Assembly (NCBI RefSeq): GCF_004283755.1
Contig: NZ_SHMH01000001.1
Span: forward strand, 124,001 to 188,000
Source: Pseudoxanthomonas winnipegensis
Lineage (GTDB): Bacteria > Pseudomonadota > Gammaproteobacteria > Xanthomonadales > Xanthomonadaceae
Length of the DNA: 64,000 nucleotides
Reading direction: 5' to 3'
Shown: positions 1 through 64,000 of the stretch, piece after piece
Position numbering within the stretch: position 1 is the stretch's first letter
How the letters are laid out: each line of letters opens with the position of its first letter
Notes under the pieces: generated by a model
Seen by the model: the letters and a program-made list of their open reading frames with translations, nothing else
Database searches by the model: none
What the model was told of the DNA's origin: nothing
Program-made: the position numbers and the translations under genes

Positions 1-885
1 CGCATCCGCCTGGGCAGCACGCTGCTGTACTCGACCAGCCAGTCGGTGGACACCTTGTGCGGACGCACCGCCGGCTGCGTGCCCAACCCCAACCTGCCCG
101 ACCCGGCCGACACCAACCGCGACGGTCGCCCCGACGATGCCTACAACCAGACGCTCGGCGCCGCGCTGGTCGCGGGCGGCTTCATCTCCAACGGCAGCGA
201 TCCCACCGCGCCGGGCGGCAGCATGGACGCCACCGCGCGCGCCAACATCGGCCTGAACTTCTTCACCAACGCCATGGACACCAAGACGACCGGCGTGGAC
301 TGGGTGACGACCTACAGCATCGCCTTCGACTGGGCCGCGATCGACTGGACCCTGGCGGCCAACTACAACAAGACCGAAGTCACCCGCGTCGGCAACGCGC
401 CCGCCGACCTCGGCGGACGCGCGCTGCTGACCGATGCCGACGTCGCCACCATCCAGTACAACAGCCCGAAGTACCGGGTCAACCTGGGTGCGAACATCCG
501 CTTCGGCGAGCGCCTGGCCCTGAACATCCGCGAGAACGTCTACGGCCCGCAGTACACGCTGGGCACCACCAGCGCGTATGCCGCGTTCCCGCAGATCATG
601 AACACGCTGGATCTGACCACCATCAACGGGGTGACCTACTACAAGGCCAAGATCGGCACGCTCTACACCACCAACATCGAACTGGCCTACACCCTCGATC
701 AGCGCCTGCGTTTTAGCATCGGCGCCGACAACCTGTTCAACGCCTACCCGGACAAGACGCCCGCGGCGATCCGCCAGTACAACATCGAGCGTTATGCCAC
801 CACCGGCGCGCGCGACTACCTGCTCGGCAGTCCGCTGGGCTTCTTCGGCACGCGCTGGTTCGCCAAGGTGTCCTACACATGGTGA
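1..885 (+). CDS. TonB-dependent receptor, C-terminal part (5' end outside window)
   Basis: The frame is open from the first base and ends at TGA 883-885, giving the last 294 residues of an outer-membrane beta-barrel. Alternating aromatic and polar strands, a TonB-receptor-like segment (FSIGADNLFNAYPDK near residue 238) and the terminal aromatic residue (ending KVSYTW) are typical of TonB-dependent receptors, which import ligands with energy from TonB-ExbBD. The plug domain and TonB box lie upstream and cannot be seen, so the substrate is unknown. The ATG of the following cytochrome overlaps the end of this gene, which points to one operon with the cytochrome and the flavoenzyme. Confidence 0.85.
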   Translation, partial: RIRLGSTLLYSTSQSVDTLCGRTAGCVPNPNLPDPADTNRDGRPDDAYNQTLGAALVAGGFISNGSDPTAPGGSMDATARANIGLNFFTNAMDTKTTGVDWVTTYSIAFDWAAIDWTLAANYNKTEVTRVGNAPADLGGRALLTDADVATIQYNSPKYRVNLGANIRFGERLALNIRENVYGPQYTLGTTSAYAAFPQIMNTLDLTTINGVTYYKAKIGTLYTTNIELAYTLDQRLRFSIGADNLFNAYPDKTPAAIRQYNIERYATTGARDYLLGSPLGFFGTRWFAKVSYTW

Positions 886-1394
886 GCGACCGGGCCGGCG
901 TCCGCGCATCGGCCACGGCGTCCCCGCCTTCGGGCGGGGGCGCCGGCGCGCAGACGCCTTCTTCCAGTTCCAGGTCCGCTCGCCATCGCATGCCTGGCGT
1001 GTTGGCCTTCCTGCTGCTCGCTTCGCCGGCCGTGGGCGCAAGCGGGCAGGCGGCGGACGCGGTGCCTTTCACCGCGCAGCAGAGCGCACAGGGCGCACGC
1101 GTCTACGCCCAGCACTGCGCCGCCTGCCATGGCCAGCAGCTGGAAGGCTTCTCCGGGCCGGTGCTGGCCGGCCCGGCGTTCTACGGCCGCGACATGGGCG
1201 TGCCGCTGCATGCGACCTTCCAGTACATGGCCCGGGAAATGCCGGTCGGCCGCCCCGGCTCGCTGCGTCGCGAGGACTACGCCGCGCTGATGGCCCTGAT
1301 CCTGGAGAAGAACGGCTACCCCGCCGGTGACGTTGCGCTGGACTACGACACCGCCCTGCACGCCGACGCCCCGCTCTACTTCCATCGCCCCTGA
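879..1394 (+). CDS. Exported monoheme c-type cytochrome
   Basis: The 171-residue product carries one heme-binding CAACH motif (residues 80-84) and a likely axial methionine in an MPVGRPG segment (Met121). These are hallmarks of a class I cytochrome c acting in the periplasm. A hydrophobic export segment (about residues 38-55) follows a basic stretch RSARHR. The first ATG (879) overlaps the stop of the preceding receptor gene and would give an unusually long n-region; an internal ATG at 990 is an alternative start. The gene lies between a TonB receptor and a Tat-exported flavin oxidase, so a role as electron acceptor for that oxidase is a reasonable inference, not shown directly. Confidence 0.82.
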   Translation: MVSDRAGVRASATASPPSGGGAGAQTPSSSSRSARHRMPGVLAFLLLASPAVGASGQAADAVPFTAQQSAQGARVYAQHCAACHGQQLEGFSGPVLAGPAFYGRDMGVPLHATFQYMAREMPVGRPGSLRREDYAALMALILEKNGYPAGDVALDYDTALHADAPLYFHRP

Positions 1395-1464
1395 GCGTGC
1401 ATGCGGCGGGTGGGGGCCAGTCTCCAGCCGCGCCGCATGAATGCCCCATCCGAGGACTGCTTCG

Positions 1465-2700
1465 ATGCAACGACGAGACTTCATGATTGGCGCGGGGGCC
1501 GCGACGCTGGCCACGCTCGGCGCGGCCGCACCGCCGGCTACTGCGGGAACGGCGACCGCACAGGCCGCGCCGCCCGGAGGGGCCTTGGCCGACCCGCTCG
1601 GCGCGCGCACGCCGCCGCCGGCGTTCGTCCCCACCTCCGGCACCATCGCACCCGTGCGTGCGCGCACCGACCGCATCGCGCGCATCACCGTCTGCACGCG
1701 CCCGTTCCGGGCGCAAGGCCCGCGCATCGAGCGCGAGAAGATCGCCGGCAGGGAGGTCATCCACAACTACGGGCACGGCGGCAGCGGCTGGTCGCTGTCC
1801 TGGGGCTCGGGCCTGGCGGCCGCGGCCGAGGTGCGCAGCACCGGCGTGCGCCAGGCCGCCGTCGTGGGCTGCGGCGTGATCGGCCTGACCACCGCCGTCG
1901 TCCTGCAGCGCCAAGGCATCAAGACCCGCATCTACACCCGCGAACGCGCCCCGGACGTGCGCTCGTTCAACGCCACCGGCCTGTGGACGCCGGACTCGCG
2001 CGTGGGCACCGTGGAGCAGGCCGACGGCGCGTTGTGGGAGGAGTTGTGCCGCAACTCCTTCCGCATGTTCCAGGCGATCATGGGCCTGCCCGGCAACCCG
2101 GTCGAATGGATCGAGTCCTACGCGCTCTCGGACATCCCCTTCGACCAGGCGCGCAGCGAGCATCTGGCCCAGGCGGCCGGCAATGCGGTCCACTTCGCCA
2201 GCTTCGCCGACCGCGTGCGCGACCTGACACCGGCGTCGGAGGATGTCCCGGCGGGCAGCCATCCGTTCCCGGCGCGCTATGTGCGGCGCGCCTCGACGAT
2301 GATGTTCAACATCCCGGCCTACATGAACTGGCTGGAGCACGAATTCCTGCTCAACGGCGGCGCCATCGATTTCATCGACCTGCGCACGCCGAAGGACTTC
2401 GGCCTGATCCGCGAGAAGACCATCGTCAATGCCACCGGCTACGGCGCGCGTGCACTGATGGGCGACGAGACGCTGGTCCCCGTGCGCGGCCAGATCGCGC
2501 ATCTGGTGCCGCAGCCGGAGGTCGATTACGCGCTGCGCGTCGAAGGCGTAAGCATGGTCCCCCGCCGCGACGGCCTGCTGGTGCAGGCCATCGGCGATGA
2601 GATGGACGGCTACAACAACCCCTCGGTCGTGCCCAACCGCAAGGAGTCTGAGGCCGCCGTGCTCAAGCTGGCCGCGCTTTGCGAGCGCTTCACCCGGTAA
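1465..2700 (+). CDS. Tat-exported D-amino-acid-oxidase-like FAD enzyme, circularly permuted
   Basis: The 411-residue product begins with a twin-arginine type signal (MQRRDFM, then a hydrophobic Ala-rich stretch), so it is probably exported folded with its FAD. The start at 1465 is chosen over 1441 because GAGGA at 1452-1456 is spaced 8 nt from it. The dinucleotide-binding motif VVGCGVIG lies at residues 133-140. VNATG (about 321), VPVRGQ (about 338) and MVPRRDG (about 364) match the middle of D-amino acid oxidases. The family's C-terminal hallmark, a CTRPFR...RIERE segment followed by IHNYGHGG, sits at residues 77-106, before the FAD motif, instead of at the end. The chain stops soon after the RRDG region. 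Arg79 aligns with the substrate-carboxylate arginine of the family. The substrate is unknown; the neighbouring cytochrome c may take the electrons. Confidence 0.85.
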   Translation: MQRRDFMIGAGAATLATLGAAAPPATAGTATAQAAPPGGALADPLGARTPPPAFVPTSGTIAPVRARTDRIARITVCTRPFRAQGPRIEREKIAGREVIHNYGHGGSGWSLSWGSGLAAAAEVRSTGVRQAAVVGCGVIGLTTAVVLQRQGIKTRIYTRERAPDVRSFNATGLWTPDSRVGTVEQADGALWEELCRNSFRMFQAIMGLPGNPVEWIESYALSDIPFDQARSEHLAQAAGNAVHFASFADRVRDLTPASEDVPAGSHPFPARYVRRASTMMFNIPAYMNWLEHEFLLNGGAIDFIDLRTPKDFGLIREKTIVNATGYGARALMGDETLVPVRGQIAHLVPQPEVDYALRVEGVSMVPRRDGLLVQAIGDEMDGYNNPSVVPNRKESEAAVLKLAALCERFTR

Positions 2701-2728
2701 CGCGGCCGGCGACAGCGCTAGAACGCAG

Positions 2729-2755
2729 AAACGCCGGCCCTCAAGGCCGGCGTTT
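2729..2755. terminator. Rho-independent terminator hairpin
   Basis: An 11-bp perfect stem AAACGCCGGCC / GGCCGGCGTTT with a 5-nt loop lies 28 nt after the flavoenzyme stop and is followed by TTTGTGTT. It should end the receptor-cytochrome-oxidase transcript. Confidence 0.85.
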
Positions 2756-2887
2756 GTGTTCTACGTCCCGCAGCGCCGAGGCGCGCAGGAAGATTCGACG
2801 CATCAGATTAACCGCGTGGCGAGTCGTCCGCTGCGCGGCTCGACTCTGGCCTGGACGGCGTCCGGTCGGATCCTGGCGTCTCGCCGT

Positions 2888-3637
2888 CTATCTGCCCGGA
2901 CCGATGTCCTCGACTTCGCCTGTCCTGACCCGCCCGCTCCAGTCCTGGAAATAGATGTCATAGCGGGCCTGCAGCCCGTTGAGGACACGCTGTTCGGACA
3001 AGAGCGAGCACGGATAGACGGACTCCGGGTTTCGCGGGTTGGCGAACCCCATGCTGTTGACGCCTCTGATGCACTTGCCCGAACCGTAGACCGGATTGCT
3101 GGCCAGCTCGCGCATCTTGCGACGGAACAGTTTGTCGGCGCGGACGGCGGCGACGTCATCGGCATACTTGGCGCGCATCTGCTTGTACAGCACATCCGCC
3201 CTAGCCTTCTGCGCCGGCGTCACCTTCTCCAGCGCGGAGTTGAACAGCCCCACGTTCTCCGGCTGCATGCGTTCGGTCGAGAGCCCCAGCCAGGCCAGAC
3301 CCAGCGCGCGGTCCTGGGTCGCGCCCTCGCCATTGAAATAGGCCACGCCCAGCACCTTCTGCGCCGACTTGTCGCCCCACGCCGCCGCCTCGAGCATGCG
3401 CGACAGGGCTTGGGGCATGTCGCCCTTTCGCATCGCGGCCGCCCCCATGCAGAAGTTGTAATCGCCGGGAAGCAGTTGTTCCAGCAGTTGGCTGCAAGGC
3501 GAGACGTCGACCGCGGCCCCCCGGTGCGGACGCTCTTTCGCGGCGCCCGGCGGGGAATGAACGGTAATAAAGACCACGAACGATGCCAGTAGACCGCACC
3601 GCAGGATGTGGCCGAGGGAGTGCGCGATGCGTTCCAT
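2888..3637 (-). CDS. Exported Sel1-like repeat protein
   Basis: The 249-residue product has a signal-like N-terminus (hydrophobic residues about 14-33 after basic and His residues). Helical repeat segments with the Sel1 pattern (AAAWGDKSAQKVLGVAYFNG around residues 85-104) follow. Sel1 repeats are short TPR-like units that mediate protein-protein contacts, often in the periplasm. Four cysteines occur downstream of the signal (CSQ, FCMG, GKCI, YPCS), so disulfides are possible. GAGGAA 7 nt before the ATG supports the start. It lies between convergent and divergent terminators and looks monocistronic. No specific function can be assigned. Confidence 0.7.
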   Translation of the reverse strand: MERIAHSLGHILRCGLLASFVVFITVHSPPGAAKERPHRGAAVDVSPCSQLLEQLLPGDYNFCMGAAAMRKGDMPQALSRMLEAAAWGDKSAQKVLGVAYFNGEGATQDRALGLAWLGLSTERMQPENVGLFNSALEKVTPAQKARADVLYKQMRAKYADDVAAVRADKLFRRKMRELASNPVYGSGKCIRGVNSMGFANPRNPESVYPCSLLSEQRVLNGLQARYDIYFQDWSGRVRTGEVEDIGPGR

Positions 3638-3768
3638 GCAACGTTCCTCGCTGAGGCTGTCGCCCTCGATACTACGCCTGCATCACGGCGAATGCGGATC
3701 GCATTGAATCGAAGTTATTGCACGGAGTTTCCGGCCGACGGAACGGCCGGCGGCGCCCGCAAAGCAAA

Positions 3769-3792
3769 ACGCCGGACCTCACGGCCCGGCGT
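3769..3792 (-). terminator. Terminator of mdh
   Basis: A 10-bp stem with one mismatch (ACGCCGGACC / GGCCCGGCGT, 4-nt loop) is followed on the minus strand by TTTTGCTTT. It lies 28 nt after the mdh stop and is a classic intrinsic terminator. Confidence 0.9.
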
Positions 3793-3820
3793 CTGCGTCG
3801 CAGCGACCTCCAGCGGAGGA

Positions 3821-4891
<1,071 letters not shown>

Positions 4892-5073
4892 TCACGCAGG
4901 CCGACGTCACGATCTCGCAGGCATCCAGCGGATGGCAGCGCGAAATCGGCATGGACGGCGGCTCCTGGTGGCGCCGCCTCGATTGTGCGGCGCGGAATTT
5001 TAGCACGCGCGCCCGGCGCGGCCGCGTTCGACCAATGGTCTACTTGCGGACGCACCGGGGGCGGGGGCCGTGT

Positions 5074-5568
5074 TCAGGCAGCCAGGAGCTTGTTCCATTC
5101 GGCCACGCGGTCGGCCTTGGCGGCCAGGACGGCGTCGGCGTCGCCCTCGATCACCACCGAGTCGATGGTGTCGCCCTGCTTGACCGCATCGACGGCCTCC
5201 AGGCCCGAGACGACCTTGCCGAACACGGTGTGCTTGCCGTCCAGCCACGGGGTGGCCACGTGGGTGATGAAGAACTGGCTGCCGTTGGTGTTGGGGCCGG
5301 CGTTGGCCATGGACAGCACGCCGCGCTCGTGGCGCACGCCGTTGTTGGTCTCGTCCTCGAAACGGTAGCCCGGGCCGCCGCGGCCGGAGCCTTCCGGGCA
5401 GCCGCCCTGGATCATGAAGTCCGGGATGACGCGGTGGAAGTTCAGCCCGTCGTAGAAGCCGCGCTTGGCCAGGTTGACGAAATTGGCCACGGTCAGCGGC
5501 GCCTTGTCCGGGTACAGCTCGACCTGGATCGGGCCGCGGGAGGTGTTGAAGGTGGCGGTGAGGGACAT
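5074..5568 (-). CDS. ppiB: Cytoplasmic peptidyl-prolyl cis-trans isomerase B (cyclophilin)
   Basis: The 164-residue protein has the cyclophilin core: [13 protein letters not shown] (about residues 48-60), [12 protein letters not shown], and SQFFIT (about 104). It catalyses cis-trans isomerisation of proline peptide bonds. No signal peptide is present, so the cytoplasmic PpiB form is likely. The start at 5568 is supported by AGGAGTT just upstream; longer in-frame starts lack this. It is transcribed away from typA, with which it shares a 101-nt divergent promoter region. Confidence 0.94.
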
Positions 5569-5616
5569 CGTGGAACTCCTTTGGAGCAGGCAGCCCGGTC
5601 GTGGGCGGTAACCGGC

Positions 5617-5622
5617 TATAAT
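5617..5622 (+). promoter_or_regulatory. Probable -10 box for typA
   Basis: A perfect TATAAT lies 47 nt upstream of the typA ATG in the short region between divergent ppiB and typA. No good TTGACA-like -35 is visible 16-18 nt upstream, so only the -10 is called. Confidence 0.5.
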
Positions 5623-5669
5623 ACGCGCTTCCCTCCACACCTCTGCGCGCACCGCCGCGCCCGTGCCGC

Positions 5670-7499
<1,830 letters not shown>

Positions 7500-7577
7500 G
7501 GCGGTCTGTGCAAGCTGGCGCGGGTGGCGGCCCACGGGTCGCCGCCCGCGCACCAACCGGCGTATCCTTCCGGCCCG

Positions 7578-8054
7578 ATGCCTCATACCCAACGTCCCTA
7601 CGATCCGGATCCGCACGCGCATCCGGGCCTGCATGCGCTGGCGTTGTTCGAACTGGCCAAGGGTCTGCTGGCCCTGATCGCCGCGGCCAGCCTGGAAGTC
7701 CTCGGGCCCGACCCGATCCGGCGCGCGGTGTACTGGCTGATCGAGCGCTTCCATCTGGACCCGGCGCACGGCGCCCTGCCCTCGCTGCTCAAGCAGATCG
7801 ACCCCAAGGCGGTACACCTGGCCGTGGCCGTGGTGGCCATCTATGCGCTCTGGCGGCTGGTGGAATCCTGGGGCCTGTGGCGGGCCAAGGCCTGGGCCTC
7901 GTGGCTGGGCTGCGTGGGCACGGCGGTCTACCTGCCCTTCGACATGTACGCGCTGGTCCGGCACCCGGGCTGGCATACGGCCGTGGTGGTGCTGATCAAC
8001 GTGATCGTGGTGGCCGTGCTGGCCCGCGACCTGATCCGCCGCCGGCGCCACTGA
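7578..8054 (+). CDS. DUF2127-type integral membrane protein
   Basis: The 158-residue product has about four hydrophobic helices (roughly residues 19-42, 71-90, 97-117 and 128-147), with charged loops and a terminal RRRRH. The arrangement, including a conserved LALFELAKGLLAL first helix, resembles the DUF2127 family of small membrane proteins of unknown function. The start at 7578 (MPHTQRP) was chosen because the extended upstream reading has no hydrophobic or conserved content. It lies 78 nt after typA on the same strand. Confidence 0.72.
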   Translation: MPHTQRPYDPDPHAHPGLHALALFELAKGLLALIAAASLEVLGPDPIRRAVYWLIERFHLDPAHGALPSLLKQIDPKAVHLAVAVVAIYALWRLVESWGLWRAKAWASWLGCVGTAVYLPFDMYALVRHPGWHTAVVVLINVIVVAVLARDLIRRRRH

Positions 8055-8118
8055 GCCGCTTGCGGCCCCCGCGCCGCTGCGTTTAGCCTGCGACGATCCG
8101 CATGAGGGGATCGAACCG

Positions 8119-9717
8119 ATGCACGCCTTCAGGCTTGCACTGACGCTGTCGTGCCTGGCCGCGCTGGCCGGCTGCACCGCCCCGGCGTCCGCGCCGCCCA
8201 AGACCGCCGCGCCCGCCCAGTTCCGCTATGCCGAGCTGACCATCGCCCAGTTGCAGGAGCAGATGCAGCGCGGCGCGCTGGACAGCCGCACCCTGACCCG
8301 CGCCTACCTGGACCGCATCGCCCAGGTCGATCGCGCCGGGCCGCACCTCAATGCCGTGATCCAGCTCAATCCCGAGGCGATGACAGAGGCGGCGCTGCGC
8401 GACCGCGAGCGCGCCGGCGGCACCGTGCGCGGGCCGCTGCAGGGCATCCCGATCCTGCTCAAGGACAACATCGACGCCACGCCGATGGCCACCACCGCCG
8501 GCTCGCTGGCGCTGCGCGATTTCCATCCCAAGGCCGACGCCTTCCTGGTCAAGCGCCTGCGCGAGGCCGGCGCGGTGATCCTGGGCAAGACCAACCTCTC
8601 GGAGTGGGCCAACTTCCGCTCCAGCGACTCGATCTCCGGCTGGAGCGCGGTCGGCGGCCAGACCCATAACCCCTATGTGCTGGACCGCAACCCCTGCGGG
8701 TCCAGCGCCGGCAGCGGCGTGGCCGCCTCGGCCAATCTGGCCGCGGCCACGGTCGGCACCGAGACCGACGGCAGCATCATCTGCCCGGCGGCGGTCAACG
8801 GCGCGGTGGGGCTGAAGCCCACCGTCGGCCTGGTCAGCCGCGACGGCATCGTGCCGATCTCCTGGAGCCAGGACACCGCCGGGCCGATCACCCGCACTGT
8901 GGCCGATGCGGCCATCCTGCTGGCGGCGATGGCCGGTCGCGACAGCGCCGATGCCAGCACCGGATACGCCACACTCAATGCCCCGCTGGACTACGTCTCG
9001 CGCCTGCGCCCCGGCGCGCTCAAGGGCGCACGCATCGGCGTGGTCCGCAGCAGCTTCAAGTTCGGCCCCGACGTGGCCAAGGCGATGGAAGGCGCGGTCG
9101 CGACCCTGCGCGCGGCGGGCGCGACCGTGGTCGACGCCGAGATCCCCACCGCCGGCCAGTGGGACCAGGACGAACTGCTGGTGCTCAAGACCGAGTTCAA
9201 GAACGGGCTGGCGCGCTATCTCACCAGCAAGGGCGCGCCGGTGGACTCGCTGCAGCAGCTGATCGGCTTCAACCAGCAGCATGCGCGCGAGGAGCTGGCG
9301 CTGTTCGGGCAGGACCTGTTCGAAGAGTCCGCGGCGATGGGCGGCCTGAACGACCCGGCCTACATCCAGGCCCGTTCGCGCATCAAGCGGCTGGCCGGCC
9401 CGGAAGGCATCGATGCGGCGCTCAAGGCGCAGCACCTGGACGCCCTGGTCGCCGCGGCGACGGGCCCGGCCTGGCGCACCGACCCGGCGTTCAAGGATCC
9501 CTTCCCCGGCGCCGGCTACGGCGCGGCGGCGGTGGCCGGCTATCCCAGCCTGACCATCCCGATGGGCGACAGCCGCGGGCTGCCGCTGGGCCTGCTGTTC
9601 ATGGGCACCGCCTGGAGCGAGGCAAAGCTGATCGGGCTGGGCTACGACTACGAGCAGCGCACCCAGGCGCGCGTCCCGCCCGCGTATCGCGCCACGCTGG
9701 AACCGCGCACGCCCTGA
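8119..9717 (+). CDS. Lipoprotein amidase of the amidase-signature family
   Basis: The 532-residue product starts with a lipoprotein signal (lipobox LAGC, Cys19), so it is likely anchored to the periplasmic side of a membrane. The amidase-signature Ser-Ser-Lys triad is visible: Lys115 in ILLKDNID, Ser195/196 in GSSAGSG and Ser219 in TETDGSI. Family members hydrolyse amide bonds in varied substrates; the natural substrate here is unknown. It is not GatA: there are no gatB/gatC neighbours and it carries a lipoprotein signal. It converges on the MscS-like gene with only 19 nt between stops. Confidence 0.9.
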
Positions 9718-9736
9718 GTGTCGCGCGCCCGGCGGA

Positions 9737-10900
9737 TCAGTGCGACGGCGGTGGCACCGGGCCAGGCGACTCTGGCGAAACCGGCGGCGGGCCGTCCTCG
9801 GCGCCGGGCGAGGAGGTCTGGCGCGCGCTGGGCAACACCTGCGGCGTGTCGGGCGGGGTCTGTTCGCGGGTGAGCATGTTGCGCTGACGCGGCAGCGCGT
9901 CGGGATACTCGCGCGCCAGGTAGTCCAGCACGCGCTCGCGCACCACGCAGCGCAGGTCGAAGGCATCGCCGGAACTGCGCGCGCTGACCAGCAGGCGCAC
10001 CTGCATGGCGGTCTCGGAGGTCTCGGTGACCTGGGCGATGCAGACCCGGCCGTCCCAGCGCGGATCCTCGCGGCACACGCGTTCGGTCTCGGCGCGCACG
10101 GCGGCCATCGGGGTGCGGTAGTCCAGCCACAGGAATACCGTGCCGAGCATGTCGGCGCTGCGCCGCGTCCAGTTCTGGAACGGATTCTCGATGAACCAGG
10201 TCAGCGGCACCACCATGCGGCGCTGATCCCAGATGTGCACCACCACGAAGGAACTGGTGATCTCCTCGATGCGGCCCCATTCGCCCTCGACGATGACCAC
10301 GTCGTCCAGGCGGATCGGCTGGGTCAGCGCGATCTGCAAGCCGGCGATCAGGTTGCCGAACACCGGCTTGGCCGCGATGCCCGCCACCAGCCCGAGGATG
10401 CCGGCCGAGGCCAGCAGCGTGCGACCGAGCTGACGCACCTCGTCGAACTGCAGCAGCACCACCGAGGCGCCGACCAGGATCACCGCGCCGGAGGCCACGC
10501 GCCCCAGCACGCGCGCCTGGGTATGGATGGTGCGCGCATGCAGGTTGTCGGCCACGTCGATGCGGTTGTCGCGCAGGATCGCCGCCACGATGCCGGCCAC
10601 TACGCGCACCAGCAGCCAGGTCACGCAGGCGACGATGCCGATATGCAGCAGTTGCTTGACCAGCTGCAGCTGCGCGTCCTTGAGCGGTGTGGCCTCGAGC
10701 CCGGCGCGCAGAAAGATCAGCGGCAGCACAAAGGCCAGCGGCAGGCTGAGGATGCGGGTGATGCGTGCGCGCCGGAAATCCTTGCCGCGCGAGCGCCGCT
10801 CCAGCCAGGCGAACAATCCCCAGGCGAGCACGCCCAGCGCCAGGGAAATTCCCAGCGGGATCACGTAGTCGCGCGCGGTCGTCCAGTGCAGGTCAGCCAT
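9737..10900 (-). CDS. MscS-family mechanosensitive channel
   Basis: The 387-residue protein has about five N-terminal transmembrane helices (first at about residues 13-33), then the MscS core: a glycine/alanine-rich pore helix (ASAGILGLVAGIAAKPVFGN, about 163-182) followed by the beta domain (IRLDDVVIVEG, WGRIEEI). Such channels open under membrane tension and release solutes during hypo-osmotic shock. The C-terminal tail is proline-rich and probably disordered. ATG 10900 is preferred; a GTG at 10906 is also possible. The 68-bp palindrome upstream separates it from the DAHP synthase gene. Confidence 0.9.
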   Translation of the reverse strand: MADLHWTTARDYVIPLGISLALGVLAWGLFAWLERRSRGKDFRRARITRILSLPLAFVLPLIFLRAGLEATPLKDAQLQLVKQLLHIGIVACVTWLLVRVVAGIVAAILRDNRIDVADNLHARTIHTQARVLGRVASGAVILVGASVVLLQFDEVRQLGRTLLASAGILGLVAGIAAKPVFGNLIAGLQIALTQPIRLDDVVIVEGEWGRIEEITSSFVVVHIWDQRRMVVPLTWFIENPFQNWTRRSADMLGTVFLWLDYRTPMAAVRAETERVCREDPRWDGRVCIAQVTETSETAMQVRLLVSARSSGDAFDLRCVVRERVLDYLAREYPDALPRQRNMLTREQTPPDTPQVLPSARQTSSPGAEDGPPPVSPESPGPVPPPSH

Positions 10901-10986
10901 CCCCACCGGAGACTGCCAAAACGCGCGTCGAGGGCATGTGGGCGCGCGTCTCGAACGACTGGGCGCATCACGCCTTAGAAGGGCTT

Positions 10987-11054
10987 GTGGGAGCCGCCAT
11001 GGCGGCGATGAGGCTTTCCCGGGAAGGCCTCATCGCTGCCACGGCGGCTCCCAC
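10987..11054. repeat. 68-bp near-perfect intergenic palindrome (REP/REPIN-like)
   Basis: Two 34-nt arms beginning GTGGGAGCCGCC pair with about three mismatches around a central TTCCCGGGAA. The unit resembles the GTGGGAGC...GCGATGAGG palindromes scattered through Xanthomonadaceae and Pseudomonas genomes. It fills most of the gap between the DAHP synthase stop and the MscS start, and could fold into a long RNA hairpin. Confidence 0.8.
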
Positions 11055-11063
11055 CGAAGACCT

Positions 11064-12455
11064 CTAGCCCGCCGTCGCCTGCAGCTGCCGCTGCTTGCGC
11101 ACGATCGACATGGCGATCTCCAGCGACTGCTCATAGTTCAGGCGCGGATCGACGGTCGAGCGGTAGGCGCGCTCCAGGTCCACATCGGTCAGCTCGCGCG
11201 CGCCGCCGGTGCATTCGGTGACGTCCTCGCCGGTCAGCTCCAGGTGCACGCCGCCCAGGCGCGTGCCGACCGCGGCATGGATGTCGAAGGCCTGCTCGAC
11301 CTCGCCGCGCACGTTGTCGAAGCGGCGCGTCTTGAAGCCGTTGCTGGTCGACTCGGTATTGCCATGCATCGCATCGCACACCCACAGCACGCGCCGGCCG
11401 TCGCGCTTGACCGCCTCCAGCAGCGGTGGCAGCTTCTCGGCGATCTGCGCCGCGCCCATGCGATGGATGAAGGTCAGCCGGCCCGGCTCGTCGTCCGGAT
11501 TGAGGATGTCCATCAGCGCCAGCAACTGATCGGGCTTCACCGACGGGCCGACCTTCACCGCGATCGGATTGTGCACGCCGCGCAGATATTCCACGTGCGC
11601 GCCATCGACCGCCGCGGTGCGCATGCCGATCCAGGGATAGTGCGTGGACAGGTTGAACCAGCCGTGCTGACGCGGGACCTCGCGGGTCAGCGCCTGCTCG
11701 TAGGGCAGCAGCAGCGCTTCGTGCGAGGTGTAGAAATCGATGCGGTTGAGGTTGTGCACCTCGGCGCCGGCCAGGGTTTCCATGAAGCGCACCGCGCCGC
11801 CGATGTCGGCCACCATCTGCTGGTATTCGTTGGCCAGCGGCGAGTAGCCGACCCAGCTGAGGTTCCAGTACTCGGGATGGTGCAGGTCGGCGAAGCCGCC
11901 GTCGATCAGCGCCCGCACGAAGTTCATCGTCATGGCCGAGCGCGAATGCGCGCGGATCATGCGCTGCGGATCGGGAATGCGCGCCTGCGCGGTGAACTCG
12001 GGCCCATTGACCAGGTCGCCGCGATAGCTCGGCAGGGTGATCTCGCCGCGGGTCTCCATGTCGGTCGAACGCGGCTTGGCGTACTGCCCGGCGAAGCGCC
12101 CGACGCGCACCACCGGCAGCTGCAACCCGTGCACCAGCACCAGGCTCATCTGCAGCAGCACCTTCAGCCGGTTGGAGATCAGCCCGGACTCGCAGTCGGA
12201 GAAGCTCTCGGCGCAGTCGCCGCCCTGCAGCACGAAGCGCTTGCCTTCCTGTGCCTCGGCCAGCTGCTTCTTCAGCGCGAAGATCTCCCATGAGGTCACC
12301 AGCGGCGGCAACCGGCCGAGCTCCTCGACCGCCCGGTCCAGCGCCTCGGCGTCGGGATAGGTCGGCAGCTGCATCGCCGGGCGCGCGCGCCAGCTGTCGG
12401 GGCGCCAGTCGCCGGAGGCGGCAGGAAAGGGAATGGCGGGGGCTGCGGCGGACAT
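11064..12455 (-). CDS. Class II 3-deoxy-7-phosphoheptulonate (DAHP) synthase
   Basis: The 463-residue enzyme condenses phosphoenolpyruvate and erythrose 4-phosphate, the first step of the shikimate pathway. Class II (plant/Mycobacterium-like) membership shows in QGGDCAESF (about residues 75-83), KPRSTDMETRGE (about 129-140) and CDAMHGNT (about 348-355). It is unrelated in length and motifs to the E. coli AroFGH class. CAGGAG before ATG 12455 supports this start over an upstream in-frame ATG. It stands alone, divergent from a TonB receptor gene. Confidence 0.95.
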   Translation of the reverse strand: MSAAAPAIPFPAASGDWRPDSWRARPAMQLPTYPDAEALDRAVEELGRLPPLVTSWEIFALKKQLAEAQEGKRFVLQGGDCAESFSDCESGLISNRLKVLLQMSLVLVHGLQLPVVRVGRFAGQYAKPRSTDMETRGEITLPSYRGDLVNGPEFTAQARIPDPQRMIRAHSRSAMTMNFVRALIDGGFADLHHPEYWNLSWVGYSPLANEYQQMVADIGGAVRFMETLAGAEVHNLNRIDFYTSHEALLLPYEQALTREVPRQHGWFNLSTHYPWIGMRTAAVDGAHVEYLRGVHNPIAVKVGPSVKPDQLLALMDILNPDDEPGRLTFIHRMGAAQIAEKLPPLLEAVKRDGRRVLWVCDAMHGNTESTSNGFKTRRFDNVRGEVEQAFDIHAAVGTRLGGVHLELTGEDVTECTGGARELTDVDLERAYRSTVDPRLNYEQSLEIAMSIVRKQRQLQATAG

Positions 12456-12512
12456 GCGGGGCTCCTGGAGAAGCCGCCATGATCGCAGAGCGCGGGGCCT
12501 CGCACGCACTTC

Positions 12513-12528
12513 CTGTCAATTCCGACAG
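12513..12528. promoter_or_regulatory. Inverted repeat CTGTC-N6-GACAG in the divergent aro/receptor region
   Basis: Perfect 5-bp arms with a 6-nt spacer lie in the 198-nt region between the DAHP synthase start (12455) and the receptor start (12654). Two more TGACAG half-sites in direct orientation follow at 12590-12605, next to the receptor. The set could be an operator, but no regulator can be named. Confidence 0.3.
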
Positions 12529-12653
12529 TTTTCTGAGGTCTCTAAACCCCAGGAAACGTAAGACACGCGCCCATGACTTTCGGCCTAGGCATGACAGTCC
12601 TGACAGGAGGACCGTTACTTCATAACATTTTCCCAACGGCCCACGCCCCCTCC

Positions 12654-14777
12654 ATGAAGACCCCGACCCTGCTCGCCTCCGCCATCGCCCTGGCCCTGGC
12701 GACCACACCCCTGCTTGCCCTGGCCGATGACGCCCCCACCGACGCCACCGTCGACCTGGACGTGGTCAAGGTCCACGCCAAGCTGGACGAGGCGCGCAAT
12801 GCGCTCTCCCCGGACATCGGCAGCAGCCAGTTCACCATCACCGCGGCCGACATCGACCGGCTGCCGCTGGGCGCCTCCACGCCGATGAACCAGGTGCTGC
12901 TGCAGGCGCCGGGCGTCGTCCAGGACTCCTACGGCGGCGTCCACGTGCGCGGCGACCACGCCAATCTGCAGTACCGCATCAACGGCGTGATCCTGCCCGA
13001 GTCGATCTCCGGCTTCGGCCAGAGCCTGGACCCGCGCACCGTGTCCAGCATCCGGCTGCTCGACGGCGCGCTGCCGGCCCAGTTCGGCGACCGGACCGCC
13101 GCGGTGGTCGACATCACCACCAAGAGCGGCCAGGCGCTCGGCAACGGCGGCAGCGTCGGGGTGACCGCGGGCTCGTTCGGCACCTTCAATCCCTCGCTGG
13201 CCTGGTGGGGCAGCCAGGGCCGCTGGAGCTGGTTCGTGACCGGCGACTATGACCAGAACAAGATCGGCCTGGAGAACCCGACCAACAGCCGCACGCCCGA
13301 TCACGACAAGACCCACCAGGGCAAGGCCTTCGCCGACCTGACCTATCTGGTCAACGAGGACACGCGCCTGAGCGTGATGGCCGGCTACGCCAACAACCGC
13401 TTCCAGGTGCCCAACAACCCGGGCCAGACCCCGGCCTTCGACGACCAGGGCCAGACCGACTTCGATTCCAGCGCGCTGGACGAACGCCAGCGCGAGAACA
13501 CCCGCTTCGCCACCGTCGCCCTGCAGGGCCTGGTCGGCGACAGCGCCTATCAGGTCTCGCTGGGCCAGCGCTACAGCAGCGTGGCCTTCGATCCGGACGT
13601 CACCGGCGATCTGATCTTCGACGGCGTCGCCTCGCAGGTCGATCGCGGCAACCGCGCCAACGTGCTGCAGGCCGATATCTCCACCCCGCTGGGCGCCTCG
13701 CACACCTTGCGCTACGGCCTGTACGGCGACTTCGAACACGCCACCGCCAGCAACAACAGCTGGGTCTTCCCGGCCGACGCCGACGGCAACCAGACCAGCA
13801 ACATCCCCGAGCTGATCGGCGACAGCAGCCGCTTCCACGCGAGCACCACCGCGCTCTACCTGCAGGACGAGTGGAAGCTCGGCGAGGACTGGACGGTGAA
13901 CTACGGCCTGCGCGGCGATCGCTACAAGGCCTTCGGGCGGACCGAGAGCCAGCTCAGCCCGCGCGTAGGCGCGATCTGGCGCGCCACCGACAGCACCACC
14001 CTGCACGCCGGCTACGCGCGCTACTTCACCCCGCCAGCCAGCGAACTGATCTCCTCCGGGGACATCGCCCTGTTCGATGGCACCACCAACCAGCAGCTGG
14101 CCGCCGGCGCGCAGATCCCGCTCAGCGAGCGCAGCGACTACTACGACCTGGGCATCTCCCAGCAGGTCGGCGACCACCTGACCCTGGGCCTGGACGCCTA
14201 CGACCGCCTGGCCGACCGCCTGCAGGACGAAGGCCAGTTCGGCGCCGCCTACATCTATTCGACCTTCAACTACCGCTACGGCCACGTCCATGGCCTGGAG
14301 TTCTCGGCCGACTACAGCAACGGCCCGGTGAGCGCCTACTTCAATGCGGCCTACAGCCGGGCGATGGGCAAGCAGGTCATGACCGGCGCCTACAACTTCG
14401 ACCCCGATGCCCTGGCCTATGTGGCGGACAACTGGATCCACCTGGACCACGACCAGAAGCTCACCTCGTCGGGCGGCATCAACTACAGCTTCGCCGGCAA
14501 CAACCGGGTGGGCGCCAACTATCTCTATGGCAGCGGCCTGCGTACCGATACCGCCACGGTGCCCAATGGCGCGGCGCTGCCGTCCTACTTCCAGCTCAAC
14601 CTGAGCGCGGGGCACGACTTCGAGGCCGACACCTCGCATCCGCTGCATGTGCAGGTCGCCGCGGTCAACGCGCTGGATCGCAGCTACCAGCTGCGCGACG
14701 GCGGCGGCATCGGCGTGTTCGCGCCGCAGTGGGCGCCGCGTCGCGGCGTGTTCCTCAGCGTGCAGCAGGACTTCTGA
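12654..14777 (+). CDS. TonB-dependent outer-membrane receptor
   Basis: The 707-residue product has a signal peptide (cleavage likely after ALA at residue 24), a TonB-box-like DLDVVKV stretch (about 34-40), a plug domain (QVLLQAPGVVQ, VHVRGDHANLQYRINGV, about residues 81-117; VVDITTKSG about 147-155) and a long beta-barrel ending QQDF. It should import a ligand across the outer membrane with TonB. No STN signalling domain is present, so transcriptional signalling through a FecR-type partner is unlikely. There is no adjacent enzyme operon to suggest the ligand. The start at 12654 is preferred because it gives a clean signal peptide. Confidence 0.92.
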   Translation: MKTPTLLASAIALALATTPLLALADDAPTDATVDLDVVKVHAKLDEARNALSPDIGSSQFTITAADIDRLPLGASTPMNQVLLQAPGVVQDSYGGVHVRGDHANLQYRINGVILPESISGFGQSLDPRTVSSIRLLDGALPAQFGDRTAAVVDITTKSGQALGNGGSVGVTAGSFGTFNPSLAWWGSQGRWSWFVTGDYDQNKIGLENPTNSRTPDHDKTHQGKAFADLTYLVNEDTRLSVMAGYANNRFQVPNNPGQTPAFDDQGQTDFDSSALDERQRENTRFATVALQGLVGDSAYQVSLGQRYSSVAFDPDVTGDLIFDGVASQVDRGNRANVLQADISTPLGASHTLRYGLYGDFEHATASNNSWVFPADADGNQTSNIPELIGDSSRFHASTTALYLQDEWKLGEDWTVNYGLRGDRYKAFGRTESQLSPRVGAIWRATDSTTLHAGYARYFTPPASELISSGDIALFDGTTNQQLAAGAQIPLSERSDYYDLGISQQVGDHLTLGLDAYDRLADRLQDEGQFGAAYIYSTFNYRYGHVHGLEFSADYSNGPVSAYFNAAYSRAMGKQVMTGAYNFDPDALAYVADNWIHLDHDQKLTSSGGINYSFAGNNRVGANYLYGSGLRTDTATVPNGAALPSYFQLNLSAGHDFEADTSHPLHVQVAAVNALDRSYQLRDGGGIGVFAPQWAPRRGVFLSVQQDF

Positions 14778-14803
14778 GGCGACCTGCGCCGCGTCCAGGC
14801 TGC

Positions 14804-14830
14804 GGACCGGTCGACGCGCGCGACCGGTCC
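14804..14830. terminator. Bidirectional hairpin between convergent genes
   Basis: A 10-bp perfect stem (GGACCGGTCG / CGACCGGTCC, 7-nt loop) lies between the stops of the receptor gene and dsbB. There is no T-run on either side, so termination activity is inferred only from position. Confidence 0.45.
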
Positions 14831-14844
14831 GGCGCCAGGTTCGC

Positions 14845-15378
14845 TCAGGACGGGCGCAGCTCGCGCAGCAGCGTGCGCTTGCGCCGGCGGAAGGCGGCGA
14901 GCAGCAGCCACAGCGTCAGCACCACGAACCACAGCAGGCTCCACTCGGGCATCGACAGGCCCAGCAGACGCCAGGTCACCTCGGCGCACTCGCCCGAGCC
15001 GGTCAGCACCTGGCGCAGCACATCGCCCAGCGGGAAGGCTTCCATCATGTAGGCCAGGTCGGGGCCGCAGGCCGGCACCTTGTCGGCCGGCAGATGCTGC
15101 AGCCACACGTGGCGCCCGGCGATGCCGATGCCGATCAGCGCCGGCACCAGCCCCAGCAGGCCGTAGACGATGCGCCCGCCACGACTGCGCGGCCCATGCA
15201 GGCCGCCGATCAGGAAAACCAGGCCCAGCAGCGCGAACGCGCCGCGCTGGAAGCTGCACAGCGGACACGGGATCTGGTGCTGGTAGTACTGGGTGTACAG
15301 CGCGGCGCCCAGCAATCCGACGCACACGAGGAAACCGGCCAGGAATTGCGCGCGGAAGGACCAACGGAAAGGATTCAT
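14845..15378 (-). CDS. dsbB: Disulfide bond formation protein B
   Basis: The 177-residue inner-membrane protein reoxidises DsbA and passes electrons to quinone. It has four transmembrane helices (about residues 10-29, 46-60, 70-86, 145-163) and the two catalytic cysteine pairs: CPLC at 38-41 and Cys104/Cys131 in the second periplasmic loop. Start ATG 15378 (MNPFRWSF) follows the family pattern. dsbA is not adjacent. Its stop faces the receptor gene across a hairpin. Confidence 0.93.
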   Translation of the reverse strand: MNPFRWSFRAQFLAGFLVCVGLLGAALYTQYYQHQIPCPLCSFQRGAFALLGLVFLIGGLHGPRSRGGRIVYGLLGLVPALIGIGIAGRHVWLQHLPADKVPACGPDLAYMMEAFPLGDVLRQVLTGSGECAEVTWRLLGLSMPEWSLLWFVVLTLWLLLAAFRRRKRTLLRELRPS

Positions 15379-15472
15379 GGGCAGCGGCAACGGGGAAGTC
15401 CCCGCATTATCGCCACCCCGCGCGCCCAGGGCCAAATCCGCCCCTCCACGCGACCTGCGCCCCAAACGCAAA

Positions 15473-15493
15473 ACCCCGGCCAGGAGCCGGGGT
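15473..15493 (-). terminator. Terminator after rplQ (end of alpha operon)
   Basis: An 8-bp stem ACCCCGGC / GCCGGGGT with a 5-nt loop is followed on the minus strand by TTTTGCGTTT. It lies 30 nt past the rplQ stop and should end the ribosomal super-operon transcript. Confidence 0.9.
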
Positions 15494-15523
15494 CTGCAGG
15501 TGACGCGTGCGGGACTGGGTCGA

Positions 15524-15895
15524 TTACTCGGCCGCTTCCGGACGATCGACCAGTTCCACGTAGGCCATCGGCGCGTTGTCGCCAGCGCGGAAGCCGCACT
15601 TGAGGATGCGCAGGTAGCCGCCCGGACGCGACTGGTAGCGCGGGCCCAGGGTGGTGAACAGGGTGCCGACCGCTTCCTTGTCGCGCAGACGCGCGAAGGC
15701 CAGACGGCGGTTGGCCACGCCATCGACCTTGGCCAGGGTGATCAGCGGCTCGGCGACGCGGCGCAGTTCCTTGGCCTTGGGCAGGGTGGTCTTGATCAGG
15801 CCGTGCTTGATCAGCGAGGCGGCCATGTTGGAGAACATCGCGGCGCGATGCGAGCTGGTGCGGCTGAACTTGCGGCCGGCTTTCTGGTGACGCAT
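15524..15895 (-). CDS. rplQ: 50S ribosomal protein L17
   Basis: The 123-residue protein starts [17 protein letters not shown] and contains [17 protein letters not shown], the L17 core. It binds 23S rRNA near the exit tunnel. AGGAAT 8 nt before the ATG is the ribosome-binding site. As in other proteobacteria it is the last gene of the alpha operon, but here it is separated from rpoA by 272 nt with strong hairpins, far more than usual. Confidence 0.98.
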
Positions 15896-16129
15896 GAGGT
15901 AGATTCCTGATGAATGGTGCGGCTGTTGAGGTTCGCTGTCGCCTTCGTGGCGTTGTTGCCTGGACTGCGGTTGGTCCTGATCCGGTCATCCTGTCCGGAC
16001 ATCGCGCGGGCCTTTGCGGCCCGTCGTCGAGGTGTTGCGGGTGAAGCGGTATCGCTGGACTTAACTGTGGTGAAGCATCGAGCCGAGACGGATCGCCCGT
16101 CCCGGCCCGGCGCAGCGCGCCGGGCGTTC

Positions 16130-16167
16130 GCCCAAGCGCGCGGCAGTGCCGCGCAAGCGGCTTGGGC
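16130..16167. repeat. Long nested hairpin in the rpoA-rplQ gap
   Basis: Outer arms GCCCAAGC / GCTTGGGC enclose inner arms GCGCGGCA / TGCCGCGC with almost no loop, directly abutting the rpoA stop codon. It lacks a T-run. It could slow or partly stop transcription, or protect the rpoA mRNA end, ahead of rplQ. Confidence 0.6.
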
Positions 16168-17166
16168 TTACCCCATCATCCCGTGCTGGGAAACACCGGC
16201 CGGCGGCCAGTTCTCCAGCTTCATGCCGAGCGACAGGCCGCGCTGGGCCAGGACTTCCTTGATCTCGGTCAGCGACTTCTTGCCGAGGTTCGGGGTCTTG
16301 AGCAGCTCGACTTCGGTCTTCTGGATCAGATCGCCGATGTAGTAGATGCTCTCGGCCTTGAGGCAGTTGGCCGAACGCACGGTCAGCTCCAGGTCGTCGA
16401 TCGGGCGCAGCAGCACCGGATCCACGCCGCCGGTCTGCTGCTTCGGCGCGCCGCGGTCGCGGTGCGTGAAGTCGCCGAACACCGACAGCTGGTCGCTCAG
16501 GATGTCGGCGGCGGTGCGCACGGCTTCCTCGGCGTCGATCGTGCCGTTGGTCTCGATGTCCAGGACCAGCTTGTCCAGGTCGGTGCGCTGTTCGACGCGA
16601 GCGGACTCGACGGCGTAGGCGACGCGACGGACCGGCGAGAACGAGGCGTCCAGCACCAGGCGGCCGATGGCGCGGTTCTCTTCGTCCGGACGACGACGGG
16701 CGGCAGCCGGCTGATAGCCGAAGCCGCGCTCGATCTTCAGGCGCAGGTTGACCGCGATGTCCTTGGTCAGGTGCGCGATCACGTGGTCGGGATTAAGGAT
16801 CTCGACGTTGTGGTCGGTCTTGATGTCGCCGGCGGTGACCACGCCCGGGCCCTGCTTGGTCAGGCTCAGGGTGGCGTTGTCGCCGGTGTGGATGCGGATG
16901 GCCACATCCTTGAGGTTCAGCAAGACTTCCAGCACGTCTTCCTGCAGACCCTCGATGGTGCTGTACTCGTGCAGCACGCCGTCGATCTCGACCTCGGTGA
17001 TGGCGAAGCCGGGGATGGACGACAGCAGCACGCGGCGCAGCGCATTGCCCAGCGTATGGCCGTAGCCACGCTCCAGCGGTTCGATGACCACCTTGGCGCG
17101 GTTGTCGGTCAGGCGCTCGATCTGCGGGCCGCGGGGGCGCAGCACTTGCTGAGTGATACCCGTCAT
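16168..17166 (-). CDS. rpoA: DNA-directed RNA polymerase alpha subunit
   Basis: The 332-residue subunit nucleates RNA polymerase assembly and contacts upstream promoter DNA and activators. The N-terminal domain shows [20 protein letters not shown] (residues 34-53). The C-terminal domain ends with the helix-hairpin-helix [18 protein letters not shown] (about 294-311). Length is normal for Xanthomonadaceae. GGAGA 9 nt before the ATG is the ribosome-binding site. It is in the alpha operon after rpsD. Confidence 0.98.
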
Positions 17167-17215
17167 GTTGCTTTGTCTCCTGCAAACCCCCGCCAGGGCG
17201 GGGGTGCGTGTGTGA

Positions 17216-17845
17216 TTACTTCGAGTACAGCTCGACGATCAGCGCTTCGTTGATGTCGGCGGGCAGGTCCGAACGGACCGGCACGGCCTTGAACACGCCG
17301 GCGAACTTCTTCGAATCCACCTCGACCCAGGACGGGCTCAGGTCCAGCTGCTCGGCCACGGTCAGGGATTCCTGCACGCGCAGCTGCTTCTGGGCTTTCT
17401 CCGACAGCTCGATCGCGTCGCCGGCCTTGACCTGGTAGGAAGGCAGGTTGACCGACTTGCCGTTGACCAGCACGCCGCGGTGCGAGACCAGCTGGCGGGC
17501 GGCCGGACGGGTGACCGCAAAACCCATGCGGTAGATCACGTTGTCCAGACGGGTTTCCAGCAGCTGCAGCAGGTTCTCGCCGGTGTTGCCCTTCTTGGTC
17601 GAGGCCTTCTTGTAGTAGTTGCGGAACTGGCGCTCCAGCAGACCGTAGATACGCTTGACCTTCTGCTTCTCGCGCAGCTGGGTGGCGTAATCGGACAGCT
17701 TGCCCTTGCGGGCGGTGGCACCGTGCTGGCCGGGCTTCTGCTCCAGCTTGCACTTGGAGTCCAGCGCGCGCGCCGGGCTCTTGAGGGACAGGTCTGCGCC
17801 TTCGCGACGAGCGAGTTTGCAGGTAGGACCGATATAACGAGCCAT
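17216..17845 (-). CDS. rpsD: 30S ribosomal protein S4
   Basis: The 209-residue primary 16S rRNA-binding protein starts [16 protein letters not shown] and has an S4 RNA-binding domain (about residues 97-160; [19 protein letters not shown]). In E. coli S4 represses the alpha operon through the rpsM leader; whether that applies here is not shown. GGGAG about 9 nt before the ATG is the ribosome-binding site. It sits between rpsK (15 nt) and rpoA (49 nt). Confidence 0.98.
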
Positions 17846-17860
17846 TTCTAATCGCTCCCT

Positions 17861-18256
17861 TTAGACGCGACGCTTCTTCGGCGGACGGCACCCGTTGTGC
17901 GGGATAGGCGTCACGTCGATGATGTTGGTGATCTTGTAGCCGACGTTGTTGAGCGAACGTACGGCCGACTCACGGCCCGGACCCGGACCCTTGATGCGGA
18001 CTTCCAGCGACTTCAGGCCGTAGTCCAGCGCGGCACGGCCGGCCTTCTCGGCGGCGACCTGCGCGGCGAACGGGGTGGACTTGCGCGAACCGCGGAAGCC
18101 CGCACCGCCCGACGTGGCCCACGAGAGCGCATTGCCCTGGCGGTCGGTGATGGTGACGATGGTGTTGTTGAACGAAGCGTGGACGTGGGCGACGCCGTCG
18201 GTGACGACGCGCTTGATCTTCTTCTTCGGTGCCTTGGCGGCGGACGGCTTTGCCAT
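17861..18256 (-). CDS. rpsK: 30S ribosomal protein S11
   Basis: The 131-residue protein has the S11 core [17 protein letters not shown] (about residues 26-42) and the C-terminal [18 protein letters not shown]. It lies on the 30S platform near the mRNA exit. A lysine/alanine-rich N-terminus ([12 protein letters not shown]) is typical. AGGGG 8 nt before the ATG is the ribosome-binding site. It follows rpsM by 12 nt in the alpha operon. Confidence 0.98.
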
Positions 18257-18268
18257 GATGTTCGCCCC

Positions 18269-18625
18269 TTACTTCTTGATGGCTTTACGCGGACCCTTGC
18301 GGGTACGGGCGTTGGTACGGGTGCGCTGGCCACGCAGCGGCAGACCACGACGATGGCGCAGGCCGCGGTAGCAGCCCAGGTCCATCAGGCGCTTGATCGC
18401 CATGCCGACTTCGCGACGCAGGTCGCCCTCGACGATGTACTTGCCGACTTCGGCGCGCAGGCGCTCGACTTCCGGCTCGGACAGGTCGCGGATCTTGGTG
18501 GTCACCGTCACGCCTGCGGCTTCGCAGACCTTCTTGGACCGGGTACGGCCAATGCCGTAAATGCTCTGCAGCCCCACCCAGACGTGCTTCTGGGCAGGCA
18601 GGTTGACACCTGCAATACGCGCCAT
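18269..18625 (-). CDS. rpsM: 30S ribosomal protein S13
   Basis: The 118-residue protein starts [19 protein letters not shown] and contains the H2TH-like [18 protein letters not shown] and the C-terminal basic [17 protein letters not shown] stretch. It contacts P-site tRNA and the 50S subunit (bridge B1). GGAG 9 nt before ATG 18625 fixes the start; the longer upstream frame is non-coding leader. It is first in the alpha operon, after a 355-nt gap that may hold its own promoter. Confidence 0.98.
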
Positions 18626-18980
18626 GACGCGATTCTCCAAACTGTTTGATGGCCGGCTGCACGCCCTCCGTGAACACGGATTGACGGCATATGGCGTAGG
18701 GAACTGGAAATTGTACCAAGGTCTCGGGTTGCTTGGAAGTCCATGGAACCTGGGGAGGTTCCACGGACCCGGCATGGGGAGTGTGCCCATGCTCCGGCGC
18801 CGGAAGCCGCTTACCGGACAGACCCGCAAGGGTCCACCGGTGCCCGCGCTACTCTGGCGCAGGGACGAGCCGCTTCACACTCGCGCGCGAGACCGCCGCA
18901 CGAGCCGCCCATTTTGAAAGTCCGGCCGATGGCCAGGCTTGGTGGCGGATGGGACCGCCTTAAATCACGAACCGAAGAGG
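18626..18980 (-). other. 355-nt gap between secY and rpsM, without rpmJ
   Basis: No L36 gene or other convincing coding sequence is present here, although rpmJ lies at this point in many bacteria. The gap holds a hairpin TGGAACCT-GGGG-AGGTTCCA (18744-18763) and a candidate extended -10 promoter facing rpsM (18710-18738). It may therefore split secY from the alpha operon transcriptionally. Confidence 0.6.
18710..18738 (-). promoter_or_regulatory. Candidate extended -10 promoter for the alpha operon
   Basis: On the minus strand TGG-TACAAT (18710-18718) matches an extended -10. A weak -35 TTCCAA lies 17 nt upstream. It would give an rpsM leader of roughly 80 nt. Confidence 0.45.
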
Positions 18981-20324
18981 TCAGCCGCGCGACAGGCCGC
19001 GGTTGCCGCCCTTCAGGTTGGCCTTCTTCAACAGGCTCTCGTACTGGTGGGACATCAGGTGCGCCTGGATCTGCGCGATGAAGTCCATCACCACCACCAC
19101 CACGATCAGCAGCGAGGTGCCGCCGAAGTAGAACGAGGTACCCAGCTGGGTGCGCATCACTTCCGGCAGCAGGCACACCGCCACCAGATACAGCGAACCG
19201 GCGGCCGTCAGGCGGGTCAGCACGCCGTCGACGTAGTCGGCGGTGGCCTTGCCGGGACGGATGCCCGGGATCAGCGCGCCGGACTTCTTCAGATTCTCGG
19301 CGGTTTCCTGCGAGTTGAAGACCAGCGCGGTGTAGAAGAACGCGAAGCCGATGATCATCGCCGCGAACACGATCATGTGCAGCGGCTCGCCCGGCGACAG
19401 CGCCTGGGAGATGCGCTGCAGGGTCACCGCCATCGGCGACTGACCGGACCACATCGCCAGCGTGGCCGGGAAGGCCAGGATGGACGAGGCGAAGATCGGC
19501 GGGATCACGCCGGCCATGTTGAGCTTGAGCGGCAGGAACGAGGTCTGGTTCATGTACGCGTTGCGACCGCCCTGGCGGCGCGCGTAGTTGACCGTGATCC
19601 GGCGTTGCCCGCGCTCGACGAACACCACGAACCAGGTGAACGCGAACACCACCACCGCCACGATGATCAGCGCGATGGGGCTCATCGTGCCGTCGTTGAC
19701 GGCGCCGAAGGTGTGGATCACCGCGGCCGGCAGGCCGGCGACGATGCCCGAGAAGATGATCAGCGACACACCGTTACCGATGCCGCGCTCGGTGACCTGC
19801 TCGCCGACCCACATCAGGAAGATGGTGCCCGCGGTGAGCGCCACGATCGCGGTGACCACGAAGCCCAGGCCCGGGGCATACACCACCGGCGCGCCGCCCG
19901 GCGCGGTCTGATGCTGCAGCGCCAGCGCGATGCTGCCGCCCTGCACCACCGCCAGCAGCACCGCGCCGATGCGCGAGTACTGGGTGATCTTGCGACGGCC
20001 GGACTCGCCTTCCTTCTGCAGCGCCTTGAGCGCCGGGAAGATGTGCGCACCCAGCTGGATGACGATGGACGCCGAGATGTACGGCATCACGTTCAGCGCG
20101 AAGATGCTGAAACGGTGCAGGGCGCCGCCCGAGAACATGTTGAACATGTCCACGATGCCGCCGCCCTGCGCCTGCATCAGCGCGAGCATCGCGTCCGGGT
20201 TGACGCCCGGAACCGGAACGAAGCAACCGATCCGGTAGACGACCAGGGCCCCCAGCACGAACAGCAGACGCTGCCGCAGCTCGGTGAATTTGCCCAGACC
20301 ACCCGCGATGCCCTGCTGCGCCAT
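18981..20324 (-). CDS. secY: Preprotein translocase subunit SecY
   Basis: The 447-residue protein forms the membrane channel of the Sec translocon with SecE (present at 47001) and SecG. About ten transmembrane helices are visible, the first at about residues 21-38 ([21 protein letters not shown]). The cytoplasmic loop [24 protein letters not shown] (here cut to its core [12 protein letters not shown], about 260-272) binds SecA and ribosomes. The AGGAG ribosome-binding site is embedded in the last codons of rplO, so translation is probably coupled. It is the last gene of the spc operon. Confidence 0.98.
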
Positions 20325-20331
20325 GCCGTGC

Positions 20332-20769
20332 TTACTCCTGGATGCTGCCGCCGGCAGCTTCGATGGCGGCCTTCGCGCCCGCCGTGGCCTGCACGCCCTT
20401 GAGCGTGAACGCCTTGGTCAACTCGCCCTTCTTCACGATCTTGGCGCGCTTGGCGGTGCTGGGCACCAGCTTGGCAGCGCGCAGGGCCGCGAAGTCGATC
20501 TCGCCGGCTTCCAGACGATCCAGCTGATAGGACAGCACCTCGGCGGTGTCCTTCTTCAGCTTGGAGCGGAAGCCGACCTTCGGCAGACGCTTGATCAGCG
20601 GCATCTGGCCGCCTTCGAACTTCGCCTTGATCTTGCCCTTACCGGCGCGGGCGAACGAACCCTTGTGGCCGCGGCCGGCGGTCTTGCCCAGGCCCGAACC
20701 GATGCCGCGACCGACGCGCTTGCGCTCGGTGCGGGCGCCTTCTGCAGGCGACAGAGTGTTGAGACGCAT
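20332..20769 (-). CDS. rplO: 50S ribosomal protein L15
   Basis: The 145-residue protein starts [20 protein letters not shown] and has the glycine-rich [18 protein letters not shown] region that threads into 23S rRNA. It is a late-assembly 50S protein. The ribosome-binding site GAGGAG lies in the last two codons of rpmD, 8 nt from the ATG; the same arrangement recurs at the rplO-secY junction. Confidence 0.98.
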
Positions 20770-20774
20770 GTTGA

Positions 20775-20966
20775 TTACTCCTCGACGCGGACGAGGTAGT
20801 GAACCTTGGCGATCAGACCGCGTACCTGCGGGCTGTCTTTGAGTTCACGCACATCGTTGAGCTTGTTCAGGCCCAGCGCCTTCACCGACAGGCGGTGACG
20901 CGACTGGGAACCACGCAGGCCGCGCACCAGGCGCACCTTGACGGTCTTGTTGGACTCATTAGCCAT
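20775..20966 (-). CDS. rpmD: 50S ribosomal protein L30
   Basis: The 63-residue protein has the L30 fold signature [25 protein letters not shown] (here residues about 8-32, shown only in part: RLVRGLRG and ALGLNKLND). It overlaps the end of rpsE by 8 nt, and its GGAGGAA ribosome-binding site lies inside rpsE, indicating coupled translation. Two extra residues before the usual start region are within family variation. Confidence 0.96.
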
Positions 20967-21495
20967 GGGTGAGTTCCTCCACCGACTTGCCGCGCTTGGC
21001 CGCGATGCGGGCCGGCGACTGCATGTCTTCCAGGCCGCGCAGCGTGGCGCGCACCAGGTTGATCGGGTTACGCGAACCGACCGCCTTGGCCAGCACGTTC
21101 TTCACGCCCACCGCTTCCAGCACGGCGCGCATGGCGCCACCGGCGATGACACCGGTACCTTCCGAGGCCGGCTGCATGAACACGCGGGCCGCGCCGTGGC
21201 CGGCCTTGACCGGGTGCCACAGGGTGCCGTTGTTCAGATCGACGTTGAGCATGCCCTTGCGTGCGTACTCCATCGACTTCTGAATCGCCACCGGGACTTC
21301 GCGGGCCTTGCCGTAGCCGAAACCGATGCGACCGTTGCCGTCGCCCACCACCGTCAGCGCGGTGAAGGTGAACTGGCGACCACCCTTGACCGTCTTGCTG
21401 ACGCGGTTGACCGCGATCAGCTTCTCGATCATGCCATCGTCGACTTTCTCTTCGCGGTTGCGATCGCGCCCGCGCGAGCGTTGTTCTTCTGCCAT
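20959..21495 (-). CDS. rpsE: 30S ribosomal protein S5
   Basis: The 178-residue protein starts with an acidic/arginine-rich [17 protein letters not shown] and has the S5 double-stranded RNA-binding domain ([17 protein letters not shown], about residues 26-42). It acts in decoding fidelity and mRNA unwinding. AGGA 9 nt before the ATG is the ribosome-binding site. A 155-nt hairpin-rich gap separates it from rplR, which is unusual within the spc operon. Confidence 0.98.
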
Positions 21496-21568
21496 GTTGT
21501 TGATTCCTGTTGAGAGGGTCTGTACGGCTTGGCCGCTTATGGTTGTGGTCTACCGCGGTGGAGCGTGA

Positions 21569-21612
21569 CGCGGCTGCAGAAGAGCCGCGGCGCCCGGCGC
21601 AATCCGCGCCGG
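21569..21612. repeat. Tandem hairpins in the rplR-rpsE gap
   Basis: Two perfect 7-bp stems lie in the 155-nt spacer: CGCGGCT / AGCCGCG (21569-21589) and CCGGCGC / GCGCCGG (21594-21612). There is no T-run. They may modulate read-through to rpsE or stabilise processed mRNA. Confidence 0.55.
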
Positions 21613-21650
21613 CAGAGGTTGCGTGGGGATGGACCCCGCGCGGTTCAAGC

Positions 21651-22007
21651 TTAGAACTGCAGGCCGCCTTCGCGCGCGGCATCGGCCAGCGCCTTGACGC
21701 GGCCGTGGTAGCGGTAGCCCGAGCGGTCGAAAGCGACCTTCTCGACGCCAGCGGCCTTGGCGCGCTCGGCGATCAGCTTGCCGACCTTGGCGGCGGCGTC
21801 GCTGTTCTTGCCGTTCTTCAGGCCTTCCTTGACGTCGGCCTGCAGGGTGTTGGCCGAAGCCAGCACCTTGGAGCCGTCGGCAGTGAAGATCTGCGCGTAC
21901 AGGTGCTGGCCGGTGCGCAGGACGCTCAGGCGCGGCACACCCAGGTTGCGGATGTGGGCGCGGGTCGACTTGGCGCGGCGCAGGCGGGCGGTGTTCTTGA
22001 TGCTCAT
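21651..22007 (-). CDS. rplR: 50S ribosomal protein L18
   Basis: The 118-residue 5S rRNA-binding protein starts [20 protein letters not shown] and ends with the [20 protein letters not shown] signature. It helps form the central protuberance together with L5. GAGG 9 nt before the ATG is the ribosome-binding site. It is in the spc operon, 80 nt after rplF. Confidence 0.98.
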
Positions 22008-22087
22008 GTTCAGTGACCTCGTGGAAGCGGATCGGCGTTGAGCCAGTGGGGAAGCAGCGGCGGTGTGCGCTCGCCTCCCGACTGCCG

Positions 22088-22615
22088 TTAAGCCTTCTTG
22101 GCTTCCTTGCGGATGATGGTTTCGTCGGAGTACTTCACGCCCTTGCCCTTGTAGGGCTCCGGCGGACGGAATCCGCGGATCTTGGCGGCGACTTCACCGA
22201 CGCGCTGCTTGTCGGCGCCCTGCACCAGGATCTCGGTCTGGGTCGGGGCGGCCAGCGTGATGCCTTCCGGGGCCTTGAACAGGATCGGGTGGGAGAAACC
22301 CAGCGACAGGTTCAGGTCCTTGCCGGACATCGCGGCGCGGTAACCCACGCCGACCAGCTCGAGCTTGCGCTCGAAGCCATCGGACACGCCCTTGACCATG
22401 TTGGCCAGGATCGCGCGGATGGTGCCGGTGATGGCGTCGTGGTCCAGCGAGGACGGCGACAGGCTCACGGTGCCGTTCTCGACGGCGATGTTCACGCCCT
22501 CGGGCTGGGCGATCGTCAGAGTGCCCTTGGGGCCCTTGACGGTCACGGTGCCGTTGGCGTTGTTCAGTTCGGTGCCCTTGGGCAGGGCAATCGGCTTCTT
22601 GGCGACGCGGGACAT
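22088..22615 (-). CDS. rplF: 50S ribosomal protein L6
   Basis: The 175-residue protein starts [14 protein letters not shown] and shows two L6 repeats and the C-terminal signature [16 protein letters not shown]. It binds 23S rRNA near the factor-binding centre. AAGGAG 7 nt before ATG 22615 fixes the start. It follows rpsH by 16 nt. Confidence 0.98.
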
Positions 22616-22631
22616 GTAAGAACTCCTTCCC

Positions 22632-23030
22632 TTAGGCCACGAAGCACAGGACTTCACCACCCACGCCGGCCGCACGGGCCTGCGCGTCGGTCATGATGCC
22701 CTTCGACGTGGAGATGATGGCAACGCCCAGGCCGTTGAGGACCTTGGGGAGTTCGTCCTTGCCGCGGTACTGGCGCAGACCCGAGCGCGACACACGCTTG
22801 AGCGTGTCGATGACCGGCTTGCCTTCGAAGTACTTCAGGACGACCTCGAGCTCGGCCTTGTTGTTCTCGGTCTTGGTGACGCGAGAATCGGCGATGTAGC
22901 CCTCGGACTTCAGGACGCCGGCGATGGCGACCTTGATGTTGGACGACGGCATCTTCACCGTCTGCTTGCCGACGGCGGCCGCATTCTTGATGCGGACCAG
23001 CATGTCGGCGATGGGATCAGTCATGCTCAT
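22632..23030 (-). CDS. rpsH: 30S ribosomal protein S8
   Basis: The 132-residue protein starts [17 protein letters not shown] and ends [22 protein letters not shown]. It is a primary 16S rRNA binder. In E. coli S8 represses the spc operon at the rplE start; that control was not examined here. AGGA 7 nt before ATG 23030 supports the first of two close ATGs. A 186-nt spacer precedes it. Confidence 0.98.
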
Positions 23031-23138
23031 GTGCGATTCCTATGAGTAGCACCGATATCCGCTTTCGCGAAAATCTCGTGTTGTGGGTGGCGCGGGCCTT
23101 GAGGCCTGCGCCCTTGCGCGGAAGATCTCTAGCACCAA

Positions 23139-23166
23139 AGCCTGGCGCCCATCGGGCCGCCAGGCT
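23139..23166 (-). terminator. Terminator-like hairpin in the rpsN-rpsH gap
   Basis: A 9-bp stem AGCCTGGCG / CGCCAGGCT, with inner GCCC/GGGC pairing, is followed on the minus strand by TTTGG. It lies about 50 nt after the rpsN stop, inside the spc operon, where full termination would be harmful. Partial attenuation is likelier. Confidence 0.6.
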
Positions 23167-23192
23167 CTAGGTGGTGAAATTCCGGGGAGCGG

Positions 23193-23220
23193 ATTCTACA
23201 CCACTCCCTAGCTGTGTTAC
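23193..23220 (-). promoter_or_regulatory. Candidate internal promoter before rpsH
   Basis: On the minus strand GTAACA and TAGAAT are separated by 16 nt (four and five matches to consensus). This could drive rpsH and the genes after it independently, upstream of the hairpin at 23139-23166. Confidence 0.35.
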
Positions 23221-23522
23221 CAGCTGGCCTTGCGCAGGCCGGGTACGTCGCCACGCATGGTGGCTTCGCGCAGCTTGTTGCGGGCCAGGCCGAACTTGCT
23301 GTACACGGCGCGCGGACGGCCGGACAGCTCGCAACGGGTGCGGAAGCGGCTGGGCGAGGAGTCGCGCGGCAGCTTCTGCAGCTTGGTCGAGGCCTCGATC
23401 TTCTCGTCGTAGGACGCGTCCTGGCTGGAGATGATCTTCTTGAGTGCTTCGCGCTTGGCCGCGTACTTCTTGGCCAGCTTCGCCCGCTTCAGGTCGCGGT
23501 TGACCATGGAGGTCTTTGCCAT
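23217..23522 (-). CDS. rpsN: 30S ribosomal protein S14, zinc-independent type
   Basis: The 101-residue protein starts [20 protein letters not shown] and ends [24 protein letters not shown] (core [13 protein letters not shown]). It lacks the CxxC pairs of the zinc-binding short form, so it is the long C-minus type. It sits in the 30S head. AGGA 7 nt before the ATG is the ribosome-binding site. It follows rplE by 15 nt. Confidence 0.97.
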
Positions 23523-23537
23523 GTCGTAGTCCTCGAC

Positions 23538-24080
23538 TTAGTTGCGGAACGGGAACTTGAACGCTTCGAGCAGCGCCTTGGCTTCGGCGTCGGTCTTGGC
23601 GGTGGTGGTGATGGCGATATCCATGCCGCGGACCGCGTCGACCTGGTCGAAGTCGATTTCCGGGAAGATGATCTGTTCCTTCACGCCCATGTTGTAGTTG
23701 CCGCGGCCGTCGAACGACCGGCCGGACACGCCACGGAAGTCGCGCACGCGCGGCAGCGAGATGCTGATCAGGCGGTCCAGGAATTCGTACATGTGGGCGC
23801 GACGCAGGGTCACCTTGCAGCCGATCGGCCAGCCGTCACGGATCTTGAAGGACGCGACCGAGACGCGCGACTTCGTCGTGACCGGCTTCTGGCCGGAGAT
23901 CTTGGCCAGGTCGGCGACGGCGTTCTCCAGGATCTTCTTGTTGGTCGCAGCCTCACCCACACCCATGTTGATGGTGATCTTGGTGAGCCTGGGGACCTCC
24001 ATCGGGTTGGAGTAGCCGAACTTCTTGGTCAAGGCCGGGACGACCTCTTCCTTGTAGATTTTTTCGAGACGAGTGGTCAT
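23538..24080 (-). CDS. rplE: 50S ribosomal protein L5
   Basis: The 180-residue protein binds 5S rRNA and contacts P-site tRNA. It has the L5 signature [11 protein letters not shown] (about residues 33-43) and ends [22 protein letters not shown] (core [11 protein letters not shown]). The stop of rplX and the GAGG ribosome-binding site lie just before the ATG. Confidence 0.98.
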
Positions 24081-24091
24081 GACCTCATTCC

Positions 24092-24409
24092 TCAGGCGTC
24101 GAGCGCCTCACCGCTGGAGCGGAACACACGCAGTTTGCGTCCATCCTCCAGCACCTTGAAGCCAACGCGCTCGCCCTTGCCGGAAGCGGCATTGAACAAG
24201 GCGACGTTGGAGATATGGATCGAGGCTTCGCGCTCGACGACGCCGCCGGCGACACCCGCCTGCGGGTTCGGCTTGGTGTGGCGCTTGACGATGTTCACGT
24301 TGGACACGACCACACGGTCGCCATCCACGCGCAGCACATCGCCCTGCTTGCCCTTGTCCTTGCCGGTGATGACGACCACCTGGTCGCCCTTCTTGATACG
24401 GTTAGCCAT
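24092..24409 (-). CDS. rplX: 50S ribosomal protein L24
   Basis: The 105-residue assembly initiator of the 50S subunit starts [20 protein letters not shown] and carries the KOW motif (residues about 7-33). GGAGGAA 6 nt before the ATG is a strong ribosome-binding site. It lies between rplN and rplE with 11-15 nt spacers. Confidence 0.98.
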
Positions 24410-24424
24410 TGTGATTTCCTCCGC

Positions 24425-24793
24425 TCACAGCACTTCGGGTGCGAGCGAGACGATCTTCATGAACTTCTCGGAGCGCAGTTCGCGGGTCACCGGTCCGAAG
24501 ATACGGGTGCCGATCGGCTCCTGCTTGTTGTTCAGCAGGACGGCGGCGTTGCCGTCGAAGCGGATCAGCGAACCGTCGGCGCGACGCACACCCTTGCGGG
24601 TACGCACGACCACGGCGTCATAGACCTCGCCCTTCTTGACCTTGCCACGCGGGATCGCGTCCTTGACGGTCACCTTGATGATGTCGCCGATGCCGGCGTA
24701 ACGGCGCTTGGAGCCGCCCAGCACCTTGATGCACATCAGCTCCTTGGCACCGGAGTTGTCGGCCGCATCGAGATAGCTCTGCATCTGGATCAT
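24425..24793 (-). CDS. rplN: 50S ribosomal protein L14
   Basis: The 122-residue protein starts [20 protein letters not shown] and ends [15 protein letters not shown]. It forms part of intersubunit bridges and is the classical first gene of the spc operon. Here it follows rpsQ by 15 nt with no visible promoter, so S10 and spc genes are probably co-transcribed. Confidence 0.98.
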
Positions 24794-24808
24794 GATTCAG
24801 GACTCCTC

Positions 24809-25075
24809 TTATTCGGCCGCGCGGGCGACGATCTCGACCACGCGCCAGTTCTTGGTCTTGGACAGCGGCGCGATTTCCACCACGCGGACCAGGTCGCCTT
24901 CGTTGCAGGCGTTGTCGGCGTCGTGGGCGTGCAGCTTGGTCGAGCGCTTGATGTACTTGCCGTACAGCGCGTGCTTGACCTGACGCTCGACCAGAATGGT
25001 GACCGTCTTGTCCATCTTGTTGCTGACGACACGACCTTCGATCGTGCGCTGCGTTTTCTGTTCGTTATCACTCAT
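24809..25075 (-). CDS. rpsQ: 30S ribosomal protein S17
   Basis: The 88-residue primary 16S rRNA-binding protein has the OB-fold signature [20 protein letters not shown] (residues about 11-30). AAGGAC about 8 nt before the ATG is the ribosome-binding site. It is the last gene of the S10 operon. Confidence 0.97.
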
Positions 25076-25086
25076 GTCGGCGGTCC

Positions 25087-25272
25087 TTACTTCTTGCTGC
25101 CGAGCAGGGTCTTGACGCGAGCAATCTCGCGGCGGACCCGGCGGGTTTCGTGGGTCTTCGGCAGCTGGCCGGTCGCCTTCTGCATGCGCAGGGAGAACTG
25201 CTCCTTGCGCAGCTCGCCCAGATGGGCGTTCAGCTCGTCGGCAGACTTCTCGCGGAGTTCCTTGATAGCCAT
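25087..25272 (-). CDS. rpmC: 50S ribosomal protein L29
   Basis: The 61-residue two-helix protein ([18 protein letters not shown]... [15 protein letters not shown]) lies at the exit tunnel and is part of the docking site for SRP and trigger factor. Its ATG overlaps the rplP stop (TAATG), so translation is coupled. Confidence 0.97.
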
Positions 25273-25685
25273 TAGCGCACCGTCCGGGTCACGAAAGTGG
25301 TGGTGACCGAGAGCTTGGCGGCGGCCAGGCGGAACGCCTCGCGTGCCGTTGCCTCGTCCACGCCCTCGATTTCATAGATCATGCGGCCCGGCTGGATCTG
25401 GGCCACCCAGTACTCCACGTTGCCCTTACCGGAGCCCATGCGGACCTCGATCGGCTTCTTGGTGATGGGCTTGTCGGGGAACACGCGGATCCACATCTTC
25501 CCGCCGCGCTTGACGTAGCGGCTGATGGAACGGCGCGCGGCCTCGATCTGGCGCGCGGTCAGCTGACCGTGCGCGGTGGCCTTCAGGCCGTACTCGCCGA
25601 ACGAGACGAGATTTCCGCTCCAGCTCAGGCCTTCGTTACGGCCCTTGTGCATCTTGCGGTATTTGGTTCGCTTGGGTTGCAACAT
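25272..25685 (-). CDS. rplP: 50S ribosomal protein L16
   Basis: The 137-residue protein starts [19 protein letters not shown] and has the L16 signature [20 protein letters not shown] (about residues 52-71). It organises the aminoacyl-tRNA site of the 50S subunit. GAGG 8 nt before the ATG is the ribosome-binding site. It follows rpsC by 5 nt and overlaps rpmC by one base. Confidence 0.98.
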
Positions 25686-25690
25686 TGCCG

Positions 25691-26410
25691 TTACCTCGCA
25701 TCACGATCGCGGGACGGGCGCGACGGACGTTCGCTGCGCTCGGGGCGCGCGTCGTCCTGCTTCTCCTGACCCACCTGGCTGAAGTCGAACACTTCGCCCT
25801 TGTAGACCCACACCTTGATGCCGATGATGCCGTAGGTGGTCTTCGCCTCGGCAAAGCCATAGTCGATGTCGGCGCGCAGGGTGTGCAGCGGCACACGGCC
25901 TTCGCGGTACCACTCGGAACGGGCGATCTCGGCGCCGTTCAGACGGCCGGCGACGTTCACCTTGATGCCCAGAGCACCCAGGCGAATCGCGTTGCCGACC
26001 GCGCGCTTCATCGCACGGCGGAACATGATGCGGCGCTCCAGCTGCTGGGCGATGGACTCGGCGACCAGCTGGGCGTCCAGCTCGGGCTTGCGCACTTCGG
26101 TGACGTTGATGTGCGCCGGGACGCCCATCAGATCGCTCACTTCCTTGCGCAGCTTCTCGATGTCCTCACCGCGCTTGCCGATCACCACGCCCGGGCGGGC
26201 GGTGTGGATCGTCACGCGGGCGGTCTTGGCCGGACGCTCGATCAGGATCTTGCTGATCCCGGCCTGGGCCAGCTTCTTGCGGAGCATCTCGCGGACCTTG
26301 AGGTCAGCGGCCAGGTAGCTGGCGTACTCGCGCTTGTTGGCGTACCACTTGGAATTCCAGTCCTTGGCGATGCCCAGGCGAATACCGGTCGGATGTACTT
26401 TATGGCCCAT
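25691..26410 (-). CDS. rpsC: 30S ribosomal protein S3
   Basis: The 239-residue protein starts [20 protein letters not shown]; this conserved start (26410) is chosen over an in-frame GTG-type start at 26437 that lies inside rplV. The KH domain is at about residues 40-110 ([16 protein letters not shown] follows). The tail after about residue 210 is arginine/aspartate-rich and variable. S3 is in the mRNA entry channel and has helicase function. Confidence 0.97.
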
Positions 26411-26414
26411 AGTC

Positions 26415-26756
26415 TTATTTGCCCTTGCCTTCGCCAACCACCACGGTGATATGGCTGGTGCGCTTGAGGATGCGCGTGCCGCGGCCCTTGGCGCGGGCCA
26501 TGAAACGCTTCAGCGTCGGGCCCTCGTCGACCATGATGGTCTGGACCTTCAGCTCGTCGACGTCGGCGCCCTGGTTGTTCTCGGCGTTGGCGATCGCCGA
26601 CTCCACCACCTTCTTGATCAGGTGGGCGGCCTTCTTGTCCGAGAACTTCAGCAGGTTGACGGCGCGCTCGGCCGACAGACCACGCACCTGGTCGGCGACC
26701 AGGCGGGCCTTCTGCGGGGAGATGCGCGCGGTGCGCAGGATGGCTTTCGCTTCCAT
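26415..26756 (-). CDS. rplV: 50S ribosomal protein L22
   Basis: The 113-residue protein ([20 protein letters not shown]...) lines the exit tunnel; its beta-hairpin region [20 protein letters not shown] carries sites known for macrolide response in other species. AGGAG lies 8 nt before ATG 26756 but only 2 nt before the in-frame ATG at 26762, so 26756 is preferred. Confidence 0.97.
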
Positions 26757-26768
26757 TGTCATCTCTCC

Positions 26769-27044
26769 TTACTTCTTGCCGCCGGCTTTCTTGTCGCCAC
26801 CGTGACCCTTGAAGGTCCGGGTGACGGCAAACTCGCCGAGCTTGTGGCCGACCATGTTCTCGTTGACCAGCACCGGAACGTGGTTCTTGCCGTTGTGCAC
26901 GGCGATGGTGAAACCCACCATCTCCGGCAGGATCATGGAGCGACGCGACCAGGTCTTGATCGGGCGCTTGCTACCGGCCGCAGCCTCCACCTTCTTGACC
27001 AGGTGGTGATCGACGAACGGGCCTTTCTTGAGTGAACGTGCCAT
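26769..27044 (-). CDS. rpsS: 30S ribosomal protein S19
   Basis: The 91-residue protein starts [20 protein letters not shown] and has the signature [17 protein letters not shown]. It sits in the 30S head with S13 at the tRNA interface. It is 6 nt after rplB and 6 nt before the rplV open frame in the S10 operon. Confidence 0.98.
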
Positions 27045-27050
27045 GGTCGA

Positions 27051-27878
27051 TTAGCCCCTACGATCGCGGACGATGAATTGCTGCGTGCGCTTGTTATGGC
27101 GCGTCTTGTAACCCTTGGTCGGCACGCCCCACGGGGTGACCGGATGCGGGTTGCCCTGGCCAGCCTTGGCCTCACCACCACCGTGCGGGTGGTCGACCGG
27201 GTTCATGGCCGCACCGCGAACGGTCGGACGCACGCCGCGCCAACGCTTGGCACCGGCCTTGCCCAGCTTCTCGAGGCTGTGCTCGTCGTTGCCGACTTCG
27301 CCGATGGTGGCGCAGCACTCGGCCGGAACCTTGCGCATTTCGCCCGAACGCAGGCGCAGCGTGGCGAAGCCCTGCTCGCGCGCAACCAGCTGGACCGAGG
27401 CGCCGGCGGCACGGGCGATCTGGGCGCCCTTGCCGACCTTCAGCTCGATGCAGTGCACCGTGGTGCCGACCGGGATGTTCAGCAGCGGCAGGGTGTTGCC
27501 GGTGCGGATCGGGGCGTCGCGGCCCGCGATCACCTGGTCGCCGGCCTTCAGGCCCTTGGGCGCGATGATGTAGCGGCGCTCACCGTCGACGTAGCACAGC
27601 AGCGCGATGTGCGCGGTGCGGTTCGGGTCGTACTCGATGCGCTCGACACGGGCCGGGATGCCGACCTTGTCGCGCTTGAAGTCGATGACACGGTAGTGCT
27701 GCTTGTGACCACCACCGATATGACGGGTGGTGATGCGACCGTGGTGGTTGCGACCGCCGGACTTGCTCTGCTTCTCCAGGAGCGGAGCGTGCGGAGCACC
27801 CTTGTGCAGGTCGGGCGTCACCACGCGCACGGCCGAACGGCGGCCGGCGGAAGTGGGTTTGAATTTCATCAATGGCAT
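27051..27878 (-). CDS. rplB: 50S ribosomal protein L2
   Basis: The 275-residue protein is needed for subunit association and peptidyl transferase activity. It starts [20 protein letters not shown] and has the conserved [20 protein letters not shown] stretch (about residues 224-243), with the functionally important His in DHPHGG. GAGG 9 nt before ATG 27878 supports this start. Confidence 0.98.
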
Positions 27879-27889
27879 GTGGGTCTACC

Positions 27890-28189
27890 TCAGGCCGTGG
27901 CCGACACGTCGATGGCCTGGCCGTCGGCCAGACGCACATACGCCTTGCGCCAGTCGCCGCGACGGCCACCGCGGTTACGGAAGGACTTGTTCTTGCCCTT
28001 GACGTTCACCACGTTGACGGCCTCGACCTTGACGTCGAACAGCTGCTCGACCGCGGCCTTGACATCGGCCTTGGTGGCGTCGTTCGAGACTTCGAAGACG
28101 TACTGATTGCTTACTTCCTGCAGACGTGCAGTCTTTTCGGACACGCGCGGGGCGCGCAGCACGCTGAAGATTTTCTCGTTGCTGATCAT
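27890..28189 (-). CDS. rplW: 50S ribosomal protein L23
   Basis: The 99-residue protein ([20 protein letters not shown]...) sits at the tunnel exit and docks trigger factor and SRP. The ATG at 28189 overlaps the rplD stop as ATGA, and GAGGAG lies 8 nt before it. A GTG at 28198 in the same frame is less likely. The C-terminal [20 protein letters not shown] region is typical. Confidence 0.97.
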
Positions 28190-28791
28190 GCCAGCCACTC
28201 CTCGATCTTCTTCACCGCATCGGCGGTGATCACGACAGTGTCGGCACCGACCAGCGACGCCGGATCCAGCGCCTGGACGTCGCGCACTTCCACGTAGGGA
28301 AGGTTGCGAGCGGACAGATACAGGTGCTCCGAAGCATCCTCGGTGACGATCAGCGGACGCTTGCCGACGTTCAGTTCCTTGAGCTTGGAGACCAGGCCCT
28401 TGGTGCTGGAGGCATCGATGTTGAAGGCGTCGACGACGGCCAGGCGGTCCTGACGAGCCAGCTCGCTCAGGATGGCCTTCATCGCGGCGCGGTACATCTT
28501 GCGGTTGACCTTCTGGTCGAAGCTACGCGGCTTGGCCGCGAAGGTCACGCCGCCGCCGACGAAGATCGGGGCAGTCAGGGCGCCATGACGCGCGCCGCCG
28601 CCCTTCTGCTTCTTCGACTTCTTGGTGGTGCCGTTGACTTCCGCACGGGTCTTCTGGGCCTTGGTGCCCGCACGACCGGCGTTGCGGTAGGCGACGACGA
28701 CCTGGTGCACCAGGTCCTGACTGAATTCGCGACCGAACACTTCGTCGGAGACCGACAGTTTGTTGGCGCTGCCGTTAATGGCGAGTTCCAT
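28186..28791 (-). CDS. rplD: 50S ribosomal protein L4
   Basis: The 201-residue protein starts [20 protein letters not shown] and contains the extended loop [20 protein letters not shown] (about residues 59-78) that reaches the exit tunnel. In E. coli L4 also represses the S10 operon through its leader; the hairpin in the S10 leader here (29941-29963) is different in position from that classical site. AAGGAG 7 nt upstream is the ribosome-binding site. Confidence 0.98.
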
Positions 28792-28802
28792 GTTGGTTCT
28801 CC

Positions 28803-29456
28803 TTATGCCTTGCTCGCCGGACGCACGATCACGTCGCCACCCGGCGCACCCGGCACGGCGCCGCGAACGGCGATCAAGCCGCGCTCGGCGTCCACGCGGA
28901 CGACTTCCAGGTTCTGCGTGCTCTGCTGCGCGGCGCCCATGTGGCCGGACATCTTCTTGCCCGGGAACACACGGCCGGGGGTCTGACGCTGGCCCAGCGA
29001 ACCCGGCGCGCGATGCGACAGCGAGTTACCGTGGGTGGCGTCGCCCATGCGGAAGTTCCAGCGCTTGATCGTGCCCTGGAAGCCCTTGCCCTTGGTCACG
29101 CCCTGGACGTCGACCTTCTGGCCCACTTCAAAGATGTCGGCCTTGATCTCGCCGCCGACGCTGAAGTCGCCGATCTTGTCGGCTTCCACGCGCAGCTCCC
29201 ACAGGCCGCGACCGGCTTCGACCTTGGCCTTGGCCAGGTGACCGGCGACCGGCTTGGTGATCAACGCAGCGCGGCGCGAACCCACGGCGACCTGCACGGC
29301 GCTGTAGCCGTCGGTCTCGGAGGTCTTGATCTGGGTGATGCGGTTCGGGGTGGCTTCGATCAGGGTGACCGGAATGGACTTGCCATCTTCGGTGAACACC
29401 CGGGTCATGCCGGCCTTGCGGCCAACGATGCCCAACGAATATTTCTTCGCAGTCAT
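28803..29456 (-). CDS. rplC: 50S ribosomal protein L3
   Basis: The 217-residue early-assembly protein starts [20 protein letters not shown]. It has the signature [20 protein letters not shown] (about residues 127-146) whose tip reaches the peptidyl transferase centre, and [15 protein letters not shown] (about 161-175). It follows rpsJ by 11 nt. The ribosome-binding site (AGGCACC) is weak. Confidence 0.98.
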
Positions 29457-29467
29457 GGTCGGTGCCT

Positions 29468-29779
29468 TTAGGTCAGCTTGATCTGGACGTCAACGCCAGC
29501 CGCCAGCTCGAGCTTCATCAGCGCGTCGACGGTCTTGTCGTTGGGATCGACGATGTCCAGCACGCGCTTGTGCGTACGGGTCTCGTACTGGTCGCGCGCA
29601 TCCTTGTCGGCGTGCGGCGACACCAGGATGGTGTAGCGTTCAATCTTGGTCGGCAGCGGGATCGGGCCGCGCACCTGCGCGCCGGTCCGCTTGGCCGTTT
29701 CGACGATCTCGCTCGCCGAGCGATCGATCAGGCGATGATCGTAGGCCTTGAGCCTGATACGGATCTTCTGGTCCGCCAT
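29468..29779 (-). CDS. rpsJ: 30S ribosomal protein S10 (NusE)
   Basis: The 103-residue protein starts [20 protein letters not shown] and ends [18 protein letters not shown]. It acts in the 30S head and, as NusE, in transcription antitermination with NusB and NusG. It is the first gene of the S10 operon; AGGA lies 8 nt upstream, and a leader of about 190 nt separates it from the promoter at 29974-30003. Confidence 0.98.
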
Positions 29780-29940
29780 GACGGTTTCCTGTGTTGAAAG
29801 AGCGACGGGCGCGGCCTCTGGGATGCCTTGCCCCGGTAATGGTCCACAAGCTTTTTTCTCGAAGTCCCTGCGCCTTGAGTCACCCCTTGCCGAGGGACGC
29901 GCCGGGGCCGAGAGGGCCCGGGAATCTTCCTGAAAAACAA

Positions 29941-29963
29941 GGCAGACCGATGAACGGCCTGCC
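29941..29963 (-). promoter_or_regulatory. Attenuator-like hairpin in the S10 operon leader
   Basis: On the minus strand GGCAGGCCG and CGGTCTGCC pair (nine pairs, one G-T) around a 5-nt loop, followed by TTGTTTTT. The hairpin begins about 10 nt after the -10 box. It looks like an intrinsic terminator placed at the very start of the transcript, matching the one in the rpsL leader. Confidence 0.7.
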
Positions 29964-29973
29964 CAGACGAAAG

Positions 29974-30003
29974 AGTATAGAACGCGTCAACTACGCCCGT
30001 CAA
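29974..30003 (-). promoter_or_regulatory. Promoter of the S10 operon
   Basis: On the minus strand TTGACG (29998-30003) and TATACT (29974-29979) are 18 nt apart. Spacing and boxes are the same as in the rpsL promoter. A second TTGACG at 29985-29990 is too close to serve. Confidence 0.8.
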
Positions 30004-30217
30004 CAACCCGGACGCATCGCGACGCGAAAAGTCGCCTTTTCGCGCCACCGGTTCACACGTTCAACATCCTTATCTGGCGAACACGAGGCGCTTCCTGCAC
30101 CTCTTTTCGCGGTAGGCCGGCCACACCTCCCAGGGAGGGGCCGGCGGGTATTGCGGTGTTGCCTTATTACTTGGTCCCGGGCTGGCCGGGGCGCGAAGTG
30201 TACTTCATCGGAGCGGC

Positions 30218-30242
30218 GGATCCCCGCTTTCGCGGGGATGAC
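30218..30242. repeat. Palindromic REP unit, copy 1
   Basis: The core ATCCCCGCTTTCGCGGGGAT belongs to the widespread TTCCCGCNNNCGCGGGAA family. A nearly identical unit lies after the second tuf at 47631-47656. Confidence 0.75.
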
Positions 30243-30254
30243 GTTCCGGCAAAG

Positions 30255-30278
30255 GCGCTCGCGCTGACGCGCGAGCGC
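30255..30278 (-). terminator. Terminator after the first tuf
   Basis: A 10-bp stem GCGCTCGCGC / GCGCGAGCGC with a TGAC loop lies 9 nt past the tuf stop, followed on the minus strand by CTTTGCC. The same stem follows the second tuf. Confidence 0.7.
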
Positions 30279-30287
30279 GCCGTCACG

Positions 30288-31478
30288 TCACTTGAGGATC
30301 TTGGCCACCACGCCGGCGCCGACGGTACGGCCGCCCTCGCGGATCGCAAAGCGCAGGCCTTCGTCCATCGCCACCGGGTTGATCAGCGTGACCTTCATCT
30401 TCACGTTGTCGCCCGGCATCACCATCTCGGTGCCTTCCGGCAGCTCGATCGCACCGGTGATGTCGGTGGTGCGGAAGTAGAACTGCGGACGGTAGCCCTT
30501 GAAGAACGGCGTGTGACGGCCACCCTCGTCCTTGGACAGCACGTATACCTCGGCCTCGAACTCGGTGTGCGGGGTGATCGAACCCGGCTTGGCCAGCACC
30601 TGGCCGCGCTCCACGTCGTCACGCTTGGTGCCGCGCAGCAGCAGACCCGCGTTGTCGCCCGCCTGGCCCTGGTCCAGCAGCTTGCGGAACATTTCCACGC
30701 CGGTCACGGTCGTCTTCTGGGTCGGGCGGATACCGACGATCTCGATTTCCTCGCCCACCTTGATCACGCCGCGCTCGATACGGCCGGTCACCACGGTGCC
30801 GCGGCCCGAGATCGAGAACACGTCTTCCACCGGCATCAGGAACGCCTTGTCGACGTCACGCTCCGGGGTCGGGATCCAGGTGTCCAGCGCCTCGACCAGC
30901 TTCAGGATCGCCGGCACGCCGATCTCCGACTGGTCGCCTTCCAGCGCCAGACGGGCCGAACCGTGGATGATCGGGGTGTCGTCGCCCGGGAACTCGTACT
31001 TGCTCAGCAGCTCGCGGACTTCCATCTCCACCAGCTCCAGCAGCTCGGCGTCGTCCACCATGTCGGCCTTGTTCAGGAACACGACGATGTACGGCACGCC
31101 CACCTGGCGCGAGAGCAAGATGTGCTCGCGGGTCTGCGGCATCGGGCCGTCAGCGGCCGAGCACACCAGAATCGCACCGTCCATCTGGGCGGCGCCGGTG
31201 ATCATGTTCTTCACGTAGTCGGCGTGGCCCGGGCAGTCCACGTGCGCGTAGTGGCGGCTCGGCGATTCGTATTCCACGTGCGCCGTGGAGATCGTGATGC
31301 CGCGCGCCTTCTCTTCCGGCGCCGCGTCGATCGCGTCGTAGGCCTTGAACTCGCCGCCGAAACGCTCCGCGCCCACCTTGGTCAGCGCCGCCGTCAGCGT
31401 CGTCTTGCCATGGTCAACGTGACCAATCGTGCCCACGTTCACGTGCGGCTTGGTGCGCTCGAACTTACCCTTTGCCAT
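30288..31478 (-). CDS. tuf: Elongation factor Tu, str-operon copy
   Basis: The 396-residue GTPase brings aminoacyl-tRNA to the ribosome. G1 GHVDHGKTT (residues 19-27), DCPGHADY (about 81-88) and NKAD (about 136-139) are intact. It is the last gene of rpsL-rpsG-fusA-tuf. It is almost identical to the copy at 47702: the visible protein difference is near the C-terminus (KILK here, KIIK there), and only about a dozen base differences are seen. AAGGA 8 nt upstream is the ribosome-binding site. Confidence 0.98.
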
Positions 31479-31531
31479 TGTCGTAATCCTTCAAAAGTTG
31501 TGTCAGTTGGAATGCGGTGCGAAGCGGTCGA

Positions 31532-33619
<2,088 letters not shown>

Positions 33620-33805
33620 GAGGAGTCTCTCTTTTTGATGAAAAGAACGTCGCGCCATGGGCGCGAACGGGGGCGATGATCACACAGGTCCTAAAGACCG
33701 AATGCCGCCCGGGGGCGGCTTTCGCTGTCGTGCGCGATGATCAGCGCGTTGTGTGGCGCCTAGGTGGCGCCTGGGGCCCGAAGATTCAAGGCCCCCGGTA
33801 CTGCC

Positions 33806-34273
33806 TTACCAGCGATAGTGCGCGAACGCCTTGTTGGCTTCGGCCATGCGGTGGGTTTCTTCACGCTTCTTGATGGCGCCGCCACGGTTTTCCGAGGCGT
33901 CGATCAGTTCGGCGGCCAGCTTGCGCGGCATGGTGTTCTCACCGCGCTTGCGGGCCGACTCGATCAGCCAGCGCATGGCCAGGGCCAGGCGGCGCGAGGC
34001 GCGCACTTCGACCGGCACCTGATAGGTGGCACCACCGACGCGGCGCGACTTGACCTCGACGGCCGGCGCGACGTTGTCCAGCGCCTTCTCGACCAGCTCG
34101 AGGGCGTTGGGATTCTTTTCGCCGATGACGTCCATCGCGCCGTAGACGATCTTCTCGGCGACGGACTTCTTGCCGCTCAGCATCACCATGTTGATGAAGC
34201 GGGCGATGGTGTGGCTGCCGTGCTTGGGATCGGGCAGAACGGTGCGCTGCGGCGCGGAACCTTTACGAGACAT
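33806..34273 (-). CDS. rpsG: 30S ribosomal protein S7
   Basis: The 155-residue primary 16S binder of the 30S head starts [20 protein letters not shown]. It contains [20 protein letters not shown] (about residues 79-98) and ends [14 protein letters not shown]. In E. coli it autoregulates the str operon. GGGA 8 nt upstream is the ribosome-binding site. It is 11 nt after rpsL; the following gap to fusA is 186 nt. Confidence 0.98.
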
Positions 34274-34284
34274 GTCTTATTCCC

Positions 34285-34659
<375 letters not shown>

Positions 34660-34713
34660 CTTTGGATTCTTTGGATGAAGGCCGTGACGCCGGGCCTTTT
34701 GCGTGAAAACGAC

Positions 34714-34737
34714 GGCAGGCCGTAGATGCGGCCTGCC
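34714..34737 (-). promoter_or_regulatory. Attenuator-like hairpin in the rpsL leader
   Basis: On the minus strand a 9-bp perfect stem GGCAGGCCG / CGGCCTGCC with a 6-nt loop is followed by GTCGTTTTC. It starts about 10 nt after the -10 box. Its first arm is identical to that of the S10 leader hairpin. Confidence 0.75.
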
Positions 34738-34747
34738 GAGACAGGAG

Positions 34748-34777
34748 AGTATAGCTGGCAGCGGAATTTGTCGTCAA
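34748..34777 (-). promoter_or_regulatory. Promoter of the str operon (rpsL)
   Basis: On the minus strand TTGACG (34772-34777) and TATACT (34748-34753) are 18 nt apart, exactly as at the S10 promoter. An A-rich stretch follows the -35. Confidence 0.85.
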
Positions 34778-34892
34778 CCGACGAAATCCTCACCACCGTC
34801 TGGCCGGTCCCGGGCCGGGATACGGGGCACATCCTGCGCCCCCTTCCGCTTGGTCAGGCCGGCCCCGCCTGGGGCCGGCCCGTCTTGCTGGC

Positions 34893-39116
<4,224 letters not shown>

Positions 39117-39125
39117 GTTCTTCTC

Positions 39126-39244
39126 CGGGAATCGGGAATTGAGAATGGGGAATCGTCAGAAGCGGGGAATCGGGTGACTGGGGATGGTCGGCGGCGCCTG
39201 CGCGCCGGCTTTGACCATTCCCTATTCCCGATTCCCCATTCCCG
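39126..39244. repeat. Inverted GGGAAT-type repeat between rpoB and rpoC
   Basis: Two 32-nt arms made of GGGAATNGGGAAT words (39126-39157 and 39213-39244) are inverted around a GC-rich centre containing GGCGCCTGCGCGCC. The element occupies nearly the whole rpoB-rpoC spacer. Related elements lie at 52050 and 53505. Confidence 0.75.
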
Positions 39245-39249
39245 CCTCC

Positions 39250-43443
<4,194 letters not shown>

Positions 43444-43523
43444 GGGACATTGCCTCTGGCATCGGGGGGCCACGCGTCCGCGACCCCTGGGGAACATTCT
43501 TTCGAATGGGAAGAACTGTCAGT

Positions 43524-43580
43524 TGGAAGTCGCTGGTATTGCCGGCACCAGCACGCCATCTCCCGCTACTTCCAACTACC
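43524..43580. repeat. Inverted repeat in the rplL-rpoB gap
   Basis: Arms AGTTGGAAGT and ACTTCCAACT flank a smaller hairpin GCTGGT / ACCAGC. The element is similar in style to the GGGAAT repeats but built from GGAAGT words. It lies in the leader of rpoB. Confidence 0.55.
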
Positions 43581-43674
43581 AACTCGTGGATTTTCTCGCC
43601 GCGGTGCGGCGGACAACGAACGGCGTTGTTTGCTACGACTTACGTGTTGCGGACTGCTTTTTCAACAACGACCG

Positions 43675-43702
43675 AAGGCCAGGGGCTTTCGCCCCCGGCC
43701 TT
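43675..43702 (-). promoter_or_regulatory. Attenuator hairpin between rplL and rpoB
   Basis: An 11-bp stem with one mismatch (AAGGCC-A-GGGGC / GCCCC-C-GGCCTT, 4-nt loop) lies 37 nt after the rplL stop. There is no T-run. In E. coli a partial terminator at this point lowers rpoBC relative to rplJL; a similar role is inferred. Confidence 0.65.
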
Positions 43703-43738
43703 TGGGTGTCGCCGATGGAACTAGGCGACGAATTGCAA

Positions 43739-44107
43739 TTACTTCACTTCGACGGTCGCGCCAGCGGCCTCGAGGTCCTTCTTCATCTTCTCGGCATCTT
43801 CCTTCGACACGCCTTCCTTCAGGACGCCGCCGGCCTCGGTGAGGTCCTTGGCTTCCTTCAGGCCCAGGCCGGTGATGGCGCGGACGGCCTTGATGACGTC
43901 GACCTTCTTGGCGCCGGCGTCCTTCAGGATGATGTTGAACTCGGTCTGCTCTTCGACGGCGGCGGCCGGGCCAGCGGCGGCGGCAACGGCAACCGGGGCG
44001 GCGGCGGAGACGCCAAACTTGTCTTCGATCGCCTTGACCAGCTCCATGATCTCCATGAGGGTCTTTTCAGCGATGGCGTCGACGATCTGCTCGGTGGACA
44101 GGGACAT
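43739..44107 (-). CDS. rplL: 50S ribosomal protein L7/L12
   Basis: The 122-residue stalk protein has the N-terminal dimer domain ([20 protein letters not shown]), an Ala-rich hinge (about residues 36-52) and the C-terminal factor-binding domain ([20 protein letters not shown], about 75-94). It recruits translational GTPases. It is present in several copies per ribosome, which fits the attenuator hairpin between it and rpoB. Confidence 0.98.
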
Positions 44108-44149
44108 TGTGTTTACCTTCGGTCAAATTTCTGGAATGGGATACGGGAA

Positions 44150-44686
44150 TCAGGCCGTTTCAGCCGGGGCTTCCGCCTCGGCCGGCGCTGCATCGCCACC
44201 GCCCTGCTGCTCGGCCACGGCCTTGATGGCGCGGGCGAACATCGTGACGGGTTCGGCCAGGACGCGGGCCAGCATGGCCAGGGCCTGATCGCGGGTCGGC
44301 AGCGAAGCCAGGACGTCGACGTGGCTGGCCGGATACAGCTGGCCGCCCACGGCCACAACCTTGGGCTGCAGCTTGTCGTTGGACTTGGCGAATTCCTTGA
44401 TCAGGCGACCGGCAGCGCCGGGCTCCTCGGTCGAGAACGCGTACAGCAGCGGTCCGACCAGCGAGTCCTTGGCGCACTCGTATTCGGTACCTTCGACAGC
44501 ACGGGCGGCCAAGGTGTTCTTGACCACGCGCAGGTACACGCCGGACTCGCGCGCCTGCTTGCGCATCGCGGTCATCTGGGAGACCGTGGTGCCTGCGTAC
44601 TCGGCGGCGATCAAGGAGTGCGCCTTGGCGGCGACGTCTGCCAGCTCGGCGACAACTTCTTGCTTCTGGGACAGATTGAGAGCCAT
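44150..44686 (-). CDS. rplJ: 50S ribosomal protein L10
   Basis: The 178-residue protein starts [20 protein letters not shown] and anchors L7/L12 dimers through its C-terminal helix. The C-terminus is acidic and alanine-rich. GAGGAG 6 nt before the ATG is strong. In E. coli the L10-L12 complex represses translation at the rplJ leader; the long structured leader here (44687-45094) is consistent with this. Confidence 0.97.
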
Positions 44687-45094
44687 TAATCACTCCTCAT
44701 TGTGAACTCCGCTCACGGCTCCTGCCGCTTGCGGTCCAGGGCAGCGTCCGTCCTGGACGCCGGGGACGCCTTCGCGTCCCACTGGTGGCCTTATCAACTG
44801 GCCTGCGCGAAGCAAGACCAGAAACCGATGAAGGCGGCACCATCTGCGCGGGCTGGCCCAAGGCCAATCAAGCAGTCCCGCTAGCGCCGACGCCGAATCC
44901 TTGCCAGGACCGAGCTTCCCTGCCCGTCGTCGGAGCGCGCTGACCGCACCTGCGGTCTTTGACGGCTTTCTGCGGCTCGCACCGCAGATCGCCCCCAAAC
45001 GCGGGAACACATGGCGGGGATCGAGAGACGAGTGGCCGGCGCTGTTCCTTTGCCTTGACTCGTCGCCCTGCCCCGCTACGCGTTCCCGTCTTTC
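44687..45094 (-). promoter_or_regulatory. Structured leader of rplJ (putative L10 leader)
   Basis: No gene is seen in the 408 nt between rplA and rplJ. It contains hairpins GGGACGC / GCGTCCC (44763-44780), GACCGCA / TGCGGTC (44942-44957) and TCTGCGG / CCGCAGA (44969-44988). Its position matches the autoregulatory L10 leader of other proteobacteria. No clear promoter was found, though one may lie here. Confidence 0.5.
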
Positions 45095-45793
45095 TTACTT
45101 CAGGTTCAGCGAGGACTGGTCCACGGTCACGCCGGGGCCCATGGTCGAGCTGATCGAGATCTTCTGCAGGTACTGGCCCTTGGCGGTCGAGGGCTTGGCC
45201 TTGACCAGGTCGGCCAGCAGGGCCTGCAGATTGTTCTTCAGGGCTTCGTCCTCGAAGGAGGCCTTGCCGATGGTGCAGTGGATGATGCCGGCCTTGTCGG
45301 TGCGGTAGCGCACCTGACCCGACTTGGCGTTCTTCACCGCTTCGGCCGGGTTCGGCGAGACGGTGCCGACCTTCGGGTTCGGCATCAGGCCGCGCGGGCC
45401 CAGGACCTGACCCAGCTTACCGACCACGCGCATCGCGTCCGGCGTGGCGATGACCACGTCGTAGTTCAGATCGCCGGCCTGCATCTTCTCGGCCAGGTCG
45501 TCCATGCCGACCGCTTCGGCGCCGGCGGCCAGGGCTTCGTCAGCCTTGGCACCGGCCGGGGCGAACACCGCCACGCGCACGGCCTTGCCGGTACCGGCCG
45601 GCAGCACGGTCGAACCGCGCACCTGCTGGTCGGACTTCTTGGCATCCACGCCCAGACGCACGGCCACGTCGATGGACTCGACGAACTTGGCCTTGGCGGC
45701 GGTCTTGAGGATGTTCACGGCCTCTTCGAAGGCGTACGCCTTGCCCGGGGTCACGGCGGCCAGGATGGCCTTCTGTCGCTTGTTCATTGCCAT
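45095..45793 (-). CDS. rplA: 50S ribosomal protein L1
   Basis: The 232-residue protein forms the L1 stalk that releases E-site tRNA. It has the signature [22 protein letters not shown] (core [14 protein letters not shown], about residues 144-157). In E. coli it represses rplKA translation. It follows rplK by 4 nt; GAGGG of the rplK end serves as its ribosome-binding site. Confidence 0.98.
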
Positions 45794-45797
45794 GTCT

Positions 45798-46226
45798 TCA
45801 GCCCTCGACCGTCAGACCCATGGAACGGGCCGAGCCCGCAATCGTGCGCACCGCCGCGTCCAGATCGGCCGCGGTCAGATCGGGTTCCTTCGCCTTGGCG
45901 ATGTCCTCGAGCTGCTTGCGGGTGACCTTGCCCACCTTCTCGGTGTTGGGGCGCTTGGAGCCGGACTGGATGCCCACCGCCTTCTTCAGCAGCACCGAAG
46001 CCGGGGTCGACTTGGTCACGAAGGTGAAGGTACGGTCCGAGTAGGCGGTGATGATGACCGGGGTCGGCAGACCCGGCTCGAGCTTGGAGGTCGCTGCGTT
46101 GAACGCCTTGCAGAACTCCATGATGTTCAGACCGCGCTGACCCAGCGCAGGACCGACCGGCGGCGAGGGGTTGGCCTGGCCGGCCTTCACCTGCAGCTTG
46201 ATGTAACCGACAACTTTCTTTGCCAT
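45798..46226 (-). CDS. rplK: 50S ribosomal protein L11
   Basis: The 142-residue GTPase-centre protein starts [20 protein letters not shown] and has the conserved [20 protein letters not shown] (about residues 22-41). It ends [13 protein letters not shown]. It is needed for stringent RelA response and factor binding. GGAG 9 nt upstream is the ribosome-binding site. Its own promoter and two leader hairpins lie in the nusG-rplK gap. Confidence 0.98.
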
Positions 46227-46320
46227 TTCAATGCTCTCCGGGTGCTAGCGCCTAGGATCAGGCTCCCCATCGGATCGGGAAAATCACGCGTCCCGACATC
46301 GCGTATGCGTTCGCGACAAA

Positions 46321-46340
46321 GGCCGCCAACGAGGGCGGCC
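46321..46340 (-). terminator. Terminator-like hairpin in the rplK leader
   Basis: A 7-bp stem GGCCGCC / GGCGGCC with a 6-nt loop is followed on the minus strand by TTTGTC. A second stem TGCCCGGCT / AGCCGGGCA (46347-46380) lies just before it, next to the -10 box. Together they could end nusG transcripts or attenuate rplK. Confidence 0.6.
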
Positions 46341-46378
46341 ATTGCGGTTGCCCGGCTGACCGGACAAGGGAGCCGGGC

Positions 46379-46409
46379 ACTATAGCAGGTTTTGGGCCGT
46401 CCGGCGCAA
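46379..46409 (-). promoter_or_regulatory. Promoter of rplKA
   Basis: On the minus strand TTGCGC (46404-46409) and TATAGT (46379-46384) are 19 nt apart. The -10 lies 20 nt past the nusG stop, leaving a leader of about 145 nt to rplK. Confidence 0.6.
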
Positions 46410-46429
46410 GCGGCGCCGGCGGCGGGGGC

Positions 46430-46987
46430 TCAGGCCTTCTCGACCTGGCCGAATTCCAGCTCCACCGGGGTGGAGCGGCCGAAGATGAGCACGGCCACGC
46501 GCAGGCGGCTCTTCTCGTAATTGACTTCCTCGACCACGCCGTTGAAGTCGTTGAACGGGCCGTCGACCACGCGGACCATCTCGCCCGGCTCGAACAGCAC
46601 CTTCGGACGCGGCTTCTCGACACCTTCCTGAACACGGTCCAGGATCGCGGCAGCCTCTTCGTCGCGGATCGGCAGCGGACGGTCGGCGGTGCCGCCAATG
46701 AAGCCCAGGACCTTGCTGGTGTCCTTCACCAGGTGCCAGGACTCGTTGTCCATGCGCGGGATGCCGGCTTCGTCGTGGGTCTCGATCTGGACCAGCACGT
46801 AGCCGGGGAAGAACTTGCGCTCGGACCGGCGCTTCTGGCCCGACCGCATCTCCACCACTTCCTCGGTGGGCACCAGCACGTCGCCGAAGCGATCTTCCAT
46901 GCCGTCGCGCACGATCCGATCGCGCAGCGCCTGTGCCACGGACTTCTCAAAGCCTGAATAGGCGTGTACCACGTACCAACGCTTCAC
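46430..46987 (-). CDS. nusG: Transcription termination/antitermination factor NusG
   Basis: The 185-residue protein starts at GTG 46987 ([20 protein letters not shown]) with GAGGAG 9 nt upstream. The NGN domain is followed by a C-terminal KOW domain ([20 protein letters not shown], about residues 130-149). It binds RNA polymerase, Rho and S10. It follows secE by 13 nt, the usual arrangement. Confidence 0.98.
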
Positions 46988-47000
46988 TGTGGAAATCTCC

Positions 47001-47393
47001 TCAACGGCCCATCGTGAACAGTTTTTCGACCAGCCACTGAATGCCGAAGTCGAAGCCAGCCAGGATCAGGCTGAGGATCACCACCACCACCATCACCACC
47101 CAGGTCATGCGCAGCGACTCCTGACGGGTCGGCCACACCACCTTGCGCAGCTCGAAGCGCGACTCGGACAGGAATTCCAGGGTGTCCTTGCCCTTGGCCG
47201 TGGCCACAAACACCGCGGCGCCGGCGACCAGGCCGACGATCACGATCAGCGCGCGCAGCGGGGTCGCCCACTGGCCGGCAGACCACCACCACACCACCAG
47301 GCCGGCAACGACCAGTGCCCCGGCCGCCACGTACTTGGCGATATCGCCCGCGGACGTGGTCGGCGCCTTGGATGGTTGGATCTTGCTGTTCAT
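47001..47393 (-). CDS. secE: Preprotein translocase subunit SecE
   Basis: The 130-residue protein starts [20 protein letters not shown]. It has three transmembrane helices (about residues 23-38, 45-61 and 100-120) and the conserved amphipathic region [14 protein letters not shown] (about 83-96). It clamps SecY. A good ribosome-binding site is not seen. It is downstream of tRNA-Trp and upstream of nusG, as in many gammaproteobacteria. Confidence 0.96.
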
Positions 47394-47452
47394 TCGGGTT
47401 GGATGTGCCGCCTTGCACTGCACCGCCTGCGAAGGCGGGACGATCTGGACAG

Positions 47453-47528
<76 letters not shown>

Positions 47529-47630
47529 ATGAACTGTAAAGGCACCGGCGAACCGCAAGACTCGCCCGTGCCGATGCGTGGACTCCCGCGGGTGCGGGAC
47601 TGATAGCTTGGTGCGTCTATGTCGAGTCGC

Positions 47631-47656
47631 TGGATCCCCGCTTTCGCGGGGATGAC
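47631..47656. repeat. Palindromic REP unit, copy 2
   Basis: The core ATCCCCGCTTTCGCGGGGAT is identical to the unit after the first tuf, and the flanking bases down to the tuf stop are almost the same. Confidence 0.75.
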
Positions 47657-47668
47657 GCTCCGGCAAAG

Positions 47669-47692
47669 GCGCTCGCGCTTGCGCGCGAGCGC
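47669..47692 (-). terminator. Terminator after the second tuf
   Basis: A 10-bp stem GCGCTCGCGC / GCGCGAGCGC with a TTGC loop lies 9 nt after the stop and is followed on the minus strand by CTTTGCC. Confidence 0.7.
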
Positions 47693-47701
47693 GCCGTCAC
47701 G

Positions 47702-48892
47702 TCACTTGATGATCTTGGCCACCACGCCGGCGCCGACGGTACGGCCACCCTCGCGGATCGCAAAGCGCAGGCCTTCGTCCATCGCCACCGGGTTGATCAG
47801 CGTGACCTTCATCTTCACGTTGTCGCCCGGCATCACCATCTCGGTGCCTTCCGGCAGCTCGATCGCACCGGTGATGTCGGTGGTGCGGAAGTAGAACTGC
47901 GGACGGTAGCCCTTGAAGAACGGCGTATGACGGCCACCCTCATCCTTGGACAGCACGTACACCTCGGCCTCGAACTCGGTGTGCGGGGTGATCGAACCCG
48001 GCTTGGCCAGCACCTGGCCACGCTCCACGTCGTCACGCTTGGTGCCGCGCAGCAGCAGACCCGCGTTGTCGCCCGCCTGGCCCTGGTCCAGCAGCTTGCG
48101 GAACATTTCCACGCCGGTCACGGTCGTCTTCTGGGTCGGACGGATACCGACGATCTCGATTTCCTCGCCCACCTTGATCACGCCGCGCTCGATACGGCCG
48201 GTCACCACGGTGCCGCGGCCCGAGATCGAGAACACGTCTTCCACCGGCATCAGGAACGCCTTGTCGACGTCACGCTCCGGGGTCGGAATCCAGGTGTCCA
48301 GCGCCTCGACCAGCTTCAGGATCGCCGGCACGCCGATCTCCGACTGGTCGCCTTCCAGCGCCAGACGGGCCGAACCGTGGATGATCGGGGTGTCGTCGCC
48401 CGGGAACTCGTACTTGCTCAGCAGTTCGCGGACTTCCATCTCCACCAGCTCCAGCAGCTCGGCGTCGTCCACCATGTCGGCCTTGTTCAGGAACACGACG
48501 ATGTACGGCACGCCCACCTGGCGCGAGAGCAGGATGTGCTCGCGGGTCTGCGGCATCGGGCCGTCAGCGGCCGAGCACACCAGGATCGCACCGTCCATCT
48601 GGGCGGCGCCGGTGATCATGTTCTTCACGTAGTCGGCGTGGCCCGGGCAGTCCACGTGCGCGTAGTGGCGGCTCGGCGATTCGTATTCCACGTGCGCCGT
48701 GGAGATCGTGATGCCGCGCGCCTTCTCTTCCGGCGCCGCGTCGATCGCGTCGTAGGCCTTGAACTCGCCGCCGAAACGCTCCGCGCCCACCTTGGTCAGC
48801 GCCGCCGTCAGCGTCGTCTTGCCATGGTCAACGTGACCAATCGTGCCCACGTTCACGTGCGGCTTGGTGCGCTCGAACTTACCCTTTGCCAT
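47702..48892 (-). CDS. tuf: Elongation factor Tu, tRNA-linked copy
   Basis: This 396-residue EF-Tu is nearly identical to the copy at 30288, with all GTPase motifs intact; the protein ends KIIK. It corresponds in position to E. coli tufB: tRNA-Tyr, tRNA-Gly and tRNA-Thr lie upstream and tRNA-Trp-secE downstream. Upstream sequence differs from the first copy immediately before the ATG, while downstream similarity continues for about 70 nt through the terminator and REP unit. Confidence 0.98.
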
Positions 48893-48943
48893 GGCTGCTT
48901 CTTCTCGGATCGTTAGATAAGAGGGTGAAACGTACTGCTTGGA

Positions 48944-49019
48944 TGGTGCTCACGAAAGGAATCGAACCTTCGACCTCCTCCTTACCAAGGAGGTGCTCTA
49001 CCGACTGAGCTACGTGAGC
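48944..49019 (-). tRNA. tRNA-Thr (GGT)
   Basis: The 76-nt gene has acceptor stem GCTCACG / CGTGAGC, anticodon GGT in CTTGGTAAG, T-loop TTCGATT and an encoded CCA end. It lies 51 nt upstream of tuf. Confidence 0.97.
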
Positions 49020-49072
49020 GTGAAACGTGTGGCAGCTGCGGACCATCTGGCGACGATGGAGCGGCAGTTCAA

Positions 49073-49146
49073 TGGAGCGGGAGACGGGAATCGAACCCGC
49101 ACCATCAGCTTGGAAGGCTGAGGTTCTACCGTTGAACTACTCCCGC
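49073..49146 (-). tRNA. tRNA-Gly (TCC)
   Basis: The 74-nt gene has acceptor stem GCGGGAG / CTCCCGC, anticodon TCC in CTTCCAAG and an encoded CCA end. It is the middle gene of the tRNA-Tyr-Gly-Thr-tuf unit. Confidence 0.97.
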
Positions 49147-49175
49147 GCCGGGATACCGCAACTGCTCGAACTTCT

Positions 49176-49261
49176 TGGTGGAGGGAGGTGGATTCGAACC
49201 ACCGAAGGCGTAAGCCAGCAGATTTACAGTCTGCCCCCGTTGGCCGCTTGGGTATCCCTCC
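49176..49261 (-). tRNA. tRNA-Tyr (GTA)
   Basis: The 86-nt gene has acceptor stem GGAGGGA / TCCCTCC, anticodon GTA in ACTGTAAAT, the long class II variable arm and an encoded CCA end. It is first in the tRNA-tuf unit. Confidence 0.97.
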
Positions 49262-49568
49262 GGATGACGCTTGGGTCCGGCCTTTCGGGCCGGGGTGAAA
49301 CAGCCGGTGATTCTGGCGTGGGATCGATGTGCTGTCAACGACTGCGCGAGGATCCTGCCCGATTCACCGATGCGCCTGGAGCGGGCGCATGCTCGCCTGC
49401 GAAGGCGAGCCCCACGGCGGCCTGCCGCGGGGGCGCGCATTGTGGCAGGCAATGGCCGCCACGGGAAGCACCATGTTGCCCTGCGGCGTGCCATCACGGG
49501 CGCTCGTCTTCAGCCTGTATGGTGCGCAGCGCGTCGGATCGTGGCGTGGCGCCTGACTTCGGAGACTC
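49262..49568. other. 307-nt divergent region between the tRNA-tuf unit and ivd
   Basis: No gene is seen. It holds the tRNA-tuf promoter (49310-49338) and a hairpin GCTCGCCT-GCGA-AGGCGAGC (49391-49410). A GGAG lies just before the ivd ATG. A promoter for ivd was not identified. Confidence 0.6.
49310..49338 (-). promoter_or_regulatory. Promoter of the tRNA-Tyr-Gly-Thr-tuf unit
   Basis: On the minus strand a perfect TTGACA (49333-49338) and CAGAAT (49310-49315) are 17 nt apart, about 40 nt upstream of the tRNA-Tyr 5' end. Confidence 0.8.
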
Positions 49569-50729
49569 ATGACACAGGATTTCAGCTTCGAGCTTGGCGA
49601 GGACATCGACCAGCTCCGCGACGCCGTGCGCACGTTTTCCAGCGAGGTGATCGCCCCGCTGGCCGACCAGGCCGACCGCGACAACGCCTTCCCTAACGCG
49701 CTATGGCCGCAGCTGGGGCAGATGGGCCTGCTCGGACTGACCGTGGAGGAGGAATACGGCGGCACTGCGCTGGGTTACCTGGCGCACGTGGTGGCCATGG
49801 AGGAGATCTCGCGCGCGTGCTCGGCCATCGGCCTGTCCTACGGCGCGCATTCCAACCTGTGCGTCAACCAGCTGCGCAAGAACGGCGACACCGCGCAGAA
49901 GGCGCGCTACCTGCCCAGGCTCGTCAGCGGCGAGCACATCGGCGCGCTGGCGATGAGCGAGGCCGGGGCCGGTTCGGACGTGGTCGGCATGAAGCTGCGC
50001 GCGGACCGGCGCGGCGATCGCTACCTGCTCAACGGCACCAAGATGTGGATCACCAACGGGCCCGACGCGCACACGCTGGTGGTGTACGCCAAGACCGATC
50101 CGGCGGCCGGGGCGCGCGGCATCACGGCGTTCATCGTCGAACGCGGGTTCAAGGGCTTTTCCACCGCGCAGAAGCTGGACAAGCTGGGCATGCGCGGGTC
50201 GAACACCTGCGAGCTGGTGTTCGAGGACTGCGAGGTGCCCGAGGAGAACATCCTGGGCGGCCTGGGCCAGGGCGTGAAGGTGCTGATGTCCGGCCTGGAC
50301 TACGAGCGCATCGTGCTCTCCGGCGGTCCGCTGGGGATCATGGCCGCGTGCCTGGACACGGTGCTGCCCTACGTGCGCCAGCGGCGGCAGTTCGGCCGGC
50401 CGATCGGCGAGTTCGAGCTGATGCAGGGCAAGCTGGCCGACATGTACGTGGGCTTCAACGCCTGCCGCGCCTACGTGTACGCGGTGGCGCGCGCCTGCGA
50501 CCGCGGCCGCAGCACGCGCAAGGACGCGGCCGGGGCGATCCTCTACAGCGCCGAGAAGGCCACCTGGATGGCCGGACAGGCGATCCAGGCGCTGGGCGGC
50601 AACGGCTACATCAACGAGTACCCGACCGGGCGGCTGTGGCGCGACGCCAAGCTCTACGAGATCGGCGCGGGCACCTCGGAGATCCGGCGCATGCTGATCG
50701 GGCGTGAGCTGGTGGGCCGCTCGGATTGA
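49569..50729 (+). CDS. ivd: Isovaleryl-CoA dehydrogenase
   Basis: The 386-residue acyl-CoA dehydrogenase oxidises isovaleryl-CoA in leucine breakdown, passing electrons to ETF. The segment [15 protein letters not shown] (about residues 88-102) and the catalytic Glu246 in [14 protein letters not shown] are characteristic of the isovaleryl branch, where the base is in this position. FAD motifs [10 protein letters not shown] and WITNG are present. Other leucine-degradation genes are not in the window. A GGAG just upstream is the ribosome-binding site. Confidence 0.9.
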
Positions 50730-50811
50730 GCGGTCCGGCGGGATCCCGGAACGGGTGACGCGTGCCGTGTCCGCAGCGCCCAGCGCCCTTGGCTCACTGC
50801 GCCAGAGTCGC

Positions 50812-50837
50812 TGGGTTCCCGCTTTCGCGGGAACGAC
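50812..50837. repeat. Palindromic REP unit, copy 3
   Basis: TTCCCGCTTTCGCGGGAA flanked by TGGG and CGAC. It is in the gap after ivd. Confidence 0.75.
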
Positions 50838-50879
50838 GACAGGGATGCCTGTCAGCGACTCCAGGACGCATGCAACGAA

Positions 50880-50902
50880 AAGGCCGCGCAATGCGCGGCC
50901 TT
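50880..50902. terminator. Bidirectional terminator between ivd and ychF
   Basis: A 9-bp perfect stem AAGGCCGCG / CGCGGCCTT with a 5-nt loop lies between convergent genes. On the minus strand it is followed by TTCGTT after a T-run (TTTT), a good ychF terminator; on the plus strand it is followed by CTC. Confidence 0.85.
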
Positions 50903-50946
50903 CTCATGACGACTAGGCAATAGCGACCCGCAGGGCCGCGTCCGGC

Positions 50947-52038
50947 TCATACGTTGAAGCGGAAATGCAGGATGTCGCCTTCCTGCACCTTGTACTCCTT
51001 GCCTTCCAGCCGCAGGCGCCCGGCCTCCTTGGCCCCGGCCTCGCCCTTGTACTTGATGAAATCGTCGTAGGCGATGGTCTCGGCGCGAATGAAGCCCTTC
51101 TCGAAGTCGGTGTGGATCACCGCCGCGGCCTTGGGCGCCGTCGAGCCGGCCTTGACCGTCCAGGCGCGCACTTCCTGCACGCCGGCGGTGAAGTAGGTCT
51201 GCAGGCCGAGCAGCTGGTAGGCGGCGCGGATCACGCGGTTCAGGCCGGGCTCTTCCAGGCCCAGGTCGGCCAGGAAGGCGTCGCGGTCGGCGTCCTCCAG
51301 CTGCGAGAGCTCCTCTTCGATCGCCGCCGACACCGGCACCACCTGGGCGCCTTCGGCCTGCGCGCGGGCGCGCACGGCGTCCAGGTGCGGATTGTTCTCG
51401 AAGCCGTCCTCCAGCACGTTGGCGATATACATCACCGGCTTGAGGGTGAGCAGGAACAGGTCGCGCACCAGCGCCTTCTCCTCCTCGTCCAGGCCGGCCG
51501 CACGACCGGGCTTGCCGTCGTCCAGCGCCTTGCGCAGCTTCTCCAGCACCGGCTTGCGCGCGATCATTTCCTTGTCGCCGCCCTTGGCGCCGCGCTCGGC
51601 GCGGTTGAGCGCCTTCTCCACGCTGTCCAGGTCGGCCAGCGCCAGCTCGGTGTCGATGGTCTCGATGTCCGAGATCGGATCGACCTTGTTGTTCACGTGG
51701 ATGATGTCGCCATGCTCGAAGCAGCGCACCACGTGGGTGATCGCATCGACCTCGCGGATGTGCGCCAGAAACTTGTTGCCCAGGCCCTCACCGCTGGCCG
51801 CACCGGCGACCAGGCCGGCGATGTCGACGAACTCCACCGCCGTGGGCACGACCCGCTGCGGCTTGACGATTTCCGCCAGCGCGCCCAGGCGCGGATCCGG
51901 CACCGGCACCACGCCCACGTTGGGCTCGATGGTGCAGAACGGGAAGTTGGCCGCGGCGATGCCCGCCTTGGTCAACGCGTTGAAGAGGGTCGACTTGCCG
52001 ACGTTCGGCAGGCCGACGATGCCGCATTTGATGCCCAT
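50947..52038 (-). CDS. ychF: Ribosome-binding ATPase YchF
   Basis: The 363-residue Obg-family protein starts [20 protein letters not shown] (P-loop GLPNVGKST) and carries the C-terminal TGS domain (about residues 278-361). NKVD-type specificity residues are altered in this family, which prefers ATP. It binds ribosomes and is linked to stress responses. The start at 52038 is the conserved one; upstream in-frame sequence is translated repeat. It forms the classic pth-ychF pair. Confidence 0.97.
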
Positions 52039-52049
52039 GTGTGTCATCC

Positions 52050-52120
52050 GGGAATGGAGAATCGGGAATAGGGAATCGAAGAGCGTGGCCGCCTTTCCAT
52101 TCCCCATTCCCCATTCCCTA
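52050..52120. repeat. Inverted GGGAAT-type repeat between pth and ychF
   Basis: Arms made of GGGAATNGGGAAT words (about 52050-52080 and 52093-52120) are inverted. The right end includes the TAG stop codon of pth. The element spans most of the 79-nt intercistronic region. Confidence 0.75.
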
Positions 52121-52699
52121 TTTGCCCTGCGTGTGCAACCGCTTCATCGCCTCGTTGAAATCGCCGGCCACTGCCAGGGGCAGCACGTCCAGCGCGTCGT
52201 CGATCGCACGGCCGATCAGGATTTCGTCGTCCGCGCTCGGTCGGCCCAGCACCCAGCCGGTGACCTTGTCCTTGTGGCCGGGATGGCCGATGCCGATGCG
52301 CAGGCGGCCGAAGCGCGCGTGGCCCAGCAGCCTGATGGTGTCGCGCAGCCCGTTCTGGCCGCCGTGGCCGCCGTCGAACTTCAGGCGCGCGATGCCGGGC
52401 GGCAGGTCCAGTTCGTCGTGGACCAGCAGCGTCTGCTCGGGCTCGAGCTTCCAGAAGCGCAGGGCCGCCACGACCGACTTGCCCGATAGATTCATGTAGG
52501 TGGCCGGCTTGAGCAGGCGCACCGTCTGCCCGCCAAGGCTGACCTGGGCGGTCTCGCCGAACAGCTTGGCGTCCACGGCGAAGCGCGCGCCCAGCTGCAT
52601 GGCGAGGGTGTCGACAAAACGGAACCCGGCGTTGTGCCGGGTCCGCAGGTGTTCGGGTCCGGGATTGCCCAGCCCGACGATGAGACGCACGCCTTCCAT
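52118..52699 (-). CDS. pth: Peptidyl-tRNA hydrolase
   Basis: The 193-residue enzyme frees tRNA from prematurely released peptidyl-tRNA. It shows [19 protein letters not shown] (about residues 8-26), with the catalytic His in RHNAG, and the conserved [11 protein letters not shown] (about 112-122). Length is normal. Its stop TAG falls inside the adjoining GGGAAT repeat. It lies between rplY and ychF. Confidence 0.97.
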
Positions 52700-52753
52700 C
52701 GAAGGTTCGCCGAACCGCCGGGACGCGCCGCTGGCGCGCCCCGGCGCGTCCGG

Positions 52754-53422
52754 TTACTCGGCGTCCTTGGCTTCGCTGTCGTCGGCGACCTTGGCGGCCG
52801 GCACGTCGGCCGACGCCTCGCCCTCGGCGGACTCGTCCTCGACCTTGACGTACTTGGCGGTGACCACGGCCACGTCGTGCTCGGCGCCCAGCTTCAGCTC
52901 CGGCAGTTCCACGCCCTTGGGCAGCTTGAGCTGCGAGAGGTGGATCACGTCGCCGACGGCCAGGTTGGACAGGTCCAGCTCGATGAACTCGGGCAGGTCG
53001 CCCGGCAGGCACTCGACCACGACTTCGTTGAGCTCGTGGGCGACCACGACGTCGGCGGCCTTGCCGGCCGGCGAGGTGTCCTGGCCCAGGAAGTGCAGCG
53101 GCACGGCGGTGCGGATGGACTCCTTGTCGTTCACGCGCTGGAAGTCCAGGTGCATGATCTGCTGCTTGTACGGATGGCGCTGCATGTCACGCAGCAGCAC
53201 CTTCTGCACGTCGCCGTTGAGGCTCAGCGAGAGGATCGAGGAGTAGAACCAGTCGTGCTGGCTGGCCAGCCAGACGTCGTTGTGGCTCAGCTGGATGCTG
53301 ACCGGCTTGAGGTCGCCACCGTAGACGATGGCGGGGACGCTACCAGCGTGACGCAGGCGGCGGCTCGCACCCTTCCCCCCGTCCTCGCGGCGCTCCACCT
53401 TGATTTCATGTGTCGTTGCCAT
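52754..53422 (-). CDS. rplY: 50S ribosomal protein L25, long (Ctc/TL5) form
   Basis: The 222-residue protein starts MATTHEIKVERREDGGKGAS. It has the N-terminal 5S rRNA-binding L25 domain (about residues 1-95) and a C-terminal TL5 beta domain (about 100-190) with an acidic tail (DESAEGEASADV). The E. coli L25 is only the first domain. The start at 53422 is the conserved one. It is in the prs-rplY-pth-ychF order common in this family. Confidence 0.95.
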   Translation of the reverse strand: MATTHEIKVERREDGGKGASRRLRHAGSVPAIVYGGDLKPVSIQLSHNDVWLASQHDWFYSSILSLSLNGDVQKVLLRDMQRHPYKQQIMHLDFQRVNDKESIRTAVPLHFLGQDTSPAGKAADVVVAHELNEVVVECLPGDLPEFIELDLSNLAVGDVIHLSQLKLPKGVELPELKLGAEHDVAVVTAKYVKVEDESAEGEASADVPAAKVADDSEAKDAE

Positions 53423-53504
53423 GGGTTTTTCACTTCTTTGCTTGAGTAAGCCACCTCGCGGTGGCGATGCGACTCCCCCGCGACCAGGAGAGCCGTTGGA
53501 AGGC

Positions 53505-53584
53505 CGGGATTCGGCATTCGGGATTGGGGATTCGCCAAGCGCGCTAACGCCTTGCGAATCGCCAATGCCCAATCCCCAATCCCG
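53505..53584. repeat. Inverted GGGATT-type repeat between prs and rplY
   Basis: Arms of GGGATTNGGGATTCG words (about 53505-53539 and 53551-53584) are inverted around GCGCTAACGC. It reaches to within 4 nt of the prs stop codon. Confidence 0.75.
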
Positions 53585-53587
53585 ACC

Positions 53588-54547
53588 TCAATCCACGTAC
53601 AGCGAGCTGACCGACTCGCCGAAGGCGATGCGGCGGATGGTCTCGGCCAGCATGCTGGCCACCGACAGCTGACGGATCTTGCTGCAGCCCTTGGCCGCAT
53701 CCGACAGCGGGATGGTGTCGGTGACCACCAGCTCGTCCAGCACCGACTTGTTGAGGTTGTCCACGGCCGGGCCGGACAGCACCGGATGGGTGCAGTAGGC
53801 GGCGACCTTGGTCGCGCCCCGGTCCTTCAGCGCCGCGGCGGCGGCGCACAGGGTGCCGGCGGTGTCGACGATGTCGTCGACCATCACGCACTCCTTGCCC
53901 TCGACGTCGCCGATGATGTTCATCACCGTGGACACGTTGGCGCGCGGACGGCGCTTGTCGATGATCGCCAGCTCCGCATCGTCCAGGCGCTTGGCGACCG
54001 CGCGGGCGCGCACCACGCCGCCCACGTCCGGCGAGACCACCATCATCTTGTCGGTACCGTAGGCGCGCCAGATGTCGGCCAGCAGCAGCGGCGAGGCGTA
54101 GACGTTGTCGACCGGGATGTCGAAGAAGCCCTGGATCTGGTCGGCGTGCAGATCGACGGTGAGCACGCGGTCGGCGTTGACCGCGCTGAACATCTTGGCG
54201 GCGACCTTGGCGGTGATCGGCACGCGCGAGGAGCGCAGGCGGCGATCCTGGCGCGAGTAGCCGAAGTACGGCACCACCGCGGTGACGCTGGCGGCGCTGG
54301 CGCGCTTGAGCGCGTCGATGATCACCAGCAGCTCCATCAGGTTCTCGGCGCTGGGCGCGCAGGTCGGCTGGATCACGAACACCTCCTGCCGGCGCACGTT
54401 CTCCTCGATCTCCACCTGCACCTCGCCGTCGGAGAAGCGCGAGACCATCGCCTTGCCCGGACGCACGCCGAGTTCGCGGCAGATGCTGTGGGCCAGCGGC
54501 TTGTTGGCGTTGCCGGAAAAGACCAGCAGGCTGCGATCGTCTTGCAT
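53588..54547 (-). CDS. prs: Ribose-phosphate pyrophosphokinase (PRPP synthase)
   Basis: The 319-residue enzyme makes PRPP from ribose 5-phosphate and ATP for nucleotide, histidine and tryptophan synthesis. The start [20 protein letters not shown] at 54547 and the motifs [10 protein letters not shown] (about 38-47), [16 protein letters not shown] (about 97-112) and the PRPP-binding [10 protein letters not shown] (about 219-228) are intact. It lies just downstream of tRNA-Gln and ispE, with a 148-nt leader after the tRNA. Confidence 0.97.
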
Positions 54548-54695
54548 GGGAATCTCGTGGGACAGCGGCAGGAAAGCGGGATGGACGGCACTGCGCGGGC
54601 GCCGGACTGCGTGGCGTGCAGGCCGAGGACTCGCCTTGCGCGTCCCGGGCCGATGAGGCAACCGGTCGGGCCGCGCGCGCATGCGATGAGGACAT

Positions 54696-54773
54696 TGGCT
54701 GGGGCGGTAGGATTCGAACCTACGAAATGCCGGGATCAAAACCCGGTGCCTTAGGCCTCTTGGCGACGCCCCA
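54696..54773 (-). tRNA. tRNA-Gln (TTG)
   Basis: The 78-nt gene has acceptor stem TGGGGCG / CGCCCCA, anticodon TTG in GTTTTGATC, T-loop TTCGAAT and an encoded CCA end. It starts 5 nt after the ispE stop, so it is probably processed from the lolB-ispE transcript. Confidence 0.96.
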
Positions 54774-54778
54774 GTGGA

Positions 54779-55660
54779 TCAGTCCTTGCGTGCGCTCCCG
54801 TCCAGGGCGTCCAGCAGGGGCGAACGCGCCGCCCCGGCCACCACCCAGCCGCGCAGTTCGCTCGGCAGCAAGGCCAGTCCGGCCTGGGCGGCCTGAAGGC
54901 TTGCGAACTCCACGAAACAGCCGCTGCCCGTCCCCGTCAGTCGTGGCGTCCCGATGCGCGAGAGCGTGGCGAAGACCGCCTCGATGGCAGGTTCGCGACG
55001 ACGCAGCACCGGCTCGAACACGTTGTCGGGCACGGATCCGGAAAGGAAGTCCGCTATTTTCACGGGTGCGGCATTGCGCGTCAAATCCGGGGAGGCGAAC
55101 AGGACCGGCGTGGCGACATGCAGGCCGGGGTCGACCAGCACATACCAGGCCGGCGGCAGCGCGATCGGGGTCAGGCGCTCGCCGACGCCTTCGGCCCAGG
55201 CGTTGCGCCCTCGCACGAAGATCGGCACGTCCGCGCCCAGCGTCAGGCCCAGCGCGGCCAGCGCGTCCTCGCCCAGGGCCGTGCCCCAGAGGTGGTCCAG
55301 GACGCGCAGGACGGTGGCGGCATCGGACGAACCGCCGCCGAAGCCACCGCCGGCCGGAATGCGCTTTTCGACGCGGATATCCGCACCAAGCGCGACGTTG
55401 GCGTGCTTTTGCAGCAACTTGGCGGCACGAACCAGCAGATCGTCGGCCTCCGCCACGCCCGGCACCGAGTCGCCGACGCGGGCGATCACCCCGTCCTGGC
55501 GCAGCCGGATGCCGACAGTGTCGCCCCAGTCCAGCAGCCGGAAGGCGCTCTGCAGCTCGTGGTAGCCATCCGGGCGACGGCCGGTGATGCGCAGACACAG
55601 GTTCAGCTTGGCCGGCGCCGGCCACCAGGACCAGCCGCCGGGCACGAGGGACTGGCTCAT
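54779..55660 (-). CDS. ispE: 4-diphosphocytidyl-2-C-methyl-D-erythritol kinase
   Basis: The 293-residue GHMP kinase phosphorylates CDP-methylerythritol in the non-mevalonate isoprenoid pathway. It has [21 protein letters not shown] (core AKLNLCL, about residues 17-23) and the ATP-binding [14 protein letters not shown] (about 102-115), plus [11 protein letters not shown] (about 241-251). Its ATG overlaps the lolB stop as ATGA, so translation is coupled. Confidence 0.97.
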
Positions 55661-56304
55661 GGCGTCGCGACGGCCGGTTGCCAGGTGTCGACGATCAGGC
55701 GCACGCGCGCATCGCCGCGCTGGGCCTCGATCCGTGCCGGCAGCGCCGGCGTGCCGTCCGCCGCCGGCGGCTGCCAGGCGGTGAAGTCGATGGTCCAGCC
55801 GCCCTGCTGCAGCCGGGACAGCTGCCCGTCGGCACCGTAGGCGAGCCGGGCCGGCGCCAGCGTCGGCGCGGCCTGACCGCGGATCCAGTAGGCCAGGGCC
55901 TGCACGGGAATCTCCCAGCCGGTGGTCTCAAACAGCAGCTGGCCGGCGTCGGCGCCCTGGCGCGGGCCGCCGTCAACGCCCTCCAGCCGCACGTGCCCGG
56001 GGCTGCCGACCAGGCGCCAGGTCTGGCGCGTGACCGGTGCGGCGAGCGCGACATCGAATGCGTCGCTGCGCTGGGTCCAGTCGATGCGGCCGCTGCCGCC
56101 CTTGTCGGCGCGGCGGATCGCCACCCGCCCGGTCATCGACCAGTCGCGGTGGGCGGCCAGCCAGGTCTCGCGCGCGGCCTGGGCGTCGGCCGCGATACCA
56201 GCATCGACCGGGGCCGGCGCCGGTCCACGCACGCCGGGGCTGGCGCAGCCAGCCAGCAGCAGGACGCCGCACAGCGCGGCCACGGACAGGAGGCGAGCGA
56301 TCAT
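55657..56304 (-). CDS. lolB: Outer-membrane lipoprotein receptor LolB
   Basis: The 215-residue protein begins with a lipoprotein signal (lipobox LLAGC, about residues 15-19). The LolB features [20 protein letters not shown] (about residues 57-76) and the C-terminal RLIVDTW follow. It inserts lipoproteins delivered by LolA into the outer membrane. Its start overlaps the TPR gene stop (ATGA) and its stop overlaps the ispE start, forming a tightly coupled chain. Confidence 0.9.
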
Positions 56305-57983
56305 GCGCCGGTCTTCTCCAGCGCGCGCTGCAGCGAGCGGTTGTCCGGATCGAGCCGGCGCGCCTCTTCGAACAGCTTGCGCGCCTCCTCGTGCTGGCCC
56401 TTCTCCCACAGCAGCTGGCCCAGGTGGGCGGCGATCTCCGGGTCCTTCATCAGCGTGTAGGCGCGGCGCAGCTGCACCAGCGCCTCGTCCTTGCGGCCCA
56501 GGCGATAGAGCACCCAGCCGTAGCTGTCGATGATCGCCGCCTCGTCCGGCGCCGCGGCGCGGGCGCGGTCGATCAGCTCCAGCGCTTCCTTGTAGCGGTC
56601 GGTGCGGTCGGCCAGGGTGTAGCCCAGCGCGTTGAGCGCGGCGGTGTTGGTCGGGTCGGTGACCAGCACGCGGCGCAGGTCGGCCTCGGCGCGGTCGATG
56701 CGGTCGCGCCGCTCCCAGGCCAGGCCGCGCGCGTAGAGCAGGTTGTTGTCGTCGGGATAGGCGGCCAGGCCGCGGGCCAGGGCGTCCAGTTCGCCGGCAT
56801 CGTCGTCGTGCTTCTGGCGCAGTTCGGCCTCCAGCAGGTAGGCGTCGCGGCGGGCGGATTCGTCGATGGACGCGTCGGCCTGCATGGCATGGACCCGGGC
56901 GAAGGCCTCTTCGGTGCGGCCGAGCTGGTCGAGGGTGCCGATCGCGCGCAGGCCCGCCTCGATCGCGTGCTCGCCGGCGCCGACGCCCTCGTACCACCCC
57001 AGCGCGTCCTGCGGGCGCTTGAGGTATTCGGCGATCTGGCCCAGCAGCAGGCGCTGGGCCGGGTCCTGCGCCTCGGCCGAGGCCTTGGCCTCGTCGTACA
57101 GCGCGGCCAGGCCGGCGTCATCCTGGGCCTTGGCCAGCAGCGAGGCGCGCAACCCGAAGCTGCGCGTGTCCTGCGGCCCCTTGGCCAGGGCGGCGGCGGC
57201 CAGCGCGGGCGAGCCCAGGTGGTCGTATTCGGCGGCCACGCCCAGGCGCACAGATGGGTCCAGGTTGGCCTGGCCCTGCAGGTCGGCCAGCACCTGGCGG
57301 GCCTGGTCGAGCTTGCCAGCCTGGCGCAGCTGGCTGGCATGCAGCAGGGCCACGCGCGGATTGACCGGGAAGCGCTTGACCACCTCGCCGACGATGCGTT
57401 CGGCCAGCGCCGGCTGGTCCAGCGACTGGGCCAGGCCGCCGAAGGCCAGCCAGGCGGTCAGGTCGTTCGGCAGCGCCTTGTCGTCCAGCAGCTGGCCGAG
57501 CAGGCGCCCGGCCAGGGCCGGGTCGCGGCCGCCGCTGCCCAGCACGGTCAGCGCGTAGCGCCAGGCCTGCGGGTCCCTGTCGCGCAGCAGGGATTCGAGC
57601 TGGCGCCGGGCCACGCGCTCGCGCCCCTCGCGCAGCGCCACGGTGGCCTGGGCCGCGCGCATGGCCAGCGAACTGGGCGCGCGCTGCTGCCACAGCGCCA
57701 GCGCCTGCGCGGCGCGCGCGTCGTCATTGGCCAGCAGGGCGATGCGGGTGGCCAGTTCGGCCAGGCCCACGTCGTGGCCGGCCTGGGCGGCCTGCAGGTA
57801 CCAGCGCGCGGCCTCGGGCAGCTTGCCAGCCTGCAGGGCGAATTCGCCGGCCATGACCGGCTCGAGCACCGCGCCGGTCGTCCCGCCTGGCGGGACCGAC
57901 TCCTTGGCGAGGACCGCGGCAGAGGATGCGAATCCGGCAACGAACAGCAGCAACGGCGGGACGAAACGCATCTTTGCGGGCAT
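56301..57983 (-). CDS. Exported TPR-repeat protein
   Basis: The 560-residue product has a signal peptide ([20 protein letters not shown]; cleavage near AVLA) and many TPR-like helical pairs. The clearest are in the C-terminal half ([59 protein letters not shown]). Such proteins are scaffolds; no enzyme motif is seen. An internal ATG at 57971 (MRFV) is an alternative start. It is the first gene of the lolB-ispE-tRNA-Gln chain and divergent from hemA, a context common in this family. Confidence 0.85.
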
Positions 57984-58047
57984 TAGGGGGAACCGGGCCG
58001 TAAAATGGCAGGCAACAACACGCCAGCAGCTTAGCGCAAGCCCCGAA

Positions 58048-59328
58048 ATGACGTTGTGGGTCCTTGGACTGAATCACCAGACCGCGCCGGTCACCCTGCG
58101 CGAACGGGTGGCCTTTGCCGGCGAGGCGCTGCCTGCGGCGCTGGACGCGCTGCGCGCCCTGCCGCAGGTCAGCGAGGCCGCGCTGCTGTCCACCTGCAAC
58201 CGGACCGAGCTCTACGCCGTGGCCGACGACGCCACGCCGCTGGTGCAGTGGCTGGCCGCGCATGGCGAGGGACTGGACACGTATCTGTATCGCCACCGCG
58301 ATGCCGACGCGGTGCGCCACCTGTTCCGCGTGGCCACCGGGCTGGATTCCATGGTGCTGGGCGAGCCGCAGATCCTGGGCCAGGTGAAGGACGCCTGGGC
58401 CCTGGCGCGCGAGCATCAGGCGCTGGGCAGCGGCCTGGACCGGCTGTTCCAGCAGGCCTTCGCCGTGGCCAAGCGCGCGCGCACCGACACCCGCGTCGGC
58501 GCCAACCCGGTGTCGGTGGCCTCCACCGCGGTGCGGCTGGCGCAGAACTCCTTCGCCCGCCTGAGCGACTCGACCGTGCTGCTGGTCGGCGCCGGCGAGA
58601 CCATCGAGCTGGCCGCCCGGCATCTGAGCGAAGGCAAGGTGCGGCGCCTGCTGATCGCCAACCGCACCCTGGCCCATGCCCAGGCGCTGGCCAGCCAGCA
58701 CGGCGGCTATGCCCTGCCCCTGGACGAGCTGGACCGCCACCTGGCCGAGGCCGACGTGGTGTTCTCCGCCACCGCCGCGCGCGAGCCGGTGATCAGCCGC
58801 GCGCAGGTCGCCCAGGCGCTGACGCGGCGCCGGCACAAGCCGATGATGCTGTTCGACCTGGCCGTGCCGCGCGACATCGAGGCCAGCGTCGCCGACCTGG
58901 CCGACGCCTATCTCTACACGGTCGACGACCTGGAGCGCGCGGTCGAGGAAAACCGCCGCAGCCGCCGCCAGGCCGCCGACGAGGCCGAGGCCATCATCGA
59001 CCTGCAGGTGGCGCGCTTCGTCGAGACGCTGCAGGCCGCCCCGCGCCAGGAGCCGCTCAAGCGCCTGCGCGCCTACGGCGAGACCACGCGCCGCGATGCG
59101 CTGGAGAAGGCCCAGGCGCAGCTGGCCAACGGCCGCGACCCGGCCCAGGTGCTGGAGCAGCTGGCCCACACCCTGACCAATCGCCTGCTGCACCCGCCGA
59201 CCGCCGCCCTGCGCGAAGCGGCGCTGCGCGGCGATACCGAACTCACCCGCGCCGCCGAACGGCTGTTCCCGGCCAAGGCCCCCTACTCCCACGCCACGTT
59301 GCCCGATGACGCCGACCCTGCGCCGTAA
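58048..59328 (+). CDS. hemA: Glutamyl-tRNA reductase
   Basis: The 426-residue enzyme reduces Glu-tRNA(Glu) to glutamate-1-semialdehyde, the first committed step of haem synthesis. The catalytic Cys50 lies in [11 protein letters not shown]. The [17 protein letters not shown] signature (about residues 98-114), the NADPH domain ([16 protein letters not shown], about 181-196) and the C-terminal dimerisation helices are present. The start at 58048 matches the conserved [10 protein letters not shown]. It overlaps prfA by 23 nt and is divergent from the TPR gene. Confidence 0.97.
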
Positions 59329-60388
59329 GCTGGAAGCGCTGGCCGAGCGTCGCGAAGAACTCGAACGCCTGCTCGCGGACCCGTCCGTCGTCGCCGACAC
59401 CACGCGCTTCCGCGACCTCTCGCGCGAGTTCGCCCAGCTGGCGCCGCTGGCCAGCGCACTGGACGCCGAGGTGCGCGCCAAGGCCGACCTGGTCGCCGCC
59501 GAGGCGCTGCGCGCCGACCCGGAGATGCGCGAGCTGGCCGAAGAGGAAATCGCCAGCGCGCAGACGCGCCTGGCCGAGCTGGAGGACGAACTGCTGGCCC
59601 TGCTGGTCCCGCGCGATCCGCGCGACGAGGGCAACCTGTTCCTGGAGGTGCGCGCCGGCACCGGCGGCGACGAGGCGGCGATCTTCGCCGGCGACCTGTT
59701 CCGCATGTACGCGCGCTACGCCGAGCGCCAGGGCTGGAAGGTGGAAGTGGAATCCGACAGCCCCGGCGAGCACGGCGGCTACAAGGAAGTGGTGGCGCGC
59801 ATCGTCGGCCGCGGCGCGTATTCCCGGCTGAAGTTCGAGTCGGGCACCCATCGCGTGCAGCGCGTGCCGGCGACCGAATCGCAGGGCCGCATCCATACCT
59901 CCGCCGCGACGGTGGCGATCATCCCCGAGGCCGACGAGGTCGAGGAGATCGTGATCAATCCGGCCGATCTGAAGGTCGACACCTTCCGCTCCTCCGGCGC
60001 CGGCGGCCAGCACGTCAACAAGACCGATTCGGCGATCCGCATCACCCACGTGCCGACCGGCGTGGTGGTCGAGTCGCAGACCGAGCGCAGCCAGCACGCC
60101 AACCGCGACAAGGCGATGAAGCGGCTCAAGGCCCAGCTGCTGGACGCCGAGCGCAGCCGGCAGGCCGCGGCCGAGGCGCAGACGCGCAAGCTGCAGGTCG
60201 GCAGCGGCGACCGCAGCCAGCGCATCCGCACCTACAACTTCCCGCAGGGCCGCATCACCGACCACCGCGTCGAGGGCCTGACCCTGTACGACCTGCCCAA
60301 CATCATCGAAGGCGGCCTGGACGAGCTGATCGGCCGGCTGGCGCAGGAGCACCAGGCCGACGAACTGGCGCGGTTGGCTGAGGGCTGA
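59306..60388 (+). CDS. prfA: Peptide chain release factor 1
   Basis: The 360-residue factor ends translation at UAA and UAG. The codon-reading tripeptide PAT is at residues 188-190 and the catalytic GGQ at 233-235 ([15 protein letters not shown]). It begins inside the end of hemA. prmC, which methylates the GGQ glutamine and often follows prfA, is not found next to it. Confidence 0.98.
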
Positions 60389-60825
60389 GCCAAGCGCAGA
60401 GCGTGGGCGCGCCTGCTGGGTGGATCAGGCCGTCGTTCCGGCACGCGCGTAGCGGGTCGAGGGAACGGCGCGACAGGCTGAAAGCCAAGAGCGCGGTGGG
60501 GAGAGCCCGCGCCGTCCATGCACTCGCGGACATGCATCAGTCCGTCATTCCCGCGAAGGCGGGAATCCATGGACGTGACGCTTCAGATCACAGGGCATCG
60601 AACCAGGTGATGGCCGCCCCAAGGCAGAACACCAACAGCCGTGGCTCCTGCGGACGCGGGCACCCAGTGCCTTCGAGTTTCCCGCGTCAACGTCCATGGG
60701 TTCCCGCCTTCGCGGGAACGACGGTAGTGGGACTGTAGGGACTTGAAACAGGGAGCCCACTGGAAGGTGCATGCTTCCAGGAAGCGACAGTCCGCCTGAC
60801 CCTGTTCCGCCGGCTAGCCCGTCGC
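60389..60825. other. 437-nt gap between prfA and the anti-sigma gene
   Basis: No convincing gene is present. The gap holds two CCCGCGAAGGCGGG palindromes in opposite orientation (60544-60569 and 60697-60722) with about 130 nt of unrelated sequence between. No T-tailed terminator for prfA was recognised. Confidence 0.65.
60544..60722. repeat. REPIN-like pair of inverted REP units
   Basis: Unit 60544-60569 (GTCATTCCCGCGAAGGCGGG...) and unit 60697-60722 are reverse complements with two or three mismatches; the match extends into CATGGACG on the inner side. Paired inverted REPs are the usual mobile form of these elements. Confidence 0.75.
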
Positions 60826-61566
60826 TCAGCGCCAGCCCGCCTTGCGCGCAGCCTGCTCCCCACCGGCATCCAGCGCGTCGCCGTCGATACGCGCATCCAC
60901 CGCATCGAGCACCGCCGGCGGCAGCGGCGAGGCGGCCTGCCTGAGCTCGCCCTGCGCGTGCTCGGCATCGCGCGCCAGCACCGGCAGCGACCAGCCCTGG
61001 GCGCCGCGGCAGGCCAGGCCCGCGGTCCTGGCCGATTCGACGCGGAAGGCGCGGCAGTACTGCCCGTCCTGGTCGCGGAAGCTCAGGGCGATCTGCACCT
61101 TGCCCGCGCGGTCGGCAGAGAGCTGATCGTCCAGCGCGGCGGCCAGCGCGCCGCGTGCCTGCAGGCCGTCGGCGCCCTGCACCCAATCCGCGCCGCCGGT
61201 GCCGCGCAGCCAGGGCAGCGCGATCACCGCCAGCACGACGCCGGCCGCCAGCGCGCCCAGATGCGTCCACAGCGTGCGCGCCCGCTTGCGCGGCGGGAAC
61301 GCCACCACGTTGCTCGGCGCCGCCGTCGGCTCGGCCGCGGGCGATGCCGCGCCGTGGCCCAGGACGAACTGCACCAGCGCGTCGGGCATCGGCTCCTCGA
61401 GCGTGGCGGCATGCGAAGTGCGCAGGCGCGCGTCCAGACGCTGCTGCCGCGCCACACGCGCGGCCAGTTCCGGATCGCGCGCCAGCGCGGCATCGACCTG
61501 CGCCGCGTCCTGCGGGTCCAGCTCTTCGTCCAGGTAAGCCATCAGGGTGGCGTCGTCGATGTTCAT
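60826..61566 (-). CDS. Membrane-anchored anti-sigma factor
   Basis: The 246-residue protein has an N-terminal cytoplasmic anti-sigma-like helical domain (MNIDDATLMAYLDEELDPQD, residues 1-70), a proline/alanine linker, one transmembrane helix (about 100-119) and a periplasmic domain with two cysteines (Cys171, Cys186). The HxxxCxxC zinc motif of many anti-sigmas is absent. Its ATG overlaps the sigma gene stop (ATGA), so the pair is translationally coupled. It should hold the ECF sigma inactive until a periplasmic signal releases it; the signal is unknown. Confidence 0.85.
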   Translation of the reverse strand: MNIDDATLMAYLDEELDPQDAAQVDAALARDPELAARVARQQRLDARLRTSHAATLEEPMPDALVQFVLGHGAASPAAEPTAAPSNVVAFPPRKRARTLWTHLGALAAGVVLAVIALPWLRGTGGADWVQGADGLQARGALAAALDDQLSADRAGKVQIALSFRDQDGQYCRAFRVESARTAGLACRGAQGWSLPVLARDAEHAQGELRQAASPLPPAVLDAVDARIDGDALDAGGEQAARKAGWR

Positions 61567-62072
61567 GTCGCTTCTCCAGGTTCGCCCAGCAGGGCCTGCA
61601 ACGCCTCGCGTCCACGCGCGAGTCGGCTGGTCAGGGTGCCGATCGGAATCTCCAGCACCTGCGCGGCCTCGCGGTAGGCCAGGCCTTCCACCAGCACCAG
61701 CGCGATGGCGCTGCGCTGTTCCTCCGGCAGGCGCGCCATCGCCGCCTCCACCGACAGGCGCAGCGCGTGCGCCCCGACCGCGTCCTCGCCGACCTGCTCG
61801 CCCAGCTCCGCATCGGCGAACACCTCCTGGCCGCGCCGGCGCGCGCGCACCTCGTCGATCCAGGCGTTGCGCACGATGCGATACAGCCAGGGATCCAGCG
61901 GCTGGGCCGGATCCCACTGCGCCGCGCGCGCCAGGGCGCGCTCGGCGGCGACCTGCAACAGGTCGTCCGCATCGTGCGGTGTGCCGGCCAGATTGCGTGC
62001 GTAACGGCGGAGTTTGGGCAGCCGCTCGCACAGCGCCTGGCGGAAACACGGGCTCGCCGCGTCCTGCTTCAT
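61563..62072 (-). CDS. ECF-type RNA polymerase sigma factor
   Basis: The 169-residue protein has sigma region 2 (DADDLLQVAAERALARAAQW, about residues 34-53; PWLYRIVRNAWIDEVRARRR, about 61-80) and region 4 (MARLPEEQRSAIALVLVEGL, about 112-131; helix-turn-helix YREAAQVLEIPIGTLTSRL). Regions 1 and 3 are missing, as in ECF sigmas. ATG 62072 is preferred; an ATG at 62108 would start upstream of the predicted promoter boxes. The predicted transcript begins within a few nt of 62072, so the mRNA may be leaderless. It is co-expressed with the anti-sigma gene. Confidence 0.92.
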   Translation of the reverse strand: MKQDAASPCFRQALCERLPKLRRYARNLAGTPHDADDLLQVAAERALARAAQWDPAQPLDPWLYRIVRNAWIDEVRARRRGQEVFADAELGEQVGEDAVGAHALRLSVEAAMARLPEEQRSAIALVLVEGLAYREAAQVLEIPIGTLTSRLARGREALQALLGEPGEAT

Positions 62073-62078
62073 GCCTGA

Positions 62079-62106
62079 TATACGATTGGGAAGCCAGATT
62101 GCTTCC
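62079..62106 (-). promoter_or_regulatory. Predicted ECF promoter of the sigma gene
   Basis: On the minus strand GGAAGC (62101-62106) and CGTATA (62079-62084) are 16 nt apart. The -35 is within a palindrome GGAAGC-N6-GCTTCC (62089-62106). The same boxes and spacing precede the gene at 63522, which suggests the sigma factor recognises both and drives its own gene. Confidence 0.65.
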
Positions 62107-63438
62107 ATGACCCGCGCAACATTTTTCCCCCTGCCACGGCGATCCCAAGGCGGCGCGATCCTAGCGCAGACGGTCGCCCTTGCGGCGCTGCTGGCCTGTG
62201 CGCCGGTCGCCATGGCCCAGTTGCAGCCGCTGCCGCCCCTGCCGCAGGCCGCCGCGCCGATCACCCGGACGCTGGGGCAGGTCGTGGACCCGCTGATGCG
62301 CGACGCCACCACCCTCGCCGACCGCACCCTCACCCACGCACGCCAGCTCGGCCAGCGCCAGCTGCTGCGCGAGCACCGCGACGTGCTCGATACCGACCCC
62401 AATGACAACGTGGTGATCCGCAGCCAGGTCCTGGCGCTGGCGCCGACCCCCGAGGCGCTGGAACGCGCGCGCCAGGCGGGCTTCACCGTCGAGGCGCCGC
62501 GCCGGCTGGACGGGCTGGACCTGGAGGTTGTGGCGCTGCGCGCGCCGGCCGGCCAATCCACGCGCCGGGCGGTCGAAGCGTTGCGCGCACTCGATCCGGC
62601 CGGCAGCTACGACTACGACCACCTCTATGCCAGCAGCGGCGCGGCCGAAGCGGCCAGCGGCGCTGCGGCGACGCCCGCCGCGGGAGGGGCCACGCCCTGG
62701 CGCGTCGGCCTGGTCGACAGCGGCGTGGACGCCGGCCACCCCGCGCTGAAAGGCGCGCAGGTGCAGCGCTGGGGCTGCGACGACCAGCCGCACCCGGACC
62801 TGCACGGCACCGCGGTGGCCTCGCTGCTGGTCGGCGATGGCCAGCACGCGCAGCCCGGCGTGCAGTTGTTCGCCGCCGATGTGTATTGCGGCGCGCCGAC
62901 CGGCGGCAACGCGTTGGAAGTCGCCCAGGCCCTGGCCTGGCTGGCCCGGCAGCAGGTCCGCGTGGTCAATCTGAGCCTGGTCGGGCCGGACAATGCGCTG
63001 CTCAAGCGGGCGGTGGCCGCCGCCATCGGGCGCGGCATGGTCGTGGTCGCCGCGGTCGGCAACGATGGGCCGGCGGCGGCGCCGCTGTTTCCTTCGGCCT
63101 ATCCAGAGGTGATCGGCGTGACCGCGGTCGATCCGCGCGATCGCGTCCTGCCCGAAGCCGGGCGCGGTCCGCAGGTGGATCTGGCGGCGGTCGGCGCGCA
63201 GGTGGAGGCCGCCGCGCCGGGCGGCAGGTTCGAACGCATGCGCGGCACCTCGTTCGCCGCCCCGCGCGTGGCCGCGCTCGCTGCGAAAGCCTTGGCCGTG
63301 CATCCGGACGAGGATGCCGACGCCCTGCTCGCCGCCCTGGCGGCGCATGCGCGCGACCTCGGCAAGCCGGGCCCGGACCCGGTCTACGGCCGCGGGCTGG
63401 TCCCGGGCACGCCAGATGAACAGGCGGCAACACGTTAG
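62107..63438 (+). CDS. Exported S8 (subtilisin-like) serine protease
   Basis: The 443-residue protein has a long signal peptide (residues 1-38, ending PVAMAQ), a pro-like region (about 39-195) and a subtilase domain. The catalytic residues are Asp204 (GLVDSGVDAGHP), His233 (LHGTAVAS) and Ser382 (RGTSFAAP); oxyanion Asn319 is in VGNDGP. The domain is short and ends soon after the Ser helix, with no visible C-terminal sorting domain. It is divergent from the ECF sigma gene: its ATG directly abuts the -35 box of that promoter. A role in the same stress response is inferred from position. Confidence 0.9.
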   Translation: MTRATFFPLPRRSQGGAILAQTVALAALLACAPVAMAQLQPLPPLPQAAAPITRTLGQVVDPLMRDATTLADRTLTHARQLGQRQLLREHRDVLDTDPNDNVVIRSQVLALAPTPEALERARQAGFTVEAPRRLDGLDLEVVALRAPAGQSTRRAVEALRALDPAGSYDYDHLYASSGAAEAASGAAATPAAGGATPWRVGLVDSGVDAGHPALKGAQVQRWGCDDQPHPDLHGTAVASLLVGDGQHAQPGVQLFAADVYCGAPTGGNALEVAQALAWLARQQVRVVNLSLVGPDNALLKRAVAAAIGRGMVVVAAVGNDGPAAAPLFPSAYPEVIGVTAVDPRDRVLPEAGRGPQVDLAAVGAQVEAAAPGGRFERMRGTSFAAPRVAALAAKALAVHPDEDADALLAALAAHARDLGKPGPDPVYGRGLVPGTPDEQAATR

Positions 63439-63444
63439 AAACGC

Positions 63445-63462
63445 CGGGAAGAAATTTTCCCG
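63445..63462. promoter_or_regulatory. Palindrome CGGGAA-N6-TTCCCG over the -35 region
   Basis: A perfect inverted repeat with 6-bp arms and a 6-nt spacer overlaps the -35 box of the next gene. The sigma gene promoter has a palindrome of the same geometry (GGAAGC-N6-GCTTCC). Confidence 0.5.
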
Positions 63463-63474
63463 CTGGGCCGTAGT
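63447..63474 (+). promoter_or_regulatory. Predicted ECF promoter of the glycine-rich protein gene
   Basis: GGAAGA (63447-63452) and CGTAGT (63469-63474) are 16 nt apart, matching the sigma gene promoter in both boxes and spacing and in the extra bases AAT[CT]T after the -35. The predicted leader is about 42 nt. Confidence 0.65.
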
Positions 63475-63521
63475 GCTTCCTGAAGGCAGCGGATTTCCCG
63501 CGCCAACGAGGGAGACATCTC

Positions 63522-64000
63522 ATGCGTCACAACACTCTGACGTGGGCCACGGCCGCCATCATCGCGCTGGCCAGCACCGGTGCATCGGCTCAGGTCCTGG
63601 GCGGTCTGGGTGGCCAGGTGGGCGGCGCCATCGGCGGCGCCGGCAACCTTGGCGGCCAGATCGGCGGCGTCGGTGCGCCCGTGAACGGCATCGGCAACAC
63701 CATCGACAACACCCGCGGCATGGCCGGCGATCGCCTGCAGCAGACCCGCAACCGCGCCGAGCGCGCCACCCAGCGCGCCCAGCAGCGCGCGTCGGACACC
63801 GCCGCCTCGGTGCGCGACCAGGCGCAGTCGGTCGGCGGCCAGGCGCAGGCGCTGGGCAACGCCGCCGGTTCGACCGCGTCGCTGACCGGTGACGCCAGCG
63901 GCACAGGCAACGCCGCCGCCAGTGCCTCGAACGGCGACCTGAGCGGTGCGCTCAACGGGGCCGGCAACGCGGCTGGCTCGGCCAGCCTCGACACCAGCGG
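63522..64000 (+). CDS. Exported glycine/alanine-rich low-complexity protein (3' end outside window)
   Basis: The frame is open from ATG 63522 to the window end (159 codons seen). GAGGGAG 7 nt upstream is a strong ribosome-binding site. A signal peptide (MRHNTLTWATAAIIALASTG, cleavage after ASA) is followed by Gly-rich repeats (GGLGGQVGGAIGGAGNLGGQ), a basic Arg/Gln helix-like stretch (RNRAERATQRAQQRASDTAA) and Ala/Asn/Ser repeats (GNAAGS recurs). No known domain is recognised. Its promoter matches that of the adjacent ECF sigma gene, so it may be a structural or surface target of that sigma. Confidence 0.8.
   Translation, partial: MRHNTLTWATAAIIALASTGASAQVLGGLGGQVGGAIGGAGNLGGQIGGVGAPVNGIGNTIDNTRGMAGDRLQQTRNRAERATQRAQQRASDTAASVRDQAQSVGGQAQALGNAAGSTASLTGDASGTGNAAASASNGDLSGALNGAGNAAGSASLDTS

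Follow-up and report, generated by a model that had tools for sequence, protein, structure and literature searches.

The open reading frame at positions 1465 to 2700 of the window, by which we mean the whole 64,000-nucleotide stretch of Pseudoxanthomonas winnipegensis DNA analysed here, encodes a 411-residue protein (P0001) in which the landmarks of a D-amino acid oxidase (DAAO) occur in the wrong order. This raises the questions of whether P0001 is a genuine circular permutant, whether it is a lone case, and what reaction it might catalyze. The features under discussion, all on the forward strand, are as follows.

1465..2700: gene for P0001 (411 aa), a circularly permuted DAAO-family flavoprotein, by its open reading frame, Pfam and PDB matches and rotation scan
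1465..1566: probable Tat (twin-arginine) leader, ending near residue 34 as judged by eye
1687..1839: residues 75-125, an N-terminal block with homology to the C-terminus of ordinary DAAOs (human residues ~279-327 and a few more)
1693..1695: C77, at the position of human DAAO G281; proposed covalent FAD site; 30 of the 56 permuted rows have Cys here
1699..1701: R79, corresponding to R283 of human DAAO; Arg in all 56 permuted and all 10 ordinary rows
1762..1782: HNYGHGG, the C-terminal signature of DAAOs, here near the N-terminus
1825..1851: junction of the former C-terminal helix with the first Rossmann strand, residues 121-129
1867..1884: GCGVIG at residues 135-140, the dinucleotide-binding motif
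1975..1977: T171, at human A49; taken as the oxygen-gate residue G52 of R. gracilis DAAO through a common WTP motif
2551..2553: S363, aligned with human DAAO Tyr228

P0001 begins MQRRDFMIGAGAATLATLGA and carries CTRPFR at residues 77-82, HNYGHGG at 100-106 and VVGCGVIG at 133-140. In human DAAO R283 is the arginine that binds the substrate carboxylate, and the HNYGHGG signature contacts the flavin. All of the elements expected of the family, conventionally an N-terminal GxGxxG, a catalytic domain and a C-terminal arginine strand with HNYGHGG, are thus present in rotated order; the carboxylate arginine (R79) and HxYGHGGxG (residues 100-108) are intact, and the tyrosine at human Y228 is replaced by serine. 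The best-matching stretch to the Pfam DAO model (PF01266) is residues 131-394. In phmmer searches of the PDB, residues 71-125 align to positions 320-374 of 7ct4 (388 residues in all) and residues 75-123 to positions 283-334 of 6rkf (350 in all), while residues 129-182 and 268-358 align to 6rkf positions 13-68 and 136-225. Each part is recognized separately, with best E-values of 2.8e-10 for the N-terminal block by itself (69 aa) and 8.6e-10 for the core by itself, and these values together with the rotation scan described below rule out a chance order of motifs. The first-pass annotation, which had placed the substrate-arginine strand and HNYGHGG block ahead of the FAD motif with no duplicate left behind, was correct on both counts: the residues are as claimed and the PDB alignments agree, P0001 contains no second copy of HNYGHGG, and its C-terminus aligns to approximately human DAAO residue 270.

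For the rotation scan the leader was removed and the cut point was moved at every second residue, with five permuted proteins compared with ten of ordinary order. The optimum for P0001 lies at a cut between residues 116 and 132 against all ten ordinary DAAOs, and its summed score rises from 1530 in the native order to 2226 when rotated, as compared with a mean of 362 and a highest value of 400 for 20 shuffles. All 50 scan maxima, for P0001 and four relatives, lie after the HNYGHGG segment and ahead of the Rossmann motif, and an ordinary Streptomyces DAAO used as a control scores best unrotated. When the rotated copy of P0001 is searched, two of the three pieces aligned to 6rkf (27.3 and 19.4 bits) fuse into one of 49.8 bits and the first (11 bits) remains separate. 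The overall PDB E-value is hardly better after rotation (6.4e-16 to 1.9e-16 for 6rkf), and the human DAAO match stays in three separate pieces. By the rotated alignment and the scan, homology to DAAOs runs along the chain irrespective of order.

The junction is also of the size expected. The distance from HxYGHG to GxGxxG is 35 residues in P0001, and joining the ends of ordinary DAAOs would give 32, 33, 37, 38, 38, 43, 47, 61 and 65 residues for the nine of the ten proteins in which it was computable, three of them unannotated genes whose start codons were chosen by hand. Because six of these nine lie at 32-43, the P0001 spacing fits end joining without an added linker. By its sequence, P0001 has the old termini joined, new termini elsewhere and no duplicated segment, and it is almost certainly a true circular permutant of a DAAO.

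Relatives with the same arrangement are numerous. The window's genome has one copy of the gene, and five of 36 other genomes of the genus contain a strong match, with the block first in all of them, one (G006) having the gene split over two frames. A survey of 398 genomes of the phylum, assumed to be Pseudomonadota, with a profile of the permuted proteins (E of 1e-20 or better) matched 20, the window's included, and the order is rotated in all of the 19 others (19/397); in one family (f55), which the hslVU neighbourhood described below would liken to the sphingomonads, 29 of 119 genomes match. When an ordinary Streptomyces DAAO was used as the query against 299 genomes of the phylum, all seven matches at E 1e-12 were at permuted-protein sites already found. 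Within the phylum, Burkholderia glumae and Vibrio carry members of ordinary order on plasmids, and elsewhere such members were seen in Streptomyces, Streptantibioticus, Tsukamurella and Nocardia. The rotated order is found in an Oxalobacteraceae MAG, in plasmid records of Niveispirillum, Kozakia, Rhizobium, Bradyrhizobium and Nonomuraea, which span two phyla, on two distinct kinds of viral contig, and in a frameshifted Mesorhizobium gene (L084).

We listed 63 loci (58 distinct places), all of them fetched for likeness to the permuted profile, and in 61 listings a single open reading frame has the rotated order with a spacing of 34-36 (55 listings, 50 distinct) or 39 (six listings). The two exceptions are L090, which is permuted with the variant RHYGHGG, and L084, which is frameshifted inside GxGxxG. 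We considered whether the L084 gene is naturally divided in two at the junction; its first frame stops inside GxGxxG, and a frameshift is likelier. The search for the same motif order that the first-pass annotation had proposed therefore succeeded repeatedly, and the assembly rearrangement that it had named as a possible refutation is excluded by these independent genomes. Its picture of a single unusual enzyme is correct as to the rotated order and needs amending otherwise, since this is a family rather than a lone case, one branch of which looks exported and another of which mostly lacks a leader.

Several relatives look broken (loci L022, L053, L054, L084, L093 and L095), with two frames (genome G006), internal stops (G269, G191, G546 and G506) or a frameshift (L084), suggesting that the permuted gene may be dispensable.

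A maximum-likelihood tree of 42 rows in the rotated register (32 permuted and 10 ordinary) separates the permuted rows from the ordinary ones at a branch supported at 100/99, and a 66-row tree gives the permuted clade an SH-aLRT of 99, so that the permuted forms do constitute a separate clade, as the first-pass annotation had asked. On this tree one permutation event is enough. The tree is unrooted, and we infer from the presence of the ordinary order in eukaryotes and the wider superfamily that it is ancestral. The window copy is only 45-51% identical to those of its genus mates (L018-L022), which have different neighbourhoods, and it groups with the Oxalobacteraceae MAG (86/75); this pattern suggests horizontal transfer.

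Is the protein exported? Tat leaders were called by eye and with a loose RR pattern, which is present in 53 of the 55 listings with 34-36 spacing (48 of 50 distinct loci) and in one of the six with 39 spacing. We infer from its leader that P0001 is probably a Tat substrate. A fixed tie between permutation and Tat export is not supported, as the 39-spaced branch is permuted and RR is absent from five of its six listings.

The active-site residues divide the family into two subtypes. Three positions, those of human A49, Y228 and G281, covary among the 56 permuted rows: 26 have Gly at 49, Tyr at 228 and Gly at 281 (Ala once), and the other 30, including the window's, have Thr (27), Ser (2) or Asn (1, Kozakia) at 49, no Tyr at 228, and Cys at 281 in 30 of 30, a count that is not independent because the subtype is defined partly by this Cys. 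In the ten ordinary rows position 49 is Ala (6) or Gly (4), position 228 is Tyr (8) or Phe (2), and position 281 is always Gly. The equivalents of R283, Y309, H311, G312, G313 and G315 are kept in all 56 permuted rows, the H307 position is His in 55 and Arg in L090, and position 44 is Arg instead of Thr in 28.

Two of these substitutions bear on the reaction. Human A49 was matched by eye to R. gracilis G52 through the WTP motif, as the gapless HMMER alignment is shifted there. In one study the R. gracilis G52V substitution lowers O2 reactivity more than 100-fold and the reductive half-reaction is not lost (PMC7312611), and another lists G52V among oxygen-insensitive DAAO mutants (PMC9915066). 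The residue at the gate is Thr in the window and Asn in Kozakia, as against Val in the mutant. With serine at the Tyr228 position, the enzyme may no longer handle substrates as an ordinary DAAO does. The name 'oxidase' in the first-pass annotation therefore stands as far as DAAO-family homology goes and is less certain for the window's subtype, which lacks Tyr228 and has Thr at the oxygen gate; overall we lean slightly towards a dehydrogenase. That the substrate is of the amino-acid type is rather probable.

The cysteine at position 281 raises the prospect of a covalent flavin. Sarcosine oxidase is reportedly covalently flavinylated, and we take its C315 to be the residue that carries the FAD. 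In a forced global alignment the Cys of the Cys subtype falls on C315, and with all rows included human G281 does so too; the global alignment changes when only the ordinary rows, or the other permuted subtype, are used, local alignments miss the Cys site, and hhalign gives the match of C77 with C315 a probability below 2%. A human DAAO with covalently attached flavin was reportedly described by Raibekas, Fukui and Massey in 2000, and this is presumably the G281C mutant. That form was engineered, whereas the P0001 cysteine is natural and lies in a permuted chain. Covalent attachment through C77 in the window's subtype is conceivable, with the odds slightly against it. A covalent 8-methyl linkage raises the flavin potential (PMC5082570).

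The neighbourhood offers a candidate electron acceptor. Two genes lie upstream of that for P0001, both on the forward strand.

879..1394: c-type cytochrome (CxxCH) gene, in the same direction as the P0001 gene, scoring above threshold for PF13442 and PF00034
1..885: 3' part of the gene for a TonB-dependent receptor, which starts upstream of the window (985-aa open reading frame at L017:9929-12886)

The cytochrome start is likely the ATG at 990, placed by eye before a signal peptide. Scans of positions 800-2950 yielded no promoter and no terminator. In Kozakia a homologous cytochrome c (35% identical to the window's) is encoded on the opposite side of the permuted gene, with TonB receptor and peptidase-like genes close by, and the loci with either cytochrome next to the gene, the window and Kozakia, both carry the Cys subtype. 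A general pairing with cytochrome c is not upheld: homologues of these two cytochromes, the only ones sought, are absent beside the gene in 32 of 34 loci, a few of which have short flanks, and L057 has a weak match several kb away.

Other branches keep different company. The gene hslV lies within 1.5 kb in 12 of the 50 distinct 34-36-spaced loci, all twelve of the Gly-Tyr-Gly subtype, and both hslV and hslU do in 11; family models confirmed HslV and HslU in L060. In 11 distinct loci (for example L055, L058, L060 and L063, and family f55) the permuted gene, with its export-type leader, sits between hslV and hslU of this protease operon. In the leaderless branch, which is of the other subtype than the window's, a gene for a thiamine pyrophosphate (TPP)-dependent enzyme is directly downstream in Nonomuraea, Rhizobium, Mesorhizobium and Bradyrhizobium, that is in four of the six loci examined (L016, L083, L084 and L085); it does not adjoin the gene in L056, and L062 has one nearby on the other strand with one gene between. 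Two of these enzymes were scanned and their best model is indolepyruvate/phenylpyruvate decarboxylase, well below its cut-off; a decarboxylase-like neighbour fits a 2-oxo-acid product in that branch. In Rhizobium and Bradyrhizobium a berberine-bridge-type FAD oxidase gene is upstream of the permuted gene.

These observations can be assembled into a model. A compact bacterial DAAO gene would have been duplicated head to tail and then trimmed, joining the old C-terminal strand and helix, with the substrate arginine and HNYGHGG, to the old N-terminal Rossmann strand and leaving new termini in a loop near human residues 270-275. Because every segment contributing to the active site is retained, a DAAO fold with a different start is expected. 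The Tat system would export the protein already folded and carrying its flavin, and in the periplasm it would convert a D-amino acid, or an amino acid like it, into the 2-oxo acid by oxidation. In the window's subtype the electron acceptor would be the upstream-encoded c-type cytochrome instead of O2, because the oxygen-gate position is filled by Thr171, and the FAD may be bound covalently to C77. We put the probability that P0001 is a Tat-exported amino-acid dehydrogenase of permuted DAAO fold, delivering electrons to cytochrome c, at roughly 0.6. The fuller account, in which one permutation founded the lineage and one branch became an exported dehydrogenase with Cys-bound FAD, a Thr oxygen gate and a cytochrome c acceptor, is less likely than not.

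The rarity of the cytochrome association (2 of 34 loci) leaves room for P0001 being an ordinary O2-using oxidase of permuted DAAO fold that generates H2O2 in the periplasm, the cytochrome being a coincidental neighbour, particularly as 26 of the 56 permuted rows retain Gly at the gate and Tyr at 228. The window's own subtype has Thr171 and Cys77, however, and both cytochrome-adjacent loci share that Cys, and we regard this explanation as unlikely. Somewhat less unlikely, if still improbable, is recruitment of the fold to another substrate, such as an N-methyl or otherwise substituted amino acid, D-Asp or D-Glu, or a peptide-derived amine. Such a change would accord with the loss of Tyr228, the Arg at human position 44 in half of the rows (28/56) and the Cys at 281, and with two neighbourhoods: that of L013, the Oxalobacteraceae MAG, where the permuted gene is upstream of an arginine succinyltransferase (AST) catabolic cluster (4902-11073), and that of L015, where it lies among S9/S15 peptidase and beta-lactamase-fold genes. 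The carboxylate arginine, invariant in 56 of 56 rows, and the nearly invariant HNYGHGG region argue instead for an alpha-amino acid. Finally, although the broken-looking relatives (G006, G269, G191, G546, G506 and L084) are what one might see if the arrangement were an assembly rearrangement or a pseudogene of an ordinary DAAO, the same order in many independent genomes, the single supported clade and the open frame in the window make this extremely improbable. We thus favour the exported, cytochrome c-linked dehydrogenase.

Among characterized enzymes, D-amino-acid oxidase (EC 1.4.3.3) and D-aspartate oxidase (EC 1.4.3.1), both of PF01266, are closest, having in common with P0001 the GxGxxG motif, the substrate arginine, HNYGHGG and, after rotation, alignability along the chain; P0001 differs in its rotated chain and Tat-like leader, and in having Thr at the G52 position, no Tyr228 and Cys at G281. 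DadA-type D-amino-acid dehydrogenase (NF001933), whose electron acceptor is likewise not O2, and ThiO glycine oxidase (TIGR02352) belong to the same superfamily and are of ordinary order, and P0001 falls far below both cut-offs (39.5 of 250.8 bits for ThiO, 19.2 of 383 for DadA). Monomeric sarcosine oxidase, also of ordinary order, has a Cys in a VC context at an apparently equivalent strand position, as does P0001, and is absent from the 39 PDB sequences that P0001 matches at E up to 1. The portions available of the open-licence literature searched contained no description of a permuted DAAO. The proteins released by Asaia bogorensis include a 'D-amino acid oxidase' (A0A060QKK3), according to PMC12502724, and this could belong to the permuted family.

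Natural circular permutants of cofactor-binding enzymes reveal which chain connections a fold can spare, and this clade makes it possible to compare a well-studied enzyme in its ordinary, permuted-classical and permuted-derived forms. The covarying active-site positions open to direct test, in natural proteins, what makes an amino-acid oxidase a dehydrogenase, and the permuted enzymes may find use as oxygen-insensitive amino-acid sensors. If the fuller account is true, evolution would have made, in a rotated chain, changes like those that have been engineered singly in ordinary DAAOs.
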